Notes under the pieces: generated by a model | The model's database searches: none | What the model was told of the DNA's origin: nothing | Seen by the model: the letters and a program-made list of their open reading frames with translations, nothing else | Source: Synergistaceae bacterium OttesenSCG-928-D05 | GTDB lineage: Bacteria; Synergistota; Synergistia; Synergistales; Synergistaceae | Direction: 5' to 3' | Length of the DNA stretch: 54,402 nucleotides | NCBI GenBank assembly: GCA_030266985.1 | Contig: JAJDJB010000007.1 | Span: 1-54,402, forward strand | Program-made: the position numbers and the translations under genes | In this document: piece after piece, positions 1 through 54,402 of the stretch | How the letters are laid out: each line of letters starts with the position of its first letter | Numbering within the stretch: the stretch's first letter is position 1

Positions 1-28
1 ACGGTAGAAAAGGAACGGAGGAAAAGGA

Positions 29-250
29 TTGTTTTATAGAGATTTTTTTGCAGCGCTTTGTTTTATTGTTTTTGGTGCGGCACTTGCGTTTCAGCATCCA
101 TATCTTTTTTTTGCAGCGATGATTTTGGCCTGTTTTTCGCGCACGGCGTCGCGCAAGCATTGGCCGAATCCGCCGTGGGCGGAGCGTGTGTTTGAGCGGT
201 GGTATGGCGAAAGCTGGACGGATGAAGAAAAACACGAAGAGCTGGAATAA
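29..250 (+). CDS. Small membrane protein, unknown function
   Basis: A 73-residue protein starting at TTG (29-31), with a GGAGG ribosome site about 7 bases upstream. Residues 5-22 and 25-37 are hydrophobic and could form two short membrane passes. The rest is a charged tail rich in Trp, Glu and Lys, including ERWYGESWTDEEKHEELE. A terminator follows 14 bases after the stop, so this is the last gene of a unit that begins left of the window. I do not recognise the family. The ribosome site, hydrophobic N-terminus and terminator support a real gene. Confidence 0.55.
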   Translation: MFYRDFFAALCFIVFGAALAFQHPYLFFAAMILACFSRTASRKHWPNPPWAERVFERWYGESWTDEEKHEELE

Positions 251-264
251 TGATTGAGAAAGAG

Positions 265-288
265 GCGGCGGAAAAGGCCGCTTTTTTT
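265..288 (+). terminator. Intrinsic terminator
   Basis: GCGGC (265-269) pairs with GCCGC (277-281) around a GGAAAAG-type loop and is followed by seven T. It ends the transcript of the small membrane protein. Confidence 0.75.
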
Positions 289-305
289 ATTGGTCAATTT
301 TTCGC

Positions 306-333
306 TTGACAAACTCATGAGTATGTTTAAAAT
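306..333 (+). promoter_or_regulatory. marR-ftsH promoter with palindromic operator
   Basis: A perfect -35 box TTGACA (306-311) and a -10 box TAAAAT (328-333) are 16 bp apart. The spacer contains the perfect palindrome ACTCATGAGT (313-322). A MarR dimer bound there would block RNA polymerase, so autoregulation is likely. That last point is inference. Confidence 0.65.
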
Positions 334-373
334 AAAGCCATTGTAAATCAAAATAAAAAGGAGCGGAAGGCGA

Positions 374-844
374 ATGGACTTCGAAAACAGAATATGGCAC
401 TTTTATCGTACGGTCTGTGTCTCGATAGAAAATACGTTTGAACCGCTTCTGACCGAAGAAGGACTCAGTTTGATTCAAGCGAGAATCCTCTTTGAAATTT
501 TGAACCAGGGAGGGCTTTCGGTTGGCGAATTAAGCGCGTTGATCCGTATGAACGCAGGCAACTGTTCCACAATGTGCAAAAAACTTGAGGCACGCGATTT
601 TCTTGTCCGCGAACGGAAAAAGGACGACGAGCGTTATGTTGTGTTAAGTTTGACGCCCCAGGGAAAAGCGTGTGTCAGCAGAATTTTTGAACGGGCGAAA
701 GATCGTCAGAGAAAATGTCTCTCAAAAATCGGCGCAGCCGGAAGGGAAGAAATTTTGATACAGCTGGGCAGGCTGGAAGAAATTTTTGCTGGATTGAATG
801 AAAGCTGCCTCGCGCAGCAGGAGGAAGAAAAAAATGGAAAATAA
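374..844 (+). CDS. MarR family transcriptional regulator
   Basis: A 156-residue winged-helix regulator of usual MarR length. Helix-turn-helix region at about residues 50-72 (GGLSVGELSALIRMNAGNCS), followed by the wing containing RKKDDERYVVLSLTPQGK, where the Asp-Glu-Arg tip and the Leu-Thr-Pro-x-Gly motif are typical of the family. It probably works as a dimer. Its promoter carries a palindrome between the -35 and -10 boxes. The last 11 bases overlap the start of ftsH, so the two proteins should be made together. The ligand cannot be read from the sequence. Confidence 0.88.
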   Translation: MDFENRIWHFYRTVCVSIENTFEPLLTEEGLSLIQARILFEILNQGGLSVGELSALIRMNAGNCSTMCKKLEARDFLVRERKKDDERYVVLSLTPQGKACVSRIFERAKDRQRKCLSKIGAAGREEILIQLGRLEEIFAGLNESCLAQQEEEKNGK

Positions 845-2669
845 AACAATGCCGCAAAAACCGTGGTTCTACTATTACTTTGTGACGCTCCTGATCGTGC
901 TCTTTTTTAACGCGATGTTCGGGCCGCGCATTCTTGAAAAACAGGTCACGGAGGTCGGTTACAACGAATTCCTGGAGAGGGTCGAAGAGGGAAAGGTCGA
1001 ACAGGTCGCAATGGACCAGACACAGATCCTTTTTACGGTCAAAGGGGACACAAAAGATATTTTCAAAACCGGAATCTGGCCTGACCCGTCGCTGGGAGAA
1101 CGCCTGGAAAAAGCGAACGTAAAATTTGCGGCGGAGATTCCAAAAGAAAACACGCCGCTGCAGAATTTTATCATCTCCTGGGTGCTGCCGATCTTGCTGT
1201 TCATTGGGCTTGGTCAGCTTGCGTCCCGTTATATGATGAAGCGCATGGGCGGAAATGCAATGACGTTTGGCAAAGCGAACGCCAAAATTTACGCGGAAAA
1301 AGAAACGGGAAAGACATTTGCCGACGTTGCAGGACAGGATGAAGCCAAAGAGGCGCTCTTAGAGATCGTCGATTTCCTTCACAACCCGACAAAATATACG
1401 GAAATCGGCGCTATGATTCCGAAGGGCGCTCTGCTCGTCGGCCCTCCCGGCACGGGTAAAACACTGCTTGCGCGTGCCGTTGCGGGCGAAGCGAAGGTAC
1501 CTTTTTTCTCGATTTCCGGTTCGGAGTTTGTTGAAATGTTCGTGGGTATGGGCGCCGCAAAAGTGCGTGACCTTTTTAAGCAGGCGAACGAAAAAGCGCC
1601 GTGTATCGTCTTTATTGACGAAATCGACACAATCGGAAAGAAACGCGACGGTGCGGGCATGATTGGCGGAAACGATGAGCGCGAGCAAACTTTGAACCAG
1701 CTTTTGAGTGAGATGGATGGCTTCGATGGACACAAAGGTGTCGTCATCCTAGCTGCGACGAACAGGCCGGAGTCGCTCGACCCCGCGTTGCTGCGCCCGG
1801 GAAGATTCGACCGCCGCATCCCCGTTGAGCTGCCCGACCTTGCAGGGCGTGAAGCGATCCTAAAAGTACATGCGAAAAACATCAAAGTACATACGGACGT
1901 TGATTTTCACGCGGTAGCACGCGCAACATCCGGTGCGTCAGGCGCAGAGCTCGCGAACATGGTAAACGAAGCGGCGCTTCGCGCGGTCCGCATGGGGCGC
2001 AAGATGGCGAACCAGTCGGATTTTGAAGAAAGCGTCGAAGTGGTTATCGCGGGTTACCAGCGTAAGAACACGATTCTGTCGCCACGTGATAAGGAAATCG
2101 TTGCGTACCATGAAATTGGCCACGCGCTCGTCGCTGCAAGTCAAAGGGATTCTGCGCCGGTCACGAAGATCACGATCGTGCCGCGTACCTCGGGCGCGTT
2201 GGGTTACATGATGCAGGTCGAGGAAGAAGAAAGCTTCCTCATGAGCAAAGAACAGATCGAAAACAAAATTGCGACGCTTGCCGGCGGCCGCGCGGCGGAA
2301 GAAGTGATTTTCGGACGCATTACGACGGGCGCATCGAATGACATCGAACAAATGACGAAACTTGCGCGCTCAATGGTTTCCCGTTTCGGCATGAGCGAGG
2401 AATTCGGAATGGTCGCGATGGAGTCGATCAACAATAAATATCTGGGCGGCGACGCAACGCTTGCCTGCTCTGAAGCTACGGCGGGGAAAATCGACGAAGC
2501 TGTAATGACGCTCATCCGCAAAGCGCACGAGCGCGCGAAAGCAATTCTGGAAGACAAGAAAGAAAAATTGCACGAACTGTCGAAATATCTGATTGAGAAA
2601 GAGACGATCACAGGAGAAGAGTTCATGGAGATTATGAAAAACGGAAAACCGAAAGCATCGGCGGAATAG
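834..2669 (+). CDS. ftsH: ATP-dependent zinc metalloprotease FtsH
   Basis: A membrane-anchored AAA+ protease that degrades misfolded and regulatory proteins. From ATG 834 it has 611 residues. Two N-terminal membrane helices (about 10-28 and 104-123) flank a periplasmic domain. Walker A GPPGTGKT lies at about 203-210, Walker B is IVFIDEID, and the second region of homology ends in PGRFDRR. The zinc site HEIGH is at about 426-430. AGGAGG (819-824) sits 9 bases before this ATG; an in-frame ATG at 798 lies inside marR and lacks a ribosome site. The gene overlaps marR by 11 bases, an unusual pairing. Confidence 0.96.
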
Positions 2670-2680
2670 TTGAAATATAA

Positions 2681-2707
2681 AAAAAGCGGCCCGAAAGGGC
2701 CGCTTTT
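2681..2707. terminator. Bidirectional terminator
   Basis: AGCGGCCC and GGGCCGCT pair around a GAAA loop, with A-rich DNA on the left and T-rich DNA on the right. It lies between the convergent ftsH and DHH genes and can serve both. Confidence 0.85.
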
Positions 2708-2712
2708 ATCGT

Positions 2713-3714
2713 CTACGATAAATTTTTGAAAAGATCCCCAAGCGTGACACCCGGTTTTTCCTCGCGTTCTTTCTGTACTTTTATCGCTGCAAGCACCGAT
2801 TCACGGATTTGCCCTTGCGAGTAATGCTGCGGAAAATAAAGAGCCGATGCGTCACCATGTCCCCCGCCGCGCACTTTTTTGCCATCTTTAAGTAGCGCGA
2901 GCACACGTCCAGCGAATCCGTCGCGGCTGCGCAGCGAGAGCGCCCAGTCGCCGTTAAAACGCTTTGCGCAGACGGTTGCTACGAGCGGCGGATTGGGATC
3001 GCGGTCCAGCAGCAAGCCGCAGAAATCGGAAACGTCGCCGAACTCAAGGACGCCGTCAAGAACAAACGCCAGGTCGTTACCAGTTCGGATTACAGATTCC
3101 CTTGCAATGTCAAAACGCATTTCCTGATGCGCGACGAACTGTTCGGCCGCTTTGCGTTCCGCCTCGGAAAGCCCCGCGGAAGGATTCGCGGTAAGTCGCG
3201 CAAACGTGCCCCAGTGCCCGCAGAGTGTAATGAGTCCCTGCCAGAGACGGCTTTCAGGCATTTCCCCAAGCCATAGATCGCGGTCATTTGCGACGCGGAC
3301 GATGGGCCCTACTTTTTTCAACACTTCAAGAATCCTGCCGTCCGGGTTTTGTGCCATGAGCCAGTTCCAGTAAACGAGCGCGCCGCAAAAGCCGGTGTCG
3401 ATCACAGCCCATTTCCTATTGCCGAAACGGTCGAAAGTGCTTTTGTGATGGTCAAACAAGAAAGGCTGAACACCGTCCTGCCAGCTTTTATCTATCTCGT
3501 CTACGGTCTGCTCACGCTGACAGAATAGGTCCAGCACGAGCGGCTCCTGCCCGGTACGCTGCGTTTCCAGGATCAAATTATCGACCTCGCCGTAGCTTGC
3601 GAGCGAAACTTTGCACACTCTGCCCTGTGTCTGCCCGATATGCCAGGCGAGCGCGGCCGCGGCTACGCCGTCCAAGTCCGTATGGCTGATGATATGTAAA
3701 ATTTTCTCTGTCAT
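2713..3714 (-). CDS. DHH-family phosphoesterase
   Basis: A 333-residue protein of the DHH/DHHA1 superfamily, cytoplasmic enzymes that use divalent metals (often Mn) to hydrolyse phosphodiester or pyrophosphate bonds in nanoRNA or cyclic dinucleotides. Visible are an N-terminal HTDLDG motif, the signature DHH in LFDHHKSTFD, NDRDLWLG, and a C-terminal glycine-rich GGGHGDASA typical of DHHA1. The start is ATG 3714, with GGAG 7 bases upstream; it is only 4 bases past the MATE stop, so the two form an operon. The substrate (nanoRNA, cyclic nucleotide or other) is not resolved. Confidence 0.82.
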   Translation of the reverse strand: MTEKILHIISHTDLDGVAAAALAWHIGQTQGRVCKVSLASYGEVDNLILETQRTGQEPLVLDLFCQREQTVDEIDKSWQDGVQPFLFDHHKSTFDRFGNRKWAVIDTGFCGALVYWNWLMAQNPDGRILEVLKKVGPIVRVANDRDLWLGEMPESRLWQGLITLCGHWGTFARLTANPSAGLSEAERKAAEQFVAHQEMRFDIARESVIRTGNDLAFVLDGVLEFGDVSDFCGLLLDRDPNPPLVATVCAKRFNGDWALSLRSRDGFAGRVLALLKDGKKVRGGGHGDASALYFPQHYSQGQIRESVLAAIKVQKEREEKPGVTLGDLFKNLS

Positions 3715-3718
3715 GTCC

Positions 3719-5092
3719 TCACTCCACAATCAGGGCCTGCGGTGAGCGCAGCCATTTTAAAAGCCAGCGCAGGAAGAAAAGGCCCAGAATAAACCCGAAA
3801 AAGTCCCCCGTCGGAAAGGACATCCACACGCCCCAAATGCCGAAATAGCGCGGCAGGATCAAAATCGGGATAAACATAAAAAACACGTGCCGCACAAACG
3901 AAATCGCGAGTGACGCACGGGCCTTGCCCAACCCCTGAAGCGCGGCGTTCGTGATAATCGGCAGCCCGATAAAGACAATCGCGCAATAGCCGATCCGCAT
4001 GCCCGGTACAGCGATCGAGAGCAGTTCCGGATCTCTATTGAAGAGCATGACCAGCTGCGGCGCAAAGATTTCCGCGAGCAAAAAGCTACATATATAAAAA
4101 CAGGTCACGCCGATAATCGCAAATTTGATCGTCGCCACCACGCGCTCAGGTTTTCCAGCGCCGTAATTGTAGCCGATAATCGGTTGCGCTGCTTCGCCTA
4201 TTGCGAGCGACGGCAAAAAGAGCAGCGAGTCAATGCTGAAAAAGATTCCGACCGCAGAAAGGCCGATGTCTCCGCCGTATTGGTGGATCGTACGGTTCAT
4301 GATTGTCATGTAAAGCACAAATGAAAGTTCAACAAAAAAAGGCGCCATCCCCACCGCCATGATGCGCTTCACAACCTTGAGCCGCGGGCGCAGAATAAAA
4401 TGCAGCCGGATGCGAAGCGGCGTTAGCTTGGAAAAGAAATAACCGATGCCCATACACGTCGAAACGAACTGTGCCAGGATTGTTCCCCACGCGGCGCCTT
4501 CGACACCCATGCCGAGATGCGCGATAAAAAAAGCGTCCAGCACTACGTTCGTCAGAGCGCCCGTAACCTGCGTCGCCATCGCATAGCGGGGACTGCCGCA
4601 TGCACGCACGAGCGAGTTCATCCCAATACCGACCAACGCGAACGGACCGCCGATCAGAATGATACGCAAGTAATTTCTTGCCTGCGGGATTACGTCGTCA
4701 CTTGCACCCGAGAGTTTGAGCAGATAATCGATCCCGCCGCTCAGCGCGAGAAAGACGCCCACACATCCGACGAGCGTAAGCATCATAAACGCATGTGCCA
4801 GAACTTGTTCGGCTGGCCGGTGCTTCTTTGCGCCGCGCAGAATCGCGACGCGCGAAGAACCGCCGACGCTGATCAAAAGTGACAGCGCGAACATGAGCAG
4901 CATTGTCGGGAAACAGATCGTAATTGCCGCGAGGCCGTTTGCTCCTACGAAGCGCCCCACGAAAATACGGTCAACGATGTTATAGATTGCACCCGCAATC
5001 ATGCCGACCATGGCAGGGATCGCGAAGCTCAGCAAAAGTTTTGGGATTTTTTCTTCGTCGAGTTTGATTTGTGAATTGTCCATAATTGCCAT
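3719..5092 (-). CDS. MATE family efflux transporter
   Basis: A 457-residue membrane protein with about twelve hydrophobic segments in two homologous halves, as in MatE-type cation/drug antiporters. MATE signatures include the N-terminal IPKLLLSFAIPAMVGMIAGA and NIVDRIFVG, and QPIIGYNYGAG in the second half. It exports cationic or drug-like molecules using a sodium or proton gradient. ATG 5092 is preferred because AGGAG lies 11 bases upstream and the extension to 5125 adds no membrane segment. It is transcribed with the DHH gene. The substrate is unknown. Confidence 0.9.
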   Translation of the reverse strand: MAIMDNSQIKLDEEKIPKLLLSFAIPAMVGMIAGAIYNIVDRIFVGRFVGANGLAAITICFPTMLLMFALSLLISVGGSSRVAILRGAKKHRPAEQVLAHAFMMLTLVGCVGVFLALSGGIDYLLKLSGASDDVIPQARNYLRIILIGGPFALVGIGMNSLVRACGSPRYAMATQVTGALTNVVLDAFFIAHLGMGVEGAAWGTILAQFVSTCMGIGYFFSKLTPLRIRLHFILRPRLKVVKRIMAVGMAPFFVELSFVLYMTIMNRTIHQYGGDIGLSAVGIFFSIDSLLFLPSLAIGEAAQPIIGYNYGAGKPERVVATIKFAIIGVTCFYICSFLLAEIFAPQLVMLFNRDPELLSIAVPGMRIGYCAIVFIGLPIITNAALQGLGKARASLAISFVRHVFFMFIPILILPRYFGIWGVWMSFPTGDFFGFILGLFFLRWLLKWLRSPQALIVE

Positions 5093-5199
5093 AATATTGA
5101 ATACTCCTTTTAGACAGCCCGGCAATTATACTACAGATAAAAAATTTTGTACGCAATGTGAAAATGAAAGAATTTTTCGGGTATCTTGATTATGCAAAT

Positions 5200-5232
5200 A
5201 AAAAAACCGCGCATTGCAAACGCGCGGTTTTA
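5200..5232 (-). terminator. Intrinsic terminator
   Basis: AAACCGCGC (5204-5212) pairs with GCGCGGTTT (5222-5230). On the minus strand a run of T follows. It ends the GntR-amidohydrolase unit. Confidence 0.8.
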
Positions 5233-5259
5233 TCTGCTGTGTGAAATTGGTGCGGTTTT

Positions 5260-6441
5260 CTATTTTTCGAAAACGACTTGTCCATCCTTGACGACAACAC
5301 AAGGTGAACCAAGGACATCCCAGTCTGTGAAAGGATCTCCTTCAACCAGCACGAGATCGGCAAGGAAACCTTCCTTTATTGCACCCAGGTGATGCGCCTC
5401 GCCCAGGATTTTTGCAGCGTCAAACGTAGCCGCTTTGAGGACGTCTTCCTTTTTTAACCCGCCTTCGGAAAGCGCCTTGATTTCTTCCAACAAAGAAGGA
5501 TGCGGGCTGAAACAAGATCCCGCGTCCGAACCGGTCCCAATCGTGACGCCCTTTTCATAGGTCCAGCGCAGCGCGTCGCGATGCTTGCCGATGATTTCTT
5601 TTGATTTCTCCCTTGCGTACGCAGGGATATCCTCGCTGTTCGAAAGATGCTGATAGATATAGAACGTCGGAACGTAGGCGATTTTTTTCGCAGCCATTTC
5701 TTCGGCCATATCTTCCGTGATGCAATGGCCGTGTTCGATACAGTCAATGCCTGCCTTTAGGCAACCCCGAACACCTGCTTCGCCGATAGCGTGCGCAGTG
5801 ACCGGAACATTCCTGCGATGTGCTTCGTCGATGATCATGTCGACCTCTTCCTGACGCAGTTCAACATCGTCGACGCCTTCACCAACCTCACGTCCGTATA
5901 CGCCGCCCGTCGCTGAAATTTTTATGACACGCGCCTGTTTGGCGACTTGCGTTCGTACGGCCTTGAGAACTTCATAGGGTCCGTCCGCCATGATTCCGTG
6001 GAAAGGGTCATGCCCCCCGGTCATGATGATGGACTGTCCGCTGCCGTATATTCGGGGACCCTGGAATTTGCCGGCGTTGATTGCTTCTGCGACGATCAAG
6101 CAGCAGTCCTCGGGCGAACCCAGGTCGCGGACGGACGTGACGCCCTTCGGCAGGTATTGCATGGCGCTGCCCACCGTAACCATCAGATGTTCCGCAAAAG
6201 TTTCATGGCGTATGTCCGTTGCCGGATCTACGCCGCCGTTCCAAGTCAGGTGCACGTGCAGATCGATCAGGCCGGGCAGCAGAGAGAGCCCCGTCCCGTC
6301 GATTACTTTTTGATGCCCGCTTTCAGGCAGAGGTGAGTTTGAAATTTTAGAAATGACGCGGCCTTCCACAAGAAGGTGATACCGCTCCGGCAAACGCTTG
6401 GTACCGTCAAAAATCGCGACGTTTTTGATCAAAATCGACAT
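5260..6441 (-). CDS. Metal-dependent amidohydrolase (prolidase/imidazolonepropionase-like)
   Basis: A 393-residue enzyme of the amidohydrolase superfamily. Metal ligands are visible in order: HVH in LIDLHVHLTW, the likely carboxylated Lys in ARVIKISATGG, His in VTAHAIGE, His in IEHGH, and the catalytic Asp in GTGSDAGS. No signal peptide, so cytoplasmic. Members cleave cyclic amides or Xaa-Pro/Xaa-Arg dipeptides; which one cannot be told from sequence. AGGAGG lies 11 bases before the ATG. It follows the GntR gene by 31 bases, so that regulator probably controls it. It is related to the second amidohydrolase at 7312-8535. Confidence 0.85.
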   Translation of the reverse strand: MSILIKNVAIFDGTKRLPERYHLLVEGRVISKISNSPLPESGHQKVIDGTGLSLLPGLIDLHVHLTWNGGVDPATDIRHETFAEHLMVTVGSAMQYLPKGVTSVRDLGSPEDCCLIVAEAINAGKFQGPRIYGSGQSIIMTGGHDPFHGIMADGPYEVLKAVRTQVAKQARVIKISATGGVYGREVGEGVDDVELRQEEVDMIIDEAHRRNVPVTAHAIGEAGVRGCLKAGIDCIEHGHCITEDMAEEMAAKKIAYVPTFYIYQHLSNSEDIPAYAREKSKEIIGKHRDALRWTYEKGVTIGTGSDAGSCFSPHPSLLEEIKALSEGGLKKEDVLKAATFDAAKILGEAHHLGAIKEGFLADLVLVEGDPFTDWDVLGSPCVVVKDGQVVFEK

Positions 6442-6472
6442 GGCGTCGAATTCCTCCTCTAGCTATGCCAAG

Positions 6473-7150
6473 TTATGGAAACGTATTGTCGGAAAAATTC
6501 TCGAAGCACTCTTCCAGGCAAAGCGGACCGTTTTCGAAATGGAGTTCAAGCGAGTGTTTCAATGCGGTGAGATCCTTTTTCTCCAGACATTCGATGATAT
6601 ATTCGTGGTCGGGCACGCAGATTTTGAAAAAGTGCTCCGTTCCGGCCATAACGGTGCGCTGGTACTTAATGGTGTCCCACGTGTTTTGTAGGACGCGCAG
6701 CATCACATCGTTGTCGTAAGCGGTGAAAATAAGCAGGTGAAAGCGGTCGTTCTCTTCCTGCAGAAAATGACCGAGTTCTTCTCTTGGCATGGTCTCTATC
6801 GCATCTCTCATTCGCCCGTTGCTCTCTCTCAGCAAAGCGATCCGTTCCGCGTCAATAAATGGAAGCGCTCTTTCCGCAAGCGCCGTTTCCAAAATGATCT
6901 GCAGCTCCCGCTGCTTTAAGAAATCTTCTCTCGAAAGTTTGGGAACGCGCCATCCCGCTCTCGGAATGTAAAACGCGAGTCCCTCCTGCTGTAATTTTGT
7001 CATCGCTTCGCGTAAAGGAGTTGCGCTGATACCAAATTCCGTCGCGCACTTTTCAAGATTGATCCGTTCTCCCGGAAGGATCTTCCCGTAAAGAATTTTT
7101 TCTTTTATCAGATCATATGCAATTTCCTGGAGAGTCGGATGTGCAATCAT
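6473..7150 (-). CDS. GntR family regulator with FCD ligand domain
   Basis: An N-terminal winged helix (LIKEKILYGKILPGERI, EFGISATPLREAMTKLQQEGL) is followed by an all-helical FCD domain with its metal ligands: Asp/His in ENDRFHLLIF, His in PDHEYI and His in LELHFENG. FCD regulators sense small organic acids or amino acids. ATG 7150 has AAGGTGG 5 bases upstream; a GTG at 7165 is an alternative that would add five residues. It leads an operon with the amidohydrolase. An 11-bp box in its own promoter recurs in the symporter promoter (7189-7199 and 10152-10162). Confidence 0.88.
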   Translation of the reverse strand: MIAHPTLQEIAYDLIKEKILYGKILPGERINLEKCATEFGISATPLREAMTKLQQEGLAFYIPRAGWRVPKLSREDFLKQRELQIILETALAERALPFIDAERIALLRESNGRMRDAIETMPREELGHFLQEENDRFHLLIFTAYDNDVMLRVLQNTWDTIKYQRTVMAGTEHFFKICVPDHEYIIECLEKKDLTALKHSLELHFENGPLCLEECFENFSDNTFP

Positions 7151-7188
7151 GCGGGCCACCTTCACTTCCTATGCGCTTCCATTGATTT

Positions 7189-7199
7189 TATAGAATATA
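7189..7199. promoter_or_regulatory. Candidate GntR box, copy 1
   Basis: TATAGAATATA lies about 40 bases upstream of the gntR start. The same 11 bases occur at 10152-10162 in the symporter promoter. It is offered as an operator from its position and repetition only. Confidence 0.4.
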
Positions 7200-7263
7200 C
7201 GATTTCTTCCATGTACGATTCATTTTACCTTAAAACATGAGCAGCAGGCAATCAGTGAAAGCA

Positions 7264-7294
7264 CGGGGAGATAAGTTTTTGTGTTATCTCCCCG
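7264..7294. terminator. Strong stem-loop after the second amidohydrolase
   Basis: CGGGGAGATAA and TTATCTCCCCG form an 11-bp perfect stem with a 9-base loop just past the end of the 7312-8535 gene. No T run follows on either strand, so it may be an RNA 3' end or stability element and not a standard intrinsic terminator. Confidence 0.5.
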
Positions 7295-7311
7295 CGGTGT
7301 TGTGATGTCGT

Positions 7312-8535
7312 TTACAGCATTTTCTTTGCGAACGCTCCGTCCTGCATGATGACGAGCAGGTTGTCGCGGTTTTGGAAGAGCGCGGGATCTTTCAAAGGAT
7401 CGCCCTGGACGAGCAACAGGTCTGCGGCTTTGCCCGGCTCGACAGTACCGATTTTCTTTTCCTGTTTCAAGAGCTTCGCGTTTTCAAGCGTCGCGGAGAG
7501 GATTGCTTTCATCGACCCCATGACCTCCGCTTTCAGCGCGATTTCAGTCGCTTTGTGGAATTGGCCGGAACCAACGACGTCGGAACCGGAGCCGATTTTG
7601 ACGCCCGCTTCCATCGCGTTCGCAACAGCTTCCATCGCATATTCGCGCACGAGCTTCATCTTCCGCAGGAAGTAGGCGGGAATGCCAAGCTCTTCGCCAT
7701 GCTCGGACATGAAGAAATAGGTCGTCATTGTCGGTACGAGCCAGCAATTCTTTTCTTTCAAATACTGAGCGGTTGGCTTGTCGAGGTAGTTTCCGTGCTC
7801 CATGCTGTATACGCCTGCGTCCGCGCAGAGGCGCATGCTTGCGTTCGAATAGGTGTGCGCCAGTACTTCCTTGTGCACGGCCTTTGCCTCTTTGACGGCG
7901 GCCTGAATTTCTTCAAGCGTGTACTGTGTGGTGTCGGGCTCGTCCGCGGGGCTGCCGCATCCGCCGCCGGCCATGACTTTAATGTGGTCGACGCCGCGGC
8001 GCAGCTGTTCACGCACAGCTTTTTGCACCTCAACGACCCCGTCCGCCACAACGCCCGTAGGCACAGGTGAGTAAGCCGGCGGCGCTATTTCGGTGGAAAG
8101 GCGCATGTCGGCGTGCCCGCCCGTCATCGTTACAGACGTGCCGCATACGGAGATTTTCGGCCCCGGAACCATGCCCCGCTCGACTGCAACACGGAAACCC
8201 GCGTCCGCTCCGCCCGCGTCACGCACGGTGGTAAAGCCCTGCTGCTGCGTGTCCTTCAGAACCGCGAGACATTTTACAAAGTGCATTGCGGGGTAGTCTC
8301 TGCGGTGTAGCTCACCAAGGTCATTGTCGAAAAGATGCAGATGGATATGTGCATCGATCAGACCGGGCATTAGCGTGTTGCCTTTGCAGTCTACGACCTC
8401 CGCGCCGGAAAATGATGGCGCCTGTCCCTGGCCGATTTCCCGAATCGTTTTATCCTCGACTGCCACCCATGAGGAAGCGACCGGATCCGCGCCTGTACAA
8501 TCCAAAAGCGTAGCGTTCTTAAATAACGTGATCAT
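7312..8535 (-). CDS. Metal-dependent amidohydrolase, symporter-linked
   Basis: A 407-residue amidohydrolase of the imidazolonepropionase/Xaa-Pro dipeptidase group. Motifs in order: HIHLH in LIDAHIHLHLF, Lys in VDHIKVMAGGG, His in VLAHTYS, EHGNY, and the Asp in GSGSDVVG. No signal peptide. It starts 27 bases after the symporter gene with its own ribosome site (AGGAGGTAAG-like), so the imported solute is probably its substrate. The presence of two paralogous amidohydrolases, each tied to this GntR neighbourhood, suggests peptide or cyclic-amide catabolism. The exact substrate is unknown. Confidence 0.85.
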   Translation of the reverse strand: MITLFKNATLLDCTGADPVASSWVAVEDKTIREIGQGQAPSFSGAEVVDCKGNTLMPGLIDAHIHLHLFDNDLGELHRRDYPAMHFVKCLAVLKDTQQQGFTTVRDAGGADAGFRVAVERGMVPGPKISVCGTSVTMTGGHADMRLSTEIAPPAYSPVPTGVVADGVVEVQKAVREQLRRGVDHIKVMAGGGCGSPADEPDTTQYTLEEIQAAVKEAKAVHKEVLAHTYSNASMRLCADAGVYSMEHGNYLDKPTAQYLKEKNCWLVPTMTTYFFMSEHGEELGIPAYFLRKMKLVREYAMEAVANAMEAGVKIGSGSDVVGSGQFHKATEIALKAEVMGSMKAILSATLENAKLLKQEKKIGTVEPGKAADLLLVQGDPLKDPALFQNRDNLLVIMQDGAFAKKML

Positions 8536-8562
8536 CTTCTTACCTCCTTGATTCTTGTTGAA

Positions 8563-9969
8563 CTAAGCTTCTTCCGTCTGCGGTTTACCTGGCACCATAA
8601 GGCTGAAAACAATAAGTGCTGCGACTGCGAGAGGAACAGCGACCACGATTCCGTTCAGGCCGTAGGGGCGTTTCAGGAACATGTCCCAAAGCAAGATCGC
8701 TGCGCCGCCCGTAATAACGGATGCCATTCCACCGGCAGGGCTGACTTTTTTCCAGAGGAACGCGCCCAAAAGCGGGATCGTAACGCCGGCGCCGTAGATC
8801 GAATAGGAGTACATCTGCATTGCGAGAACTTCCGGGAGATATACTGCCATTACGTAGGAGAAGATACCGACGCCGATAATCGTGTAGCGTGTACCTTTAA
8901 CGAGCTGTGCGTCCGTCATGTCTGGTTTAAAGTACTTTTGCACGATATCGATCATGATATTCGTAGAGGCTGAAAGGATGAACGAGTCGCCCGTTGTGAC
9001 GAGGAACGCGACGCAGGCGCAGAGAATCGGAGCCCCGAAGATGTAAGGAACATAGTCGATTGCCATACGCATGATAGCGGTGTCTCCAGGAATACCGGGG
9101 AGAAGCTTAATCGCGCAAAGGCAATAGCTGATGACCATGAAAATTACGACGAGCATGCCGCAAAATAGCATCTGAGCCGATTTTCTAGCTTCAGCGGGCG
9201 TTTTTGCACAACCGTAACGCTGCAGCTGATTCTGGTCACCCATGTAAAGGAAGAAGAGAGGCAGGGAATAACCGGCAAGCTGCGTCAATGTAAGGCCGCC
9301 GGTGACGCTCGACTGTGCCGGCGTTAGTGCTGCATATGCGCTGGAATAGCCGCCCGCAGAGGAAACGGCAAAGTAAAGACCGCAGCCCATACCAAAGAAA
9401 ATCAAACCCGCGCTGAGCGCGTCTGTCCATGCAACGGAATTCATTCCCGCAGTCACGGCGAGGAAGACCATGATGAAGGCCGCGATAATAACGGAATAGG
9501 ACTGGTCAAATCCCGTCACCAGGTTGACGATGTACGCGGCGCCGGTAAAGTTGTAAGAAACAATACCGGTGTATGCGAGAAGAACGCAGATAGAAGCGAG
9601 GAGTCTCGTCTTCGAGCCATACGTTCTTTCCAAAATTTCGGGAACGGTATATTTCGAAAGCTCGCGAATTTTTGGCGCAAGTGACATCAGCACGATCGCA
9701 CCGGCGGGCGCGCCGATGAAGAAGAAAATACCTGCCCACGGCCCCATTTTATAGACGAAATTTGCGCCGCCGACGACAGTTCCGCCGCCGAACCACGTTG
9801 CCAGGAGAGTTCCAACTAAAACAATAATGGGTAACTGTCTGCCCGCGAGAAGAAACCCGTCTTTGTCCGCTTTTGCTTTCTTCCCAGCAACCATACCGAC
9901 AACAAGCATAATGACTAAATAAACGACGATTGCGATTGCATATTCTGGTCCAGCAAGTGCTTTTTGCAT
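8563..9969 (-). CDS. Sodium:solute symporter (SSS family)
   Basis: A 468-residue inner-membrane transporter with about 13 hydrophobic helices. SSS features include DGFLLAGRQLP at the N-terminus, LATWFGGGTVVGGA, a helix with GMNSVAWTDALSAG, and TTGDSFILSASTNIMIDI near the Na+ site. The ATG at 9969 has a near-perfect AAGGAGG 8 bases upstream; the reading frame runs on to 10098, but that extension is charged and lacks a ribosome site. It forms an operon with the following amidohydrolase. The substrate is likely an amino-acid derivative, small peptide or ureide (inference). Confidence 0.9.
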   Translation of the reverse strand: MQKALAGPEYAIAIVVYLVIMLVVGMVAGKKAKADKDGFLLAGRQLPIIVLVGTLLATWFGGGTVVGGANFVYKMGPWAGIFFFIGAPAGAIVLMSLAPKIRELSKYTVPEILERTYGSKTRLLASICVLLAYTGIVSYNFTGAAYIVNLVTGFDQSYSVIIAAFIMVFLAVTAGMNSVAWTDALSAGLIFFGMGCGLYFAVSSAGGYSSAYAALTPAQSSVTGGLTLTQLAGYSLPLFFLYMGDQNQLQRYGCAKTPAEARKSAQMLFCGMLVVIFMVISYCLCAIKLLPGIPGDTAIMRMAIDYVPYIFGAPILCACVAFLVTTGDSFILSASTNIMIDIVQKYFKPDMTDAQLVKGTRYTIIGVGIFSYVMAVYLPEVLAMQMYSYSIYGAGVTIPLLGAFLWKKVSPAGGMASVITGGAAILLWDMFLKRPYGLNGIVVAVPLAVAALIVFSLMVPGKPQTEEA

Positions 9970-10151
9970 TGTAAATGCCTCCTTCGAAACAGTATGTTTT
10001 TGGGTTGGATAAAGTTTTTGTGTGTGCGGAAGCGAAAAATCCCTCCTTTTTCTCCGCGGTTGACGTAAAGAGACTTTTGGAATGGGCGCGCGGTTCAATT
10101 TGCTTTTGAAAAATGAGAAAAAGCCGACGGCAAATATGGGACATAAAATCC

Positions 10152-10196
10152 TATAGAATATATTTTATATAATATAGAGGTTTGGAAAATTGTCAA
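10152..10196 (-). promoter_or_regulatory. Symporter promoter with candidate GntR box
   Basis: On the minus strand TTGACA (10196-10191) and TATTAT (10174-10169) are 16 bp apart. TATAGAATATA at 10152-10162 falls at the expected start of transcription, a good site for a repressor, and is identical to the box before gntR. The rest of 9970-10316 holds a long AT-rich 5' leader and the terminator of the next gene; I see no gene in it. Confidence 0.55.
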
Positions 10197-10207
10197 TAGT
10201 ACGCGAA

Positions 10208-10249
10208 AAAGAAAAAAATAAATCAAACGACAAACAAGCCGTTTGATTT
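10208..10249 (-). terminator. Intrinsic terminator
   Basis: AATCAAACG (10221-10229) pairs with CGTTTGATT (10240-10248). On the minus strand a T-rich stretch follows. It ends the 10317-11810 gene. Confidence 0.75.
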
Positions 10250-10316
10250 TCAGAAAATGAAAAGAACTCTAGTGGGAAGGAAGGATATCGCTTTTTTGTA
10301 AAGACAGGTATCGCAA

Positions 10317-11810
10317 TCAGCGGACACGCAGCAGAAAAACTTCCTCTGTGCCAAAGACGGGTTCGTAATAATGGTCGTAGGCTTTGGCATGAACTGTGAA
10401 AATTTTTCCGTAGAGAGACTTCGGCAGCGCAAATTCGTGGCGGAACTCGTAGATCGAATCGGCCGACCATTTGCCGCTGCTGTCTTCGTACTTGCGCGAA
10501 AGTTCTACGGGTCTTTCGGCCGCATAAAGGATCTCGCCGCTAGCGCCATCAATAAATTCATAGCGCACCTTCGCGATGCGATTTCCGATCGTGTAGGTGC
10601 CGTCATCGTTCGCCGTTACTTCGGAAAGGTGTGGTTGGATAGGCGTCACGACGCCGTAAATACGAAAAAGTTCATCCTCACCGGTGTCTATTAAAACAAC
10701 AGGCGGCCATTCGACGCGCTCCGGGTCATATGGCTTGTAATCGAAAGAGGCGGTTTCTTTTGGCGCGTAAGAGACGCGCGTGAAGGCCAGCTTGTCGCCG
10801 TGGTTGAAAGGGACGAGTTTCCCCTGTCGCACTGTAGTGCCGCCGAATGTTTTGTGCGGCACGAAAGGTTCCCCGACGTCGTAATGGTAATAAATAATCT
10901 CATCGCTTTCGAGCCAACCCTCATAGGCGATGTGTCCGAGCTCGACCTCTTGTGTCGCGCTGCGTTCTCCGCGGATATTGTAGATCATCGCGTGCACGCG
11001 TCCGGTCACGTATTCAAGAGAATTGTTGCGCCGCCAGCGAAGAGGGATCTCGTAGGTCCGGGACAGACCATAGTTCCAGTAGCCGGGGAAAGAATTTTTA
11101 TAAATACGGTAGCCATGCTCTTTTGCAAAGGCCTCTACATTTTTTAAATGTTCCGGCGGCGAAAAACGGGAAAGAACTTTATCCTGAACCGTGCCGAACA
11201 TAATATCCATTTCACTCTCGGTCAGAACCTGATCCCCTGAAATCGCAGCCACAAAAACACGGAACAGTTTCCACTCGAGGTCGCCATCGTAGTGGGCCGC
11301 GTAATTGGTGTCGAAATTCTTCGTGACGCCGCCCTGTACAAGGACCGCGAAAGAGTCCTCCGTAACAACCGCCTTGAGGCTCGGGTCGTAAAAACTTTCA
11401 ATGTCCGCGAAACGGTAAACAAGATCAGGCGGCGGAGAATTTTCGAGCTCTGCGCGCGGAATGTCGATCCAAGGCGCTTTACCTTCGTAGGTGAACATAA
11501 TATCGCGCATCGGCGTCACTCCTGTTTTTGGATCGACGCGGCTCAGCACGGTGCGGACGGGAATTCGTTCTCCCGCGCGCACGAGGCCTGTAACAGCGAC
11601 TTCAACACGGATATCGAAGGGCGTTTCCGCGGCGGTTTTTCCCTCGCGGTCAATTTTTCCAATCACATAAAAATCGCGCCCCGACTCCATAACCGTCTCC
11701 CAGACGGAAGGCTCGAGCACGGAAATTTGCACCGCCTCCGCCGCGGGATGGGCGAAAATAATTTGAAAAAGGAAGGCGAAAAAAAATGTGGGGCGGAAAG
11801 TTCTGGTCAA
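10317..11810 (-). CDS. Secreted protein, unknown function
   Basis: About 497 residues. The N-terminus (TRTFRPTFFFAFLFQIIFAH, then PAAEA) is a clear signal peptide, so the protein is periplasmic or secreted. The mature part is rich in beta-prone stretches with many Tyr, Phe and Trp (for example PFDIRVEVAVTG, EIIYYHYDVGEP), suggesting Ig-like beta-sandwich domains. TTG 11810 is chosen because AAGGG lies 9 bases upstream; an ATG at 11819 abuts that AAGGG with no usable spacing. It has its own terminator. I do not recognise the family and assign no function. Confidence 0.7.
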   Translation of the reverse strand: MTRTFRPTFFFAFLFQIIFAHPAAEAVQISVLEPSVWETVMESGRDFYVIGKIDREGKTAAETPFDIRVEVAVTGLVRAGERIPVRTVLSRVDPKTGVTPMRDIMFTYEGKAPWIDIPRAELENSPPPDLVYRFADIESFYDPSLKAVVTEDSFAVLVQGGVTKNFDTNYAAHYDGDLEWKLFRVFVAAISGDQVLTESEMDIMFGTVQDKVLSRFSPPEHLKNVEAFAKEHGYRIYKNSFPGYWNYGLSRTYEIPLRWRRNNSLEYVTGRVHAMIYNIRGERSATQEVELGHIAYEGWLESDEIIYYHYDVGEPFVPHKTFGGTTVRQGKLVPFNHGDKLAFTRVSYAPKETASFDYKPYDPERVEWPPVVLIDTGEDELFRIYGVVTPIQPHLSEVTANDDGTYTIGNRIAKVRYEFIDGASGEILYAAERPVELSRKYEDSSGKWSADSIYEFRHEFALPKSLYGKIFTVHAKAYDHYYEPVFGTEEVFLLRVR

Positions 11811-11977
11811 AAAAATCATCCCTTCGCAACAAATCCATTTTCATCATACAGCAAACAAAGCAGAGCTTCAATCTGTTCTACGTATAAATTCCCCCCGAAG
11901 ATACGGAAAATACGCTTGTGTGCCTCTCCTGTTCGGCGTTTAATAAGGACGGATCATTAGAAAAGGAGGCCAACCTC

Positions 11978-12520
11978 ATGGCAAAACGAAACATTTTTGT
12001 ATTGGTCGGTGGAATCAGCAAGAATTCCCTGAATCAGCAGTTGTTCGAATTCGTGAAAGAATACGCCGGCGGCGAAATGGCGTTCGATCAGGCCGATATC
12101 GCAGCCCTGCCCTATTTCTCGCAGGACATAGAGAACGATCCGCCAGCGGTCGTAAAAGACTTTCAGGCGCGCGCGGCGAAAAGCGACGCGGTGCTCGTCA
12201 TCACGCCGGAGTACAACCGCTCATTTCCGGGCGTTTTGAAAAACGCGATCGATTGGGGTTCCCGTCCGCCGGGAACGAACGTTTGGGCCGGAAAGCCCGC
12301 CGCGATCATGGGCGCAACGCCTGGCGCGATGGGGACGTTCGGCGCGCAGAACGAGCTGCGCCAGGTACTCTCGTTCCTCGGACTGGCAGTAATGCCCGCG
12401 CCGCAGTTCTACTTCACTTCGACCGGAAATGTCGTCGACGAAAAGCTGACGGAAAAATCCGCGGAATTTTTGAAAAAATTCCTAAACGCGTTCGAAACCT
12501 GGATAGACAAACTGAAATAA
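11978..12520 (+). CDS. NAD(P)H-dependent FMN reductase
   Basis: A 180-residue flavodoxin-fold protein. The N-terminal FVLVGGISKNSLNQQL loop binds FMN phosphate, and ITPEYNRSFPGVLKNAIDWG is the signature segment that grips the isoalloxazine ring in chromate/azo-reductase-like proteins. It reduces FMN or quinone-like acceptors with NAD(P)H in the cytoplasm. AAAGGAGG lies 7-8 bases before ATG 11978. It stands alone between two minus-strand genes and has its own terminator. The physiological acceptor is unknown. Confidence 0.88.
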   Translation: MAKRNIFVLVGGISKNSLNQQLFEFVKEYAGGEMAFDQADIAALPYFSQDIENDPPAVVKDFQARAAKSDAVLVITPEYNRSFPGVLKNAIDWGSRPPGTNVWAGKPAAIMGATPGAMGTFGAQNELRQVLSFLGLAVMPAPQFYFTSTGNVVDEKLTEKSAEFLKKFLNAFETWIDKLK

Positions 12521-12545
12521 AATCCGGCACAAAATCGAAACAATA

Positions 12546-12577
12546 GGGGCGGTGGGATTTAGCACCGCCCCATTTTT
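12546..12577 (+). terminator. Intrinsic terminator
   Basis: GGGGCGGTG (12546-12554) pairs with CACCGCCCC (12563-12571), followed by ATTTTTAT. It ends the FMN reductase gene. Confidence 0.85.
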
Positions 12578-12635
12578 ATGTCCGATTTTTATAATCCAGC
12601 TTTTGCGGAAAAACTATATTATGGAAGAAAATCGT

Positions 12636-12666
12636 GCGGCATAATCCTGCGAATTGGATTATGCCG
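12636..12666 (-). terminator. Stem-loop after the FAD enzyme gene
   Basis: GCGGCATAATCC and GGATTATGCCGC form a 12-bp perfect stem with a 7-base loop. On the minus strand only a short T stretch (ACGATTTTC) follows. It is the probable 3' end of the 12734-14770 transcript. Confidence 0.55.
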
Positions 12667-12733
12667 CGCGCGTTGATTTAAGAAACCGTGTAACATTGTG
12701 TGGAATTATGCAGTTTCAAATCGATCGAGCGTG

Positions 12734-14770
12734 TTACTTTGTGTTGCGTTTTTCTATTTTCAGTTCCGCAAGCTGCAGTTCCAAGATGACGTCCGCAAGT
12801 TTGCCCTTTGTGAGCGGTTTGTCGTCGTTTAGCGTTACCGTGATTTCCCGTACGATTTTGGGGTTGTCCGCATAAACTTCGTTCAGCCAGTCGCTGAAAG
12901 CCTTTAAAGTAACCACCTCGAACGCGCTTTTCTTCGGTGTGCCGCGGGCACCGAATACTTTTCTGAACATGTCGCGCACTTCCGCCCAGTGCATCGGTTC
13001 AAACGCGCCGAAATAATCTTCCAGCACAGGTTCCATATAGCCGTAGTTCACCGCCGCCTGTACGCCGCCCCACGAGACTGAATATGGAGGAACATCTTCG
13101 AATTTATAGATCGAAAGGCTTGTTTTTGCGCGCCAGAGCGCGTCCTGCACTTCGAGCGCCGGGAGCGCCCGCGGTTCTACGCCGTTTTGTACGGCGAGCG
13201 CAGCTACTGCTCCCGCAGCCTGTCCCGTCAGCATTGTGACGGGTTGGAGGCGCGTAGAGCCATTTACGACACGCGAGACGGAAATATTTTTCTCCGCCGC
13301 CAACAGGCCGTCGATTTTTTCCGGGATTAGAACGCCGAGCGGGATCTGGAACAGCCCGCCGTCGCCCTGCCAGTCGTTTGGTAGTTTGTCTTTCGTCTCG
13401 CCGAGGTCAGCTTCCAGAAAATGATCGTCCGTCTTGCCGTGGATGTCGGTCGGATACTCGCCGAGGGCAATCGCTTCGGGAATGCTCGTCAGCGTCCGCT
13501 TTAGCGCCGGATCGCGTTTCACATCGTCGATCGTCATGGTTGTTATGCCTACAATACGCCTGCTCTCACGCACGTAAGGAAAAGGCGGGAACAGCGAGAG
13601 GATTGGCGCGTAACGCTCATCAAGCACGTCCCATTCCTGCCAGTCGTTTGAGAACCACGTGCCGAATCCCTGGCGGTCGTCCACCGACCAGTCCGACATG
13701 CCGAGCTCAGTCTGCATGTAATAGATGAAGCAAAGCGTTTTCAGCATCGCCTCGCGTTCGATTTCGCGTCGGTAATCGGCGTTTTCCAGAAATGCGATGG
13801 AAAGCGCACGCGTTTTTTCATGGTAAAAGGGGTAATCGTTGCCCGGATAATCGTTTGCCCAGTTGATCGCCGTCTTTGTGATGAACGGCCACGTGTAAGC
13901 CTCACCGCCCAAGACCAGAGCGCTGCCCGCAGGGTCCGGCATCGCTCGGTACGCGTTGTGCGTCGGCACGTTGAACGGATAATTTCCCGGCCACGTGTCC
14001 CCGTCTGGGCGTACGATCGAGCGGAAATAGAAAATATATTCGTTATAACGCGGCGGCGGAACTGTCACGCGCAAGCGCGGCGGCAGTCCGTCGGGATATT
14101 TTTTTATAACGGCAGGGTAAGTGATGTCCTGAATGATGCTCTCATATTTTTCGCCGCTGGGGAAAAGGCTGTTGCCCGACCGGTAGCGTGCACCTGTAAG
14201 CGGGATGAAGTCCCCGTGCTCTGTCGCGTCAATGAAAACTTTTGCTGAGAGCATGACCTCTTTTCCGTCGATCTTAAACACGGCGGAAGTAATTTTATCT
14301 CCCGTTTTTTTAACGGAAAGCGGCGTTGCCTTCAAATATAAATCGATCTTCTCCGTCTCGCGGATCATGTCGAGCAAGATGCGCTGCCCCGCCCAAGGCT
14401 CGAACGCAATCGTGTCGTTGCCCCAATAGCAGACATTTACGTTGCGGCCGTATCGGTCGTAAAAATCGCGCACTCGCGTGATGAACTCGTTGTAAATTCC
14501 CGTTCGCGTCATCGTTTTATCGTCCATCGTGCTGACCGCCGCGCCCGTCATCTGTCCGCCGACCCAGTCCGAACGCTCTGCCAGCGCGACGGAGACGCCC
14601 ATGCGCGCGGCCTGGATCGCCGCGGAACAGCCGCCGCTGCCCGCGCCTACAACGACGACGTCATAACGTCTGGTTTCCATTTCGGCAGCCACGGCACAGG
14701 GAAGGAAGAAAAGAGAAAAAAATGTCGGCACAAAAACAAAGAGAAAAACAGCGCGCGCTCCTCTTCGCAA
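12734..14770 (-). CDS. Exported FAD-dependent oxidoreductase
   Basis: A 678-residue protein with a Rossmann FAD-binding motif VVVGAGSGGCSAAIQAARMG at about residues 38-57, then the Glu of LAERSDWVGGQMTG, as in the FAD_oxidored family. A second FAD contact lies near the C-terminal third (GSTRLQPVTMLTGQAAGAVA). The start is TTG 14770, with GGAGG 7 bases upstream; this gives a compact signal peptide (MRRGARAVFLFVFVP, then cleavage near AVAA), so the enzyme acts outside the cytoplasm. An in-frame ATG at 14863 would bury the signal. The substrate is unknown. Alone between hairpins; a 16-bp palindrome lies upstream (14863-14878). Confidence 0.82.
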   Translation of the reverse strand: MRRGARAVFLFVFVPTFFSLFFLPCAVAAEMETRRYDVVVVGAGSGGCSAAIQAARMGVSVALAERSDWVGGQMTGAAVSTMDDKTMTRTGIYNEFITRVRDFYDRYGRNVNVCYWGNDTIAFEPWAGQRILLDMIRETEKIDLYLKATPLSVKKTGDKITSAVFKIDGKEVMLSAKVFIDATEHGDFIPLTGARYRSGNSLFPSGEKYESIIQDITYPAVIKKYPDGLPPRLRVTVPPPRYNEYIFYFRSIVRPDGDTWPGNYPFNVPTHNAYRAMPDPAGSALVLGGEAYTWPFITKTAINWANDYPGNDYPFYHEKTRALSIAFLENADYRREIEREAMLKTLCFIYYMQTELGMSDWSVDDRQGFGTWFSNDWQEWDVLDERYAPILSLFPPFPYVRESRRIVGITTMTIDDVKRDPALKRTLTSIPEAIALGEYPTDIHGKTDDHFLEADLGETKDKLPNDWQGDGGLFQIPLGVLIPEKIDGLLAAEKNISVSRVVNGSTRLQPVTMLTGQAAGAVAALAVQNGVEPRALPALEVQDALWRAKTSLSIYKFEDVPPYSVSWGGVQAAVNYGYMEPVLEDYFGAFEPMHWAEVRDMFRKVFGARGTPKKSAFEVVTLKAFSDWLNEVYADNPKIVREITVTLNDDKPLTKGKLADVILELQLAELKIEKRNTK

Positions 14771-14862
14771 AAAAACGCCTCCAAACAAAGGTGAAATTTT
14801 CACAACCAGAATATTGTATCCAATTACGGCCGCTTTTGCCTGCGTAGTTTCTTCAAATGCCA

Positions 14863-14878
14863 AAAATCAATTGATTTT
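14863..14878. promoter_or_regulatory. Perfect 16-bp palindrome upstream of the FAD enzyme
   Basis: AAAATCAATTGATTTT is an exact palindrome about 93 bases before the TTG start of the exported FAD enzyme. It may be an operator; I cannot name the regulator. Confidence 0.35.
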
Positions 14879-14954
14879 AGACGAAAATCCCGCGCCCGAA
14901 ACGCAACGAAGCGGCAGCGAAAATGCGCAAAGCCGCATTGTGAAAGCAAAACGT

Positions 14955-14985
14955 AAAAAAGAGGCGGCCAAAAAAAAGCCGCCTC
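14955..14985 (-). terminator. Intrinsic terminator
   Basis: GAGGCGGC (14961-14968) pairs with GCCGCCTC (14978-14985). On the minus strand six T follow. It ends the Synergy-CTERM protein gene. Confidence 0.85.
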
Positions 14986-15050
14986 CGGGTCTGTTCGCGT
15001 TGCCGCGGTTGCCGCGACAGGGTGTTTCTCGCGCCGTGCGCGTTTTTCAG

Positions 15051-17147
15051 TTATTTTCTGCGGCGTCCGGCAACGAAAGGCAGTGCCGCCAGCGTCAGCA
15101 GGCCGAACAGGCCGGGCAGCGCCGAGCAGTTGCTTGAACCGCTGTGCCAGGGGTCGTCCGGGTCTACGACAAACACCGCGCTGACGAGCTGGCCTTCCGG
15201 ATCGTCGTCTTCGTCCTCTTCCCCGTCTTCGAGGATAATAATCCTGTCATCAGGGACACGCGGATTACCGAAAGCAATCCGTGTCGAGCCGGTTTTTGCG
15301 CCTGTGACGGTAACGGCATTCTCGCCCGCCTCCAGCGTTGCCACGGATGTGTCGTTAAGCGTCCACGTGAGTTCGGGTATGAACGCGTCTTTCGTGCCGG
15401 GGAAGGAAACTACAGAAAGTGTTTCCGTTTTGCCCTTCAGAATGGTTGCGATTTTGTCGATCGCATAGGTTACAGCGTCCAGCGTCTCCGGATCGTCCGT
15501 CGCCGCGAAAGTTGTAACATCTCCGGTCGTTTCCGGATCTTCATCATCGCCGATTGCGTCTTCAGCGATCGTGTCGAGATACCAGACGTCGTCGACCCTG
15601 GGCTCTTCTGTTACGCTCGGCTCTGCATCGCCACGGGTCTTCTTATAGCCCGCAACCGCGCCAAGCATTGCGCCTTCGGGCGCGCTCAGCGTGACCGAAG
15701 CAGCAACGGATTCAGTAATCTCCGCGCTGCGGCCCAAAGCACCGATCAGGCCGCCGACGTATTGCATGTCGCCGCCCGATACCGTAATCGCCGTGCCGCC
15801 GAACACAGTGCTCTGGGAGACGGAATCATCAGCAAATCCGGCGATGCCGCCCGCACAGATAGCGCTTTCGTTAGCCGTTGCGGAGATCTTGAGTTCCGAG
15901 ACGGAGCAGTTTTCCAGGTAACCGTCATTTCCCGTAATACCGCCGGCGCAAACCAGGGTATCTCCATCCGTACTCTTGGATTCTACGGTGATCGAACCGC
16001 CGTAGACCGAGGAATCAAAAACGCGCCTGGGGTCTGGGGCAATGCCGCCTGCCAGAGTATCGCCGTATTCTGAAACGGCGGAAATGACGTTGCCGACCGC
16101 CGTGCTGCCATAGATTTCTTGGCCGCCAATACCGCTGGCGCCGCAGTCTTCCATCGCTTCCGCCTTGATGGTGTTATATGCTGAGAGCGCGCCGATAACC
16201 TCTGCGCTGCCGTAGCCGCGAATGCCGCCCGCCAGAGCCTCGCCGTTCTCTTGCGTTGCGCTTACAGTAATAGTGTTGCCGATGGCTCGGACGTTTTCAT
16301 AGCTTTCGCCGCTGCCGTCGCCGGCGATGCCGCCCGCTGCCACATCATCGGGCGCGGAGATTTCGATTGTACAGCCGTTGACCGCACTGTCCTTAATGAA
16401 GGAGCCATCAGAGCTATATCCGGTGATACCGCCAAGCTCGGCGTGTGCACGCGCCTCTTCTGAAAGGATTTTGAGCGCAGTGCCCGTCACGCGGCACAAG
16501 GCAACTGTCGCCCCCGACATCTTCCCGACGACGCCGCCCGCGTATACGCTGTATAACGCAGAGATTTCGCTCTCCGTCACCGTGCAGTTTTCAATCAGGG
16601 CGTGCTCTGCCTCTCCTGCGATTGCACCGAGACAGCCGCCGCCGTTTTCGTCTTCGTTGGCGTAAGACACAACGGCTCTTTTGATGTGCAGGTTTTTAAC
16701 GACAGCCAGCGCCTCGTCCGCATCTGCGGCAATCATACCCAGGGGGTTGAATCCGCTCCCGAGCAGAAAGCCGAAGAATCCGCCGACGTCGTTTTTACCC
16801 GTGACCTTGAAGTTAGAGACCGTATGACCCTGTCCGTCAAATTCGCCGCCGAAGTACGCAGGTTTCGCTGCCATCGCCGCCAAATCTTCGTTTTCCGGCT
16901 CTTCCATACTGAACCCGTCGCCGATGGGTATCCAATCGACTCCGCCGAGATCGATGTCCGCCGTCAGCTTTGCGTTGGCATCGAAACTGCCTCCGTTGAC
17001 CGCGTCACGGAACCATTCCAGTTCCTCCGCAGTACCGATCATGTAATACTTGCCTTCCTGCGCGGGCTCCTGTGCCGCCAGCGGCGAAGCAAGCAGTACC
17101 AAAAGGAAAAGAACCGCAAAAAGTTTTACCGCATATTTGCTCCTCAC
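15051..17147 (-). CDS. Surface protein with GLUG-like repeats and Synergy-CTERM tail
   Basis: A 698-residue secreted protein. Signal peptide at 1-25 (FAVLFLLVLLASPLAAQ). The body has many repeats of about 30 residues built on a GGIxG core (AGGIAGDGSG, AGGIRGYGSAEV, GGLIGALGRSAEI), resembling GLUG repeats that stack as a beta-helix. Near residues 560-640 lies a Big_2-like segment (TWTLNDTSVATLEAG, VTGAKTGSTRIAFG). The C-terminus has the layout of the Synergistota sorting signal: SGSSNCS, a hydrophobic helix, then RRRK. GTG start with GGAGG 9 bases upstream. A surface adhesin or structural role is plausible but inferred. Confidence 0.82.
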   Translation of the reverse strand: MRSKYAVKLFAVLFLLVLLASPLAAQEPAQEGKYYMIGTAEELEWFRDAVNGGSFDANAKLTADIDLGGVDWIPIGDGFSMEEPENEDLAAMAAKPAYFGGEFDGQGHTVSNFKVTGKNDVGGFFGFLLGSGFNPLGMIAADADEALAVVKNLHIKRAVVSYANEDENGGGCLGAIAGEAEHALIENCTVTESEISALYSVYAGGVVGKMSGATVALCRVTGTALKILSEEARAHAELGGITGYSSDGSFIKDSAVNGCTIEISAPDDVAAGGIAGDGSGESYENVRAIGNTITVSATQENGEALAGGIRGYGSAEVIGALSAYNTIKAEAMEDCGASGIGGQEIYGSTAVGNVISAVSEYGDTLAGGIAPDPRRVFDSSVYGGSITVESKSTDGDTLVCAGGITGNDGYLENCSVSELKISATANESAICAGGIAGFADDSVSQSTVFGGTAITVSGGDMQYVGGLIGALGRSAEITESVAASVTLSAPEGAMLGAVAGYKKTRGDAEPSVTEEPRVDDVWYLDTIAEDAIGDDEDPETTGDVTTFAATDDPETLDAVTYAIDKIATILKGKTETLSVVSFPGTKDAFIPELTWTLNDTSVATLEAGENAVTVTGAKTGSTRIAFGNPRVPDDRIIILEDGEEDEDDDPEGQLVSAVFVVDPDDPWHSGSSNCSALPGLFGLLTLAALPFVAGRRRK

Positions 17148-17229
17148 AATAACGCCTCCAATTTCCCTAGAAAAAGTACTCCGTCCATCGTTACAATTGT
17201 TTATAACGAGCGGGACGAAACCTATACAA

Positions 17230-17259
17230 AGTATAAAATACGCAAGTTGTAATTACAAC
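17230..17259 (-). promoter_or_regulatory. Promoter with 14-bp palindrome, Synergy-CTERM gene
   Basis: On the minus strand TTGTAA (17258-17253) and TATACT (17235-17230) are 17 bp apart. The perfect palindrome GTTGTAATTACAAC (17246-17259) covers the -35 box, so repression by a dimeric regulator is likely. The rest of 17148-17427 is an AT-rich leader and the yedE-tusA terminators. Confidence 0.55.
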
Positions 17260-17365
17260 ACAATATTTATGCGTATCGCAAATGTTTAAAATATAATTAA
17301 GATAAAATTTACAATAGAAGCAAAAAAAGAGATATTGAAAAGCATAAAAAAGAAACGAAGCGGAA

Positions 17366-17397
17366 AGAAAAAAGGCGGCCAAAAGGCCCCCCCGCCG
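17366..17397 (-). terminator. Intrinsic terminator after the tusA-like gene
   Basis: GGCGG (17374-17378) pairs with CCGCC (17392-17396), with a GGCC-TTTT-GGCC core inside. On the minus strand six T follow. A smaller hairpin, AGCGC-GCGCT (17414-17428), overlaps the tusA stop codon. Confidence 0.7.
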
Positions 17398-17427
17398 TAA
17401 CAATAATGTGAAAAGCGCCGAAAGCGC

Positions 17428-17643
17428 TTATTTTTCCAGGACGACCTTGAACCCGGCGCCCTCCGGCTCGAAGCTTCCTTTCCAACCCTTGTTCGCGCCG
17501 AAACGCAAAACGTTCTCACGCGACGTCACCGTATCGACGAGCACCTCTACGCGCCCGCCGCTTATTTTATCCAAAACGCGCTTCGTTTCCACCACTGGCT
17601 GCGGGCAGGAAAGTCCGCGCGCGTCGATCGTTGTCGTTTCCAT
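17428..17643 (-). CDS. TusA/SirA-like sulfurtransferase-fold protein
   Basis: A 71-residue protein of the TusA family. The catalytic-type cysteine sits in RGLSCPQPVVETK (Cys13-Pro-x-Pro), which in relatives carries a persulfide or, in some cases, selenium. The rest matches the small beta-alpha-beta-alpha-beta fold ending in FKVVLEK. It begins 13 bases after yedE with an AGGAG ribosome site, forming a yedE-tusA pair. This arrangement is common and is thought to link uptake of sulfur or selenium species to an intracellular carrier. The cargo is inferred. Confidence 0.87.
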   Translation of the reverse strand: METTTIDARGLSCPQPVVETKRVLDKISGGRVEVLVDTVTSRENVLRFGANKGWKGSFEPEGAGFKVVLEK

Positions 17644-17656
17644 TTTAATCTCCTCC

Positions 17657-18739
17657 TTAGTCGATCCGGTTCAGGAAAACCGTACCGACGCCAAGACAGA
17701 AAACCAGGCCGATGATCGTTGCCGGTATGCCGAACGCGCCCACGCCGTTACCGGAGCTTGCGAGACTGAAATTATGCGCGAATGCCGCTGCCACTAGCAT
17801 GCCGACGAAGAAAACGCCCGCGTCAGAATCGCCCTCGCCGGACATGATGAGCATGCGCCCGGGGCACCCGCCCGCAAGCGTGAACGCCAGCCCTGAAAGT
17901 ACCATGCCGAGGAAATTCCACAGTTGCATCGTATGCGCCACAGGCTGCCCCGCAAACCCGGCCTTGAACTGACCGAGCGCCAGGTTTGTCACAAACGCCG
18001 CAAACGTGAACGCGACAATTCCTTTGAAAAGGTGCGAATCACGCAGCATGATCAGATCGCGAAGTGCGCCGACCGTACAGAAACGGCTGCGCTGTGCCAA
18101 AAATCCTACGACAAGTCCCGCCGCCATCGAAATCCAGACGGGCGCGTGCATCGAGCCGGGCCCCGTCGTCGAAAAGAATACCGGCCCCGTTTTTTCCGGG
18201 CCGAACAGAGGTTTTCCAAAAAGCAGCGCCAAAATCGCAAGCGCAATCAGCGGCATCACAGCGCCCGCCCATTTCGGACAAGGGCGCGCGGCGCCGAGGC
18301 TGAACCCGCGATACAGGAACGCGATGCCGATTGACGTACCGGCCACAAGTCCCGCGATGCCAGCGAGCGCGTTCCAGTCGCCGCCCGCGAGACGCAAATA
18401 CGCGCGCCAGGGGCAGCCGAGGAACACAAGGGCGCCGATCATCGAAAAGAAACCAAGCCCGAAGCGCACCATCGGGGACGAACCGCCGCGCGGACGATAC
18501 TCCCCGAAGAACATTGCGGAAGCAAACGCGCCCAGAATAAATCCGGGAATCTCAGGACGCAGATACTGCACGATACCTGCGCGGTGCAGGCCGAGAGCGC
18601 CTGCGATATCGCGCGTGAAACAGGCGACGCAAAACCCCATATTGCCCGGATTGCCGAATTTAACAAGAAACGCCGCGATTACACCAAGAATCAGGCCCGC
18701 AACGGCGGGACCGTTTTTAGACATCAGAATACGATTCAT
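17657..18739 (-). CDS. yedE: YedE-type selenium/sulfur transporter
   Basis: A 360-residue inner-membrane protein of the YeeE/YedE family, built as two related halves of several helices. Conserved cysteines are GFCVACFTRD, LGCPWRAYLR in half one, and RSRFCTVGALRD, GGCPGRMLIM in half two. TIGR-type YedE proteins of this kind are proposed selenium transporters, because they occur in selenium-using genomes; thiosulfate uptake is the alternative. The ATG has GGAGG about 7 bases upstream. The 5' leader of about 210 bases can fold into a pseudoknot (18740-18951), so RNA control is likely. No selD or selA lies in this window. Confidence 0.85.
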   Translation of the reverse strand: MNRILMSKNGPAVAGLILGVIAAFLVKFGNPGNMGFCVACFTRDIAGALGLHRAGIVQYLRPEIPGFILGAFASAMFFGEYRPRGGSSPMVRFGLGFFSMIGALVFLGCPWRAYLRLAGGDWNALAGIAGLVAGTSIGIAFLYRGFSLGAARPCPKWAGAVMPLIALAILALLFGKPLFGPEKTGPVFFSTTGPGSMHAPVWISMAAGLVVGFLAQRSRFCTVGALRDLIMLRDSHLFKGIVAFTFAAFVTNLALGQFKAGFAGQPVAHTMQLWNFLGMVLSGLAFTLAGGCPGRMLIMSGEGDSDAGVFFVGMLVAAAFAHNFSLASSGNGVGAFGIPATIIGLVFCLGVGTVFLNRID

Positions 18740-18951
18740 ATTTCCCTCCAGAAAAAATGCAAAAATAGAAGAACCTCCGAGAAAGAGGCTGCCTGCTTAG
18801 AAATTTAAAAAGAGAAGACGTGAAGCGAGGAAAAACTTCCGAGACAGGACGACAATAAGCGACGACCCCCGACCGGGGAAACGGAAACCCTAGATCACGT
18901 CATTGCCGAACCTCCTCGCAGCTTGTCACTTGCGACAAGAAATAATTTTAT
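18740..18951 (-). ncRNA. Structured 5' leader of yedE, riboswitch candidate
   Basis: The leader begins past a TATAAT box (18963-18958, minus strand). Reading on the minus strand: a hairpin CTTGTC/GACAAG (18939-18922); segment A GCGAGGA (18919-18913); segment B GACGTGA (18901-18895); then CTAGGGTTTCCG and a CCCC-GGTC-GGGG hairpin; then A' TCCTCGC (18831-18825) and B' TCACGTC (18823-18817). A pairs with A' and B with B', each 7 bp perfect, in A-B-A'-B' order, which is a pseudoknot. A weaker hairpin precedes the yedE ribosome site. It matches no riboswitch class I can recall. The rest of the gap up to 19070 shows nothing else. Confidence 0.5.
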
Positions 18952-19069
18952 AAAAATATTATACAAGTTTGTAGACGCTAATTTTAAAACGGCAGTCCGC
19001 AAATCCCGTTTTTTCCATGTTTTATGCAAAAATCGACCTGCGCGGCGGCGTTTTTTTGCGAGAAAACAA

Positions 19070-19095
19070 CAAAAAAGCCGCCCAGCGGGCGGCTT
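19070..19095 (-). terminator. Intrinsic terminator
   Basis: AGCCGCCC (19076-19083) pairs with GGGCGGCT (19087-19094). On the minus strand six T follow. It ends the aquaporin gene. Confidence 0.85.
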
Positions 19096-19120
19096 CTTCA
19101 GTATATAGAAGGAAGTTCTT

Positions 19121-19792
19121 TTATTCAGATTTGATCAAACGGTAAAGCGCGAACGCGACCGCCGCGCCAACAATCGGACCCACGATGAAGACCCAAACGT
19201 TCGTCAGTGCCGCACCGCCCGCAAAAAGTGCTGGGCCGATGCTCCTCGCCGGATTGACCGACGTCCCCGTGAGCGGAATGCCCACGATGTGGACGAATGT
19301 CAGCGTGAGGCCGATCACGATACCAGCGACGCTCGCCTTCGAAGCATCCGCCGTAACGCCCAGAATCGTGAAAATAAAAATCGCAGTTAGTACCACTTCA
19401 ACAAAAAGCGCACCCATAACGCCGCCCGCATTCGCCACGCCGTTTGAACCGAGCCCGCCCGTCAAGTCCTGCAGTCCGAAACAAAGCAACGTTTTCAGCG
19501 CGGCCGCCGCGATGATTGCGCCTACTACCTGCGCCGCAACATAGCCAATGAAATCCTTTCCGTCCAGCCGCCTATCCAACAGCATCGCGAATGACACCGC
19601 GGGGTTGATGTGACAACCCGAAACACCGCCGATCACATATGCCGCCGCCACGATCGAAAGCCCGAACGCAAACGCGACCGCAAGGTGTCCGCCCGGCGCG
19701 CCCGTGCCAAGAAACATGGCGCTCGCGCAGCCCATGAAGGTCAGGATAAAAGTTCCGATACATTCCGCTAGATATTTCTTTGAATTGCCCAT
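19121..19792 (-). CDS. aqpZ: Aquaporin Z-like water channel
   Basis: A 223-residue MIP channel with six membrane helices and both half-helix motifs: NPA in GCHINPAVSF and NPA in GTSVNPARSIGP. The His in TFVHIVGIPLTGTSVNPARS and the Arg after the second NPA are the narrow, water-selective filter residues of AqpZ, rather than the wider glycerol type. ATG 19792 is the only in-frame start near AGGAG (12 bases upstream). It is transcribed alone. A perfect inverted repeat, TGTTTAAA-GACA-TTTAAACA (19892-19911), lies upstream and may be regulatory. Confidence 0.93.
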   Translation of the reverse strand: MGNSKKYLAECIGTFILTFMGCASAMFLGTGAPGGHLAVAFAFGLSIVAAAYVIGGVSGCHINPAVSFAMLLDRRLDGKDFIGYVAAQVVGAIIAAAALKTLLCFGLQDLTGGLGSNGVANAGGVMGALFVEVVLTAIFIFTILGVTADASKASVAGIVIGLTLTFVHIVGIPLTGTSVNPARSIGPALFAGGAALTNVWVFIVGPIVGAAVAFALYRLIKSE

Positions 19793-19925
19793 AACAACAA
19801 CACGCTCCTGTGGTGAAATCAAAAACGCTGTCTAGTATATTGTTCCCGCCTCAAAAATAAATCGTGGTTTTCACGGAGAATACGGCATTTGTGTTTAAAG
19901 ACATTTAAACAATAGACGCCGCAAA

Positions 19926-20400
19926 ATTCAAACATCTGTTTGAATTTGTACTTTTTCAAAAAACGCGTAGAAAAAATATCGCAGCCAAATTCAAACATTT
20001 GTGTGAATTTAAAAACGATAGCGCAGGAAATTCAAACATCTGTTTGAATTCGTGCTTTTTCAAAAAACGCGTAGAAAAAATATCGCAGCCAAATTCAAAC
20101 ATTCGTGTGAATTTAAAAAACGACAGCGCAGGAAATTCAAACACCTGTTTGAATTCGTGCTTTTTCAAAAAACGCGTAGAAAAAATATCGCAACCGAATT
20201 CAAACATTCGTGTGAATTTAAAAAACGACAGCGCAGGAAATTCAAACATCTGTTTGAATTTGTACTTTTTCAAAAAACGCATAGAAAAAATATCGCAGCC
20301 AAATTCAAACATTCGTGTGAATTTAAAAAACGACAACGCAGGAAATTTCGAACATCTGTTTGAAATTGCGTTTTTCAAAAAATCTGTGAAACAAAAATCC
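19926..20400. repeat. Tandem array of 105-bp units with paired palindromes
   Basis: Four full units and one partial unit start at 19926, 20030, 20135, 20240 and 20345. Three are exactly 105 bp; the first is 104 (one A missing). Each unit holds palindrome 1, ATTCAAACATCTGTTTGAAT, then an A/T-rich spacer with AAAAAACGCGTAGAAAAAAT, then palindrome 2, AAATTCAAACATTCGTGTG plus AATTT. Both share the half-site TTCAAACA, giving about nine near-identical sites. It lies between aqpZ and the C39-like gene in a 642-base gap with no other gene. Because 105 is divisible by three, several frames stay open, but none has a convincing start. Confidence 0.9.
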
Positions 20401-20434
20401 GTAAGGAGAAGCTATCGCTCTAAAATTGCCTCGC

Positions 20435-21067
20435 TTATCTCATATATACAAAACCGCCGCCGAGAACGGTGCTGTTATACCAGATTGTGAGGTCGATGCG
20501 CTTTGTTTTTCCTTCGTCCATGATCTCGATGTATGCCTGACCGCCTTCACGTTCAAGCGACAGCACCGTGACCCAGTGCCATTCGTCGAGGTTTTTTTCT
20601 TCTCCGCTGTCGAGATTCAGGTACGCGACGGGAATGTCGCGTTCGAGCGCTTCTTCCAGAAAGTTGACAACGGTGGTGAAGCATGGGCGTTCGGACGCGG
20701 GGTTGTGCATGTCGATGATTGCGCAGCGGCGCACGCGGAGTCCGTTGTCCTGCGCGTAGGCCAGCAGTCCTTTGTAGAAAAGATCGGTCGATGGCAGACC
20801 GCGCTGGCGGGATGGCGTGACGTAGAGCCACAGTTCTTCCATCAGCGAGAGGAAATGCGCTTTATCGACAGGGCCGGAAGCCCCGGTTTCGGAAGCGAGC
20901 GAGTATGAGACGAGGTTTGACGCAACGACCGGGCCGCAGCCGGCGTGGCGCTGAAATTCGTCTCTGTACCATTCCTGGTTGCCGCCCAAATGGGTCTCAC
21001 CGGTTACCATGTCCACGATGTTAAAGAATTCCGGGTGCTTCAAAGCTACTTTTTTTATTTCACTCAC
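20435..21067 (-). CDS. Papain-like (C39-type) cysteine-protease-fold protein
   Basis: A 210-residue protein without signal peptide or membrane segment. The motif QRHAGCGPVVASNLVSY resembles the catalytic Cys block (Cys-Gly-Pro) of C39-like peptidases, and DEWHWVTVLSL supplies a His about 120 residues later, followed by an acidic patch (IEIMDEGKTK) that could give the third residue. Such proteins may be peptidases or inactive fold relatives. Start GTG 21067 with an AGGGAT stretch close upstream. The 3' end runs into the repeat array. Function is an inference from fold motifs. Confidence 0.65.
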   Translation of the reverse strand: MSEIKKVALKHPEFFNIVDMVTGETHLGGNQEWYRDEFQRHAGCGPVVASNLVSYSLASETGASGPVDKAHFLSLMEELWLYVTPSRQRGLPSTDLFYKGLLAYAQDNGLRVRRCAIIDMHNPASERPCFTTVVNFLEEALERDIPVAYLNLDSGEEKNLDEWHWVTVLSLEREGGQAYIEIMDEGKTKRIDLTIWYNSTVLGGGFVYMR

Positions 21068-21158
21068 ATCCCTGATTGCCGAAACGAGGGGGTTTCGATT
21101 TCTTTTCTGCGCCCCTATATTGTAACAAAAAAACGCATTGGCCGTGCTGGAGTTCGCG

Positions 21159-21887
21159 TTACTGCTTCTCCGTGCCTCCGCTTCTGACTTCTACCTCGAA
21201 ATCGACGTGCGGCACGGGGCGCTGCTCTTCTTCGCCCTTGAGGCGGCGGACTTCCCGGCGCAAGGCGTGGATTTCTTCTTCCATGCGCAGGATGTGGGGC
21301 CATATTTGCTCCGGGCTGACGCAGACGAGGTCGTCTTCGGTGCGTTTCCCGTCGATTTTGATAATGCGCGCGCGCATGCCTGTGACGGTGGAGTTCGCGG
21401 GTACGCTTTTCAAAACCGCGCTATTCGCGCCGATGCGCGAATTATCGCCGATGGTAATGGGGCCGAGTATTTTTGCGCCGCTTCCGACGAACACATTGTT
21501 GCCGAGCGTCGGGTGGCGTTTTTTTGTTTTTTCGTTGCCCGTGCCGCCCAGTGTCACGCCCTGGTAGAGCGTCACGTTTTCGCCGATTTCCGCGGTTTCT
21601 CCGATGACGATACCAGCGCCGTGGTCGATGAAGAATCCCGGTCCAATCTCCGCGCCCGGATGAATTTCAACGCCGGTCCACCAGCGCACGAAGAGCGACA
21701 AAAAACGCGGCAGCACAGGGATGCCGAATTTTTTATGCAGAACGTGTATTCCGCGATGGCACGTGATTGCGAGGAAACCCGGCGTACAGAGCAGGACCTC
21801 AAGCGTCCCGCGGAACCCGTCTGGAATCGCGGGGTCATTGCGTTTTGCTGCCTCGTAATCGCTTTTGATATATTCCCATGCCGTCAT
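21159..21887 (-). CDS. cysE: Serine O-acetyltransferase
   Basis: A 242-residue enzyme that makes O-acetylserine from serine and acetyl-CoA, the first step of cysteine synthesis. The N-terminal helices are followed by the left-handed beta-helix with hexapeptide repeats (IHPGAEIGPGFFIDHGAGIVIGE, where His is catalytic, and GVTLGG). The C-terminal extension, about 60 residues and highly charged (EEEIHALRREVRRLKGEEE), may be coiled coil and is longer than usual. ATG 21887 has GGAG 8 bases upstream. It is preceded by a leader peptide with three Cys codons and a terminator, so attenuation by cysteine supply is expected. Confidence 0.94.
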   Translation of the reverse strand: MTAWEYIKSDYEAAKRNDPAIPDGFRGTLEVLLCTPGFLAITCHRGIHVLHKKFGIPVLPRFLSLFVRWWTGVEIHPGAEIGPGFFIDHGAGIVIGETAEIGENVTLYQGVTLGGTGNEKTKKRHPTLGNNVFVGSGAKILGPITIGDNSRIGANSAVLKSVPANSTVTGMRARIIKIDGKRTEDDLVCVSPEQIWPHILRMEEEIHALRREVRRLKGEEEQRPVPHVDFEVEVRSGGTEKQ

Positions 21888-21910
21888 GCTGATCACTCCA
21901 GTTTGTCAAA

Positions 21911-21942
21911 ATAAAAAAACCTGCCATTACGCGGCAGGTTTT
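21911..21942 (-). terminator. cysE attenuator terminator
   Basis: AAAACCTGCC and GGCAGGTTTT form a 10-bp stem with a 7-base loop, and on the minus strand seven T follow. It ends about 25 bases before the cysE start, inside the leader, so it can only act as an attenuator. Confidence 0.8.
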
Positions 21943-22005
21943 AATTACAAAAGTAAATTTGGTTTGCCGCTTAGCCTGTTCCGCCGCGGCACGCGCCGAT
22001 GCGGG

Positions 22006-22071
22006 TCACTCGATGAGAGCACCCGGACAACAGCACGCGATTGTGATAATGGTGAAAGTCGTATTTGTCAT
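22006..22071 (-). CDS. Cysteine leader peptide of cysE
   Basis: A 21-residue open frame: MTNTTFTIITIA, then three consecutive cysteine codons TGC TGT TGT (22027-22035), then PGALIE and TGA. After the Cys codons a stem forms around the stop (GGGTGCTC with GAGTGACCC, one bulge), then more GC-rich hairpins, then the attenuator terminator. It is too short for a standalone protein and fits a ribosome-stalling sensor: low cysteinyl-tRNA stalls the ribosome and prevents termination before cysE. The promoter puts the transcript start at or within a few bases of its ATG, so the mRNA is probably leaderless, which explains the lack of a ribosome site. Confidence 0.72.
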   Translation of the reverse strand: MTNTTFTIITIACCCPGALIE

Positions 22072-22078
22072 GAGGGTA

Positions 22079-22107
22079 ATTCTAACCTGCTTTTCCGGAA
22101 AAGACAA
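22079..22107 (-). promoter_or_regulatory. cysE promoter with 14-bp palindromic operator
   Basis: On the minus strand TTGTCT (22107-22102) and TAGAAT (22084-22079) are exactly 17 bp apart. The spacer holds the perfect palindrome CTTTTCCGGAAAAG (22090-22103), well placed for a repressor. The expected start of transcription falls at the leader peptide ATG. Confidence 0.65.
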
Positions 22108-22108
22108 G

Positions 22109-22136
22109 TAAAAAAGCGGCTCTGTGCGAGCCGCCG
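22109..22136 (-). terminator. Intrinsic terminator
   Basis: GCGGCTC (22116-22122) pairs with GAGCCGC (22128-22134). On the minus strand six T follow. It ends the TAXI gene, just upstream of the cysE promoter. Confidence 0.8.
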
Positions 22137-22159
22137 TAAAAATGGTGTCAAATTTGCGT

Positions 22160-23155
22160 TTATTTTTCCTTGTGTTCGTTCCAGAATTTCACCGCGCCAG
22201 GGTGTGCCGCAACGGTTTCGGGCAGCGCCGTTTCCGGGGAAAGTTCTTCTACGTCCTTGGCGACCAGTTCGATTTCGCCCTTGTACTGCCAGAGCGTTTT
22301 GCACAATTCGTAGACAATGTCGTCCGGCAGACTTTTGCGGACTGCGAGGCAGATGGGCAGGCCAACGGTACGAATCGGAATGGAAATCCCCGCGTGCATG
22401 CTCGGATTCAGCACGGCGGTCGTCGTTCCGTAGTCGCGCGCCAGCGAGCGCAGGGAGCTGTTGTCTATCTGCAGTATTTCATAATCCACGAGCCCGTCGA
22501 GCTGACGAAGCGCGGCAACGTTTTTACCCAGCACGAGCACGAAGATGTCGACGTGCCCTTCCACCAGCATTTCCATTCCCGCTTCGTAGGATGTGTATTC
22601 GACGCGTCCGCCCGCGCTTTTAATGGAATCGTAGGTCACGTTATAGCATTCTTTGAGAAGGCTTCGCAGGACGGATTCCACGCCTGTCCCCGGCTTCAGC
22701 GTCGCCATACGCACCGGCAGTTTTTTGTCAAAGAGGTCGCTCAGCAGGAAAATGCGGTTTCTTTCAACAAAATCCTTGCGCGCGATGAAGCAGATGTACT
22801 GCTCGAACAGATTTGTCATTACGACGACGTCATCTGTCTTCGAACTCGATCGGTCGGTATTTCCGCGGCGCATGGACTCGAGGAACGGAACGTAGGTTAT
22901 GCCAATATCGCCCTTGCCGTTTTTGATGTCCGTGAGGTTCGAAACCGCGCCGCCCATCAGGCAGTTCGTGGGCAGGACTTCTTTTGCCCAGACGCTGCTG
23001 ATTGCACTGCCCATCGTGGTCCAGTTGCTGCCCGGAGAGCCCGCCAACAGAGTGAGTTGTTTCGGCGTGTCTGCAGATGGCGCAGCCCATGCGCATCCGG
23101 CGGCAATGCCGAGCAGGAATAAAAGTAAAATTAGAAATGATTTTTTCTTTATCAT
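22160..23155 (-). CDS. TAXI-family TRAP transporter solute-binding protein
   Basis: A 331-residue periplasmic binding protein. The signal segment FLILLLFLLGIAAGCAWAAP could be cleaved after AWA or lipidated at the Cys; the lipobox is weak. The mature start (LTLLAGSPGSNWTTMGSAIS) and SNLTDIKNGKGDIGITY match TAXI proteins that deliver dicarboxylates or amino acids such as glutamate to TRAP permeases. No TRAP membrane subunit lies in the window, so it may work with a permease encoded elsewhere. The ligand cannot be determined. A TATAAT box (23220-23215, minus strand) precedes it. Confidence 0.85.
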   Translation of the reverse strand: MIKKKSFLILLLFLLGIAAGCAWAAPSADTPKQLTLLAGSPGSNWTTMGSAISSVWAKEVLPTNCLMGGAVSNLTDIKNGKGDIGITYVPFLESMRRGNTDRSSSKTDDVVVMTNLFEQYICFIARKDFVERNRIFLLSDLFDKKLPVRMATLKPGTGVESVLRSLLKECYNVTYDSIKSAGGRVEYTSYEAGMEMLVEGHVDIFVLVLGKNVAALRQLDGLVDYEILQIDNSSLRSLARDYGTTTAVLNPSMHAGISIPIRTVGLPICLAVRKSLPDDIVYELCKTLWQYKGEIELVAKDVEELSPETALPETVAAHPGAVKFWNEHKEK

Positions 23156-23203
23156 TGGTCTTCTTCGCCCCGTTATAATCGATACTTTTGATAATGTTTG
23201 CTC

Positions 23204-23242
23204 AACAACTAAATATTATAACGCTATAAATCAAAAAGTAAA
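23204..23242 (-). promoter_or_regulatory. TAXI gene promoter
   Basis: On the minus strand a perfect TATAAT (23220-23215) with a weak -35, TTTACT (23242-23237), 16 bp upstream. AT-rich throughout. Confidence 0.4.
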
Positions 23243-23269
23243 TGAGGGGATATTTTTTTGTATATAAAT

Positions 23270-23299
23270 TAAAAGACCCGGATCGCGATCCGGGCCCTT
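23270..23299 (-). terminator. Intrinsic terminator
   Basis: CCCGGATC and GATCCGGG form a perfect stem with a two-base centre. On the minus strand TCTTTTAATTT follows. It ends the flavodoxin-fold gene. Confidence 0.7.
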
Positions 23300-23306
23300 T
23301 CGCCTA

Positions 23307-23888
23307 TTAGTTCTCCGCGACTTTGTCCAGCACGCCCGCGAATCGTTTGCCTGTGTTGAACGTGTGTACCATCATCTTGGAATCGGTGATAACGCTGCCT
23401 TTCGCGGGATCTGAACGCAGGTGTCCGACGAAATCCATGCCCGCGAAGTCTGCGATAGACTGGAACGTGTACGCTGCGATCTTTTCTCCGGGCAGCGGCG
23501 CATCTTCCTCGTACTCTTCAAAATAGGCGGTAATCAAAAAGAGCGGTTTGCCGCCGAAATAATCTTTTGTTTTGTAGCCGTACAGCCTGTCGATGAAGAT
23601 TTTCATCTGTGAGGACATTCCCGTCCACCAGACCGGCGTCGCCGCGACGACCGCGTCCGCTTTTTTTACGGCCTTCATGACGTTTGTCATGTCGTCCTGG
23701 TGGACACAAAAATCGCGCTCACCGCACTCGCACTGATTGCACGCGTCGCATGGCCCGATTTTTTTGTCCGCCAGATTCATAACTTCCACTTCCGCACCGC
23801 CCGCTTTCATGCCGGCAGCGAACTCGGACGCAAGCACGGCAGTGTTTCCATTTAATCTGGGACTTCCTTGTAGAACGATTATTTTCAC
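23307..23888 (-). CDS. Flavodoxin-fold NAD(P)H-dependent oxidoreductase
   Basis: A 193-residue FMN-binding protein. The phosphate loop is VLQGSPRLNGNTAVLASEF, and TPVWWTGMSSQMKIFIDRLYG is the signature second FMN segment. Cysteines in GPCDACNQCECGERDFC resemble the motif of iron-sulfur flavoproteins, although the spacing is compact, so an Fe-S cluster is possible but unproven. It acts in the cytoplasm as an electron-transfer or reductive detoxification enzyme. GTG start with GAGGAGGAG 6 bases upstream. It is divergent from exonuclease III. Confidence 0.85.
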   Translation of the reverse strand: MKIIVLQGSPRLNGNTAVLASEFAAGMKAGGAEVEVMNLADKKIGPCDACNQCECGERDFCVHQDDMTNVMKAVKKADAVVAATPVWWTGMSSQMKIFIDRLYGYKTKDYFGGKPLFLITAYFEEYEEDAPLPGEKIAAYTFQSIADFAGMDFVGHLRSDPAKGSVITDSKMMVHTFNTGKRFAGVLDKVAEN

Positions 23889-23964
23889 GCGTGACTCCTC
23901 CTCGTTGCGCCCCTTGCTATAATGGGATCAGAATGCATATATTCATATAGAAAGGAACATGCTC

Positions 23965-24774
23965 ATGTCGCTTGTGAATATTGGAACATTTAACGTGAAC
24001 TCTGTCAAGAGCCGCATGCCAATCCTTGAACGCTATTTAAAATCCGTGGAAGCGCCCGATATTTTGTGTTTGCAGGAGACGAAATGCCAGGACGCGGATT
24101 TTCCCGTCGATTTTTTTAAAAAACTGGGCTACAAATGTGCCTACAAAGGAATGAAGTCCTACAACGGGGTCGCGATCGTTTCGAAAAAAGCGCCTGACAG
24201 CGTTTCGTTCGGGCTCGGCGATGGAGAGGCGGAACCCGCGCGCGCGGAATCAGAGTTAGCGCGCGTTGCAGTGGCGCGTTTTGGCGACTTGAATATCGTG
24301 AACACCTACATTCCGCAGGGCAAGGAGATCGACAATCCGGATTTTCCGTACAAACTGCGCTTTTTCGAGCGCGTTCGAGCGCTTTTCGAGCGGGAGTTCA
24401 AGCCGTCCGACAAGGTGCTTTGGCTGGGTGACCTGAATGTCGCGCCGACGGACATCGACGTGACGAACCCCAAAACGAAAAAAGACCACGTCTGCTTTAC
24501 GCAGGCCGTGAAGGATACGTATGAAAACGTGCTGACGTGGGGCTTCACGGATATTTTTAGAAAATTCAGGCCGAACGAGGGCGAGTTTTCCTTCTGGGAT
24601 TATCGTGTGAAAAATTCGCTGGAACGCAACATCGGCTGGCGCATCGACCATATTCTTGGCACGGCGCCGCTTGTTGAAGTGAGCCAGGACGCATGGGTCG
24701 TGCGCGAGCTGCGGGCCATGGAGCGGCCGTCCGATCATACTGCTGTGGTTGGTTCGTTCAAAATGCAGTTATAA
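23965..24774 (+). CDS. xth: Exodeoxyribonuclease III (AP endonuclease)
   Basis: A 269-residue member of the exonuclease-endonuclease-phosphatase family. It cuts DNA at abasic sites and trims 3' ends in base-excision repair. Motifs: TFNVNSVKSR, LCLQETKC (catalytic Glu), LGDLNVAPTDID (Asp, Asn), WRIDHILG and ERPSDHTAVV (catalytic Asp-His). The start at 23965 has AAAGGAA 8 bases upstream; the ATG at 23959 is too close. The stop TAA lies inside a palindromic element that begins near 24767, so the final residues may derive from that insertion. Confidence 0.94.
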   Translation: MSLVNIGTFNVNSVKSRMPILERYLKSVEAPDILCLQETKCQDADFPVDFFKKLGYKCAYKGMKSYNGVAIVSKKAPDSVSFGLGDGEAEPARAESELARVAVARFGDLNIVNTYIPQGKEIDNPDFPYKLRFFERVRALFEREFKPSDKVLWLGDLNVAPTDIDVTNPKTKKDHVCFTQAVKDTYENVLTWGFTDIFRKFRPNEGEFSFWDYRVKNSLERNIGWRIDHILGTAPLVEVSQDAWVVRELRAMERPSDHTAVVGSFKMQL

Positions 24775-24886
24775 GCGCTATTAACTTCACAATACAAAGC
24801 CCCGGGATCCTTAGCGTAGAGAAAAAAACGCTTTCGATCCCGGGGCTTCGCATTGCATCGCTACTGGCACTTCTAACTGTTGAGTG
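24767..24886. repeat. Palindromic repeat element, copy 1
   Basis: A hairpin-like element of about 115 bp. The left arm starts GCAGTTATAAGC and ends GCCCCGGGATC; the right arm starts GATCCCGGGGC and ends TTCTAACTG. The arms match over about 46 bp with mismatches, 13 bp of the core exactly. The loop holds an inner stem (AGCGT-ACGCT). Its left end supplies the xth stop codon. A related left arm recurs at 25679. It resembles a MITE or a palindromic unit; it codes for nothing. Confidence 0.6.
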
Positions 24887-25024
24887 AAGACGAAAAGGCG
24901 AAATCAAAAAAATTAGGATCATGCGCAGTGATGTGAAAAAGTTCTTCCCGAAAAACGCGAGAAACGAAGTATGATGTGAGTATGATGGAGATGTATATAA
25001 GAAGAAGCGAGGGGATTTGGAGTG

Positions 25025-25672
25025 ATGGATTTGGAATTGCGACCTGAGCGGCCCGCGGATTACAGCGAAACGGAAAATATGACGCGGGAGGCGTTTTGGA
25101 ATCATTACGCGCCCGGCTGCTGCGAGCACTATCTGCTGCATGTTATGCGGGACAGCGCCGCGTTTGTGCCGGAGCTGGATTTTGTCGCGGTGCACGACGG
25201 CAAAATCGTCGGGAACATTATTTACATGAAAGCTGTCATTGAGGGTGACAACGGGGAAAAATATGATGTGCTGTGCCTGGGGCCGATTTCGGTTTTGCCG
25301 GAGTACCAGCGCAAGGGCGTTGGTGGTCGACTAATCGAACATACGCGGCAACTGGCGCGAGAGTTGGGTTTTCGCGCGATTTTTCTCTGCGGGGATCCTG
25401 AATATTATTCGAGGCAGGGTTTCACCCCGGCGGAAGCATTCGGAATCCGCACGGCTGATGATATGTACATGAACGCGCTGCAAGTATGCGAACTGTACGA
25501 CGGAGCTCTCTCAGGCATGAAAGGGCGCTATGTCGAAGATTCAATCTACGAAGTCGACCAGACCGCCGCGGAAACGTTCGACAAAAATTTCCCCCCAAAA
25601 GAAAAAATAATCGGCACATCGTCGCAGCAACGTTTCGAGGAGCTGGTAGTCATGCGTCGCCCCGCTCTCTGA
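25025..25672 (+). CDS. GNAT family N-acetyltransferase
   Basis: A 215-residue acetyltransferase of the GCN5 fold, similar to the YhbS group. The acetyl-CoA site is LCLGPISVLPEYQRKGVGGRLIEH, where Q/R-x-x-G-x-G/A is the pyrophosphate loop; LGFRAIFLCGDPEYYSRQGF follows as motif B. ATG 25025 has GAGGGG 10 bases upstream; the preceding GTG adds one residue. The acceptor substrate is unknown. Palindromic elements lie on both sides. Confidence 0.88.
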   Translation: MDLELRPERPADYSETENMTREAFWNHYAPGCCEHYLLHVMRDSAAFVPELDFVAVHDGKIVGNIIYMKAVIEGDNGEKYDVLCLGPISVLPEYQRKGVGGRLIEHTRQLARELGFRAIFLCGDPEYYSRQGFTPAEAFGIRTADDMYMNALQVCELYDGALSGMKGRYVEDSIYEVDQTAAETFDKNFPPKEKIIGTSSQQRFEELVVMRRPAL

Positions 25673-25678
25673 AAACGC

Positions 25679-25760
25679 AGTTATAAGCACGATAGACTTA
25701 ACAATACTTGCCCCGTGATCCTCACTAAAGGTTACAAAGATACAGTGTTTTTTGTTAAGC
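25679..25760. repeat. Palindromic repeat element, partial copy 2
   Basis: GCAGTTATAAGCACGAT, then ACAATAC, GCCCCG and GATCCT match the left arm of the element at 24767 in the same order. The right arm is lost or diverged. A small inner hairpin (CACT...AGTG) is kept. It lies just after the GNAT stop. Confidence 0.5.
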
Positions 25761-25803
25761 AGCAATGACAAGAATATAGTAAGGAAGCCAGTAAAAAACC
25801 GAA

Positions 25804-25847
25804 CAACATCGAAGGAGACTCTTCTGGGAAATCTCCGTCTGATGTTG
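25804..25847 (-). terminator. Hairpin downstream of the IS remnant
   Basis: CAACATC (25804-25810) pairs with GATGTTG (25841-25847), with GGAGA/TCTCC pairing inside. On the minus strand GTTCGGTTTTTT follows. It is probably a terminator, perhaps that of the decayed element. Confidence 0.5.
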
Positions 25848-25892
25848 CCTAATACCAGCCGCCCTCGTGGGTTCTGAATACCCTACACCGCA

Positions 25893-26090
25893 CCAATCCC
25901 GCAGGTTGTCCCAACCCTTGCGTGGCCTTATGTTCAACTAGATCATGATACGTCGAATTCTTTCGCCCAAACACTTAGCAATATCAAATGACAGGGATGG
26001 AGATTGCCACAGTAGTCCATTTTTGTTTTTATTGATACCGCGATGCCAAGGCGAGAATGGGTCACAGAAATAAATAGACAGATTTCTCAA
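25893..26090 (-). pseudogene. IS30-family transposase remnant (C-terminal part)
   Basis: In one minus-strand frame, IYFCDPFSPWHRGINKNKNG resembles the conserved final catalytic block of IS30-type DDE transposases (typically YFCDPYSPWQRGxNENxNG). After an internal stop codon (TAG) the same frame continues LNIRPRKGWDNL, resembling LNxRPRKxLGW at the end of the family. The gap between them is shortened and no start or N-terminal part is present. It is therefore a decayed fragment. The rest of 25673-26340 has lower GC than its neighbours and no intact gene. Confidence 0.6.
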
Positions 26091-26150
26091 AGTAGATGGA
26101 TTTTTCCTATGCGATGCAAACGCCTCGCCCCTTTGGGGTGGCAAGGAGCA

Positions 26151-26184
26151 CATAGTCTCTTTTGGAGTAACAAAAGAGACTATG
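26151..26184. repeat. 13-bp perfect inverted repeat beside the IS remnant
   Basis: CATAGTCTCTTTT and AAAAGAGACTATG form a 13-bp perfect stem with an 8-base loop and no T run. It lies 60 bases upstream of the transposase fragment and may belong to the lost element or to a second insertion. Confidence 0.55.
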
Positions 26185-26340
26185 GCGAGTACTTTGAACA
26201 AATAGCTAGCTTTGTATCTCACGTATGTTGAGTCCTTTAGAATATAAGGACAAAACTCGTTTGTCAAAACCGCTTACGCGCTTCAGGCGTTTCTTTACTA
26301 ACAGCGACTCAATGGTATGGAGTTATTACAGACAGACCCT

Positions 26341-27525
26341 TCAACGCCGATCGAGTTCTAAAAGCGCCGCGAGTAATAGTTCGCCGCCGTGCGCGATTTC
26401 TTCGGGCGACGTATATTCTTCCTTCGAGTGGCTTACGCCGTTTTTGCTCGGCACGAAAATCATGCCGGTCGGAATCACTTTCGCAATGGCAGCCGCGTCG
26501 TGCGACGCGCCGCTTGGCATAATTTCCGCCGGCCATTGTTTGGCTTCGCATATCGAGGAGAGCAGTTTGACGATCTCGCCGTCCAAAGCGACCGGCGCTT
26601 TTGCTCCAAGGCTTTCCATATGTCCCTTGCAGCGCGGTATATCGGCAATCAGCGTTTGCATTTCGTCCGCGGCTTCTTTCAATTTTTCTTCGGAGAGCGA
26701 ACGCAGTTCCAGGCAGAAGGTTACTTTTTCAGGTACGACGCTTACGTGCGCTGGCACGATATCAAGCACGCCTACATTACAAACAAGATCATTCTGAAGA
26801 TCCATATAGAGATACCATTCGTGGATGAGGTCGGCCGCAGCCCGCATCGCGTCGCTGCGTTCCCGCATCGGCGTTGTGCCGGCGTGATTTGCCGCGCCCT
26901 CTATCACGACATTGTAGCGCGCGATGCCGACGATTCCGGATGGTATCCCAAGCGGCAGACCTTTACGTTCCAGATAAGGCCCCTGCTCGATGTGCAGCTC
27001 CAAAAAAGCCGCATAATCGGAGCGTTCCGCCTTGCTCGCCGCAACGTCGTCATCGCTCAGTCCGAAGCGCTTCAATGTATCGTTTTTATACCCCGGTGCA
27101 ATCATACCTGCAAAGGCCCTGCTGCCGAAGGTCCCGCCCAGCGGTTCGCCTTCTTCCGCGATAAACGCGGCGACTTCCATCGTGTGTTTCGGGACATATC
27201 CCTGTTCCTTCATGGAGCGAAGCGCTTCCAGCCCTGCGGCGATACCGAGCGGTCCGTCGTAGATCCCGCCGTTATAGACGGAGTCAAGGTGCGAACCGGT
27301 CAGGATTTTTTTTCCGTTTTCGCCGGGCAGAACACCGAACAGGTTTCCGACCGAATCCACTCTCGTCTGGAGTCCGGCGCTTTCCATTTCGCGGCGCAGG
27401 AAAGCCTGCGCTTCGAAATAAGCCTCCGTATAGGCCGGGCGCTGCAGGCCTTCGCCTTCAACCCAGCCGATTTCTCCAAGTTTTTTAAGCGTTTGGTTCA
27501 ACCGCTGTCCATCGATTTGCAGCAA
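26341..27525 (-). CDS. N-carbamoyl amino acid / allantoate-type amidohydrolase (M20)
   Basis: A 394-residue zinc hydrolase of the hydantoinase/carbamoylase family. Motifs: GSHLDSVYNGGIYDGPLG and AEEGEPLGGTFGSRAF hold the metal ligands and catalytic Glu; HIEQGPYLE; the dimerisation-domain GAANHAGTTPMRER binds substrate; PSGASHDAAAI holds a ligand His. It removes the carbamoyl group (CO2 and NH3) from N-carbamoyl amino acids or related ureides. The start is TTG 27525, one base past the stop of the cyclic amidase, with AGAGGTG upstream. Last gene of the operon. Confidence 0.87.
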   Translation of the reverse strand: MLQIDGQRLNQTLKKLGEIGWVEGEGLQRPAYTEAYFEAQAFLRREMESAGLQTRVDSVGNLFGVLPGENGKKILTGSHLDSVYNGGIYDGPLGIAAGLEALRSMKEQGYVPKHTMEVAAFIAEEGEPLGGTFGSRAFAGMIAPGYKNDTLKRFGLSDDDVAASKAERSDYAAFLELHIEQGPYLERKGLPLGIPSGIVGIARYNVVIEGAANHAGTTPMRERSDAMRAAADLIHEWYLYMDLQNDLVCNVGVLDIVPAHVSVVPEKVTFCLELRSLSEEKLKEAADEMQTLIADIPRCKGHMESLGAKAPVALDGEIVKLLSSICEAKQWPAEIMPSGASHDAAAIAKVIPTGMIFVPSKNGVSHSKEEYTSPEEIAHGGELLLAALLELDRR

Positions 27526-27526
27526 T

Positions 27527-28906
27527 TTAGTCACCTCTTTTGGAAACCCAGCGGCCAAAGCCGGGTTCGACTTTACATTCGCCTTCGTCCCAGACGACCT
27601 CGCCGCGCACGATCGTTTTGCTGATCGGGGCTGCAAGCTCCCATCCCTCAAAAACTTTCGCCGTATCCCGGGACATTGTCTCCATCTTTGACGCGTCGAC
27701 AATCCACGTCTCTTCGGGGGCGCAGAGGATAAAGTCTGCGTCCGCTCCGACGCGGATCGCGCCCTTTTGCGGGTAGAGGCCGTATGCTTTCGCCGGATTG
27801 ACGGAGAGCAGCTCAACCGCGCGCTCCAGGGAAATACGTCCGTCGCGCACCGCTTTCATCATAAGGCCGTGCCGCGTTTCCAGACCGGGGAATCCAGCCG
27901 GCGCCAGGAAAATATCCTGCGGATTTTTTTCTTTTTCTTCTTTCGTAAAGGGCGCGTGGTCACTGCCCACGGTGTCAATTGTACCATCCATAGTGTACGC
28001 CCACATCTGCTCGACGCGCGCGCGGTCGCGCAGCGCAGGGTTGCATTTTGCGTAGGGGCCGAATTGTTCCAGCGCTTCTTCTGTCAGATAGAGATATTGC
28101 GGGCACGTTTCGATCCATATTTTCATGCCGCGTTCACGCGCGGCCTTCGCAGCGGCAACTGCTTCCGGCGTGGAGATGTGGACGAGGTAAAGATCGCCGC
28201 CAACCGTTTCCGCAATTCGGATTAGCCTGTCGACCGCCATCGTTTCCGCGAGCGCGGGGCGCGAACGCGCGTGCGCCATCGGCCCCATGTCGCCCTCTTT
28301 GCGCAGAGCCGCAATGCCGCCTGCAACAAGATCATTGTCCTCTCCGTGCGCCGCCATTGGGAGCCCCGTCTTTTTTACCTCTTCCATCACTTTCAAAAGG
28401 TCGTAGTTCGTCGCACTCGTCAGGCCCTCAAATTCTTTTTCGCGCCCCTCGGGTGCGGCGTGCAGGAAGGTTTTATAACCGACAACGCCGGCAGCCGCAA
28501 CACGCCCGATATCGTCAAGGTGTGCGCCGCCCGCAGCGCCGAGAAAAGCGACGTCTACGACGGCCTGCTCGCGAACCGCATCGATACGCGGCTGGAGCGT
28601 CTCAGGGCTGTACTGCGGCGGCGTCGAAATGGGATGCTCGATGACCGTCGTCACGCCGCCCGCTGCCGCGGCACGCGTCCCCGTCACAAACGTTTCCCTG
28701 TGCGCGCCGCCCGGATAGCGGATGTGTACGTGCGGGTCTACTCCGCCGGGAAGGAGCGTCAGCCCCTTTGCGTCGATCTCTTTCGTTCCGGCGGGCGCAG
28801 AGCCCTCTCCGAGCGCCGCGATTCGCCCCCCGGAAACGGCGGCCCAGCCATAGAACGTTCCGTTTTCCGATACGATTTTTGCGTTTTTAATAACCAGATC
28901 ATACAT
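27527..28906 (-). CDS. Hydantoinase/allantoinase/dihydroorotase-type cyclic amidase
   Basis: A 459-residue amidohydrolase with HVH in GGVDPHVHIRYPGG, the Lys to be carboxylated in VGYKTFLHA, His in MAAHGEDN, His in YLVHISTPEA, and Asp in VGSDHAPF. It opens five- or six-membered cyclic ureides. With the adjacent carbamoyl hydrolase and hydantoin-type racemase, the substrate is probably a 5-substituted hydantoin or allantoin; a pyrimidine role is less likely because no pyrimidine genes are near. It sits between the racemase and carbamoylase genes, close-packed. Confidence 0.87.
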   Translation of the reverse strand: MYDLVIKNAKIVSENGTFYGWAAVSGGRIAALGEGSAPAGTKEIDAKGLTLLPGGVDPHVHIRYPGGAHRETFVTGTRAAAAGGVTTVIEHPISTPPQYSPETLQPRIDAVREQAVVDVAFLGAAGGAHLDDIGRVAAAGVVGYKTFLHAAPEGREKEFEGLTSATNYDLLKVMEEVKKTGLPMAAHGEDNDLVAGGIAALRKEGDMGPMAHARSRPALAETMAVDRLIRIAETVGGDLYLVHISTPEAVAAAKAARERGMKIWIETCPQYLYLTEEALEQFGPYAKCNPALRDRARVEQMWAYTMDGTIDTVGSDHAPFTKEEKEKNPQDIFLAPAGFPGLETRHGLMMKAVRDGRISLERAVELLSVNPAKAYGLYPQKGAIRVGADADFILCAPEETWIVDASKMETMSRDTAKVFEGWELAAPISKTIVRGEVVWDEGECKVEPGFGRWVSKRGD

Positions 28907-28931
28907 TGTTTCGTCCTCCAGTTCGGACTTT

Positions 28932-29594
28932 TTATTTTTTATAACGCAGCTTTTTACTGATTGAGAGGCCTGCGCGAACCAACCCCTCCGCAGTGATTAG
29001 GGCGCAGATCACCCCGTCCAGGACCGGCACGCCCAGTGTCGCCTGCATTTTTTTATCGAGTCCGGCAAATCCGGCGCAGCCGAGAACAAGCACTTCAGCG
29101 CCGTCTTCTTCAACGGCTCTGCGTCCCGCTTCGATCAGCGCGTCGTCACCCTCGCCAAGTGCAGGCCGCACTGACGCAGCAAATCTGCGCAGGCCGTATT
29201 TGTCGATCAGCGCCCATTTATTCGGGATACCGCGTTCGCCGGGTGCAACGACAGAAAAGGAATGTCCCAGCATCGTCGCCATTTTCATGGATGCCTCCGA
29301 TATCCCGACAACGGGTTTTTCGGCGATTTCTTTCATCAGATCCAGATTCGGATCCGCATGGCATGCCACGATAACGGCGTCGTACTGGTCTTCGTTTTCC
29401 CGATAAAGCTGCACCATGCCGGGAACAGCCAGCGCATGGTCCCGGTACGTCGCGACAAACGGACTTGCGCCGGGCGTACTGAGTGTATGGACGAACAGCC
29501 TCTCTCCCGCATACCGCGCCGCATTTTCCTGAATCGCGCGCGTCATTGCTTCGTCGCTGTTCGGGTTGATGATCAGAATCTTGATTTTCTCCAT
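28932..29594 (-). CDS. Asp/Glu/hydantoin racemase family protein
   Basis: A 220-residue cofactor-independent racemase. Signature features are IKILIINPNSDEAMT at the N-terminus, one catalytic-type Cys in VIVACHADPNLD, and the second in EVLVLGCAGFAG. In hydantoin clusters such enzymes interconvert D and L 5-substituted hydantoins so that the stereospecific hydrolases can use both. ATG with GGAGG 9 bases upstream; it lies 25 bases before the cyclic amidase gene. Confidence 0.88.
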   Translation of the reverse strand: MEKIKILIINPNSDEAMTRAIQENAARYAGERLFVHTLSTPGASPFVATYRDHALAVPGMVQLYRENEDQYDAVIVACHADPNLDLMKEIAEKPVVGISEASMKMATMLGHSFSVVAPGERGIPNKWALIDKYGLRRFAASVRPALGEGDDALIEAGRRAVEEDGAEVLVLGCAGFAGLDKKMQATLGVPVLDGVICALITAEGLVRAGLSISKKLRYKK

Positions 29595-29625
29595 TTCAAT
29601 ACACCTCCGTTTTTATCAAAACTGT

Positions 29626-31041
29626 TTATACGTTGAAAAATTCGTCGATTACTTCCTGCGGGGGCGGAGGCGTAAGGAGACTTACGATAATGTATGCCGC
29701 CAGCGCAGCGAAAGAGCCGGGCAAGATCGGGAAAAGGCCGAAGGGTTTATCGAGCACCAGCCAGACGAGCGCAACGATAACACCGGTGACCATCGCAGCC
29801 AATGCGCCCTGTGCATTCGCCCTGCGCCACGCAAAAGCGCCCAGCACAACAATGGAGAGCATCGCGCCCAGAATCCCGACCATATTCGCCTGAATCCACA
29901 TGACTCCTGAATTCGTATAGAATGAGAAAACAATTCCCAGAACGCCGATCGTCAACGTCGCGATACGGGAAGTACGCAGGATTTGCTTCGACGTATACTC
30001 TTTTTTGCTTACCTTAAGAAGAATGTCGTTGACAAAGGTAGTCCCTGCCATCAGCAGTACGGAATCCGCCGTCGAGATTGCAGCCGCGAGAATGCTTGCC
30101 ATCATGATTCCGCCCGTCCAAGGCGAAAGCAAATGCTTGATTATATATGGCGTAGCCTGATCCGTCGCCGGGATACTCGGGAAAAGCACGATCGCGGCAA
30201 GTCCGATCAGCATCAGCGGGATAAAAAACGCGAGCGAGGCGACAGAAGTCAGGGCCTGGCTCCATGCCGCAATTTCCGGCGTTTTTGCGGAGTTGATGCG
30301 CGTCACAATGTGCGGAGAGCCGTAATTGCCGATTCCCCAAGTCAGAATCCACGAAACTGCAATTCCGATGCTGATCTGTCCGCCTGCCCACGGATCCAGC
30401 GCGGACGGTTTAACCTGCGCAAGGGTTGTATGCAGATTTCCAATGCCCCCGACTTTTCCGAGCGCGGTAAACATTAGAATCAGTGTTCCGAGAAAAATCA
30501 CGGCGCTACAGAACGTATCTGTCCATGCAACCGCTTCCATTCCGCCGCTCACAGTGAAAAGAATGAAAATCGCGCCGATAACCAGAATTACGATATTTCT
30601 ATCTACGTCGACCGCAGCAGTAACGATCGCGGCACTGCCGACAAGCTGCGCCGAAACAAAGAAAAGCATGCCGACAAAGATGATTACAGAAGCGATGATC
30701 GCGTGCACTTTGCCATACCGTGCCTCGAGCATTTCCGACATCGTCCGCTTGCCCAGCCTGCGAAGTTTCTTAGAAAAGAAGAGCGCGCCGATTATAAAAG
30801 AGAGGATCGATCCGCCCCAGTTCCACCAGCCACCCCAACCCATCTGGTAGTAGTAGCCGAGATATCCAATCAGCGAGACGGTGCTCACCGTCGTAGCAAA
30901 CATTGTTCCGACAAGCGGCAGCAGTCCAAGGCTTCTGCCGGCAACAAACCAGTCGTCATGCGTTTCGATTTTGAGCGAAGTATATACGCCTATCAAAAAT
31001 AGAGCGACTAGAAATACACAGATACAAACCAAAGTTTCCAT
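29626..31041 (-). CDS. Sodium:solute symporter, hydantoin operon
   Basis: A 471-residue SSS transporter with about 13 membrane helices. Family features: DDWFVAGRSLGLLPLVGTMFA at the N-terminus, the helix with GGMEAVAWTDTFCSAV, and ISTADSVLLMAGTTFVNDI at the Na+ site. It probably imports the cyclic ureide or carbamoyl compound used by the operon enzymes. Its ATG lies one base past the stop of a 36-residue membrane peptide, which is likely its partner. Confidence 0.91.
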   Translation of the reverse strand: METLVCICVFLVALFLIGVYTSLKIETHDDWFVAGRSLGLLPLVGTMFATTVSTVSLIGYLGYYYQMGWGGWWNWGGSILSFIIGALFFSKKLRRLGKRTMSEMLEARYGKVHAIIASVIIFVGMLFFVSAQLVGSAAIVTAAVDVDRNIVILVIGAIFILFTVSGGMEAVAWTDTFCSAVIFLGTLILMFTALGKVGGIGNLHTTLAQVKPSALDPWAGGQISIGIAVSWILTWGIGNYGSPHIVTRINSAKTPEIAAWSQALTSVASLAFFIPLMLIGLAAIVLFPSIPATDQATPYIIKHLLSPWTGGIMMASILAAAISTADSVLLMAGTTFVNDILLKVSKKEYTSKQILRTSRIATLTIGVLGIVFSFYTNSGVMWIQANMVGILGAMLSIVVLGAFAWRRANAQGALAAMVTGVIVALVWLVLDKPFGLFPILPGSFAALAAYIIVSLLTPPPPQEVIDEFFNV

Positions 31042-31042
31042 T

Positions 31043-31153
31043 TTATTTCACTTTTCCTTTCCTATCCTGACAAAGTAAGATCAAACATGGGACAAAACAT
31101 GCGAGTCCGTAGCAACACCAGAAAATTTTCAGTGATGTGGGGACAACGTGCAT
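31043..31153 (-). CDS. Small symporter accessory protein
   Basis: A 36-residue peptide, MHVVPTSLKIFWCCYGLACF, then VPCLILLCQDRKGKVK. It has one membrane helix (about residues 8-28) and a basic tail. An excellent AAAGGAGG lies 7 bases before ATG 31153, and the stop is one base from the symporter start, so translation is coupled. Such tiny FW-YG-containing proteins are known upstream of some SSS symporters; the exact role (assembly or stability) is not established here. Confidence 0.72.
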   Translation of the reverse strand: MHVVPTSLKIFWCCYGLACFVPCLILLCQDRKGKVK

Positions 31154-31246
31154 TACGCCACCTCCTTTCGGCAACAAAATATCAGTACCGCAGAAATGTT
31201 CTTTTTCGCGGTTCAGCTCTATATGTATATGTTTTTCGTGCAAAAT

Positions 31247-32026
31247 TTATTTAATCGGCTTTGGTGCGCCGACTCGATGCCTGATTTCTTCGACCGTTTC
31301 GCAAAGTTTTTTTATATATTTCGCGACAACCGCTTCCGTCGCCCTGTTTTCCGGCATAATCAAACTGACGCTTCCATAGGAGCGCTCGCGCGGAAAATAA
31401 AGCGGGGCTGCAATCGCCGTAACGCCTGCGTCAACCGTTCCCCTTGTTACAATAAAACCGTCCTTCCGCGCCTTGAGATATTTTTCAAAGACGCGCGCGG
31501 GGTCCGTTTCGGTTTGCTCCGTATACTGCTTAAGCGGCGCACGTTCCAGAATGCGTTTCGCCTGTTCCGGCGGCATCCCCAAAAGTACGGCGAATCCGGT
31601 CGCGCCTGCGTGAAAGGGGAAGTCCTGACCGACGTTCGCAGAAATTTTAAGCGTCTGAAAAGACTCCACTTTGTCAACGCAAGTCGCGGAGATACCATCC
31701 GACATGCATAGCGCCACTGTTTCGCCGCTCAACGCCGCAAGTGTTTCCATAAAGGGACGTACGATCTGCTGCGAAGAAATTTCGTCGTCCGCAACGCCAC
31801 TTAGCGCAAGAGCCTTCAGGCCCAGCGCGAATTTCTCTGTATCGGGAATTTTATGAAGCCAGCCCGCGCTCTCCAAAGTGACGACAAGACGGTGAACCGT
31901 GCTGCGGTGAAGTCCAATTTTCTTGGAAATCTCTGGAATCGAAAGGTGTCTCGAATCCATTGAGAAGGACTCTAAAACCTGTAGAGCTCTTAAAATAGAT
32001 TGGTTCAGGTATTTTTCCGCATCCAT
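31247..32026 (-). CDS. IclR family transcriptional regulator
   Basis: A 259-residue regulator. The N-terminal winged helix (LSIPEISKKIGLHRSTVHRL) is followed by the IclR effector domain (SFQTLKISANVGQDFPFHAGATGFA, VDAGVTAIAAPLYF, SVSLIMP). It probably senses the substrate of the downstream hydantoin operon, which starts 93 bases later on the same strand, and controls its own promoter, which carries two inverted repeats (32043-32059 and 32063-32097). Confidence 0.9.
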   Translation of the reverse strand: MDAEKYLNQSILRALQVLESFSMDSRHLSIPEISKKIGLHRSTVHRLVVTLESAGWLHKIPDTEKFALGLKALALSGVADDEISSQQIVRPFMETLAALSGETVALCMSDGISATCVDKVESFQTLKISANVGQDFPFHAGATGFAVLLGMPPEQAKRILERAPLKQYTEQTETDPARVFEKYLKARKDGFIVTRGTVDAGVTAIAAPLYFPRERSYGSVSLIMPENRATEAVVAKYIKKLCETVEEIRHRVGAPKPIK

Positions 32027-32042
32027 TTTGATCGACCCCTTT

Positions 32043-32109
32043 GTCTCATTATGTGAGACGCTATCTTATCAAGCAATACATTATAGCTTGCTAAGATGGA
32101 ATCCGTCAA
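32043..32109 (-). promoter_or_regulatory. IclR promoter with two operator-like inverted repeats
   Basis: On the minus strand TTGACG (32109-32104) and TATAAT (32085-32080) are 18 bp apart. Operator 1: ATCTTATCAAGC (32063-32074) and GCTTGCTAAGAT (32086-32097), 11 of 12 paired, around the -10 box. Operator 2: GTCTCA-TTATG-TGAGAC (32043-32059), downstream of the start site. Autorepression is likely. Confidence 0.65.
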
Positions 32110-32166
32110 TACAAAAAAAATCCTTATGTAACTATCGTGTAAAGATAATTAAAAAACTGGGTGCAC

Positions 32167-32203
32167 AAAAGGAGGGCCCGACGATGTCGAGCCCTCTTTT
32201 TTT
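32167..32203. terminator. Terminator between IclR promoter and fur
   Basis: GAGGGC (32172-32177) pairs with GCCCTC (32191-32196), with GAC/GTC inside; seven T on the plus side and a TTTT stretch on the minus side. It lies just past the 3' end of fur, so it probably ends that gene. Confidence 0.7.
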
Positions 32204-32223
32204 ACTTTCTCTTCGATATTATA

Positions 32224-32637
32224 TTATTGCTCCGGCGCGCACTCCGCACAACAGCCGTAGACCACGAGCTGTTTGCCTTCGACTTTAATTCCCTTCGGGA
32301 CCTCAACGCGCGGCATATGCTGCTCCGGCAGGCAGACCATTTTCCCGCAGTGCAGGCAGAGGAAGTGCGGGTGGTCGCCCGGACAGCCTTCCATCCCCTG
32401 ATCGTGCGCGCAGAAACGCCACACACCGTCCAGTCCCTGCACCTGATGCACAATCCCCGCGCTTTGCAGCGTCTGAAGCGTCCTGTACAGGGTGACTTTA
32501 TCAAGCGGCTCGGCGAGCATCGACGAAATTTCGGAATGTGAGAGCGGAGAGCCTTTTTTAATAAGAAGCTCCAGCACCACAACTCTTTGTTTCGTTGCGC
32601 GAAGGCCCGATTCGGATAAAATTTTCACTGCATCCAT
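32224..32637 (-). CDS. Fur family regulator (Fur/Zur type)
   Basis: A 137-residue metal-sensing repressor. The N-terminal helix-turn-helix LRATKQRVVVLELLIKKG and DKVTLYRTLQTLQSAGIV recognise DNA. The C-terminal half carries GDHPHFLCLHCGKMVCLPE with a CxxC pair and VVYGCCAECAPE with a second, matching the structural Zn site. The metal sensed (Fe, Zn or other) cannot be decided; the compact size and Cys pairs fit Zur as well as Fur. It is divergent from the ilv-leu operon, separated by about 110 bases from that promoter. Confidence 0.87.
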   Translation of the reverse strand: MDAVKILSESGLRATKQRVVVLELLIKKGSPLSHSEISSMLAEPLDKVTLYRTLQTLQSAGIVHQVQGLDGVWRFCAHDQGMEGCPGDHPHFLCLHCGKMVCLPEQHMPRVEVPKGIKVEGKQLVVYGCCAECAPEQ

Positions 32638-32749
32638 ATTGTGATCACCTTCCTGTACTTTCCTTCATACTATTATTACCCGCTTTTGAAAAAACTGCAA
32701 CACTCCTGCAATTGCAAAAGAATGAATTGTGCGAAAATTTCCGTGATAG

Positions 32750-32778
32750 TTGACATTTCATTGCATTACTATTATTAT
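32750..32778 (+). promoter_or_regulatory. ilv-leu operon promoter
   Basis: TTGACA (32750-32755) and TATTAT (32773-32778) are 17 bp apart. Transcription should start near 32785, about 70 bases before the leader peptide ATG. Confidence 0.75.
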
Positions 32779-32852
32779 GTCCCCTAATGTGGCCCGGACA
32801 TCGGTAAAACAGGGTCATTACGGCTTCGGTCAAAGAAGGGTGGGAAACGCAC

Positions 32853-32954
32853 ATGAGAAGAAACGGCATAATCATCGACAGCCTGTCAAATCTGGTTCTC
32901 GTACTCGTACTTCTTATTAGCAGCGGGTCCCCCTCCGAGGTGGCCGGCGCCTAG
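32853..32954 (+). CDS. Branched-chain leader peptide (ilv attenuator)
   Basis: A 33-residue open frame rich in the operon's own end products: MRRNG, then III, DSLSN, then LVLVLVLLI, and a polar end finishing in VAGA. It has six Leu, four Ile and four Val codons. A ribosome stalled in the LVLVLVLLI block would leave AGCGGGTCCC (32922-32931) free to pair with GGGACCCGCT (32976-32985), which is the 5' arm of the following terminator. This is the classical logic of leader-peptide attenuation; it is inferred from sequence only. Confidence 0.85.
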   Translation: MRRNGIIIDSLSNLVLVLVLLISSGSPSEVAGA

Positions 32955-32971
32955 TCGCCGCGTTGCTTACG

Positions 32972-33005
32972 GACCGGGACCCGCTTAGGGTTCCGGTCTT
33001 TTTTT
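32972..33005 (+). terminator. ilv attenuator terminator
   Basis: GACCGGGACCC (32972-32982) pairs with GGGTTCCGGTC (32988-32998), 11 bp with one G-T pair, followed by seven T. Its 5' arm is complementary over 10 bases to the leader peptide region, providing an antiterminator. Confidence 0.88.
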
Positions 33006-33031
33006 GTGTTTTTTTAGGAGGATGATTTCTT

Positions 33032-33535
33032 ATGAGGAGTACGTTCAGCATCACATCGGAGGACAACCCGGGCGTCCTTATGCGGATTGCGAGTCTTATT
33101 TACCGCAGGGGATACAACATCGCCAGCATGAGCGTCGGACGCACGCACAAGAAGGGGATTTCCCGCTTCACGGTCGTGGTTGAAGGCGGAGAGGGCGATT
33201 ACGAGCAGGTGCGCAAGCAGCTCAAGAAATTGGTGGAGGTCATCGAGGTGCGGAGTCTTTCGCAGGAGGGGCCTTTCGTGGAACGTTGGCTCTCGCTGGT
33301 CAAGGTTAACGCGCCGCTTGAAATGCGGCCGCACGTGCTCCAGACGGCGGAGATTTTCCGTTGCCGCGTGATCGACTTGGGCGCGGACGCGATCACGCTG
33401 GAGATTACGGGCGACCACGGTAAATTGAACGCCTGCATCGAAGCGTTCAAGCCCTACGGCATCATCGAGATCGCGGGCTCCGGCTCCGTTGCGCTGTCTC
33501 GCTCCGGTTTCATTACGGAGAACATGGAGAAATAA
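33032..33535 (+). CDS. ilvN: Acetolactate synthase small subunit
   Basis: A 167-residue regulatory subunit with an N-terminal ACT domain (STFSITSEDNPGVLMRIASL, RRGYNIASMSVG) that binds valine for feedback inhibition, and the C-terminal part ALSRSGF. It activates the catalytic subunit IlvB, encoded seventh in the same operon rather than adjacent. AGGAGG lies 10 bases before ATG. First structural gene after the leader attenuator. Confidence 0.95.
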   Translation: MRSTFSITSEDNPGVLMRIASLIYRRGYNIASMSVGRTHKKGISRFTVVVEGGEGDYEQVRKQLKKLVEVIEVRSLSQEGPFVERWLSLVKVNAPLEMRPHVLQTAEIFRCRVIDLGADAITLEITGDHGKLNACIEAFKPYGIIEIAGSGSVALSRSGFITENMEK

Positions 33536-33599
33536 TAAACCCGTATGACAGGTCTTCTTGGATTTTTATAGGAAGCCGCATAAAAATAAATCAACCTAG

Positions 33600-34652
<1,053 letters not shown>

Positions 34653-34700
34653 AACCATCGCACCGCCGGAGGGCGGCATTAAGAAAGGGTAGATTGTGAG

Positions 34701-36257
34701 ATGACTGATCAGGTACGAATTTTCGATACGACATTGAGAGACGGCGAACAGGCCGCACGCATCAACTTGAATAAGGGCGAAAAATTGCAGATTGCGCGTC
34801 AACTTGCACGCTTGGGCGTGGACGTGATCGAAGCGGGTTTCCCAGCGTCTTCGCAGGGCGATTTCGAATCGGTGCAGGCGATCGCGCGTGAATTTAAGGG
34901 CGGACCAATCATAGCGGGCCTTGCGCGCACGAAGAAAGAGGACATTGCACGTGCGGGCGAAGCAGTGAAAGACGCGGACCGTCCGAGGATCCACACCTTC
35001 ATAGCGACAAGCCCGATCCACATGGAGTACAAGCTTAAAATGACGAAAGAGGAAGTCCTCAGTGAAGTCAAAGAAGCTGTGGGGTTTGCCCGTACTCTTG
35101 TGGACGACGTCGAATTCTCTGCGGAGGACGCGAGCCGTTCGGAAATCCCGTTCCTGATCGAAGTCTTTAAAACGGCAGTCGAGGCCGGCGCCACGACCCT
35201 GAATATTCCCGATACAGTCGGCTATGCACAGCCGGATGAGTTTTATAACTTCGTCTTCGAAATCATCAAGGGCGTGAATCCACCCGCGAACGTGATTTGG
35301 TCTGTGCACTGTCATAACGACCTCGGCCTTGCAGTCGCAAACTCGCTGGCTGCGGTGCGCGCGGGCGTACGGCAGGTCGAATGCACGATCAACGGGCTTG
35401 GTGAACGCGCGGGCAACGCCTCGATGGAAGAGATTGTCATGGCGATGAACACGCGTACGGACCAATACCCCGCCAAGGCGGGCCTGGACACGACAAAGCT
35501 CTACAGCACGAGCAAACTTGTCGCGAGCCTGACGGGCGTCGTGGTGCAGCCGAACAAAGCAGTCGTCGGTCAGAACGCGTTCGCGCACGAAGCTGGTATC
35601 CATCAGCACGGTATGCTGTGCAACCGCGCGACGTATGAGATCATGACGCCGGAAACGGTGGGCGCGCCCTCTTCGGACCTTGTTCTGGGCAAGCACTCGG
35701 GCCGCCACGCGTTCAAAGACCGCGTCGAAAGTCTCGGCTACGCACTTTCAAAAGACGACATGGAGGTCGCATTTAAGGAATTCAAGGATCTCTGCGACAA
35801 GAAAAAGGACGTCTCGGACAGCGACATCGAAGCGATGATTCTGGACCGCGTGCTCTCTTTCATCCCGGAGCGGCGCTACGAATTGAAGGACTATGCGGTG
35901 CAGGTCAGTACCGGCAGCAAGCCAACCGCAAGCGTCACGATGACTTCCGGAAACGTGGACTACACGGAAGCGGCGGTTGGGAACGGCCCGGTGGACGCGG
36001 TTTACAACGCCGTGAAAAAAATCCTGGGTTTCATCCCCGAACTGAAAGGCTTCCGCATCGGCGCAACGAGCGAACGATCGGATGCAATGGCGGAGACGCG
36101 CATCATCATTAATTACAAAGATATCCAGGCGCAGGGCCGCGGAACGAGTACCGACATCGTGGAAGCTTCGTTGCGCGCTTACATAGACGCGGCGAACAGG
36201 CTTTACGCCGCGGCGGCCGCCAAGGAGGTAAAGCTGAATGGGCATGACGCTCGCTGA
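34701..36257 (+). CDS. leuA: 2-isopropylmalate synthase
   Basis: A 518-residue enzyme that condenses 2-ketoisovalerate and acetyl-CoA, the first leucine step. The TIM barrel starts with TTLRDGEQA, and the metal-binding HCHND is in WSVHCHNDLGLAV. The C-terminal LeuA dimer/regulatory domain (VSTGSKPTASVTM onwards, with GRGTSTDIVEAS) gives leucine feedback inhibition. Its last 20 bases overlap leuC, indicating translational coupling. Confidence 0.97.
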   Translation: MTDQVRIFDTTLRDGEQAARINLNKGEKLQIARQLARLGVDVIEAGFPASSQGDFESVQAIAREFKGGPIIAGLARTKKEDIARAGEAVKDADRPRIHTFIATSPIHMEYKLKMTKEEVLSEVKEAVGFARTLVDDVEFSAEDASRSEIPFLIEVFKTAVEAGATTLNIPDTVGYAQPDEFYNFVFEIIKGVNPPANVIWSVHCHNDLGLAVANSLAAVRAGVRQVECTINGLGERAGNASMEEIVMAMNTRTDQYPAKAGLDTTKLYSTSKLVASLTGVVVQPNKAVVGQNAFAHEAGIHQHGMLCNRATYEIMTPETVGAPSSDLVLGKHSGRHAFKDRVESLGYALSKDDMEVAFKEFKDLCDKKKDVSDSDIEAMILDRVLSFIPERRYELKDYAVQVSTGSKPTASVTMTSGNVDYTEAAVGNGPVDAVYNAVKKILGFIPELKGFRIGATSERSDAMAETRIIINYKDIQAQGRGTSTDIVEASLRAYIDAANRLYAAAAAKEVKLNGHDAR

Positions 36258-37494
36258 GGCAATCATAGCGAAACACACAAAGGACCCGGTCGAAGCAGGC
36301 GCGATCTGCCAGGTGAACGTGGATTTCGCGTTTACGAACGACATCACGGGACCTCCCGCAATCAAGGAATTTAAGAATATGGGCGCAGAAAGGGTCTTTG
36401 ATAAGACCCGCTGCGCCATCACCCCGGACCATTTCACACCGGCGAAGGACATCGCCTCGGCGGAACAGGTCAAAACGTGCCGCGAATTCGCGCGCGAGCA
36501 GGGCATGCTGTTTTGGGAAGTCGGCCGCGTCGGCGTGGAACACACGTTCCTGCCGGAAAACGGCCTCGTCCTGCCGGGCGAGATCGTGCTCGGCGCAGAC
36601 AGCCACACCTGCACGCACGGAGCGGTCGGCGCGCTCGCGACCGGAGTTGGCTCTACCGATTTGGCGGGCGCGTGGGCACTCGGTGAGACGTGGCTTCGCG
36701 TTCCGGAGACGATGAAGGTCGTTTACGAGGGCACGCCTTCGGATTACGTTGGCGGAAAGGATATGATCCTTGCGCTGATCGGCAAAATCGGCGTGGAGGG
36801 CGCGCGCTACATGGCGCTTGAGTTCCACGGTGATGCGATGTACGGACTTTCTCTCGATGACCGCTTCACGCTTTCGAATATGGCGATCGAAGCGGGCGGC
36901 AAGACAGGGCTCATAAACCCGGACGAAAAATTGCTTGCATACGCGAAGGAACGCGCCGCTCGCGCGTTTGAACCGCTTTTTGCGGATAAGGATGCGGTTT
37001 ACGCGAAGAGCGTGACGATAGATGTATCGAACATGGAACCGCAGGTCGCGATGCCGCATCTGCCCGAGAATGTAAAACCAGTTTCTGAAGTCGCCGGCAC
37101 GCCGGTCGACCAGGTTTTCATCGGCTCCTGTACAAACGGTCGTTTGCGCGACTTGGAACTTGCAGCGAAGGTGCTTAAGGGCAAAAAGGTCCATCCGAAC
37201 GTGCGCCTTATGATCATCCCTGCATCTTACGAAGTTTACCGCGAGGCGATGAAGCGCGGCTGGTTCGATATTTTCCTCGATGCTGGCGCAGCGATTTCTA
37301 CGCCTTCTTGCGGCCCCTGCCTCGGCGGTCACCTCGGCATCCTCGCCGCGGGAGAACGCTGCGTTTCGACGAGCAACAGAAATTTCGTCGGCAGAATGGG
37401 CTCGCCGAAGAGCGAAGTGGTCCTGACAGGTCCGCTCGTGGCAGCGGCAACGGCAGTGGCAGGACACATCTGTCACCCGAAAGAATATGTGTAG
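36238..37494 (+). CDS. leuC: 3-isopropylmalate dehydratase large subunit
   Basis: A 418-residue aconitase-family subunit. Fe-S ligand cysteines are visible in [11 protein letters not shown] and [25 protein letters not shown] is the substrate-site signature. Length fits the short, archaeal/anaerobe type. With LeuD it isomerises 2- to 3-isopropylmalate. AAGGAGG lies 9 bases before the ATG, inside the end of leuA. Confidence 0.96.
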
Positions 37495-37507
37495 GGAGGC
37501 CGGAAGA

Positions 37508-38005
37508 ATGGAGTCGAAACTCATGGGCAAAGCGTGGGCGTACGGCGACAACGTCGACACGGACGTCATCATCCCGGCGCGATACCTGACCACAAGCGAA
37601 CCTGCTGTCATGGCGGCGCACTGCATGGAAGACATCGACGCCTCATTTGCGGGGTCGGTGCAAAAAGGCGACGTCATTGCTGCGGGAAACAATTTCGGCT
37701 GCGGTTCGAGCCGTGAGCACGCGCCGCTTGCGATTAAGAGCGCCGGTGTTTCATGCGTAATAGCGCCCTCTTTCGCGCGCATTTTTTACCGCAACGCGAT
37801 CAACATCGGGCTGCCGATCCTAGAATGCCCCGACGCAGTAAAGATCGGCAAAGGCGATGAAATCGAAGTCAACCTGAGCACGGGCGAGATCCAGAATCTC
37901 ACAAAGGGCGAAACGTATCAGGCAAAGGCATTTCCCGCGTTTCTGACGAAGCTCATCGGCCAGGGCGGACTTGTTCCCTACGTCCGCGCAAGGCTTGGCA
38001 AGTAG
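37508..38005 (+). CDS. leuD: 3-isopropylmalate dehydratase small subunit
   Basis: A 165-residue partner of LeuC. Signature [14 protein letters not shown] and [14 protein letters not shown] (substrate loop). ATG 37508 is chosen because GGGAGG lies 8 bases upstream; the frame opens earlier inside leuC without a ribosome site. Confidence 0.95.
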
Positions 38006-38015
38006 GAGGCGCACA

Positions 38016-39143
38016 ATGCAAAATTATAAAATTGCAGTTGTAGCTGGAGACGGCATTGGACCGGAAGTGATCGGCGAAGCGCGGAAAGTGCTTTGCCGCG
38101 CGGGCGAAAAATTCGGTTTCTCGTTCGAATGGCAGGAATTTCCTTACGGCGCGAAACACTACCTAGCGACCGGTGAGACGATTCCCGAAGAAGGGTTCGC
38201 GGCGCTTGAAAAGTGCGATGCGATGCTCCTGGGCGCGATCGGCGACCCCGCTGTGAAACCGGGTATTCTGGAGCACGGCATTCTGCTTGCGCTGCGCTTC
38301 CGTTATGACCAGTACGTGAATCTACGCCCCGCGCTTTCTTTCCCGCGCGTACCGACGCCGGTACCATTGGGCGAGAAACGCATCGACTCCGTCGTCGTGC
38401 GTGAGAACACCGAAGACCTCTACATGGGAATCGGCGGAATCGCGCAGAACGGAAACCTAGGCATGGCGATCGACGTGAAACGCGGCGCTTACAGTCTTAC
38501 GGGCGAGCTGAACCTCTCGACGGACCCCGCTTATCCGCTCGCGGGGCAGGTGGCGATCAACACGCGCCCGTCCGTCGAGCGCATTACGCGCTACGCGTGC
38601 CGCCTCGCTGAAAAACGCGGCGAAAAGAAAGTTACGGTTGTTTCAAAGTCGAACGCGGTTTCGGCGCTCTACGGATTCTTCGAAGACGTTGCCAAAGAGG
38701 TCATGGCAAAAGAATATCCCGACCTCACTTATGCGATGGTCAATGTGGACGCGCTCTGCTACCACCTCGTGCGCGACCCCGCTGCCTACGGTGTGCTGCT
38801 CTGCCCGAACCTGTTCGGCGACATCATCAGCGACCTGCAGGCAGGGCTTGCCGGCGGTCTTGGCACTGCGGCGGGCGGAAATATCGGCGACGGGCTTTCC
38901 ATGTTTGAACCGGTACACGGCTCCGCACCCGACATCGCGGGAACCGGCAAGGCAAACCCCGTTGCGGCGATTCTCTCGGGCGGCCTTCTGCTGCAGCACC
39001 TGGGAGAGTTTGAGGCGGCCTCCGCGCTCGACAAAGCGGTCACGGAATTTCTGGTAAACGCATCCGCTGACGCACTGCCGTTTGAGTTCGGCGGCAAAGC
39101 GACCTTCGCACAGGTCGGGGACGCGGTGGCAAAAAATATTTAA
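38016..39143 (+). CDS. leuB: 3-isopropylmalate dehydrogenase
   Basis: A 375-residue NAD-dependent oxidative decarboxylase of the leucine pathway. N-terminal VVAGDGIGPEV, VVRENTEDLYMGIGG (substrate), CPNLFGDIISDLQAGLAGG (metal Asp) and EPVHGSAPDIAGTGKANP (NAD) are all present. ATG 38016 has AGGAGG 6 bases upstream, immediately after leuD. The 104-base gap to ilvB holds a GCGGC-GCCGC hairpin with a T run, which could thin transcription. Confidence 0.96.
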   Translation: MQNYKIAVVAGDGIGPEVIGEARKVLCRAGEKFGFSFEWQEFPYGAKHYLATGETIPEEGFAALEKCDAMLLGAIGDPAVKPGILEHGILLALRFRYDQYVNLRPALSFPRVPTPVPLGEKRIDSVVVRENTEDLYMGIGGIAQNGNLGMAIDVKRGAYSLTGELNLSTDPAYPLAGQVAINTRPSVERITRYACRLAEKRGEKKVTVVSKSNAVSALYGFFEDVAKEVMAKEYPDLTYAMVNVDALCYHLVRDPAAYGVLLCPNLFGDIISDLQAGLAGGLGTAAGGNIGDGLSMFEPVHGSAPDIAGTGKANPVAAILSGGLLLQHLGEFEAASALDKAVTEFLVNASADALPFEFGGKATFAQVGDAVAKNI

Positions 39144-39247
39144 CGATTGATATCTGCGGCGAAACATTGCCGCGCGGCTTTTTTGATTTTGATCAAAAAA
39201 TAATGAGATAACGCGCAGACAAAGCATTGCGCAAGGGAGTTGACGAT

Positions 39248-40933
39248 ATGACCAAAATGAGCGGCGCCCAAATGGTCGTGAAATCGCTGGAGGCCGAAGG
39301 AGTCAAGACGATGTTCGGCCTTCCCGGAGGCACGGTAATCCATCTTTATGACGCCATTTACGATTCGAAAATCAACCACGTGCTCATGCGGCACGAACAG
39401 GCCGCGTCGCACGCGGCGGACGGCTACGCGCGCGCGAGCGGCGAAGTCGGCGTCTGCATCGCAACCTCCGGGCCGGGCGCGACAAATTTGGTAACCGGGA
39501 TCGCAACGGCGCAGATCGACTCAGTACCGATGGTCGCGATCACAGGCCAGGTCGCGACAAGCGCGATTGGCTCGGACGCATTCCAAGAGGCCGACATCAC
39601 GGGTATCACGCTTCCGATCGTCAAACACAGCATGCAGGTCCGCTCGCCGGAGCAAATTGCGCCGGCAATAAAAAAAGCGTTCTATATTGCCTCGACCGGC
39701 AGGCAGGGCGTCGTCCTTGTCGATGTGCCCGCAGATGTTCAGAAGGCGGCGGGCGATTTCATCTATCCAGATGAAGTAGAGGCAATGCCCGGTTACGATC
39801 CGAAAAAAAACATCGACCTCGGACAGCTGGATAAGGCTGTCGCCATGCTGGAGAGCGCACATCGCCCCGTTATCTTTGCGGGCGGCGGCGTCATCCGTGC
39901 GGGCGCATCCAAAAAACTGACAGATTTCGCGGAAAAATATGAAATCCCGGTCATCACTTCGCTGCTCGGCAAAGGCGCGATACCGGAGTCTCACCCGCTC
40001 GGACTTTCGCTTGGTATGGCGGGCATGCACGGTCACCCTGTTGCAAACCGCGCAATTCTGGCCGCAGACCTCATAATCACGGTCGGCGCGCGCTTCAGCG
40101 ACCGGAGCACCGGCAGACGCAACCGTTTCGCGACCGAAGCGGACATCATCCACATCGACCTCGACCCGGCCGAAATCGGCAAGGCGATCGGATCGGACGT
40201 TTTTCTGATCGGCGACGCGGGTTTCGTCCTCGACGCACTCCATAAATCAATGAAGAAACGCAGTTTCGACCGTTCCGCATGGCTGGAAGACATCCGTCAG
40301 ATGCGCGAACGCGAGCCGATGCCGAAAAACGATATCGAAGGCACAATCTCGCCCTGGCAGGTGATCGAAACTCTGCGCGAAGTGACGGGCGGAAACAGCG
40401 TGCTCACGACGGAAGTCGGACAGCATCAGATGTGGGCCGCGCAATATTTCCGCGTTGAGGAGCCCCGCCGCTTCCTAACGTCCGGCGGACTTGGCACGAT
40501 GGGCTATGGCTTTCCCGCCGCAATCGGTGCGGCGTGCGCCTGCCCCAAACAGCCGGTCTGCTGCATCGCGGGGGATGGCAGTTTTATGATGAATATTCAG
40601 GAACTTGACACCTGCGCGCGATATAATATCCCCGTCAAGGTGTTCATTCTCAACAATTCCTGCCTTGGCATGGTTCGGCAATGGCAGCAACTTTTTTACG
40701 ACCACCGCTATTCGAACACGCTTTACAACCGCAATCCCGATTTTGCAAAAATCGCGGAGGGCATGGGCGTCGCGGCTTACACCGTAGCGGAACCGGGCGC
40801 GGTAAAGAAAACAATAGAGCAGGCGCTCGAAGTGCCCGGTCCGGCGCTCGTGGATTTCCGCATCCCGCAGGGCGCGCTGGTTCTCCCAATGGTACCGGCG
40901 GGCGGCGCACTCGACGAAATGATACTTCGCTAG
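39248..40933 (+). CDS. ilvB: Acetolactate synthase large subunit
   Basis: A 561-residue thiamine-diphosphate enzyme. N-terminal VFGL-type [10 protein letters not shown], with the catalytic Glu in [15 protein letters not shown], the FAD/ADP-binding middle domain, and the ThDP-binding [12 protein letters not shown] to [13 protein letters not shown] block. It makes acetolactate with IlvN. ATG 39248 has GGGAG 8 bases upstream. Confidence 0.96.
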
Positions 40934-40943
40934 GAGGGAAAGC

Positions 40944-42626
40944 ATGATCAGCGACAAGGCGAAAAAAGGTTATCAGAGAAGCCCGCACCGTTCGCTCATG
41001 AAGGCGTCGGGGTATGCGGATTGGGAAATCGACCGCCCATGGATCGGCGTCGCGAACGCATACAATGCGATCATCCCCGGCCACATCCACCTGCGCACAA
41101 TCGTTGACGCGGTAAAGGCCGGTATCTACGCAGCGGGCGGGCTGCCGCTTGAATTTCCCGTAATCGGCGTCTGCGACGGCATCGCGATGAACCACGAAGG
41201 CATGAAATACTCGCTCACAAGCCGTGAACTGATCATGGATTCCGTGGAAGTTATGACGCGCGGACACGCGCTCGACGGCCTCGTGCTCGTGCCGAACTGC
41301 GACAAGATTGTGCCGGGCATGGCGATGGCAGCCGCGAAAATCGACGTTCCATCGATCGTCGTCTCAGGCGGTCCAATGATGGCGGGTAATTTAAAAGGTA
41401 AGGTTCTCGACCTGAACAGTGTCTTTGAAGGCGTCGGCAAAAAGGCAGCTGGCGCAATCTCGGACGAAGAACTGCTCGAGATTGAAAACAACGCCTGCCC
41501 CGGATGCGGTTCCTGCTCCGGTATGTTCACGGCAAATACGATGAACTGCATGATGGAAGCGCTCGGCCTGGCTCTGCCCGGAAACGGAACAATCCCCGCC
41601 GTGCACGCCGGGCGCATCCGCCTCGCGAAAGACACGGGGCGCATGATCATGACGCTCGTTGAAAAGAACATAAAGCCCACTGATATTTTGACAAAAGAAG
41701 CCTTCGAAAACGCGGTCGCCGTCGACCTGGCGCTCGGCGGCTCGAGCAACACGGCGCTGCATCTGCCTGCAATCGCGTGGGCCGCTGGGCTTAAGCTGCC
41801 GCTCGAAGTATTTAATGAAATGGGCTGCAAAGTACCGCACCTCTGCTCCATGAGTCCGGGCGGTCAATACCACATTGAAGATCTATGGATGGCAGGCGGC
41901 GTGGAAGCGCTCATGAAAGAACTGCTCGACGCAGGCAAAATCCACGGCGAAGTGCTCACCGTGACGGGAAACAGCGTTGCGCAGAACGTGGCGAAGGCGG
42001 AAGTCGCGGACAGTGAAGTCATCCGCCCGCTCGACCGGCCCTACCACGCGGAAGGCGGCCTCGCATTCTTGAAAGGTACCCTTGCTCCGCTCGGCGCGGT
42101 CGTCAAACAATCTGCCGTTGCACCCGAAATGCTAGTGCATGAAGGTCCCGCGCGCGTATTTGACAGCGAAGACGCGGCGACGCAGGCAATCCTCGACAAA
42201 AAAATCAACGACGGCGACGTCATCGTGATTCGCTACGAAGGACCGAAGGGCGGCCCGGGCATGCGCGAAATGCTCACGCCAACCTCATCCATCATGGGGC
42301 TCGGAAAAGGCAATACCGTTGCGCTCATCACGGACGGACGCTTCTCCGGCGCCACGCGCGGCGCGTCCATCGGCCACGTTTCGCCAGAAGCGGCAAGCGG
42401 CGGACCGATCGGCCTCGTCGAAGAGGGCGATATCATTTCGATTGACATCCCAGCGCGAAAACTTGATCTGAACGTCAGCGAACAAACGCTCGAAGAACGC
42501 AGAAAAAAATTCACGCCGAAACTTCAGAAAGTCGATTCGCCATTCCTCTCGCGCTATCGCGCGTTCGCGACATCCGGCGTCGAAGGCGCGGTCTTAAAAG
42601 ACGGCGATTCCGTCTGCGGAAATTAA
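40944..42626 (+). CDS. ilvD: Dihydroxy-acid dehydratase
   Basis: A 560-residue Fe-S enzyme that forms 2-keto acids for valine and isoleucine. Cluster cysteines lie in [12 protein letters not shown] and [19 protein letters not shown]; substrate motif [19 protein letters not shown] upstream, 10 bases past ilvB. Last gene of the operon; the transaminase (ilvE) is not in the window. Confidence 0.97.
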
Positions 42627-42660
42627 TTTTTTCGCGGACAAGAAATACGGAAGCAAACGC

Positions 42661-42695
42661 AACGCCGCACGAAAGAACCACGTTCGTGCGGCGTT
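42661..42695 (+). terminator. ilv-leu operon 3' stem-loop
   Basis: AACGCCGCACGAA and TTCGTGCGGCGTT form a perfect 13-bp stem. The T run is weak, so it may be a terminator or an RNA end stabiliser. Confidence 0.65.
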
Positions 42696-42763
42696 GTGAT
42701 TTAAGGAAGAAAGCTGAAATTAAAACTCCGTGCGCAAAAAAGCAATTCAGGGTCTCCCCATCA

Positions 42764-42791
42764 TTGACACCGCGCACATTTCCTGTATAAT
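42764..42791 (+). promoter_or_regulatory. tRNA operon promoter
   Basis: Consensus TTGACA (42764-42769) and TATAAT (42786-42791), 16 bp apart, ahead of the two tRNA genes. Confidence 0.8.
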
Positions 42792-42846
42792 TACTAACCG
42801 TCGAGCTTTGGAAGGGCTTATGAGACTCCCAATTTTCGCATCGAGT

Positions 42847-42932
42847 GGTAGGATGGCCGAGTGGTCAAAGGCAACAGACTGTAAATCTGTCGGCGAGAGC
42901 CTACGTTGGTTCAAATCCAACTCCTACCACCA
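42847..42932 (+). tRNA. tRNA-Tyr (GTA)
   Basis: An 86-base class II tRNA with acceptor GGTAGGA, anticodon loop CTGTAAA (anticodon GTA), a long variable arm, TTCAAATC in the T loop, and an encoded CCA end. Confidence 0.96.
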
Positions 42933-42952
42933 TTTTTATGCCCTTACCGCAG

Positions 42953-43028
42953 GCCGCCTTAGCTCAGCAGGTAGAGCACATCCATGGTAAGGATGGGGTC
43001 TCCGGTTCGAGTCCGGAAGGCGGCTCCA
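42953..43028 (+). tRNA. tRNA-Thr (GGT)
   Basis: A 76-base tRNA with acceptor GCCGCCT/GGCGGC, D-loop AGCTCAGCAGGTAGAGC, anticodon stem CATCC/GGATG around the loop ATGGTAA (anticodon GGT), T loop TTCGAGTC, and an encoded CCA end. Co-transcribed with tRNA-Tyr, 20 bases apart. Confidence 0.96.
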
Positions 43029-43038
43029 GAAGACTACA

Positions 43039-43066
43039 AGCCCTTGCTATTGCAGGGGTTTTTCTT
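43039..43066 (+). terminator. tRNA operon terminator
   Basis: CCCTTGC pairs with GCAGGGG around TATT, followed by five T. Confidence 0.7.
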
Positions 43067-43098
43067 ATTCGATAATTCCTGAAAATCCAACTATAGCA

Positions 43099-43129
43099 AG
43101 CCCTCTGCGTAAGCAGAGGGCTATTTTTG
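43099..43129 (+). terminator. Second strong terminator after the tRNAs
   Basis: AGCCCTCTGC and GCAGAGGGCT form a perfect 10-bp stem with a GTAA loop, followed by ATTTTTG. It insulates the autotransporter gene from the tRNA operon. Confidence 0.85.
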
Positions 43130-43257
43130 TTGTTAACTAGAAAGAGGATATGATGTAAACCCTTCTCTCTGCCATACGCCAGAAAAACCCTGTCCGCCAG
43201 GTAATAAGCCTATTCTTATTTTTTTAAACAAATATTAGAAAATAAAAATATCCTTTA

Positions 43258-43286
43258 TTGACAAAAAAATCCTTTTTGTATAAGAT
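43258..43286 (+). promoter_or_regulatory. Autotransporter 1 promoter
   Basis: TTGACA (43258-43263) and TAAGAT (43281-43286), 17 bp apart. The leader between here and 43472 is about 180 bases, AT-rich, and shows no open frame. Confidence 0.65.
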
Positions 43287-43471
43287 ACACACTAGTGTTG
43301 TTCTAATTTAACTTTTAGTGCGAGGAAGTAATCAAAAATTATTTTATATACAATGGAAATAAATCAAGAAAGAGAGGTCAATAATTCGTTCCTTTTTAGC
43401 GCAGGGTTTTCGCGGTTGGCGCATGTGAAAACTTAAAACAAACTATAAAAATGTATCAAGGGGGTAATGAC

Positions 43472-46400
43472 ATGGCGAAAAGCCAAAAAATGTGTAATGA
43501 TGTATGTTTTGTCAACAGAAAAAGGGCGCTCTGTATTTTCTTTTCTTTACTACTTCTGTTTGTTTTGACAACTCAGGTCCACCCTAGCTTTGCAGACGAT
43601 CGGGTTATCGCGTCCGGCGATGAGGTGCGTGATCTGGGAGATAACTATGTAGTGGATATTACTGCCGGGCCGTACGGCGCCAACGCTGTTACAGCGAATG
43701 ACACTTCCACGATTAAATTCGGCACTAACGGGAAGGTCGCCATTTCTGACGATATCCAGAGCGCCGTCTCAGCTTCCGGCGCGGGCTCCACGATTACGTT
43801 CGGGAATAACGCGGACCTCTCCGCCATCGGAAATGGTATTAAAACTGTGCAGACCAGAGGGGATAACTCGGAGATTATCATCGGGGATAATGCAAAGATA
43901 TCAGCAACGCTGGCTAACGGCATTGTGAATCCGATAACCCCTGTCTATGCGGTATATGCCGCTGCAAAGGACACGACGATTACGATCGGAAAGAGCGCGG
44001 ATATCTCCGTATCCGCCAGCCCTACAGGAAGCAAAAACCTGGGCTCTGCGGTTTATACAACATCAGAGGGAAGCGGTTCCGTCATTGATATTGACGACGG
44101 CGCAAAGATTTCCGCGACAGGATACTCAATGCATACCGTCGAGGCACGTGCAACTGACTCTACGATTTCAATCGGAAAAAACAGCACAATCACAGCTAGC
44201 GGCAACACCACAACTGGTCTCATGTCATGGGGGAAAGACACAACCATCACGCTCGGAGATAGTTCGAAGATCTCTGTGTCCGGAGACCAAACTTATGGTG
44301 CATATAGCGGCGCAAATGAAAGTGCATCAATCAACGCGAAAATCGAACTCGGAGACGATGTAGAAGTGACGGTGACCGGCAATTCCGCGAAAGGCGTTGC
44401 GGCAGCGTATGGCACAAACAGCCAGATGATAGTCGGCGACAGTGCGAAGATAACCGTAACAGGAGCAAATGCAACAGGAGCGAGCGCTTCAATGGGTGCT
44501 CTCACAAGCATTGGAGATTTTTTGACGGCATCTGCAAGCGGCTTCGGCTCTAACGGCATAGGAACAAGTGACAACGGGCGGATCGAGGTCGGTTTGAGCG
44601 CCGATATTTCCGCTTCCGGACAAGATGCCAGCGCTGTGCGAATTCAGAGCGGCGGACTTGCGGAAATTGATAAGTGGGCAAATATATCCGCCACAGGACA
44701 AAATGCCAAGGGAGTATTGGCAGAAGGAAAAGACGATCTTGGTTCCGGCGAAAAATCGAAAGTGATCATCGCGGAAAATGCAACGATTGGCGTTACCGAG
44801 ACGGCGAATGGGACGTACTCCGCTGCTGTTATTGCCACGAAGGACGCTGAGATCGAAATCGGGAGCAAGGCTCTGATCAAAGCCGCGGGCAACAGCGCCA
44901 GCGGTGTGCGTGCGGATACTCTTTATTTTGAAGGAGGCACGAGCGCAACAGTTTCTTTGTCGGAAGACGTGCGCGTAGAGACGACGGGAAACAACGGGTA
45001 TGGGCTCTATGCACGCGCTGCAGGCTCGAAAATCGACGCGGCAGAAGGGCTCCAGATTGAGACATCAGGAGTCGGCGCAAGCGGTATGTTCGCTTACTGG
45101 GGCGGCAATATTGAAATAAAGGACCGTGCAAACATTGAGACGACCGGTAGCCAAGCCCATGGTATGAATGTTACGTACGGCGCTTCTGTAAAAACCGGAA
45201 AAAGCCTGGATATCACAACATCGGGAGATGGCGCACACGGTCTTCAAGTATGGAGCGGCGCAGTCTACGCTACTTCTTCCGCGGATATCGGGGATAATGC
45301 ATCAATCACTACAAGCGGTAGCGCTGCACACGGTGCTTACGCGACAGATAACGCAGTGATCGGATTTAAAAACGACGCGACAATTGTTACACGCGGGACA
45401 GGCGCATATGGTGCGTACGCATACTACAACGCTTCCGTTCTGCTGAGTGATGATGCTACAGTGCTAACTTCGGGCGACTCGTCGCACGGGCTTTACGCCG
45501 GGTGGCAGGGTAATATAACACTCGGAGATGAGGCCCTTGTCCAAACGACGGGAAAGACCGCACACGGCGTTTACGCAGAATATGGCACGTCTGGAGTCAC
45601 GATTGGCAGCAGCGCGGATATCCTGACAACGGGAGCCGGATCTCATGCTGTTTATACAAATAACATGAATAATAATTATGGCCCTCTTGAAATTACAATC
45701 GACAAGAACGCAAAGATTGCGACAGCAGGCAGTGCTTCCCATGCCGTCTATGCGTTAGGAGGAGAAATTACGATTGGTGAAAACGCCGCCGTTTCGACTG
45801 TGGAAAACGAGTCCTACGGGCTTTACGCCAATAAAGGCAGCATCTCCGTAAGCGACGATCTGCTGCTCTCGACAAAAGGCAATGGTTCAATCGGCGTTTA
45901 CGCCTGGTTCGGCGGACAGGTTGATATTGGAAACAGCGCTTCGATCTCCACCGAAGGGACAAACAGCTATGGAGTATTCGCCCAGCATCTGTCCGGAGAT
46001 GTACGGATTGGCGACGACCTGACCGTCCGGACCACAGGCGAAAGCGCACACGGATTGGTCGCTAGTTCACAGGCAACATTTGAAGGAAGCACACTGACTG
46101 TCGGGGATTCCGCAGATGTAAGAGTCTCCGGAAGCAAGGCAGCTGCTGCGTATGCTGAGCTGGGCGGAAGTGTGACAATCGGCGAAAACGCATATCTGGA
46201 AGCAAGCGGCGCTGAAGCTTCGACCGTTGGAGCAATCGATGACCAGTCGAAGGTGACCGTCGGCAACGGTGCAACAATCCTTGCAACATCAAATGATTCC
46301 TACGCGGTTTCCGCAATCTACAACGGCGAGGTCGAATTGCTTGGCGATATGGCGATCGCTTCCCTTTATGACCAGGATGCAATCGCACTTTTTGCAAACG

Positions 46401-47974
46401 GCAGAAACGCAAGCAACGATGTTAACGCGAGAAACGCGAGTATTCACGCGAACGGCAAACTGGATATTCTTGGCGGCATCGTCGCGGGTGACTACAGCAG
46501 CATCGACCTGACTTATCTCGATGGATCGTCCCTCGTTGGCTTCACGCAGGTTTCTGCGAATGATTCGACGATCGCGATGGATATGTCCGCATCTACGTGG
46601 GATATGACGAAGAGTTCCAGCCTTACTTCGCTGACCGTAAACGACGGCACGCAGGTCAAGTATGGAGATTTCGACAATCCTGCTGGTGGCAACTTCATGA
46701 CGCTTACCACAAAAACATTAAGCGGCAATGATGGTCGTTTCCTCATGAGGACTGATATCGTGAATGAGACGGCAGACCGTATTATCGTTGAAAACGCCTC
46801 TTCGGGCAGCCATGCGATCACCGTTGTGAATATCGGCGGTGCGGCGACGACGGGTAAGGAACGCACGACGCTTGTCGAGACAGCGGACAAGGGCGCTGAT
46901 TTCACGCTCACGAACGGCGCTGTTGATTTGGGCGCTTGGACTTACTGGCTGCGCAATAACGACGACGGGCGCGGACAGTTCGACGGTACTGGCGGACAGC
47001 ACTGGGAGCTCTATGCGCTTGGTGGCGGCAGTACGCCCGACGACTCCAGCAATCCGGGAAGCGATGCGGTCAATACCTTCATCGGCAGCTACTACCTCGG
47101 TTATGCGGACACAGATACCCTCATGAAACGCGTTGGCGATCTTCGCAACAATACCTACCAGCACGGCGCATGGTTCCGCGCATACGGCGGTAAGTTCGAA
47201 TCCGACGCAAGACAGTACGTCAAAGATTTCGATCAAGACTACTGGGCAGTGCAGGTCGGTTACGACAACAAGTTGGATCGTAATCGTTCATGGTTCAAAA
47301 AAGGCGATACCTACGTCGGTGCATACATCGGTCTTGGCAACAGCGATCTTGACTTCACGTCGGGCGGCAGTGGCGAGATCGAACAGCACACAATGGGCAT
47401 GTACTGGACGTATATCGGCGACAGCGGATTCTACTTCGACGCGGTAGCCAAGTATGTCTGGGGTGAAAACAAATTCCACTCGTTTGACAGCGCGAAAGAC
47501 TTTGTCGACGGCGGTGAGATTAACTCCAGCGGCGCGGGACTCTCGTTTGAAACAGGCAAACGCTTCCGCTTCAACAAAAACGACAAGGGCAACTGGTACG
47601 TCGAACCGCAGCTTCAGCTTTCCTGGCAGCACATGAGCGGCGGCACGTTCCACGCCAGCAACGGCCTCAATATCGGTGTAAGCGGTTGGGATTCGCTCAT
47701 CGGCCGCGCTGGTGTTCTGCTCGGTTACGAAACTGGCCGGACAAACTTCTACGCGAAAGCATCGTACCTGAAAGAATTCGACGGCGATATGAACATCCAC
47801 GCAAACGGCGTCAACATTTCTGAATCGCTAGAAGACAAGTGGTGGGTGTATGGCATTGGTCTGACGCACCAGCTGAACGCAAGAAACGCACTTTACCTAG
47901 ACTTCGAGCGTGCATCTGGCGGCGACTTTACGCAGAAGTGGCAGATCAACGCAGGCTGGAGAATCAGCTTCTAA
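43472..47974 (+). CDS. Autotransporter (type Va), intact
   Basis: A 1500-residue outer-membrane protein. The long signal peptide (to about residue 42) has a charged front and a hydrophobic core, CIFFSLLLLFVLTTQV. The passenger, to about residue 1200, repeats a roughly 30-residue pattern of the type IxIGDxAxIxxxGxxAHGxYA, expected to form a beta-helix exposed at the surface. The C-terminal 300 residues are the beta-barrel (HGAWFRAYGGKFES, VQVGYDNKL, WYVEPQLQLSWQH) ending in WRISF, with the terminal Phe read by the Bam machine. Start 43472 has GGGGG 7 bases upstream. The ligand is unknown. It is a paralogue of the broken gene at 48666. Confidence 0.92.
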   Translation: MAKSQKMCNDVCFVNRKRALCIFFSLLLLFVLTTQVHPSFADDRVIASGDEVRDLGDNYVVDITAGPYGANAVTANDTSTIKFGTNGKVAISDDIQSAVSASGAGSTITFGNNADLSAIGNGIKTVQTRGDNSEIIIGDNAKISATLANGIVNPITPVYAVYAAAKDTTITIGKSADISVSASPTGSKNLGSAVYTTSEGSGSVIDIDDGAKISATGYSMHTVEARATDSTISIGKNSTITASGNTTTGLMSWGKDTTITLGDSSKISVSGDQTYGAYSGANESASINAKIELGDDVEVTVTGNSAKGVAAAYGTNSQMIVGDSAKITVTGANATGASASMGALTSIGDFLTASASGFGSNGIGTSDNGRIEVGLSADISASGQDASAVRIQSGGLAEIDKWANISATGQNAKGVLAEGKDDLGSGEKSKVIIAENATIGVTETANGTYSAAVIATKDAEIEIGSKALIKAAGNSASGVRADTLYFEGGTSATVSLSEDVRVETTGNNGYGLYARAAGSKIDAAEGLQIETSGVGASGMFAYWGGNIEIKDRANIETTGSQAHGMNVTYGASVKTGKSLDITTSGDGAHGLQVWSGAVYATSSADIGDNASITTSGSAAHGAYATDNAVIGFKNDATIVTRGTGAYGAYAYYNASVLLSDDATVLTSGDSSHGLYAGWQGNITLGDEALVQTTGKTAHGVYAEYGTSGVTIGSSADILTTGAGSHAVYTNNMNNNYGPLEITIDKNAKIATAGSASHAVYALGGEITIGENAAVSTVENESYGLYANKGSISVSDDLLLSTKGNGSIGVYAWFGGQVDIGNSASISTEGTNSYGVFAQHLSGDVRIGDDLTVRTTGESAHGLVASSQATFEGSTLTVGDSADVRVSGSKAAAAYAELGGSVTIGENAYLEASGAEASTVGAIDDQSKVTVGNGATILATSNDSYAVSAIYNGEVELLGDMAIASLYDQDAIALFANGRNASNDVNARNASIHANGKLDILGGIVAGDYSSIDLTYLDGSSLVGFTQVSANDSTIAMDMSASTWDMTKSSSLTSLTVNDGTQVKYGDFDNPAGGNFMTLTTKTLSGNDGRFLMRTDIVNETADRIIVENASSGSHAITVVNIGGAATTGKERTTLVETADKGADFTLTNGAVDLGAWTYWLRNNDDGRGQFDGTGGQHWELYALGGGSTPDDSSNPGSDAVNTFIGSYYLGYADTDTLMKRVGDLRNNTYQHGAWFRAYGGKFESDARQYVKDFDQDYWAVQVGYDNKLDRNRSWFKKGDTYVGAYIGLGNSDLDFTSGGSGEIEQHTMGMYWTYIGDSGFYFDAVAKYVWGENKFHSFDSAKDFVDGGEINSSGAGLSFETGKRFRFNKNDKGNWYVEPQLQLSWQHMSGGTFHASNGLNIGVSGWDSLIGRAGVLLGYETGRTNFYAKASYLKEFDGDMNIHANGVNISESLEDKWWVYGIGLTHQLNARNALYLDFERASGGDFTQKWQINAGWRISF

Positions 47975-48016
47975 GGAAACAACTATCATAAATTAGGCCA
48001 AAAAAATTCATAATCA

Positions 48017-48060
48017 AACAGCGGGAAGTTCCGACCTCGGAATCTCCCGCTGTTAAATTT
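48017..48060 (+). terminator. Terminator of autotransporter 1
   Basis: AACAGCGGGA (48017-48026) pairs with TCCCGCTGTT (48045-48054), with AGTTCCGA/TCGGAA inside. A near-identical hairpin ends the second autotransporter. Confidence 0.75.
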
Positions 48061-48349
48061 TCAATACACTTAGAATACCTTGAGCGCTTCGGCAAAATGC
48101 CTTCGCGTCAAAAAATTTACATTTACAGAAATAAATATTAACAACAAAAAACATCGCGGCTTGCTAACTCCCCCACTACATCACAAGAATTACTCCCATA
48201 TAACATCCATAATTTCACGACCATACTTTTACAAATATTTTACATAAGCATAGTATATAAATTATATATCTCAGATCATTTAAATATTTTATTAATATAA
48301 TATTAAACATACAATTGTCAAAACATTACATAATATTTACAAAGATTAA
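48061..48349. other. AT-rich intergenic stretch, nothing recognised
   Basis: Very AT-rich DNA between autotransporter 1 and the promoter of autotransporter 2. I see no open frame with a ribosome site, no RNA gene and no clear repeat. Confidence 0.6.
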
Positions 48350-48378
48350 TTGACATTGTATACAAGCTTATATATAAT
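48350..48378 (+). promoter_or_regulatory. Autotransporter 2 promoter, consensus
   Basis: TTGACA (48350-48355) and TATAAT (48373-48378) at exactly 17 bp: a full sigma-70 consensus. A TATAAAA-TGCAC-TTTTATA inverted repeat follows just downstream. A leader of about 280 bases separates it from the start codon. Confidence 0.75.
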
Positions 48379-48449
48379 CCTCGCCATAAACTATAAAATG
48401 CACTTTTATAATTACCTTCAAAAACCAATCACACATAGAAAGGCGGTAG

Positions 48450-48535
48450 ATTTTGACGCTAAAAGCTTATCAAATCAAAACGTTTTGCCCTCATAGCTTA
48501 TCAAAATGTTAAGTTGCAAGTGCACAGCGTCAATA
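48450..48535 (+). other. Leader element with nested repeats
   Basis: An inverted repeat TTGACGCT (48453-48460) and AGCGTCAA (48526-48533) encloses two direct copies of AGCTTATCAAA (48464-48474 and 48495-48505). It lies in the 5' leader of autotransporter 2 and is absent from the leader of autotransporter 1. Confidence 0.5.
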
Positions 48536-48665
48536 TAAATTACAGGAATTGCACAAAAAACATTGTACTATCTAACATTTTCGTTGTCTGCACATTTTGT
48601 TCACTTTTGATATTTCATTGAGAATGGGTCGTTCAATTTTATATATTTTGTTTGGAGGAAATCGA

Positions 48666-51600
48666 ATGGATCACTTGAGAAAATTTTGTTTTGCTCTTTC
48701 TTTGTTTATTGCTGGCATATACTGCCTGACGCCTGCGTATGCCGTAGATGTCGCACCGGTGTCCGTAACGGACGGTTCAACTACACGCTGCCGGATAATG
48801 CTGTCATTAAGGCAACGGGAGCAAGTCAGAGCGGGATATATATCAGTATTCCAGATGGTGGAACCGTAAAAGGAGGAATCGTCTCTATTGACGTAGGCGG
48901 TGACTCTGCATATGGAATCCGTACAATGACATTCCAGGGTTCAACACTCTCTGATGGCAATGCCACTGTAGAATTAGGACAAACGTCTATTCGGGCAAAC
49001 AAGACCGCTGTAGAGGCAATTTCGTCTCTCGCTAGCGGCTCTGCAGGATTAAAATCGGAAATCCATCTGGGTAACAATTGCGATATCTACTCTGCAAAAA
49101 ATTCAGCGCTCGTGGCCAATTCCGCTGGCTCCAAGATAACAGTAGGAAACAATGCTGTAATAATAGGAAATCCCACCAGCACAACAGGGGCGGCTGTTAC
49201 TTCAGCCAAAGGCGGGATCGTAGAGATTGGCCACCACGCGGTCATCGGCCATAATGACGATCTTGACAGGGGGGCAAACGGCGCCGCCGTTATCTCTTAT
49301 AACCTCCCTGTCTATGCACCCGGCTATGTGAAAATTGGAGATGACAGTACGATTTTCACGAAAGGGGACAGATTCGGCTCACATGCAGTAAAAGCAGGAT
49401 ATCTGAGCCTCCTTGTCGGAGCATCGGCAGAAGCAGCCCCGGGAGACGTCAGAATCGGCGACAGAGCGAACATTAGCACGCTTGGCGACGAGGCATTCGG
49501 TCTTTACGCGGTCTCTGAAAGCTCGACGCTGACTATCGGCAAAGATGCGATCATCTCCACACAAGGCGAAGGCGCTTCCGCGATCCGCGCAGGGGATATA
49601 ACAAGCAAGTACGACATTACGGCAGGCGGCGGCGTTATCTCTGTTGGGAAAAACGCCATAGTTACGACGTCCGGAGATCATGCGTACGGTGTTGACGCAC
49701 GTTATGACGACGCGAAAATTGACTTTGATTCCGATGTTTTCATCAAGACAGTAGGAGCAGAAGCGCATGGCGTCTTCGCTTCGCTTGGCGGCGCCGTAGA
49801 ATTGAACGGAGGCTCTATTGATGTAGATTCCAGCAAAGGCTCCCTTGCCATCGCCGCAATAGACGAGGACAGCAGCGTTTCCGGCGGCGGCGTGTATAAC
49901 ATCCGGGGCGATATTTCCGCACAACAAGGCGCAAGTATCGCACTTTCTCTGGATGCCGGGTCGTATTTCCGCGGAACTGCCTCGGCGGATGCGGATTCCA
50001 CCCTTTCTATAAAGATGAACGGCGGCCGCTGGGCTGTTATGGAAGACTCCATGCTTACACATCTCAATACAGACGACAACACTGAGATCACGTTCGGCGA
50101 TTACGGAGCGGTCGGCGCACTTGAAAACCCCTTTCTGACGCTTAGGGCGCAGAAACTTTCCGGCAGTGCAGTGTTTAAAATGCGTGCGGACGTAAAGGAG
50201 AAAATTTCCGACAGGCTTTTCATTGAAGAAACGTTATCCGGCACGCACACTCTTTTTGTTGAGAACAGAGGCGACGCAGCTGTGGACGGCACAGAAAAGG
50301 TGCGGCTCGTAGAGGCGAAGGACGGTACCGCTGAGGGCAACACATTTGCGTTGGAAGGCGATACTGTGGAATTCGGCGCTTATAAATACACTCTGGGCAA
50401 TGGCGCTGGCGGATATTATGCGGACGGCCAATATTGGGAGCTGCAGGGTACAAAAAATCCGGACCCCAAGATTGATCCTACCCCCGTTAAAGACAAAGAT
50501 AAAAGTGCAAGTAACACAGGCTCGGCAGCAATCAATACTTTCGCGGCAAATTACCTCTTAAATTACGCGGACATGAATACCCTTATTCAGCGCCTCGGCG
50601 ACTTGCGTGACAACGCCTATAACAGCGGCGCATGGTTCCGCGCTTACGGAGGAAAATTCAAGAGCCTCGAAAGGGAATATGTGAACGACTTTGATATGGA
50701 TTATTGGGGCGTACAGGCCGGTTATGATCGCAAGCTGGAAAAGAGCTGGTTCAAAAATGGAGATACTTATCTAGGCGCATTCTTTAGTTATGGTAATGCA
50801 GATCTTGATTATCTCCAATATGGGCACGGAAACGGCGAAGTCAAAAATAAAACGCTCGGCCTTTACGCAACATACATGAGAAACGACGGTTTTTATGTGG
50901 ACACGATCGTAAAACACGTGTGGAGCGAGACAAGTTTCAATGTTCTTGACAGCCAGGGAACGATGGTGACGGGAAAAGACGTGGACACTGGCGGGCTTGG
51001 CGCGTCGATTGAAGTTGGCAAACGCTTCCGTTTTGGCAAGGAGAATAACGCGAAAGGCAGCTGGTACATTGAGCCGCAGGCACAGATTACGTGGCAGCAC
51101 ATGGGAAGCGGAGCTTTCATGGCGTCGAACGGGCTTTGCATCGGGCTCGACAGTTACGATTCTGTGCTTGGGCGCGTCGGATTCCTTCTTGGATACCAGA
51201 CCAACAATACGAACTTCAAAAGACGTGGACACTGGCGGGCTTGGCGCGTCGATTGAAGTTGGCAAACGCTTCCGTTTTGGCAAGGAGAATAACGCGAAAG
51301 GCAGCTGGTACATTGAGCCGCAGGCACAGATTACGTGGCAGCACATGGGAAGCGGAGCTTTCATGGCGTCGAACGGGCTTTGCATCGGGCTCGACAGTTA
51401 CGATTCTGTGCTTGGGCGCGTCGGATTCCTTCTTGGATACCAGACCAACAATACGAACTTCTACGCGAAAGCATCCTATATGAAAGAATTTAACGGAGAC
51501 CTGAATATCAACGCGAACGGCGTAAATATTTTTGAGACGTTCGACGACAACTGGTTTGTGTATGGAATCGGCGTGACGCATAAGATTAATGATCGCAATT

Positions 51601-51686
51601 CCCTCTACTTTGATCTCGAAAGGTCTACGGGCGGCAAGTTCGAGCAAGACTGGGCGATTAACGGCGGCTGGAGAATCAGCTTCTAG
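48666..51686 (+). pseudogene. Autotransporter 2, frameshifted twice
   Basis: The start ATG 48666 has GGAGG 7 bases upstream and encodes a good signal peptide (CFALSLFIAGIYCL, then TPAYA). At about 48774-48776 the frame is lost by one base: VDVAPVSVTDG is in one frame and FNYTLPDNAVIKATG in another. The passenger and most of the barrel follow in the second frame to 51217, where an exact 244-bp tandem duplication (50974-51217 and 51218-51461) shifts it back to the first. The C-terminus ends in WRISF. Repairing both would give 925 residues, with a shorter passenger than autotransporter 1. It may be a true pseudogene, a phase-variable gene, or partly a sequence error. Confidence 0.85.
50974..51461 (+). 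repeat. Exact 244-bp tandem duplication in the barrel
   Basis: AAAAGACGTGGACACTGG starts both copies (50974 and 51218) and AATACGAACTTC ends both. I find no difference between them by eye. It duplicates part of the beta-barrel (GGLGASIEVGKRFRFGK to GYQTNNTNF) and, being 244 bp, breaks the frame. Confidence 0.93.
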
Positions 51687-51743
51687 TAAAACACCTAACG
51701 CATATCAAGTTTGTTGAGCCACCGGCTTGGCAAAACACCGCAA

Positions 51744-51774
51744 GAGGCGGTTTGACTCCCCCTCGGGCCGCCTC
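51744..51774 (+). terminator. Hairpin after autotransporter 2
   Basis: GAGGCGG (51744-51750) pairs with CCGCCTC (51768-51774). No T run. Confidence 0.4.
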
Positions 51775-51789
51775 ATACTGAAACAAAAC

Positions 51790-51832
51790 AGCGGGAAGTT
51801 CCTGTCTTTGGGACTTCCCGCGCTCATTTTTG
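51790..51832 (+). terminator. Terminator of autotransporter 2
   Basis: GCGGGAAGTTCC (51791-51802) pairs with GGACTTCCCGC (51811-51821), then CATTTTTG. It shares AAACAGCGGGAAGTTCC with the terminator of autotransporter 1. Between here and the serA promoter I see nothing else. Confidence 0.8.
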
Positions 51833-51995
51833 ATATACTCTTTATTTAAATAAAACAGCGGCGCCAGAACAGGCCGTGGGTTTTGGAGATTGCTCCGCGC
51901 GCGGGCCAGATGGCGCTATTTCGGAAAATTTTTTGTGGGACCGTTCTCGCGAAAGAAAACGAAAGCTGTTTTTACATTTTATAAATTTCCAAGGA

Positions 51996-52024
51996 TTGAC
52001 TTTCTGGCACTTTATTATGATAAT
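51996..52024 (+). promoter_or_regulatory. serA promoter
   Basis: TTGACT (51996-52001) and GATAAT (52019-52024), 17 bp apart. The leader to the start codon is about 85 bases. Confidence 0.6.
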
Positions 52025-52116
52025 AATGCAACTAATTCTGGACTTTTAGTGGGCTCTATGTCCTAATTGTGAAGAAAATTTGAGGCATCATCGTCCTTGC
52101 TGTGGGGGTAATGAGT

Positions 52117-53766
52117 GTGAGCGAAAACAAATTTAAAATTCTGGTCACGGAGCATCTCGGCGAAGAAGGGGTACAGATTTTACAGGATGCTCCGGACGTC
52201 GCGCTTGACATAAAAATCGGCCTTCCAAAAGAAGATTTGCATAAAATTCTTGGCGATTACGACGCGATCATAACGCGAAGCGGAACGCCGATGGATAAAG
52301 ACGCGATCGACGCGGCAAAAAAAGCGAAGGTTATCGCGCGTGCAGGCGTCGGTGTGGATAACGTCGATCTTCAGGAAGCCAGCAAACGCGGCATTATCGT
52401 CATCAACGCGCCGACGGGTAATACGCTTGCGGCGACGGAACAGACGATTGCGCTCATGCTTTCGGTGATGCGGAACACACCGCAGGCGATGCGTTCGCTG
52501 AAGTCGGGCGTCTGGGACCGCAAGCGCTTCACGGGACATCAGCTCAACGGTAAGAAGGTTCTGATCATAGGATTTGGCCGCATCGGAACGCAGGTCGCCA
52601 TACGGCTTCGCGCCTTTGGCATGGAGATCATGGCCTACGACCCCTACGTCTCTGAGAAAAAAATGCAGGACGCCGGGGTGCAGAAAATCGAAGATCTGGC
52701 GGGCGGCCTTTCTCTCGCCGATATCGTTACCGTCCATATTCCGATTACAAAAGAGACGCGGGGTATGATCAGCGAAAAAATGCTGCGCGCGATGAAGCCC
52801 GGCGCGTATCTCGTAAATTGCGCGCGCGGCGGCATCATCGACGAAGAGGCCTGCGCGAAATATTTAAAAGAAGGGCACCTTGCGGGCGCCGCATTCGACG
52901 TATTTACGCAGGAGCCGCCCGCAGCGGACCATCCGCTGCTCGATGACGCCATTGCAGATAAAGTCATCGTGACGCCGCATCTGGGCGCAAATACGTTCGA
53001 AGCGCAAAGCGAGGTCGCAAAAATCGCGGTGGGCAACACGCTTGCGGCACTGCGCGGCGAAGAGTACGGGCACGCGGTCAACCTGCCCTTTATGGAACAG
53101 AATCTGAATTATAAACAGAAAAATTTCCTGCGCCTCACGCGCAAGATGGGAATTCTTGCCGCAAAGCTGATCGAACACGACGGCGGCGCGATATCAAAGT
53201 GCAAAGTCATGTTGCGGGGTCCGTTTTTGAACGACGAGGACACCCCCGCGAACAAGATGCGTCCCTACACGGTCGCCGTTATAAAGGGCTTGCTCGAAGT
53301 TACGCACGGTCCCGATGTGAACTATATGATCGCGCCGATCCTGGCCCAGGAACGCGGCATCGCGATCGAGGAGAGCACGGGTGAACCGCAGACGTACCGC
53401 AACAGCATTGAACTGGAAGTCGAAGCGCAGAACACCACGGTGCAGATCATCGGAACGATTACGGAAGAGGGCCGCCAGCACATCGTAAAAGTCAACGATT
53501 ACTGGATTGACTTCGTACCGCACGGTCAGCTTCTTATTTTCCAGAACCACGACCGCCCGGGCGTAATCGGAAAAATCGGCAAATTGCTTGGCGATTCGCA
53601 GGTAAATATCGCGAACTTCACGCTCGGCAGGAAAAACGGCAGCGGCCTTGCGCTTGCAATCATGGAGGTCGACGGCCTGATTTCAGACGAACTGCTCGAC
53701 AAGATTGAAAAGGACGGCGACATGATCTGGGCCATGACGGTCAAATTCCGCGGGGTTGACGAATGA
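52117..53766 (+). CDS. serA: D-3-phosphoglycerate dehydrogenase
   Basis: A 549-residue long-type SerA, first enzyme of serine synthesis. NAD-binding VLIIGFGRIGTQVAIRLRAFG, catalytic residues in NCARGGIIDEEAC and VTPHLGANTFEAQ, then the allosteric substrate-binding domain and a C-terminal ACT domain (LLIFQNHDRPGVIGKIGKLLG) that usually binds serine. GTG 52117 is preferred: GGGGG lies 8 bases upstream, as before the autotransporter gene; ATG 52111 is possible. Its stop overlaps the next gene by 4 bases (ATGA). Confidence 0.95.
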   Translation: MSENKFKILVTEHLGEEGVQILQDAPDVALDIKIGLPKEDLHKILGDYDAIITRSGTPMDKDAIDAAKKAKVIARAGVGVDNVDLQEASKRGIIVINAPTGNTLAATEQTIALMLSVMRNTPQAMRSLKSGVWDRKRFTGHQLNGKKVLIIGFGRIGTQVAIRLRAFGMEIMAYDPYVSEKKMQDAGVQKIEDLAGGLSLADIVTVHIPITKETRGMISEKMLRAMKPGAYLVNCARGGIIDEEACAKYLKEGHLAGAAFDVFTQEPPAADHPLLDDAIADKVIVTPHLGANTFEAQSEVAKIAVGNTLAALRGEEYGHAVNLPFMEQNLNYKQKNFLRLTRKMGILAAKLIEHDGGAISKCKVMLRGPFLNDEDTPANKMRPYTVAVIKGLLEVTHGPDVNYMIAPILAQERGIAIEESTGEPQTYRNSIELEVEAQNTTVQIIGTITEEGRQHIVKVNDYWIDFVPHGQLLIFQNHDRPGVIGKIGKLLGDSQVNIANFTLGRKNGSGLALAIMEVDGLISDELLDKIEKDGDMIWAMTVKFRGVDE

Positions 53767-54402
53767 GGCTTTTTATCGTCCGGCACGGCGAGACGGACTG
53801 GAATCGCGAGGGGCGCTTCCAGGGACAGCGGGACACCGACCTCAGCGAAAAAGGCCTTGCGCAGGCGGACCTCGTAGCGAATTTTTTGGCGGACCGCACA
53901 TTCGAAGCGGTCGTGAGCAGCCCGCTGAAACGCGCGCGCGTCACAGGCGCGAAAATCGCGGAAGCCTGCGGATGCAAAACGTTTGAAATAATGGAAGAGC
54001 TGACCGAAATCCATCACGGAGATTGGGAAGGATTGCTTTCGACGGAAGTTAGCGGAAAGTGGCCGGGGATTTTGAAAGAATGGCACGCCGCGCCGGAGCG
54101 CGTCACGATGCCGGGTGTCGGCGGAGAATCCCTCGACGATGTGCAAAAACGCTGCATTTTGGCCTCTGAAAAAATCGTAAAAAAATATTCGGGCGACGTC
54201 TGCGTCGCGGCGCATGACGCCGTAATAAAAGCATTGCTCTGTTATTACACAGGCGCACCGCTTTCGAGTTTCTGGAATTTTCAAATCGCGAATTGCAGTC
54301 TGACGATCGTTGAACTTCGGGACGGAAAGCCACCTCGCGTCAGCCTCATGGGAGACGCGCATTTTCTGGGGGACGGTTTTGACTTGCCCGAACAAAAAGG
54401 AT
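53763..54402 (+). CDS. Histidine phosphatase family protein, partial
   Basis: An open frame of at least 213 residues that runs off the window. LFIVRHGETDWNREGRFQGQ is the phosphate-binding RHGE motif with the catalytic His; SSPLKRAR, the acid-site region ELTEIHHGDWEG, and CVAAHDAVIKALL with the second catalytic His follow. It is a member of the phosphoglycerate mutase-like superfamily, which includes metal-independent phosphoserine phosphatases. The ATGA overlap with serA makes phosphoserine phosphatase an attractive guess; cobalamin-type phosphatase or mutase are alternatives. Confidence 0.87.
   Translation, partial: MRLFIVRHGETDWNREGRFQGQRDTDLSEKGLAQADLVANFLADRTFEAVVSSPLKRARVTGAKIAEACGCKTFEIMEELTEIHHGDWEGLLSTEVSGKWPGILKEWHAAPERVTMPGVGGESLDDVQKRCILASEKIVKKYSGDVCVAAHDAVIKALLCYYTGAPLSSFWNFQIANCSLTIVELRDGKPPRVSLMGDAHFLGDGFDLPEQKG

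Follow-up and report, generated by a model that had tools for sequence, protein, structure and literature searches.

The leader upstream of cysE on the minus strand of the analysed DNA is, in our firm estimate, a ribosome-mediated transcription attenuator of this gene that answers to cysteinyl-tRNA. Judged from the sequences, this leader switch very probably turns on cysE in Synergistota when cysteine is short. Computation showed that the Cys codons, the terminator, the geometry of the promoter, and the pairing arms are conserved, the arms with compensating change. The window, meaning the whole stretch of 54,402 nucleotides that was analysed, belongs to a genome of the phylum Synergistota (G000) which is 67% complete. 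The promoter, the frame with its Cys run, the hairpin at the stop codon, the GC-rich hairpins between leader frame and terminator, and the terminator in front of cysE, as listed by the original prediction, are all present in the sequence (Table 1). The prediction extends to a whole bacterial order: a cysteine switch for cysE that exists in 56 natural variants and has a clear alternative fold.

The cysE leader in the window and in its relatives

The gene was assigned with profile models, of which NCBIfam EpsC scored above its cut-off and TIGR01172 just below. The discriminator between the -10 element and the leader ATG comprises 7 nt and holds no Shine-Dalgarno (SD) sequence, and 28 nt separate the terminator from the ATG of cysE.

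Table 1. Coordinates of the cysE leader and its surroundings in the window (all features on the minus strand).
Feature	Position	Details	Basis
Promoter	22079..22107	-35 TTGTCT 22107-22102, 17-bp spacer, -10 TAGAAT 22084-22079	consensus scan
Leader frame	22006..22071	MTNTTFTIITIACCCPGALIE; 21 codons followed by the stop; ATG 22071; predicted leaderless	sequence
Stop codon of leader frame	22008-22006	TGA, inside hairpin	sequence
Three Cys codons	22035-22027	TGC TGT TGT, leader codons 13-15	sequence
Segment A	22017..22025	directly 3' of Cys codons; partner B	fold; lineage permutation
Segment B	21995..22011	22011-22002 pairs with A and contains the stop codon; 22004-21995 pairs with C	folds; B:C pair counts and permutation
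Segment C	21981..21991	partner B (antitermination) or D	folds
Segment D	21965..21970	GCGGCA; partner E (antiterminator) or C	Cys-stalled fold; lineage permutation
Segment E	21936-21931	TGCCGC; partner of D in stalled state	Cys-stalled fold
Intrinsic terminator E:F	21916..21942	11-bp stem, 7 T; T run 21919-21913	terminator scan
cysE, serine O-acetyltransferase	21159..21887	ATG 21887	EpsC/CysE models
SD-like GGAG 5' of cysE	21899-21896		sequence
Terminator of upstream TAXI-type (TAXI-binding-protein) gene	22115..22135		terminator scan

Statistics on the single sequence were weak. The leader folded better than its shuffles (z = -2.67, 2/200 shuffles). Promoter-like matches are expected 0.6 times by chance, and a single match means little. 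Three consecutive TGY triplets carry no weight on their own (the genome pattern was uninformative). Therefore, reliance was placed on the comparison among relatives, and we regard conservation of these sequences as the decisive evidence against chance.

Using a cutoff of E below 1e-55, this type of cysE was found in 59 of the 188 Synergistota genomes sampled. Directly 5' of this biosynthetic gene, 56 of the 59 carry a short frame in which codons for Cys, the pathway product, form a run, and an intrinsic terminator, found in 56/56 leaders, which separates the leader from the gene. The runs extend from CC to CCCCC, with CIC in genus g23, and nearly all relatives have 2-5 Cys. Both codons are used (TGT 127, TGC 29), as expected if selection acts on the amino acid and not on the codon. 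The peptide residues beyond the run vary freely or track the RNA hairpin. No leader was found in 3 of the 59 genomes, namely G001 from the window's family and G042 and G044 from another order; here a promoter-like stretch lies directly 5' of cysE. A second, more distant type of serine acetyltransferase, present in other genomes, showed no such leader in the loci read.

The comparison of leaders in relatives that had been proposed with the original prediction revealed no loss of Cys codons or terminator arms, the single exception being G001, where the leader is missing altogether. Attenuation of cysE by a leader peptide, its central claim, gained support from Cys codons, terminators, and compensating arms conserved over 24 genera. 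A covariance model of the leader (R1), run on all 188 genomes, matched cysE leaders only, among them two loci from outside its training set, while none of the family models of Rfam 15 (T-box, known riboswitches) matched the leader. An extra copy was observed at L187 (G047:C4), 5' of a second cysE; about 70 codons into this gene other sequence interrupts it, apparently an insertion. When 79 related cysE loci of other phyla were scanned, a CCC frame appeared only at L129 (Acidobacteriia UBA6623, about 1295-1360); this short frame 5' of cysE is possibly an independent cysteine attenuator.

Alternative pairings and the predicted switch

Attenuators of the his type consist of six segments, which pair either as A:B, C:D, and E:F or as B:C and D:E. 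The predicted architecture of the cysE leader is of this his-operon-like kind, with the first set assigned to termination and the second to read-through. Transcription would begin on the leader ATG or immediately beside it. A ribosome would, to judge from this position, load at the 5' end of the mRNA without a Shine-Dalgarno sequence. At ample Cys-tRNA it would pass the three Cys codons and reach the stop codon within B; B:C would then be blocked, D would not be free, and E:F would end transcription. At scarce Cys-tRNA the ribosome would stall on the Cys codons and cover A; with A covered, B:C and then D:E would form, no terminator would arise, and cysE would be transcribed. Translation, stalling, read-through, and the cysteine signal are what we infer from the sequence features.

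The pairings were analysed separately for leaders with an SD sequence (SD-led) and for leaderless ones. Full-length alignment of 22 SD-led leaders together was dropped owing to its poor consensus fold, and the SD-led core was afterwards aligned alone (A1). The leaderless core aligned poorly, hence permutation served as its sole test. In A1, pairing was seen in 91.7% of cells for the A:B hairpin and in 96.4% for B:C; changes on both sides affected three pairs of the former and 15 cells of the latter. Shifting the partner by 1-3 columns destroyed the B:C pairing. The bases CCG are common to A:B and B:C.

In the lineage permutation, each segment was combined with its own partner versus partners from other genera (24 genera). 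Own partners were better for A:B (z -6.8) and for B:C (z -2.9); the latter was clear in the leaderless group and weak within the SD-led group alone, although the pair counts were strong. For the antiterminator D:E, -16.1 kcal/mol was obtained with own partners versus -13.5 kcal/mol with those of other genera (0/2000 permutations). The lineage permutation was used here because comparing D:E strength with dinucleotide shuffles locus by locus gave no useful information in these GC-rich leaders (8/56 at p below 0.05). The arms are wholly different between lineages, e.g., CCCGTT/AACGGG, GGCGGACC/GGTCCGCC, AGCAGG/CCTGCT, and GCGGCA/TGCCGC, and these differences have the appearance of compensating change. 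By covariation and permutation, the two sets of pairings are mutually exclusive: B:C overlaps A:B, and D:E takes E from the terminator.

For the folding test, the RNA was cut just before F and three states were folded, namely free RNA, a ribosome stalled at the first Cys codon, and a ribosome that has reached the stop codon. The mean probability of E being already paired was 0.54 free, 0.62 Cys-stalled, and 0.48 at the stop over 24 genera (Wilcoxon, stalled versus free p = 0.004, stalled versus stop p = 0.0002). The stalled fold of the window contained B:C (CCGCatCGGC/GCCGcgGCGG) and D:E. CGCGGC with GCCGCG, originally suggested with some doubt as the antiterminator, stands as one possibility, whereas the Cys-stalled prediction is GCGGCA (21970-21965) with TGCCGC (21936-21931). 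Sequestration of E in the window was 0.46 stalled, 0.59 free, and 0.51 at the stop, the stalled state not being highest because E can pair with C, too. Since E is sequestered in the free and stop states as well, the window alone is no proof of the order of events, and the argument from these models is based on the trend across genera and not on the window fold. Minimum-energy folds of the full leader always contained the terminator, thus the switch must be kinetic.

Moreover, the 5' portion of the leader, with its SD if it has one, pairs with the segment that follows D, and own partners again did better than those from other genera (SD-led z -3.4, p 0.001; leaderless z -2.9, p 0.003). The window shows a weak pairing of this kind (-4.7 kcal/mol). 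Such a pairing may close the leader start behind the first ribosome or promote termination if translation fails.

Transcript start and rival readings

The window's clade was represented by 27 non-redundant loci, two genomes of family f3 among them. The end of the -10 element lies 6 or 7 nt from the leader start in 26 of these loci and 9 nt in one, and this spacing is kept over 15 genera. The promoters have spacers of 16-18 bp and -35 elements mostly of the TTGC type. An SD-like stretch was seen in one locus, 12 nt from the ATG, and is absent from the other 26. The predicted leaderless start, proposed earlier for the window, is supported throughout the clade by the near-fixed distance between -10 and ATG in 27/27 loci and by the SD absence. 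In other families, the -10 element, where found, lies 18-56 nt upstream of the start, leaving a 5' UTR, and an SD is usually present. The Cys run starts after 11-16 codons in leaderless leaders and mostly after 7-10 in SD-led ones. On the CysE tree the leaderless label required two changes, one being the whole-leader loss in G001, compared to 12.6 for shuffled labels; as the root is uncertain, we infer the direction of change.

Two members of family f3 (G062 and G076) carry a cysE with leaderless leader that groups near the Synergistaceae clade, other f3 genomes being SD-led; a joint acquisition of cysE and attenuator by horizontal transfer is possible. Predicted trp leader peptides with WWW were observed 5' of trpE at L206 (G022, MLFLRLQNWWWRAP) and L207 (G005, MARQGFLGWWWRTCGLPPGA). 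Each has a 5' UTR with an SD, in genomes with predicted leaderless cysE leaders, so leaderlessness belongs to the cysE leader and not to all attenuators there. A census of the window yielded no candidate leaderless start with a fitting promoter among its long frames. Positions 19956-20490 of the window form a repetitive stretch with repetitive open frames on both strands, in all likelihood a tandem repeat and not a gene.

As the device is predicted in both SD-led and leaderless form, it offers a natural comparison for the effect of leaderless initiation on the coupling of transcription and translation. Tentatively, and with somewhat less than even probability, one attenuator switched its mode of initiation: it would be SD-led in most families, with a single change to leaderless kept clade-wide, perhaps as loading at the 5' end couples ribosome and polymerase tighter. 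In SD-led members, pairing with the segment downstream of D would later seal the leader's own ribosome site, leaving the fate of each transcript to the first ribosome.

The same attenuator might act on an mRNA that is not strictly leaderless: either its start lies a few nt 5' of the ATG, which leaves a very short 5' UTR for initiation, or a second upstream promoter gives a longer mRNA. This we consider unlikely, though worth keeping in mind: the transcript starts are predictions, a distance of 6-7 nt between -10 and ATG permits a start 1-2 nt off the ATG, and G022 and G005 also carry the SD-led trp leaders. However, the constancy of the spacing across the 15 genera and the SD-free starts of 26/27 leaders argue for initiation at the ATG, and a longer mRNA is disfavoured by the upstream TAXI-type gene's own terminator, which by its position insulates the putative cysE promoter from that gene.

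The nature of the signal was also weighed. That the nascent Cys run responds to a signal other than Cys-tRNA, such as a metal or redox stress, and thereby controls this terminator is very improbable. Redox status has also been raised for mycobacterial Cys frames (Shell 2015, PMC4633059), but here the regulated gene is always cysE, the residues outside the run are free to vary or follow the hairpin, and the CIC run of g23 is consistent with codon counting. Of still lower probability is a riboswitch or T-box, in which a ligand- or tRNA-binding RNA is overlapped by an incidental frame. The pairing of the 5' part with the segment after D closes a multi-helix domain in many relatives, and one relative has a T-box 5' of leuA; nevertheless, the leader matches no Rfam family, and the conservation of the frame and its Cys codons goes along with synonymous variation.

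Other amino acid leaders and known systems

T-box-like motifs (GGTGGTACCGCG or GGTGGCACCGCG) with terminators were observed 5' of leuA-like (L196-L200) and trpE (L204-L205) genes, of which only L200 passed the Rfam T-box threshold. At L195 (G062), a strong terminator follows a short SD-led frame (MKGSVQYIRTVSSSLCLLLGCRFPPGTPAAW) 5' of leuA, a possible leucine attenuator. This distribution suggests that amino acid genes are divided between T-boxes (leuA) and leader peptides (cysE, trp) in these bacteria.

The cysE leader resembles his-type attenuators in its run of product codons, its six exchangeable segments, and its intrinsic terminator 5' of a biosynthetic gene. It differs by its Cys codons in place of His codons, by the gene controlled (cysE, not the his operon), and by a leader predicted to be leaderless. 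With T-boxes it shares the predicted sensing of tRNA charging and the controlled terminator; T-boxes, however, have no translated frame and bind uncharged tRNA directly, and there is no T-box match at the cysE leader. No report of a Synergistota cysE attenuator was found in Rfam or in the openly readable article texts searched.

For uORFC-8-2 5' of cysS in Rhodobacterales, attenuation by Cys-tRNA has been predicted (PMC8632094). Both leaders combine a short frame with tandem Cys codons and an intrinsic terminator, but uORFC-8-2 has two Cys codons and two prominent stems and is confined to Alphaproteobacteria (PMC8632094); location sets the two apart, the downstream gene here being cysE and not cysS. 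In mycobacteria, leaderless Cys-rich short frames precede cysteine genes (Shell 2015, PMC4633059). The polycysteine leaderless uORFs of M. smegmatis are described as translation attenuation (PMC4633059; Canestrari 2020, cited in PMC13236596). Short frames, predicted here to be leaderless, Cys clusters, and downstream cysteine genes are common to both, while phylum and gene differ. In contrast to translational control without a terminator, the Synergistota cysE leaders have a conserved intrinsic terminator, which points to transcription attenuation. Leaderless attenuators were described for trpL of Sinorhizobium meliloti (PMC7298713) and for ilvL of ilvBNC in Corynebacterium glutamicum (PMC11857589). 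As predicted here, their transcripts start on the leader start codon or one nt away, and attenuation is terminator-based, but they contain Trp or branched-chain codons and belong to other phyla. Leaderless attenuators and Cys attenuators are each known, and the Synergistota cysE case, apparently undescribed, is unusually well conserved.
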